Source: Deltaproteobacteria bacterium (GTDB lineage: Bacteria; Desulfobacterota_B; Binatia; Bin18). From it: a stretch of DNA of 10,655 nucleotides. Below, piece after piece: positions 1 to 10,655 of the stretch; the first letter of the stretch is position 1; each line of letters opens with the position of its first letter. The stretch covers positions 1 to 10,655 of the forward strand of contig JAAXHF010000048.1 of assembly GCA_012271025.1 (NCBI GenBank). The letters are read 5' to 3'. A model generated the notes under the pieces. That model saw nothing but the letters and a program-made list of their open reading frames with translations. It was not told where the DNA came from and ran no database searches. The translations under genes were made by a program, and so were the position numbers.

Positions 1-695
1 AGAGACAGCTGGGGATGGGAGGCGGCCAGCGGCGCGACCTGCGTCCGACCAAAGCGGCGGCTCAGGGTTCGACGGGCCGTGGTCAGGCGAAAGTCGGTGT
101 CCGGCCGCTGGGTGATATGCGCCTGGGGCTGCCAGCCGGCGTCATCGGCTTCGCCTGCCCGTAGCAGGATTTCCTGGGCCGGGAATTTTGCCAGCAGGCT
201 GGGCAGCTCGGTCCGGTTTGTCTCGGCCACGACAAACTCGCCGGTGGCCAGGGACAGGACGGCCAGGCCGACCCGGTCGGCGGAGTCGGAACACACGGCC
301 GCCAGGCTGCGCTCGGTGTCGCCGGTTTCGAACAGCGTGCCCGGGGTGACGACCCGGACAACCTCGCGCCGTAGCAGCCCCCGCCCCTTGTGGCTGCCTT
401 CCAGCTGTTCACAGATGGCGACCTTGAAGCCTTTTTCGACCAGGCGGCTGAGATAGGCGTCGAGCCGGTAGTGGGGAACCCCACACATGGGCACCCGTTC
501 AGTGTTTTTTCCCTGCGGCCGCGAGGTCAGAGTAATGTCGAGGGCGCGGGCCGCAATCGCCGCATCGTCGTAAAACATCTCATAGAAATCGCCAAACCGA
601 AAAAAGACCAGGGTTTCCTGGTACTCGGCTTTGACCCGGTGGTACTGGGCCATCATGTCGGTCGTCGGACTGGCGAGGGAGGGTGAGGTGCTCAC
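1..695 (-). CDS. mutS: DNA mismatch repair protein MutS, N-terminal part (truncated by window edge)
   Basis: MutS binds mismatched bases and starts methyl-independent or methyl-directed mismatch repair in the cytoplasm. About 231 residues are visible, covering the mismatch-recognition domain I and the start of connector domain II; the ATPase end lies beyond position 1. The mismatch-stacking motif is intact: GDFYE, with Phe37 and Glu39 matching Phe36 and Glu38 of E. coli MutS, followed by MFYDDA. Further typical segments are VPMCGVPHYR, the CEQLED element and VTPGT. The start is uncertain. GTG at 695 puts 13 residues before the MM that usually sits a few residues inside MutS proteins, and AAGG lies about 9 nt upstream. 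ATG at 656 would also work but has no visible Shine-Dalgarno. The frame is open to the window edge. It is divergent from the amidohydrolase gene. Confidence 0.95.
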   Translation of the reverse strand, partial: MSTSPSLASPTTDMMAQYHRVKAEYQETLVFFRFGDFYEMFYDDAAIAARALDITLTSRPQGKNTERVPMCGVPHYRLDAYLSRLVEKGFKVAICEQLEGSHKGRGLLRREVVRVVTPGTLFETGDTERSLAAVCSDSADRVGLAVLSLATGEFVVAETNRTELPSLLAKFPAQEILLRAGEADDAGWQPQAHITQRPDTDFRLTTARRTLSRRFGRTQVAPLAASHPQLS

Positions 696-826
696 TGGAC
701 TGGCCTTGGTTCATGGGGCTGCGCGTCCGTCCAACAATGGAGACAAAGCGCGCGGCGTGCAAGAGGCCGCGTGTTGTCGAAGCCCGACAGGTAGGCTAGA
801 AAGACCGGGCAAAAGGAGGCGCTCCG
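696..826. promoter_or_regulatory. Divergent intergenic region between mutS and the amidohydrolase gene
   Basis: This 131-bp region must hold the start signals of both flanking genes. On the plus strand an AAGGAGG Shine-Dalgarno at 813-819 sits 7 nt before the ATG at 827. A small hairpin is possible at 775-789 (TGTCG and CGACA around a 5-nt loop), and another GC-rich one near 750-770. No convincing -35/-10 pair stands out. Promoter placement is inferred only from the gene directions. Confidence 0.4.
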
Positions 827-1984
827 ATGTCTGTACAGAATGAGAAGTTTCCGTATGCCGGCGCGATTGACGCCGATGGTCATATTCTTGAGCCACCCGA
901 TACCTGGGAAAAATATATCGATCCCCAATTCCGTGACCGCGCCCTGCGCATCCGGCCCAACCAGGACGGGCTGGAGGTCGTCGAGGTTGGCGGCGCACCG
1001 GCCAGATATGTCCGCCCGGGCGGCCTGGCCATTTCCGGGGCGATGGGCAAAAAGGCCGAGGATCTCGAACCCCACCCGGATAAGACCTATGTCGGCCAGG
1101 CACCGTTCGGCTCGATGTTTCCCCACGAGCGGCTGGAACGCATGGACCAGGAGGGCCTGGAGAAGGCGATCATCTATCCCAGCCTGGGACTGCTGTGGGA
1201 GGCCGAAAATCTTGACGACCTGGAGCTGCAAGCCGCCTACGCCCGGGCCTATAACCGCTGGGTCGAAGACTTTTGCCGAGGCTCGAACGGCCGCCTGATC
1301 CCGATTGCCCACATCTCGATGGGCGACCCCCAGGCGGCGGCCCGGGAGATCGAACGGGCGGTCAAAAACGGCGCCAAAGGCGCGTTTTTCGTGCCCTTTA
1401 CCCCGACCAACAAATCCCACGCCCATCCCGACTACGATCCGTTCTGGGCCAAAGCTCAGGAGCTGGACGTGCCGGTCGGCATTCATCCCAGTGGCGAGCC
1501 GCCGGCCAAGCGGGTCCATCAACGCTTCCGGGACATGCAGAAGTGGGCGGTGTGGCACTATAATGTGCACGGCGCCCAGGGCCCCTTGCAGGCGTTTACG
1601 GCCCTGTTTCAGTACGGCCTGTTCGAGCGCTTTCCGCGTGTCAAGGTTGTTGTCCTGGAGTCCGGGGCGGGCTGGGCCGGCTATCTGCTCAACCGCATGG
1701 ACGCGGTCTACGACAGCCCGCTGGGCGAATCCGTGCCGCTCAAGGAGAAGCCCAGCTATTATTTTCACCGCCAGTGCTGGATCTCGGGCGATCCCGACGA
1801 AAAGGCGTTTGGCAACGTCGTTGACTTTGTGGGAGCCGACAAGTTTTTCTGGGCCTCGGATTTTCCGCATTTCGATCATCCGGGCAACTACATGGACGAG
1901 CTGAAAGAGTTGGTTGAGCCGATGTCGGCGTCCACCCGCCAGAAGGTCATCGGCGATAACGTCGCCCAGGTGTACGGCATCTGA
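827..1984 (+). CDS. Amidohydrolase-2 family TIM-barrel metal-dependent hydrolase
   Basis: A 385-aa cytoplasmic protein of the amidohydrolase 2 family (the ACMSD/decarboxylase-like branch), which hydrolyses or decarboxylates small carboxylated substrates using one metal. The substrate cannot be read from sequence. Family marks appear in order: DADGHILEP at residues 15-23, where the first His of the usual HxH is Asp17 and His19 remains; GIHPSG with His220; LESGAGW with Glu278; ASDFPH with Asp345, the expected catalytic acid; and a closing NVAQVYGI, the usual end of the family. Length is normal. The start is fixed by AAGGAGG 7 nt before the ATG. Its stop lies 18 nt before the SDR gene on the same strand, so the two are probably co-transcribed. 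Such amidohydrolases are often expanded in uncultivated soil and marine lineages (general knowledge). It uses TGA as stop. Confidence 0.9.
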   Translation: MSVQNEKFPYAGAIDADGHILEPPDTWEKYIDPQFRDRALRIRPNQDGLEVVEVGGAPARYVRPGGLAISGAMGKKAEDLEPHPDKTYVGQAPFGSMFPHERLERMDQEGLEKAIIYPSLGLLWEAENLDDLELQAAYARAYNRWVEDFCRGSNGRLIPIAHISMGDPQAAAREIERAVKNGAKGAFFVPFTPTNKSHAHPDYDPFWAKAQELDVPVGIHPSGEPPAKRVHQRFRDMQKWAVWHYNVHGAQGPLQAFTALFQYGLFERFPRVKVVVLESGAGWAGYLLNRMDAVYDSPLGESVPLKEKPSYYFHRQCWISGDPDEKAFGNVVDFVGADKFFWASDFPHFDHPGNYMDELKELVEPMSASTRQKVIGDNVAQVYGI

Positions 1985-2002
1985 GGCCGGCAGGAGAGCG
2001 CT

Positions 2003-2704
2003 ATGGCACGGCCCGTTTGCATTATTTCCGGGGTTGGCCCGGGGACCGGGACGGCCCTGAGCCGCCGTTTTGCCGCAGGCGGCTATCAGGTCGCCATGCT
2101 GGCCCGCACCCAAGAGCGGCTGTCACAGCTGGAGCGGGACATCCCGCACACGACCGGCTTTCGGTGTGACGTGTCGGACCAGGCGGCGGTGGACACGACC
2201 CTGGCCACGATCAAGGCGAACCTGGGCGCGCCCGAGGTGCTGATCCACAACGCGGTGGGCGGCGCCTTTGGGACGTTTCTGGAGATCGAGCCTGCGGTCC
2301 TGGAGCAGAACTTTCAGGTCAATACGATGGGCCTGCTGTACCTGGCCCGGGCTGTGGCGCCCGACATGATTGCGGCCGGCAAGGGCGCCATCATCGCCAC
2401 CGGCAATACCTCGGCCCTGCGCGGCAAGCCGCGCTTTGCCGGGTTTGCGCCGACCAAGGCCGCCCAGCGCATCCTGGCCGAATCCATGGCCCGCAGCCTG
2501 GGCCCGCAGGGCGTCCACGTGGCCTATGTGGTGATTGATGCGGTGATCGATCTGGAGTGGACGCGCAAGATGTTCACGGACAAGTCGGACGACTTCTTTA
2601 TCAAACCATCGGCGATTGCCGACACGACCTGGCAGGTCGTCCACCAGGAGCGTTCCGGCTGGTCGTTTCATGTCGAAGTCCGGCCGTTCGGCGAAGAGTG
2701 GTGA
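2003..2704 (+). CDS. SDR-family protein lacking the catalytic Tyr (SDR_c10-like)
   Basis: A 233-aa Rossmann-fold protein of the short-chain dehydrogenase/reductase family. The nucleotide-binding loop is SGVGPGTG (residues 9-16), an altered form of TGxxxGxG. Asp57 in CDVSD and HNAVGG (82-87), in place of NNAG, follow at the expected places. Ser137 of the active site is present (GNTSAL). The YxxxK motif reads FAPTK, with Phe148 where Tyr should be and Lys152 kept. The NCBI subgroup SDR_c10 (cd05373) is described as having just these features: an incomplete glycine motif and Phe instead of Tyr. A standard dehydrogenase reaction is therefore doubtful, and a binding or unusual reductase role is possible. 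It has a CAGGAG Shine-Dalgarno and probably shares a transcript with the upstream amidohydrolase. It is 233 aa long, slightly short of a typical 250-aa SDR. Confidence 0.88.
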   Translation: MARPVCIISGVGPGTGTALSRRFAAGGYQVAMLARTQERLSQLERDIPHTTGFRCDVSDQAAVDTTLATIKANLGAPEVLIHNAVGGAFGTFLEIEPAVLEQNFQVNTMGLLYLARAVAPDMIAAGKGAIIATGNTSALRGKPRFAGFAPTKAAQRILAESMARSLGPQGVHVAYVVIDAVIDLEWTRKMFTDKSDDFFIKPSAIADTTWQVVHQERSGWSFHVEVRPFGEEW

Positions 2705-2726
2705 GCGCGGGAGCGGAGCCCGGCGC
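2705..2726 (+). terminator. Possible GC-rich stem-loop after the SDR stop
   Basis: Immediately after the SDR stop codon, GCGCGGG (2705-2711) can pair with CCCGGCGC (2719-2726) with one bulged G and a 7-nt loop. No T-run follows, so this is at best a weak or factor-assisted terminator. Its place between convergent genes fits such a role. In this GC-rich DNA a stem like this can also arise by chance. Confidence 0.3.
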
Positions 2727-2783
2727 GAGTGCGCTGAGCGGCTGTGCGGCCTGCGATGGACTCGGCCTGGGGCAGAATTCCGC

Positions 2784-3158
2784 CTATTGGAGCGGCGAGC
2801 CGACAAGCGCCTGGGCCGACTGCTCGGCCACCTCGGGCTGGTCCGTGGCGCTCAGTGGCGCTGGAACATCCCGCAGCGCCCGCATGCTGCCGGATGACAG
2901 CAGGCTGCTCGGCCGCTGGTCAAAAGAGAACTCGTCCTGGGTGTGGCCGACTATGGGCGCCAGGCCGGGCCGCGAGACCAGGCGATGAATCGGTCGGGTG
3001 ATGAGCCGTTCCAGACCATAGCCTATGGCGTGAAGCGGATAGGCGACGATCCGCAGGGGGTGGGCGTCTTCAAAATCGTCGTACTCGCCGCCAGAGGCCA
3101 AGCCGGGTAGACCCAGGACCAGCACCGTCACTGTCGCAAGGACTGACTTTTTCCACAT
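2784..3158 (-). CDS. Exported protein of unknown function, 124 aa
   Basis: Not recognised as a named family. It starts with a clear signal peptide: MWKK, a hydrophobic core of about residues 6-20, and a likely cut near ASG|GE at residues 21-24, with no lipobox Cys. The mature part opens with an acidic stretch (EYDDFEDAH). A segment at about 33-72 then looks conserved in style (HPLR, YPLHAIGYGLE) and contains a short repeat, RLITRP and RLVSRP, nine residues apart, followed by PIVGH. The C-terminal 50 residues are low in features and rich in Ser, Ala and Pro. It should sit in the periplasm or on the membrane surface. A strong AGGAGGAG Shine-Dalgarno overlaps the stop codon of the 56-aa gene 8 nt upstream, so it is the last gene of the hemB unit. 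Stop is TAG. Confidence 0.8.
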   Translation of the reverse strand: MWKKSVLATVTVLVLGLPGLASGGEYDDFEDAHPLRIVAYPLHAIGYGLERLITRPIHRLVSRPGLAPIVGHTQDEFSFDQRPSSLLSSGSMRALRDVPAPLSATDQPEVAEQSAQALVGSPLQ

Positions 3159-3166
3159 AGCTCCTC

Positions 3167-3337
3167 CTAGCCTTCTTCCAGTCGCTCCAGCTCTTTTTGC
3201 CAGATCCGTCGGGCGGCGGTCCGGCGGTACTTCGTCGGGTCATCCTCGGCCCGGCTGGGCGGTGGGAGCGCTTTGCGGACCTGACGCAGAGCCTCAAGCT
3301 GGGACAGGCTGCGGTGTTTCTTTTTTTTGCGTGGCAT
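3167..3337 (-). CDS. Small basic protein, 56 aa, unknown function
   Basis: A short frame of 56 residues lying between hemB and the exported protein, with 3 nt to hemB upstream and 8 nt to the downstream start. It begins MPRKKKKHRS, a Lys/Arg cluster. The rest is charged and probably helical: LSQLEALRQVRKAL, a PPPSR linker, then YRRTAARRIWQKELERLEEG. It has no Cys, membrane segment or signal peptide, so a small cytoplasmic nucleic-acid- or ribosome-binding protein is possible (inference). The frame is the same as that of hemB: the hemB TGA is followed by GCC and then this ATG, so translational coupling is likely, since no strong Shine-Dalgarno is seen. Its stop codon TAG forms part of the next gene's Shine-Dalgarno. 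The tight fit on both sides is the main argument that it is real. Confidence 0.6.
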   Translation of the reverse strand: MPRKKKKHRSLSQLEALRQVRKALPPPSRAEDDPTKYRRTAARRIWQKELERLEEG

Positions 3338-3340
3338 GGC

Positions 3341-4423
<1,083 letters not shown>

Positions 4424-5791
4424 ATGCATGCCTGTGTCATCGCCGGGACTCACAGCGGGGTGGGAAAGACCACGCTGACGCTGGGTCTGCTGGCGGCCCT
4501 GCGCAAACGCGGTCGGCGGGTGCGGGGCTTCAAGGTCGGTCCCGATTTCATCGATCCGGGCCATCACGCGACCATCACCGGAACCGCCGCGTACAACCTG
4601 GACGGCTGGATGTTGAGCCAGGACTATAACCGGGCCTGTTTTGCCCGCGCCGTGCAGGACATGGACATCGGGCTGGTGGAAGGCATGATGGGTGCCTTTG
4701 ACGGCTACGACGGAAAAACCGAAGCCGGCAGTACGGCCGAGATGGCCAAATGGCTGGGGCTGCCGGTCATTCTGCTGGTCGATGCCTCGGCCATGGCCAG
4801 GAGCGTGGCCGCGCTGGTGTACGGCTTTCAGCATTTTGACCCCGAACTCAGGCTGGCCGGGGTGATCTTCAACCGGATAGGTGGCCCGGGGCATCTGGAC
4901 TACCTGCGAGAAGCGCTGGAGGACACCAGCCCGGTCCCCGTCCTGGGCGGCCTGCCCGAGCAGACCGAGCTGCGTATTCCCGAGCGGCATCTGGGGCTGC
5001 GGACTGCCGAGGAGCAGCCCCTCAGCCCGGCTCACATCGACCGTCTGGCCGGCCTGATTGAAGACCACATTGACCTTGAGCGTCTGCTCCGGATTGCTGC
5101 TGTTCGCCGTCCCTCAGTTCGCGTTCAGCCTGCAATGCAACGGACACAGCCGCGAGTCCGGTTTGGCGTGGCCCGCGACGAGGCGTTTTGTTTTTACTAT
5201 CCCGATAACCTCGAACTGTTGGCCCAGGCCGGTGCGGAGCTGGTCTTTTTCAGTCCGCTCCGCGACCGACACCTGCCGCCGCGCGTGCAGGGGCTGTACT
5301 TCGGCGGCGGCTATCCCGAGCTGCACGCCGCCCGGCTCGCGGCCAACGCCTCCCTGCGCCGGGAGGTGCGGGATTTTATCGAACGCCGGGGTGTGGTGTA
5401 CGCCGAGTGCGGGGGGCTGATGTACCTGGCCGACGCTATTCGAGACGGGCAGGGCCGGCGCTTTCCCATGGTCGGTATTTATCCGACCACGGTGCGTCTG
5501 CTGCCGCGGCTGAGCGCCTTGGGCTATGTCGAGGTGAGCCTTGCGGCGGGCCACGGCCTCTTTCCGGCCGGTACGGTCAGAGGTCACGAGTTTCACTATT
5601 CCGAACTCGAAGAGCCCGACTTGTGCCGCGGCCCGATACAGGCCGTGTATGCGGTTCGCAAACGCCCCGGCGACAGCCCGCGCCCAGAGGGCTATGCCTA
5701 CAAACGTTGCCTGGCCAGCTATATCCACCTCCACTTCGGCAGTCATCCGGCCTGCGCCGCCGGTCTGGTCAGGGCTGCCGAACAGGGCTGA
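4424..5791 (+). CDS. cobB: Cobyrinate a,c-diamide synthase
   Basis: This enzyme amidates the a and c side chains of cobyrinic acid (CbiA, anaerobic route) or of hydrogenobyrinic acid (CobB, aerobic route), using ATP and glutamine, in cobalamin synthesis. At 455 aa it has normal length. The N-terminal ATP-binding domain carries the P-loop GTHSGVGKTT (residues 8-17), followed by FKVGPDFIDPGHH and EGMMGAFDG. A poorly conserved linker at about 226-244 leads to the C-terminal class I-type glutamine amidotransferase domain, with FGGGYPELHA, the nucleophile Cys329 in YAECGGLMYL, and the catalytic His of SYIHLHFGSHP (His435). The two routes cannot be told apart from this gene alone. No Shine-Dalgarno precedes the ATG and a -10-like CATAAT ends 8 nt upstream, so a leaderless transcript is possible. 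No other cob/cbi genes adjoin it. It ends 4 nt before the hydrolase gene. The symbol here means the Pseudomonas CobB, not the E. coli sirtuin. Confidence 0.95.
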   Translation: MHACVIAGTHSGVGKTTLTLGLLAALRKRGRRVRGFKVGPDFIDPGHHATITGTAAYNLDGWMLSQDYNRACFARAVQDMDIGLVEGMMGAFDGYDGKTEAGSTAEMAKWLGLPVILLVDASAMARSVAALVYGFQHFDPELRLAGVIFNRIGGPGHLDYLREALEDTSPVPVLGGLPEQTELRIPERHLGLRTAEEQPLSPAHIDRLAGLIEDHIDLERLLRIAAVRRPSVRVQPAMQRTQPRVRFGVARDEAFCFYYPDNLELLAQAGAELVFFSPLRDRHLPPRVQGLYFGGGYPELHAARLAANASLRREVRDFIERRGVVYAECGGLMYLADAIRDGQGRRFPMVGIYPTTVRLLPRLSALGYVEVSLAAGHGLFPAGTVRGHEFHYSELEEPDLCRGPIQAVYAVRKRPGDSPRPEGYAYKRCLASYIHLHFGSHPACAAGLVRAAEQG

Positions 5792-5795
5792 GGCC

Positions 5796-6611
5796 ATGAC
5801 GCCGACACGTCACTTCATTCGGCTGAGCGGCCTCAGCGTCCACTATCTGGCCTGGGGCCGGCCGGACCGGCCGCCGCTGATCCTGCTCCACGGTGGGGCC
5901 GCCCACGCCCGCTGGTGGGATCATATTGCGCCCGTCCTCAGCCATCGCTACCGGGTGCTGGCGCCCGACCTGCGCGGCCACGGCGACACGGATTGGGCCG
6001 GCCCGGGAGCGTATGAAATTGATGACTACGTGGCCGACCTGCACGACCTGATCGCCGCCCTGAACCTGGACCGGCCGGTCCTGATGGGTCACTCGCTGGG
6101 TGGTTTTATCGCCCTGGCCTATGGCCTCACCCAAAGGCCGCGGGCCTTGATCGTCGTCGATATGCGGGCGCGCCTGACCGACAGCCGTTTCATGCGTCTG
6201 GTGCGGACGCTGCCCGCCCCGAGCTACCGGGACGAAGACGAGCTGCTACGCCGCTTTCGCCTGCTGCCGGCCGACAGCCGCCCCCAGCCCGAGCTGTTCC
6301 GGGCGATTGCTCGGCACAGCGTCCGTCCCGCGCCGGACGGGCGGCTCAGGCTCAAAAGCGACCGGGCGGCACTGCGTCGGGCACCCGTCGACCTCGGCCC
6401 GCGTTTATCCGAGCTCGGCTGTCCGTGCCTGTTTGTCCGCGGCCAGGACAGCACCACGCTGTCGGCTCGCGGCCTGGCTGAGATGTGTGCAGGCTGCCCG
6501 GACGCGTCCGCAGCCGACATCCCCGGAGCCGGCCATCACGTCTTCCTGGACCAACCTGCGGCTTTTGTGGCGGTCGTCCAGAAATTCCTTGACGAAAGAC
6601 TCAGGACGTGA
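5796..6611 (+). CDS. Alpha/beta-hydrolase fold protein
   Basis: A 271-aa cytoplasmic hydrolase of the alpha/beta fold (esterase, lactonase or C-C hydrolase type). The substrate is not evident. Visible in order are the oxyanion HGG at residues 32-34, PDLRGHGD at 58-64, the nucleophile elbow MGHSLGG with Ser100, the acid Asp218 in RGQDS, and the base His247 in GAGHH. A cap region rich in Arg and Leu spans roughly 125-200. The start at 5796 follows the previous TGA by 4 nt; the frame is open further upstream, but that would run inside the cobyrinate synthase coding sequence and carries no family sequence. Translational coupling to the cobalamin gene is likely, but a role in cobalamin synthesis is not implied. 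The TGA stop lies next to a long inverted repeat. Confidence 0.9.
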   Translation: MTPTRHFIRLSGLSVHYLAWGRPDRPPLILLHGGAAHARWWDHIAPVLSHRYRVLAPDLRGHGDTDWAGPGAYEIDDYVADLHDLIAALNLDRPVLMGHSLGGFIALAYGLTQRPRALIVVDMRARLTDSRFMRLVRTLPAPSYRDEDELLRRFRLLPADSRPQPELFRAIARHSVRPAPDGRLRLKSDRAALRRAPVDLGPRLSELGCPCLFVRGQDSTTLSARGLAEMCAGCPDASAADIPGAGHHVFLDQPAAFVAVVQKFLDERLRT

Positions 6612-6615
6612 GCAA

Positions 6616-6666
6616 AAAGGGAAACGTGATCTCTGATTGAGTCCATTGGTCATCACGTTTCCCTTT
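6616..6666. repeat. Perfect 15-bp inverted repeat with 21-nt spacer
   Basis: The left arm AAAGGGAAACGTGAT (6616-6630) is the exact reverse complement of the right arm ATCACGTTTCCCTTT (6652-6666). Four further pairs, TGAG (6609-6612) with CTCA (6667-6670), can form outside across a 3-nt bulge and include the hydrolase stop codon. The element is AT-richer than its surroundings. As RNA it could end transcription (A-run before, three U at the foot), but the 21-nt loop and lack of a T-run after the stem are unusual for an intrinsic terminator. A regulator-binding site or a small palindromic mobile repeat is equally possible. The repeat itself is certain; the role is not. Confidence 0.85.
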
Positions 6667-6707
6667 CTCAGCATGATGGTCGGCCCGCATGACGAACCCG
6701 GCCCGGC

Positions 6708-6712
6708 GGAGG
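6708..6712 (+). promoter_or_regulatory. Shine-Dalgarno GGAGG fixing the sirtuin start
   Basis: GGAGG lies 8 nt before the ATG at 6721. The same frame is open back to a TTG at 6637 and ATGs at 6673 and 6676, but none of these has a Shine-Dalgarno, and part of the extra sequence falls inside the inverted repeat. Confidence 0.7.
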
Positions 6713-6720
6713 ACACGACT

Positions 6721-7464
6721 ATGCAGGAGCGGATTGAACGCGCGGCCCAGGCCATTCGCACGTCCCGTAAGACGACCGCCCTGACCGGCGCGGGCATTTC
6801 GGCTGAGAGCGGGATTCCGACGTTTCGCGATCCGGGTGGCTTGTGGGACCGTTACGATCCCGAGGAGTACGCCACGATTGACGCCTTTCGGCGCGACCCG
6901 GCCAAGGTCTGGCAGATGATGCGCGACTTTACCGAGTTGAAAACAGCCCAGCCCAACCCGGGCCATTACGCCCTGGCCCAGCTGGAACAGATGGGGCTGC
7001 TGGGCTGCATCATCACCCAGAATGTCGATAATCTGCACCAGGCCGGCGGCAGCCAGGACGTGATCGAGTTTCACGGCAATATGCGCCAGGTGGTGTGTCA
7101 GCGCTGCGACACCAGCCTGCCGCTGACCGAGGTGTCGCTCGCAAGCCTGCCGCCGTACTGTCACTGTGGCGGCGTGTTCAAGCCGGCCGGCGTGTTTTTT
7201 GGCGAGCCTATTCCGCCCCACGCCCTGTCCCGCTCCTACCAGGAGGCTCACAGCTGCGAGCTGATGCTGGTGATCGGCACCTCGGCGGTGGTGTATCCGG
7301 CTGCGGCCATGCCCGGCGTGGCCAAGGAAGCCGGGGCACAGGTCATTGAGATCAATCCCGAGCCGACCGACTTGACGGACGCCACGGCCGATTTCATCAT
7401 CCAGGACAAGGCCGGGGTTGTGCTGCCGCAGATTGTAACCCGAATCAAAGCGCTGGCGTCATAG
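6721..7464 (+). CDS. Sirtuin: NAD-dependent protein deacylase (Sir2 family)
   Basis: Sirtuins remove acyl groups from protein lysines, using NAD and releasing nicotinamide and O-acyl-ADP-ribose. A common bacterial target is acetyl-CoA synthetase and related acyl-CoA enzymes. This 247-aa protein has GAGISAESGIPTFRDPGGLW (residues 23-42), TQNVDNLHQAGG (99-110), the catalytic His118 in EFHGN, and zinc cysteines 126, 129, 147 and 149 (CQRC and CHC). FFGEPIP and GTSAVVYPAA follow as in bacterial enzymes. The Tyr and Arg that mark desuccinylases of the Sirt5 or E. coli CobB type appear to be Met67 and Phe70, so preference for dicarboxylic acyl groups is unlikely. The start is set by GGAGG at 6708. 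It ends 10 nt before the thiolase-like gene, with its TAG stop built into that gene's Shine-Dalgarno. A shared operon with CoA-ester enzymes hints at control of acyl-CoA metabolism (inference). Confidence 0.95.
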   Translation: MQERIERAAQAIRTSRKTTALTGAGISAESGIPTFRDPGGLWDRYDPEEYATIDAFRRDPAKVWQMMRDFTELKTAQPNPGHYALAQLEQMGLLGCIITQNVDNLHQAGGSQDVIEFHGNMRQVVCQRCDTSLPLTEVSLASLPPYCHCGGVFKPAGVFFGEPIPPHALSRSYQEAHSCELMLVIGTSAVVYPAAAMPGVAKEAGAQVIEINPEPTDLTDATADFIIQDKAGVVLPQIVTRIKALAS

Positions 7465-7474
7465 GAGGATACGC

Positions 7475-8641
7475 ATGAGTCTGAAAGGAAAAGCGGCCAT
7501 TACTGGCTTTGCCGAAATGACCCCTCAAAAGGGCGGCGGAGGAAAAACCCCGCTGGGGATTATCGGAGAAGTGGCGCGGGATGCGATTGCCGACGCGGGT
7601 TTGAAAAAGCAGGACATCGATGGCCTGCTGACAGGTATGGCGATTGGCGATTACAGCGTGCTGTGGCCGTCGGTCATTTCGGAATACCTGCAATTTCATC
7701 CTCGCTATTTCGATCTGGTCGAGTTGGGCGGAGCGTCGGCCACCGGCATGTTCTGGCGGGCGGCCGCAGCCATTGAGGCCGGCATGTGTGACAACGTGTT
7801 GTGCGTCCTGGGCGATTCGTGGACGAGCAAGACGATGAGCGTGGGCAAACCCCCGCCGTTTCCACGCCTGGACGCCGAGTTCGACGCGCCCTACGGCCTG
7901 ATCGCGGCCAATCCGGGCTATGCCCTGATTGCCCAGCGCCATATGCACGAGTTCGGCACGACGCCCGAACAGCTGGCCAAGGTCGCGGTTGATCAGCGCA
8001 AAAACGCCTGCCGCAACCCTGCGGCGCTGTTCGGCAACAAAGAGATCGGCATCGAGGACGTGCTCAACTCGCGCATGATCGTCGATCCCCTGCATCTGCT
8101 GGAGATTGTCAGCCCGTGTACCGGCGGCGGGGCGTTCATCGTCACCAGCGCCGAGCGGGCCAAGGACAGCCCCCACACCCCGGTCTATCTGTTGGGAGCC
8201 GGCGAGGCGGGCGGTCACTGTAGCATTACGCGGGCCGAGAGCCTGACCACCTCCCTGGTCAAACCTGCGGCCGAGGCCGCCTTCGACATGGCCGGGCTCA
8301 CGCCCCAGGACATGGACTTTGTGCAGCCCTACGACTGCTATACGATTACGGTCCTGGTCACCCTGGAAGACGCCGGCTTTTGTCCCAAGGGCGAGGGCGG
8401 CCGCTTTGTTGAGGACCACGACCTGTCCTACGCGGGCGACTTCCCGTCCAATACCCACGGCGGCCAGCTGTCGTTCGGCCAGCCCGGGCTGGCCGGCGGC
8501 ATGAGCCATTTGATCGAGGGCGTGCGCCAGCTGATGGGTCGGGGCGAGGCGCGCCAGGTCGAGGCCGCCAGGCTTGGCTATGTCAACGGCAACGGCGGCA
8601 TCATGAGCGAGCAGTGCAGCGTGGTGATCGGCGTCAACTAG
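7475..8641 (+). CDS. Thiolase-like protein (SCP-x/Ltp type) lacking the usual catalytic residues
   Basis: A 388-aa thiolase-fold protein of the SCP-x/non-decarboxylating condensing group, probably acting on acyl-CoA esters in the cytoplasm. The fold is complete, including the late NTHGGQLSFGQPGLAGG element (residues 326-342) and a C-terminal YVNGNGG. The normal nucleophilic Cys is missing: the segment reads VELGGASATG (82-91), with Gly or Ala where CAS would be. The usual GHP histidine is Gln336 (FGQPG). Both losses are known in the Ltp2-like aldolases, which work as complexes with DUF35 proteins and split or join C-C bonds of acyl-CoA without a thioester on Cys. Such proteins rely on tyrosines; Tyr286 and Tyr289 in PYDCYT and Tyr369 are candidates here. 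AGGAGGAT lies just before the ATG. The next gene, 9 nt on, is a DUF35 protein, which supports a two-subunit enzyme. Confidence 0.88.
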   Translation: MSLKGKAAITGFAEMTPQKGGGGKTPLGIIGEVARDAIADAGLKKQDIDGLLTGMAIGDYSVLWPSVISEYLQFHPRYFDLVELGGASATGMFWRAAAAIEAGMCDNVLCVLGDSWTSKTMSVGKPPPFPRLDAEFDAPYGLIAANPGYALIAQRHMHEFGTTPEQLAKVAVDQRKNACRNPAALFGNKEIGIEDVLNSRMIVDPLHLLEIVSPCTGGGAFIVTSAERAKDSPHTPVYLLGAGEAGGHCSITRAESLTTSLVKPAAEAAFDMAGLTPQDMDFVQPYDCYTITVLVTLEDAGFCPKGEGGRFVEDHDLSYAGDFPSNTHGGQLSFGQPGLAGGMSHLIEGVRQLMGRGEARQVEAARLGYVNGNGGIMSEQCSVVIGVN

Positions 8642-8650
8642 GAGGAGCCC

Positions 8651-9067
8651 ATGTCAGACTATACCAAGCCCCTTCCTCGTCCGACCGTCTCCTCGCAGCC
8701 GTTCTGGGATGCCGCCAAACGCCACGAGCTTCAGATCCAGCGCTGCCAGAGCTGTGGCGCGGTGCTGTTCTACCCGCGCGAGGTGTGCTCCGAGTGTCTG
8801 TCCTCAGATCTGGGCTGGATACGGGCGTCCGGCCGGGGCACGGTGTATTCCTACACCATTGCCCAGGCGCCGACCCATCCGACGTTCAGAGAGGACGTGC
8901 CGTATGTGGTGGCGATTGTCGAGCTGGACGAGGGCCCGCGTCTGACGACCAATATCGTTGGCTGCGACCCTGCGGCCATGCGGATAGGCATGCCGGTCGT
9001 CGCCACCTATGATGACGTGACGCCGGACAGGACGCTGGTCAAGTTCCGGCCGGCCGACTCGGTTTAG
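8651..9067 (+). CDS. DUF35 OB-fold protein with N-terminal zinc ribbon
   Basis: A 138-aa protein with the two-part layout of the DUF35 family: a rubredoxin-like zinc ribbon with Cys32, Cys35, Cys46 and Cys49 (CQSC and CSEC), then an OB fold from about residue 57 to the end (GRGTVYSYTI, PYVVAIVELDEG, RLTTNIVGC, GMPVVATYDDV). In studied cases DUF35 proteins bind acyl-CoA and pair with thiolase-like subunits, as with the Ltp2 aldolase and in the archaeal thiolase/HMG-CoA synthase complex. The start follows the thiolase stop by 9 nt, with TAGGAGGAG serving as stop codon plus Shine-Dalgarno. The TAG stop overlaps the stop of the convergent 73-aa gene by 4 nt. A complex with the thiolase-like protein encoded just upstream is a strong inference. 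Confidence 0.93.
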   Translation: MSDYTKPLPRPTVSSQPFWDAAKRHELQIQRCQSCGAVLFYPREVCSECLSSDLGWIRASGRGTVYSYTIAQAPTHPTFREDVPYVVAIVELDEGPRLTTNIVGCDPAAMRIGMPVVATYDDVTPDRTLVKFRPADSV

Positions 9068-9285
9068 TCGGGCGGTTTGAGGCTGCGGATACGGCGAACA
9101 GGGGGATGACCGGGCGTGTCGTCGATAAAGGTCAGGTGGGCCGAATCGCAGGCCGGGCAGATGACCAGCGTGCCGTAGCGCTCGTCTTCGACCATCGGCG
9201 GCCAGCGCCCGTCCGCAGGTTCCCCGTAGTTGCTCATGGTGTATAACTTTTCGGCGCACATCAGACAGTGCTGGGCTTTGGCCAT
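9064..9285 (-). CDS. Small double-CxxC (zinc-ribbon-like) protein, 73 aa
   Basis: Not a family I can name. The protein has two CxxC pairs, Cys7/Cys10 (HCLMC) and Cys43/Cys46 (ICPACD), about 33 residues apart, the usual spacing for a single zinc ribbon. The tail is basic and Pro-rich (PGHPPVRRIRSLKPPD). There is no signal peptide, so it is probably cytoplasmic. The start is chosen at 9285 because AGGAGG (9291-9296 on the minus strand) lies 5 nt upstream. A further in-frame ATG at 9321 lacks such a site and would place the Shine-Dalgarno inside the gene. It is convergent with the DUF35 gene, their stop codons sharing the bases TTAG at 9064-9067, and divergent from the selenoperoxiredoxin gene 73 bp away. 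A redox or metal role beside the peroxiredoxin is possible but unproven. Confidence 0.75.
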   Translation of the reverse strand: MAKAQHCLMCAEKLYTMSNYGEPADGRWPPMVEDERYGTLVICPACDSAHLTFIDDTPGHPPVRRIRSLKPPD

Positions 9286-9290
9286 GATGT

Positions 9291-9296
9291 CCTCCT
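9291..9296 (-). promoter_or_regulatory. Shine-Dalgarno AGGAGG fixing the start of the 73-aa gene
   Basis: CCTCCT on the plus strand reads AGGAGG on the minus strand, 5 nt before the ATG at 9285. It decides against the longer in-frame start at 9321. Confidence 0.8.
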
Positions 9297-9358
9297 GGGC
9301 TATGGTCGATCCTAGGGCCACGGCCGGGCCAAGTCCAGCCAGTCAGAAAGGACACGCT

Positions 9359-9868
9359 ATGTACACAGGATTACAGGTGGTGATCGGCGCGCTGCTGGCG
9401 CTGACGCTGAGCGGCCCGGCCTGGGCTCAGGCCGAGGTCGGCAGCCCGGCTCCGGATTTTTGTTTGCCGTCCAGCGACGACAGCCAGGTGTGCCTCAAGG
9501 ACTTTCGGGACAAGCACAACGTCGTCCTGCTGTTCTATGTCCTCGACTTCACCTCGGGTTGAACCCTGCAACTGTCCTCCGGTCAGGGGGCGGAAAAAAC
9601 ACTCAACGCCAAAGTCCTCGGCATCAGCACCAACCACGGCGCGTCCCAGAAGGTCTTTACCCAGCAGCTGAAGCTCGATTATCCCCTGCTGAGCGCCTTT
9701 GCCGCGTCCGAGGTGATTCGTGACTATACCGGCTGGCTGGACGAAGAAAAACGGCTCGGCAACCGCGCCTATGTCATTATCGACAAGCAGGGCATCGTCC
9801 GCTTCAAGAAAGTCGGGGAGATGGTACCGGTCGAAGACCTCGAACAGGTTCTGGCCGGCCTCGAATAG
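9359..9868 (+). CDS. Exported selenocysteine-containing peroxiredoxin (AhpC/TSA family), UGA-recoded
   Basis: A 169-codon frame with one internal TGA at 9560-9562 (residue 68). Residues 1-24 form a signal peptide (core VVIGALLALTL, cut near AWA|QA), so the mature protein is periplasmic. A peroxiredoxin fold follows: GSPAPDF, VVLLFYVLDF, LGISTNHG, DYPLLSAF, and GNRAYVIIDKQG with the conserved Arg136. The TGA falls in LDFTSG-TGA-TLQL, exactly where peroxiredoxins have the peroxidatic Cys (TxxC), so selenocysteine is predicted there. The frame stays open for 101 codons to TAG at 9866. No Cys follows residue 68. Cys35 and Cys45 lie before it, so resolution must use one of these or an outside thiol. 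The usual active-site Pro is Val61. AAAGGA precedes the ATG by 7 nt. The alternative is a nonsense mutation, but the SECIS-like hairpin argues against it. Selenoperoxiredoxins are known, for example PrxU of Eubacterium acidaminophilum. Confidence 0.87.
9560..9562 (+). other. In-frame TGA predicted to encode selenocysteine (Sec68)
   Basis: This TGA replaces the peroxidatic cysteine codon. TGA ends six other genes in the window (amidohydrolase, SDR, hemB, cobyrinate synthase, alpha/beta hydrolase, PDZ protein), so the codon is not reassigned genome-wide. Recoding must therefore be local. Confidence 0.85.
9572..9593 (+). promoter_or_regulatory. Bacterial SECIS element (selenocysteine insertion hairpin)
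   Basis: Just 3' of the TGA the mRNA can fold as a lower stem CUG/CGG (9572-9574 with 9591-9593, one G-U pair), a bulged U (9575), an upper stem CCUCC/GGGGG (9576-9580 with 9586-9590, one U-G pair) and a loop GGUCA (9581-9585). With the U of UGA as 1, loop G23 and U24 fall where SelB contacts the fdhF SECIS of E. coli, and the bulged U is at 16 against 17 there. A rival pairing, CCCUG with CAGGG (9564-9568, 9584-9588), is possible but lacks these features. Confidence 0.8.
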
Positions 9869-9875
9869 CAACGCC

Positions 9876-9903
9876 TTGCATATTCTCCCGGCGCTGGAAT
9901 AAT
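9876..9903 (+). promoter_or_regulatory. Possible sigma-70-type promoter for the PDZ-protein gene
   Basis: TTGCAT (9876-9881) and AATAAT (9898-9903) are 16 bp apart. The second matches five of six bases of the -10 consensus, the first only three of six of the -35. It lies between the peroxiredoxin stop and the next gene's Shine-Dalgarno, so the PDZ gene could be transcribed on its own or together with the peroxiredoxin. Confidence 0.3.
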
Positions 9904-9936
9904 GGCCGTCTATTCGTACGGGAAGGAGGGGGAGCG

Positions 9937-10638
9937 ATGAAAATATACGCCTTCGTGCTTGCGCTGTGCATCTGGCCCCTCGTCCCGCACGCCCAGGAGA
10001 GCCAGCCTACCCCAGCCACGGCCGAACCGGTTACGCTCGACGCCCCACCCGCTCTCGAACAGGCTGTCGCCCAGCCAGCGGCGACCGAGGCGTCCGGGGC
10101 TCCGTCTCAGGTCATACTCGGCCAGGCCACGGATCACGCCTCAGACCAGACCCAGCCCGCCCCCGACGCTCTGCCGCCAGACTTCTGGGCTGCTGCTGAA
10201 AGCGAGCAGCCGGCCGAGCAGCGGACTTATCTGGGCGCCCTGTACGCGACACCCGAACACGAGGGGCTGCAAGGCGTTCAAGTCCTGAGCGTCATCCCCG
10301 GCAGCCCGGCCGCCCGAGCCGGATTTATCGGCGCCAACACGCCTCAGCAGCAGGGCACCAACTGGTTCCGGGTCGCCGTCCTGGCCTTGTCCATGTCGCC
10401 GGCCGGCGCCTTTGCCATTCCGCTGACCATCGCCCACCACGTGTACACAAACCGGCACGCGCCGGCTGACCTGCCCGGAGATTTGATCGTGGCGATTGAC
10501 GACACCCCCATTCCCGACGCCCAGGCTTTTTCCCGAATCCTGGGCTCCTACGAACCCGGCGACCGGGTCACCTTCACCTTTATCCGGGCCGGAAAACCCA
10601 TGCAGACCGCCGTCACCCTCGAGTCCGAGCCGCTCTGA
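9937..10638 (+). CDS. Exported PDZ-domain protein with an insertion in the PDZ fold
   Basis: A 233-aa protein with a signal peptide at about residues 1-19 (cut near HAQ|ES), a Pro/Ala/Gln-rich and probably unstructured stretch up to about 95, and one C-terminal PDZ domain of the DegP/HtrA kind. The PDZ part starts at YLGALY and shows VQVLSVIPGSPAARAGF (about 114-130), then resumes with LPGDLIVAIDDTPI, the peptide-binding GD...I element, and ends with GDRVTFTFIRAGK. Between these halves lies about 40 residues not expected in a PDZ domain, including a hydrophobic run (FRVAVLALSMSPAGAFAIPL) long enough to touch or span a membrane. No protease domain is present, so it is likely a periplasmic binding or adaptor protein. 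GGAGGGGGAG lies before the ATG. It is 68 bp downstream of the selenoperoxiredoxin. The stop is TGA. Confidence 0.85.
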   Translation: MKIYAFVLALCIWPLVPHAQESQPTPATAEPVTLDAPPALEQAVAQPAATEASGAPSQVILGQATDHASDQTQPAPDALPPDFWAAAESEQPAEQRTYLGALYATPEHEGLQGVQVLSVIPGSPAARAGFIGANTPQQQGTNWFRVAVLALSMSPAGAFAIPLTIAHHVYTNRHAPADLPGDLIVAIDDTPIPDAQAFSRILGSYEPGDRVTFTFIRAGKPMQTAVTLESEPL

Positions 10639-10655
10639 GCCGGGCTCCCCATCTC

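Follow-up and report, generated by a model that had tools for sequence, protein, structure and literature searches.

TxxU peroxiredoxins are a listed selenoprotein family (PMC9312934, PMC13188914, PMC1794560, PMC1088965, PMC1914089). The Sec peroxiredoxin of Eubacterium acidaminophilum is cited in PMC9312934, and the motif PxxxTxxU has been termed highly conserved (PMC13188914). The periplasmic [NiFeSe] hydrogenase, which appears in a table in PMC1914089, is an exported selenoprotein. The terms 'periplasm' and 'signal peptide' appear nowhere in the main text of PMC13188914, PMC1088965 or PMC1794560. In the literature searched, nothing was found that links Binatota or Binatia to selenoproteins; Binatota and selenocysteine were encountered together only via the title of a reference. 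The locus described here is hence partly known in kind, and its novelty is smaller than the initial annotation implied.

The window, i.e. the whole stretch of DNA analysed (10,655 nucleotides), harbours at positions 9359–9868 a gene which very probably encodes an exported peroxiredoxin with UGA68 decoded as Sec by the standard bacterial route. The features of the locus are:

9359..9868, + strand: gene of the predicted exported Sec peroxiredoxin, 169 aa if UGA is translated as Sec (frame reading, Pfam, homologues)
9359..9433, + strand: predicted signal peptide, residues 1–25, MYTGLQVVIGALLALTLSGPAWAQA, no twin arginine (hydropathy and sequence)
9461..9463, + strand: codon of Cys35, which co-occurs with Cys45 (row comparison)
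9491..9493, + strand: codon of Cys45, on the N-terminal beta-hairpin strand opposite Cys35 (row comparison and model)
9539..9541, + strand: codon of Val61, at the site of Pro in PxxxTxxC/U of other peroxiredoxins (row comparison)
9560..9562, + strand: in-frame TGA, putative Sec68, peroxidatic residue of TxxU (frame and relatives)
9572..9593, + strand: candidate SECIS hairpin with a stem of 8 bp, a single bulged nucleotide and the loop GGUCA (9581–9585; folding, covariation)
9937..10638, + strand: PDZ-domain protein with signal peptide, 233 aa, 68 nt downstream (Pfam, loci)

The frame runs from ATG 9359 to TAG 9866–9868 and comprises 169 residues once TGA 9560–9562 is read as U, with 101 open codons past U68, as the initial annotation had stated. 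Its placement of the TGA at the catalytic position also holds, since U68 in T65-S-G-U68 coincides with the peroxidatic Cys of AhpC/TSA-type peroxiredoxins. The Pfam domain AhpC-TSA (PF00578) was found with 4e-22 at residues 27–149, spanning the TGA, and AAAGGA, which resembles a ribosome-binding site, was read directly from the sequence at 9347–9352. An Rfam scan of the window gave nothing at the gathering score. The initial annotation was silent on Val61, which replaces the motif Pro, and on the two Cys residues ahead of Sec. Upstream, a divergently oriented gene (9064–9321, − strand) encodes an 85-aa CxxC...CxxC protein without a Pfam match, which is conserved at 73–96% identity in 11 genomes of the same family; in G004 and G006 the copies lie some kb from the peroxiredoxin gene.

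The protein shares with the TxxU peroxiredoxin family the AhpC/TSA domain, the placement of the putative Sec behind T-x-x as peroxidatic residue and a SECIS within the coding region. Judged by published descriptions, it is set apart by its signal peptide and by Val or Ile in place of the motif Pro, and the window's family is further set apart by a Cys pair ahead of Sec and an exported PDZ-domain neighbour. Identity with the PrxU equivalog was rejected, as the score against the NCBIfam model (NF040737) was 30.8 bits, which is below the curated cut-off of 270. The predicted model (with Cys in place of Sec, mean pLDDT 88.3) has chains of the 1-Cys peroxiredoxin AhpE of Mycobacterium tuberculosis as its best solved structural neighbours (best TM-score by query length 0.80). 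AhpE is also among the closest proteins by sequence and, like the window protein, fits a type lacking a Cys past the catalytic residue, but it carries Cys where the window protein has the putative Sec and is only about 28–29% identical. We take AhpE to have the motif Pro and neither a signal peptide nor such a Cys pair, partly on the basis of a partial alignment. The UxxC peroxiredoxin-like thiol:disulfide oxidoreductase selenoproteins have the same fold and are likewise encoded with TGA, and some relatives of this type (L070, L073, L088, L089, L092 and L093) share a hydrophobic N-terminus with the window protein. They differ in that Sec is part of W-U-P-[YF]-C and in forming a separate branch of the tree.

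The claim of export is backed by the signal peptides. A signal-peptide-like N-terminus without twin arginine was observed by hydropathy and sequence in all 14 clade rows examined (of 18), and in the window protein cleavage would follow AQA. Exported selenoproteins such as [NiFeSe] hydrogenase are Tat-exported metalloenzymes. The window protein resembles them as a Sec protein predicted to lie outside the cytoplasm, but its plain signal peptide lacks RR, and export would apparently proceed via the general secretion pathway.

A tree was built from 103 rows, of which 32 were chosen from the 120 proteins listed in a database search. It places the window protein in a supported clade of 18 rows (99/95), all with TGA at the Sec position. 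Long branches (L106, L105, L091 and others) are all located outside this clade. At least five changes between Sec and Cys are forced by well-supported branches, and the fewest changes that account for the whole tree are eight. What sets the clade apart, from comparison of its sequences, is the signal peptide, the absence of the motif Pro, the lack of any Cys past Sec and the fact that no Cys orthologue was found. Other Sec peroxiredoxin types in the relatives are AhpE-like, PrxQ-like TxxU and W-U-P-[YF]-C, and many genomes have more than one; they were observed in L067–L106, which are 40 of the 42 further TGA-peroxiredoxin matches listed.

The window protein has no Cys past Sec68, as claimed initially, and the same applies to 18/18 clade rows (L099 ends at a contig end); the resolving Cys of 2-Cys peroxiredoxins (PrxQ/BCP, Prx1) is thus missing. 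Because of this lack, we propose that an external thiol would reduce the selenenic acid of Sec68. As to possible reductants, sulfide is reported to act on Prx6-type enzymes and, at a far lower rate, on AhpE (PMC12697902). Both residue 35 and residue 45 are Cys in 20 of the 103 rows, comprising the 12 same-family sequences and 8 rows of one Cys-peroxiredoxin branch, and not a single row (0/103) has exactly one Cys at these sites. In the model, strands 35–38 and 43–45 are the two strands of one hairpin, from which it follows that C35 and C45 probably form a cross-strand structural disulfide. It is rather unlikely, in our view, that the pair is resolving instead, with one Cys attacking Sec68-SeOH and the resulting disulfide being reduced by an exported thioredoxin-like protein. 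Such a role would fit the absence of further Cys columns from the mature protein and the presence of C35 and C45 in 12/12 same-family sequences. However, clade members of family f2 have Sec with Glu/Lys at residues 35/45 (6/6), and the same Cys pair is present in the 8 Cys-peroxiredoxins of the other branch, so the pair does not track Sec chemistry. A structural disulfide is therefore the most likely role of Cys35/Cys45. A Glu/Lys salt bridge as its replacement in f2 was also considered and rejected, as there is no rule: position 45 is Ser in L119, Met in L122 and Arg in L123.

The motif T/SxxC(U) and the later Arg are both present in the window protein (T65-x-x-U68 and Arg136). Arg136 is found in 44/44 rows of alignment A1 and in 17/18 clade rows, the remaining row ending at a contig end. 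We propose that Sec68 would react with peroxide within the envelope, going from Se- to SeOH, aided by Thr65 and the conserved Arg136. The peroxiredoxin Pro, on the other hand, is missing from the clade: its site is occupied by V (9), I (8) or G (1) in 18/18 clade rows, whereas Pro is present in 76 of the 85 other rows, which are all 76 T/SxxC/U rows, and the nine UxxC-type rows have R. Given this loss, the activity could be unlike that of an ordinary peroxiredoxin. An envelope Sec protein that is no peroxidase, e.g. a thiol/selenol sensor or a disulfide-handling enzyme, would agree with the replacement of the Pro and with S, N or D at the Thr65 site in four of the 18 clade rows. We nevertheless consider it unlikely, as the window protein keeps Thr65 and Arg136 and as its fold and best structural neighbours are those of AhpE peroxidases.

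The protein database search yielded 139 matches, of which 120 were listed; admitted lengths were 0.55–1.75 times the query, which excludes shorter pieces and fusions. Among the listed proteins, 86 span residue 68 and carry Cys there without exception (86/86), with identities of 47.7% at most. The 34 listed proteins with ≥ 50% identity all lie to one side of residue 68 (0/34 span it), which bears out the expectation that standard gene calling splits the gene: 32 are downstream of the site, 25 of these match from residue 70, and in the other two the match stops precisely at residue 67. Taken together, these values indicate that the split annotation is real, and no Cys orthologue of the clade was found among the 120 listed proteins or in the class genomes searched.

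A hairpin that would act as SECIS is located within the coding region past the UGA. GGUC starts 18 nt past the UGA, which is the spacing of the E. coli fdhF SECIS, and both elements have GGUC in the loop and a bulged nucleotide in the stem, while stem sequence and host protein differ. The best fold of the window hairpin has −11.3 kcal/mol and a loop of 5 nt. It lies within the published bSECIS criteria (four in PMC13188914), which specify a loop of 3–9 nt, a stem of 4–16 bp, G in the first two loop positions, 16–37 nt from the UGA and an energy ≤ −7.5 kcal/mol. Equally stable synonymous recodings were obtained in 11/100 cases for the window, 3/100 for L003, 7/100 for L012 and 1/100 for L013 (four tested), and a plain shuffle of 61 nt of the window was not significant (z −0.79; 45/200 shuffles fold as well).

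The alignment comprises 17 of the Sec-peroxiredoxins, namely clade sequences whose loop lies at +18. It excludes f2 members with the loop at +21 (e.g. L014, L015, L020, L124, L127) and the other Sec types, and also L001, which repeats the window in that stretch, and L010, which repeats L009. Of the cells, 84.0% are paired compared to 70.3% after shuffling, 18 cells are changed on both sides compared to 6.6, and the covariation is 0.354 compared to 0.123 (each 0/500 as high), in a shuffle test that related rows inflate. Slid controls reached a covariation of ≤ 0.176, a comparison in which the structure, drawn by eye from the same 17 sequences, is favoured. The weaker of the five measures were pairs changed on both sides (4, a count reached in 20/500 shuffles) and further pair types (9, reached in 132/500). 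Members of genus g2 (L005–L011) have a weaker stem at +18. In the proposed mechanism, SelB with Sec-tRNA(UCA) would recognise the GGUCA-loop hairpin 18 nt downstream and Sec would be inserted at UGA68.

The Sec machinery, which the initial annotation suggested looking for in the source genome, was checked in the genomes of relatives. There, selA, selB and selD are above the cut-offs in 11/11 same-family genomes bearing the orthologue, and tRNA-Sec (≥ 65 bits) is present in 9/11; G001 and G015, both draft MAGs, are the two without. Over all 58 relatives, selA was found in 44, selB in 43, selD in 44 and tRNA-Sec at ≥ 65 bits in 39, the latter in a search with strict filters and only 60 candidates scored per genome. 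The cut-off of RF01852 was rejected as a criterion for tRNA-Sec: it was passed in 5/14 control genomes and fails to separate tRNA-Sec from long tRNAs, so only matches of ≥ 65 bits were counted. The 49.2-bit RF01852 match of G001, the nearest of the genomes compared (42% of the window's sampled 31-letter words shared), is a tRNA-Ser according to ARAGORN. The same program found tRNA-SeC(tca) in G002, G008 (two copies), G016 and G044, which confirms all three scanned same-family genomes with a strong match (G002, G008, G016). The two copies of G008 (L108:2799–2894 and 3798–3878) are about 1 kb apart, the second scoring 52.9 bits; multiple tRNA-Sec genes per genome have been described (PMC5330540). 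The SelD gene has one in-frame TGA in 8/9 same-family genomes outside genus g2, G012 being without a match above the cut-off. In the seven g2 members, SelD is found in an open frame of 759–775 aa, which suggests a fusion.

Among the matches listed, TGA-peroxiredoxins occur in at least 25 of the 44 SelA-bearing genomes and in at least 1 of the 14 that lack it (Fisher p 0.0014; counts of 25, 19, 1 and 13 made by hand from the matches listed, so that the number of genomes lacking TGA-peroxiredoxins may be too high). The sole exception lacking SelA is G017 of f2, with three TGA-peroxiredoxins among the matches listed. At 100% completeness, this genome has none of SelA, SelB, SelD and tRNA-Sec above the cut-offs, and a search with a close query also failed to find SelA. 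The other genomes of this genus, G143, G144 and G145, have SelA, and G144 and G145 also tRNA-Sec. As SelA and tRNA-Sec are about 3.3 kb apart in G144, one assembly gap would account for G017, and such a gap is the likely cause of its lack of SelA. A flanking-gene search for G017 led to a large flanking family. Of 11 f2 genomes, 10 have SelA above the cut-off and seven have tRNA-Sec, those without the latter being G017, G143, G137 and G141.

Readthrough and stop reassignment occur in other organisms. Decoding of the UGA as another amino acid (by a suppressor tRNA, as Trp or as Cys) would have such precedents, and the deliberate production of two polypeptides would agree with the 25 of 34 close database proteins that match from residue 70. 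Both are very unlikely here. TGA is an ordinary stop in the window, as noted initially, since it ends 6/12 gene-like ORFs whose stops were read (the peroxiredoxin among the 12), and the relatives have the Sec pathway together with a SECIS showing compensatory changes. The UGA lies exactly at the catalytic Cys of all 86 listed spanning homologues, and split proteins are the unavoidable output of a gene caller that reads TGA as stop.

Decoding as Sec is also in line with the conservation of the codon. TGA is present at the identical codon in 12/12 same-family sequences (window included). Of the 58 relatives searched, 16 are same-family genomes, 11 of which match at E 3.3e-53 or better, every match with one internal TGA; G005, G007, G009, G010 and G012 gave no match at E ≤ 1e-20. 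Among 148 genomes of the class, 24 yielded 32 matches at E ≤ 1e-20, some of which belong to a neighbouring Sec type (L125, L126, L133, L134), and all 32 have an in-frame TGA (31 with one, 1 with two). The match with two is G140:C141:11577–12059. Comparison of eight pairs resulted in dN/dS values of 0.07–0.13 past the TGA (4 pairs with finite dS) and 0.06–0.28 ahead of it (6 pairs), the remaining pairs being saturated. These values indicate purifying selection on both halves of the gene, and the frame stays open in the relatives compared, a check suggested by the initial annotation. A nonsense mutation, pseudogene or sequencing error in a former Cys codon, which the window alone could not exclude as TGA is one base from TGC and TGT, is practically dismissed by the identical TGA in all 12 same-family sequences, by its presence in all 32 class matches and by the selection past it.

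The PDZ-domain gene follows the peroxiredoxin gene in 11/11 same-family loci and had no match in the f2 loci examined. The model of its protein has a mean pLDDT of 41.6 and was set aside. Binding of the PDZ protein to the peroxiredoxin C-terminus was considered and is unlikely, because the C-termini differ by eye (LAGLE, LASLE, LAGLD, AELK, KSAR).

Tentatively, the clade may represent a selenium-committed peroxiredoxin subfamily of Binatota, so far seen in two families, with no known Cys form and with the active-site Pro lost. It would be secreted by the general pathway, work in an oxidising envelope and depend on an exported thiol, either of low molecular weight or a protein; in the window's family it would have a PDZ partner of its own. 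As 34/34 listed proteins at ≥ 50% identity are cut pieces, annotation overlooks this predicted envelope peroxidase of Binatota. Low oxygen was reported to favour Sec forms in a 2006 survey (PMC1794560); a clade that keeps Sec, has no Cys form found and apparently acts outside the cytoplasm would be a good test of why Sec persists. Loss of a Pro that is invariant across the 76 other T/SxxC/U rows compared raises the question whether selenium chemistry may relax a constraint to which the sulfur active site is subject.
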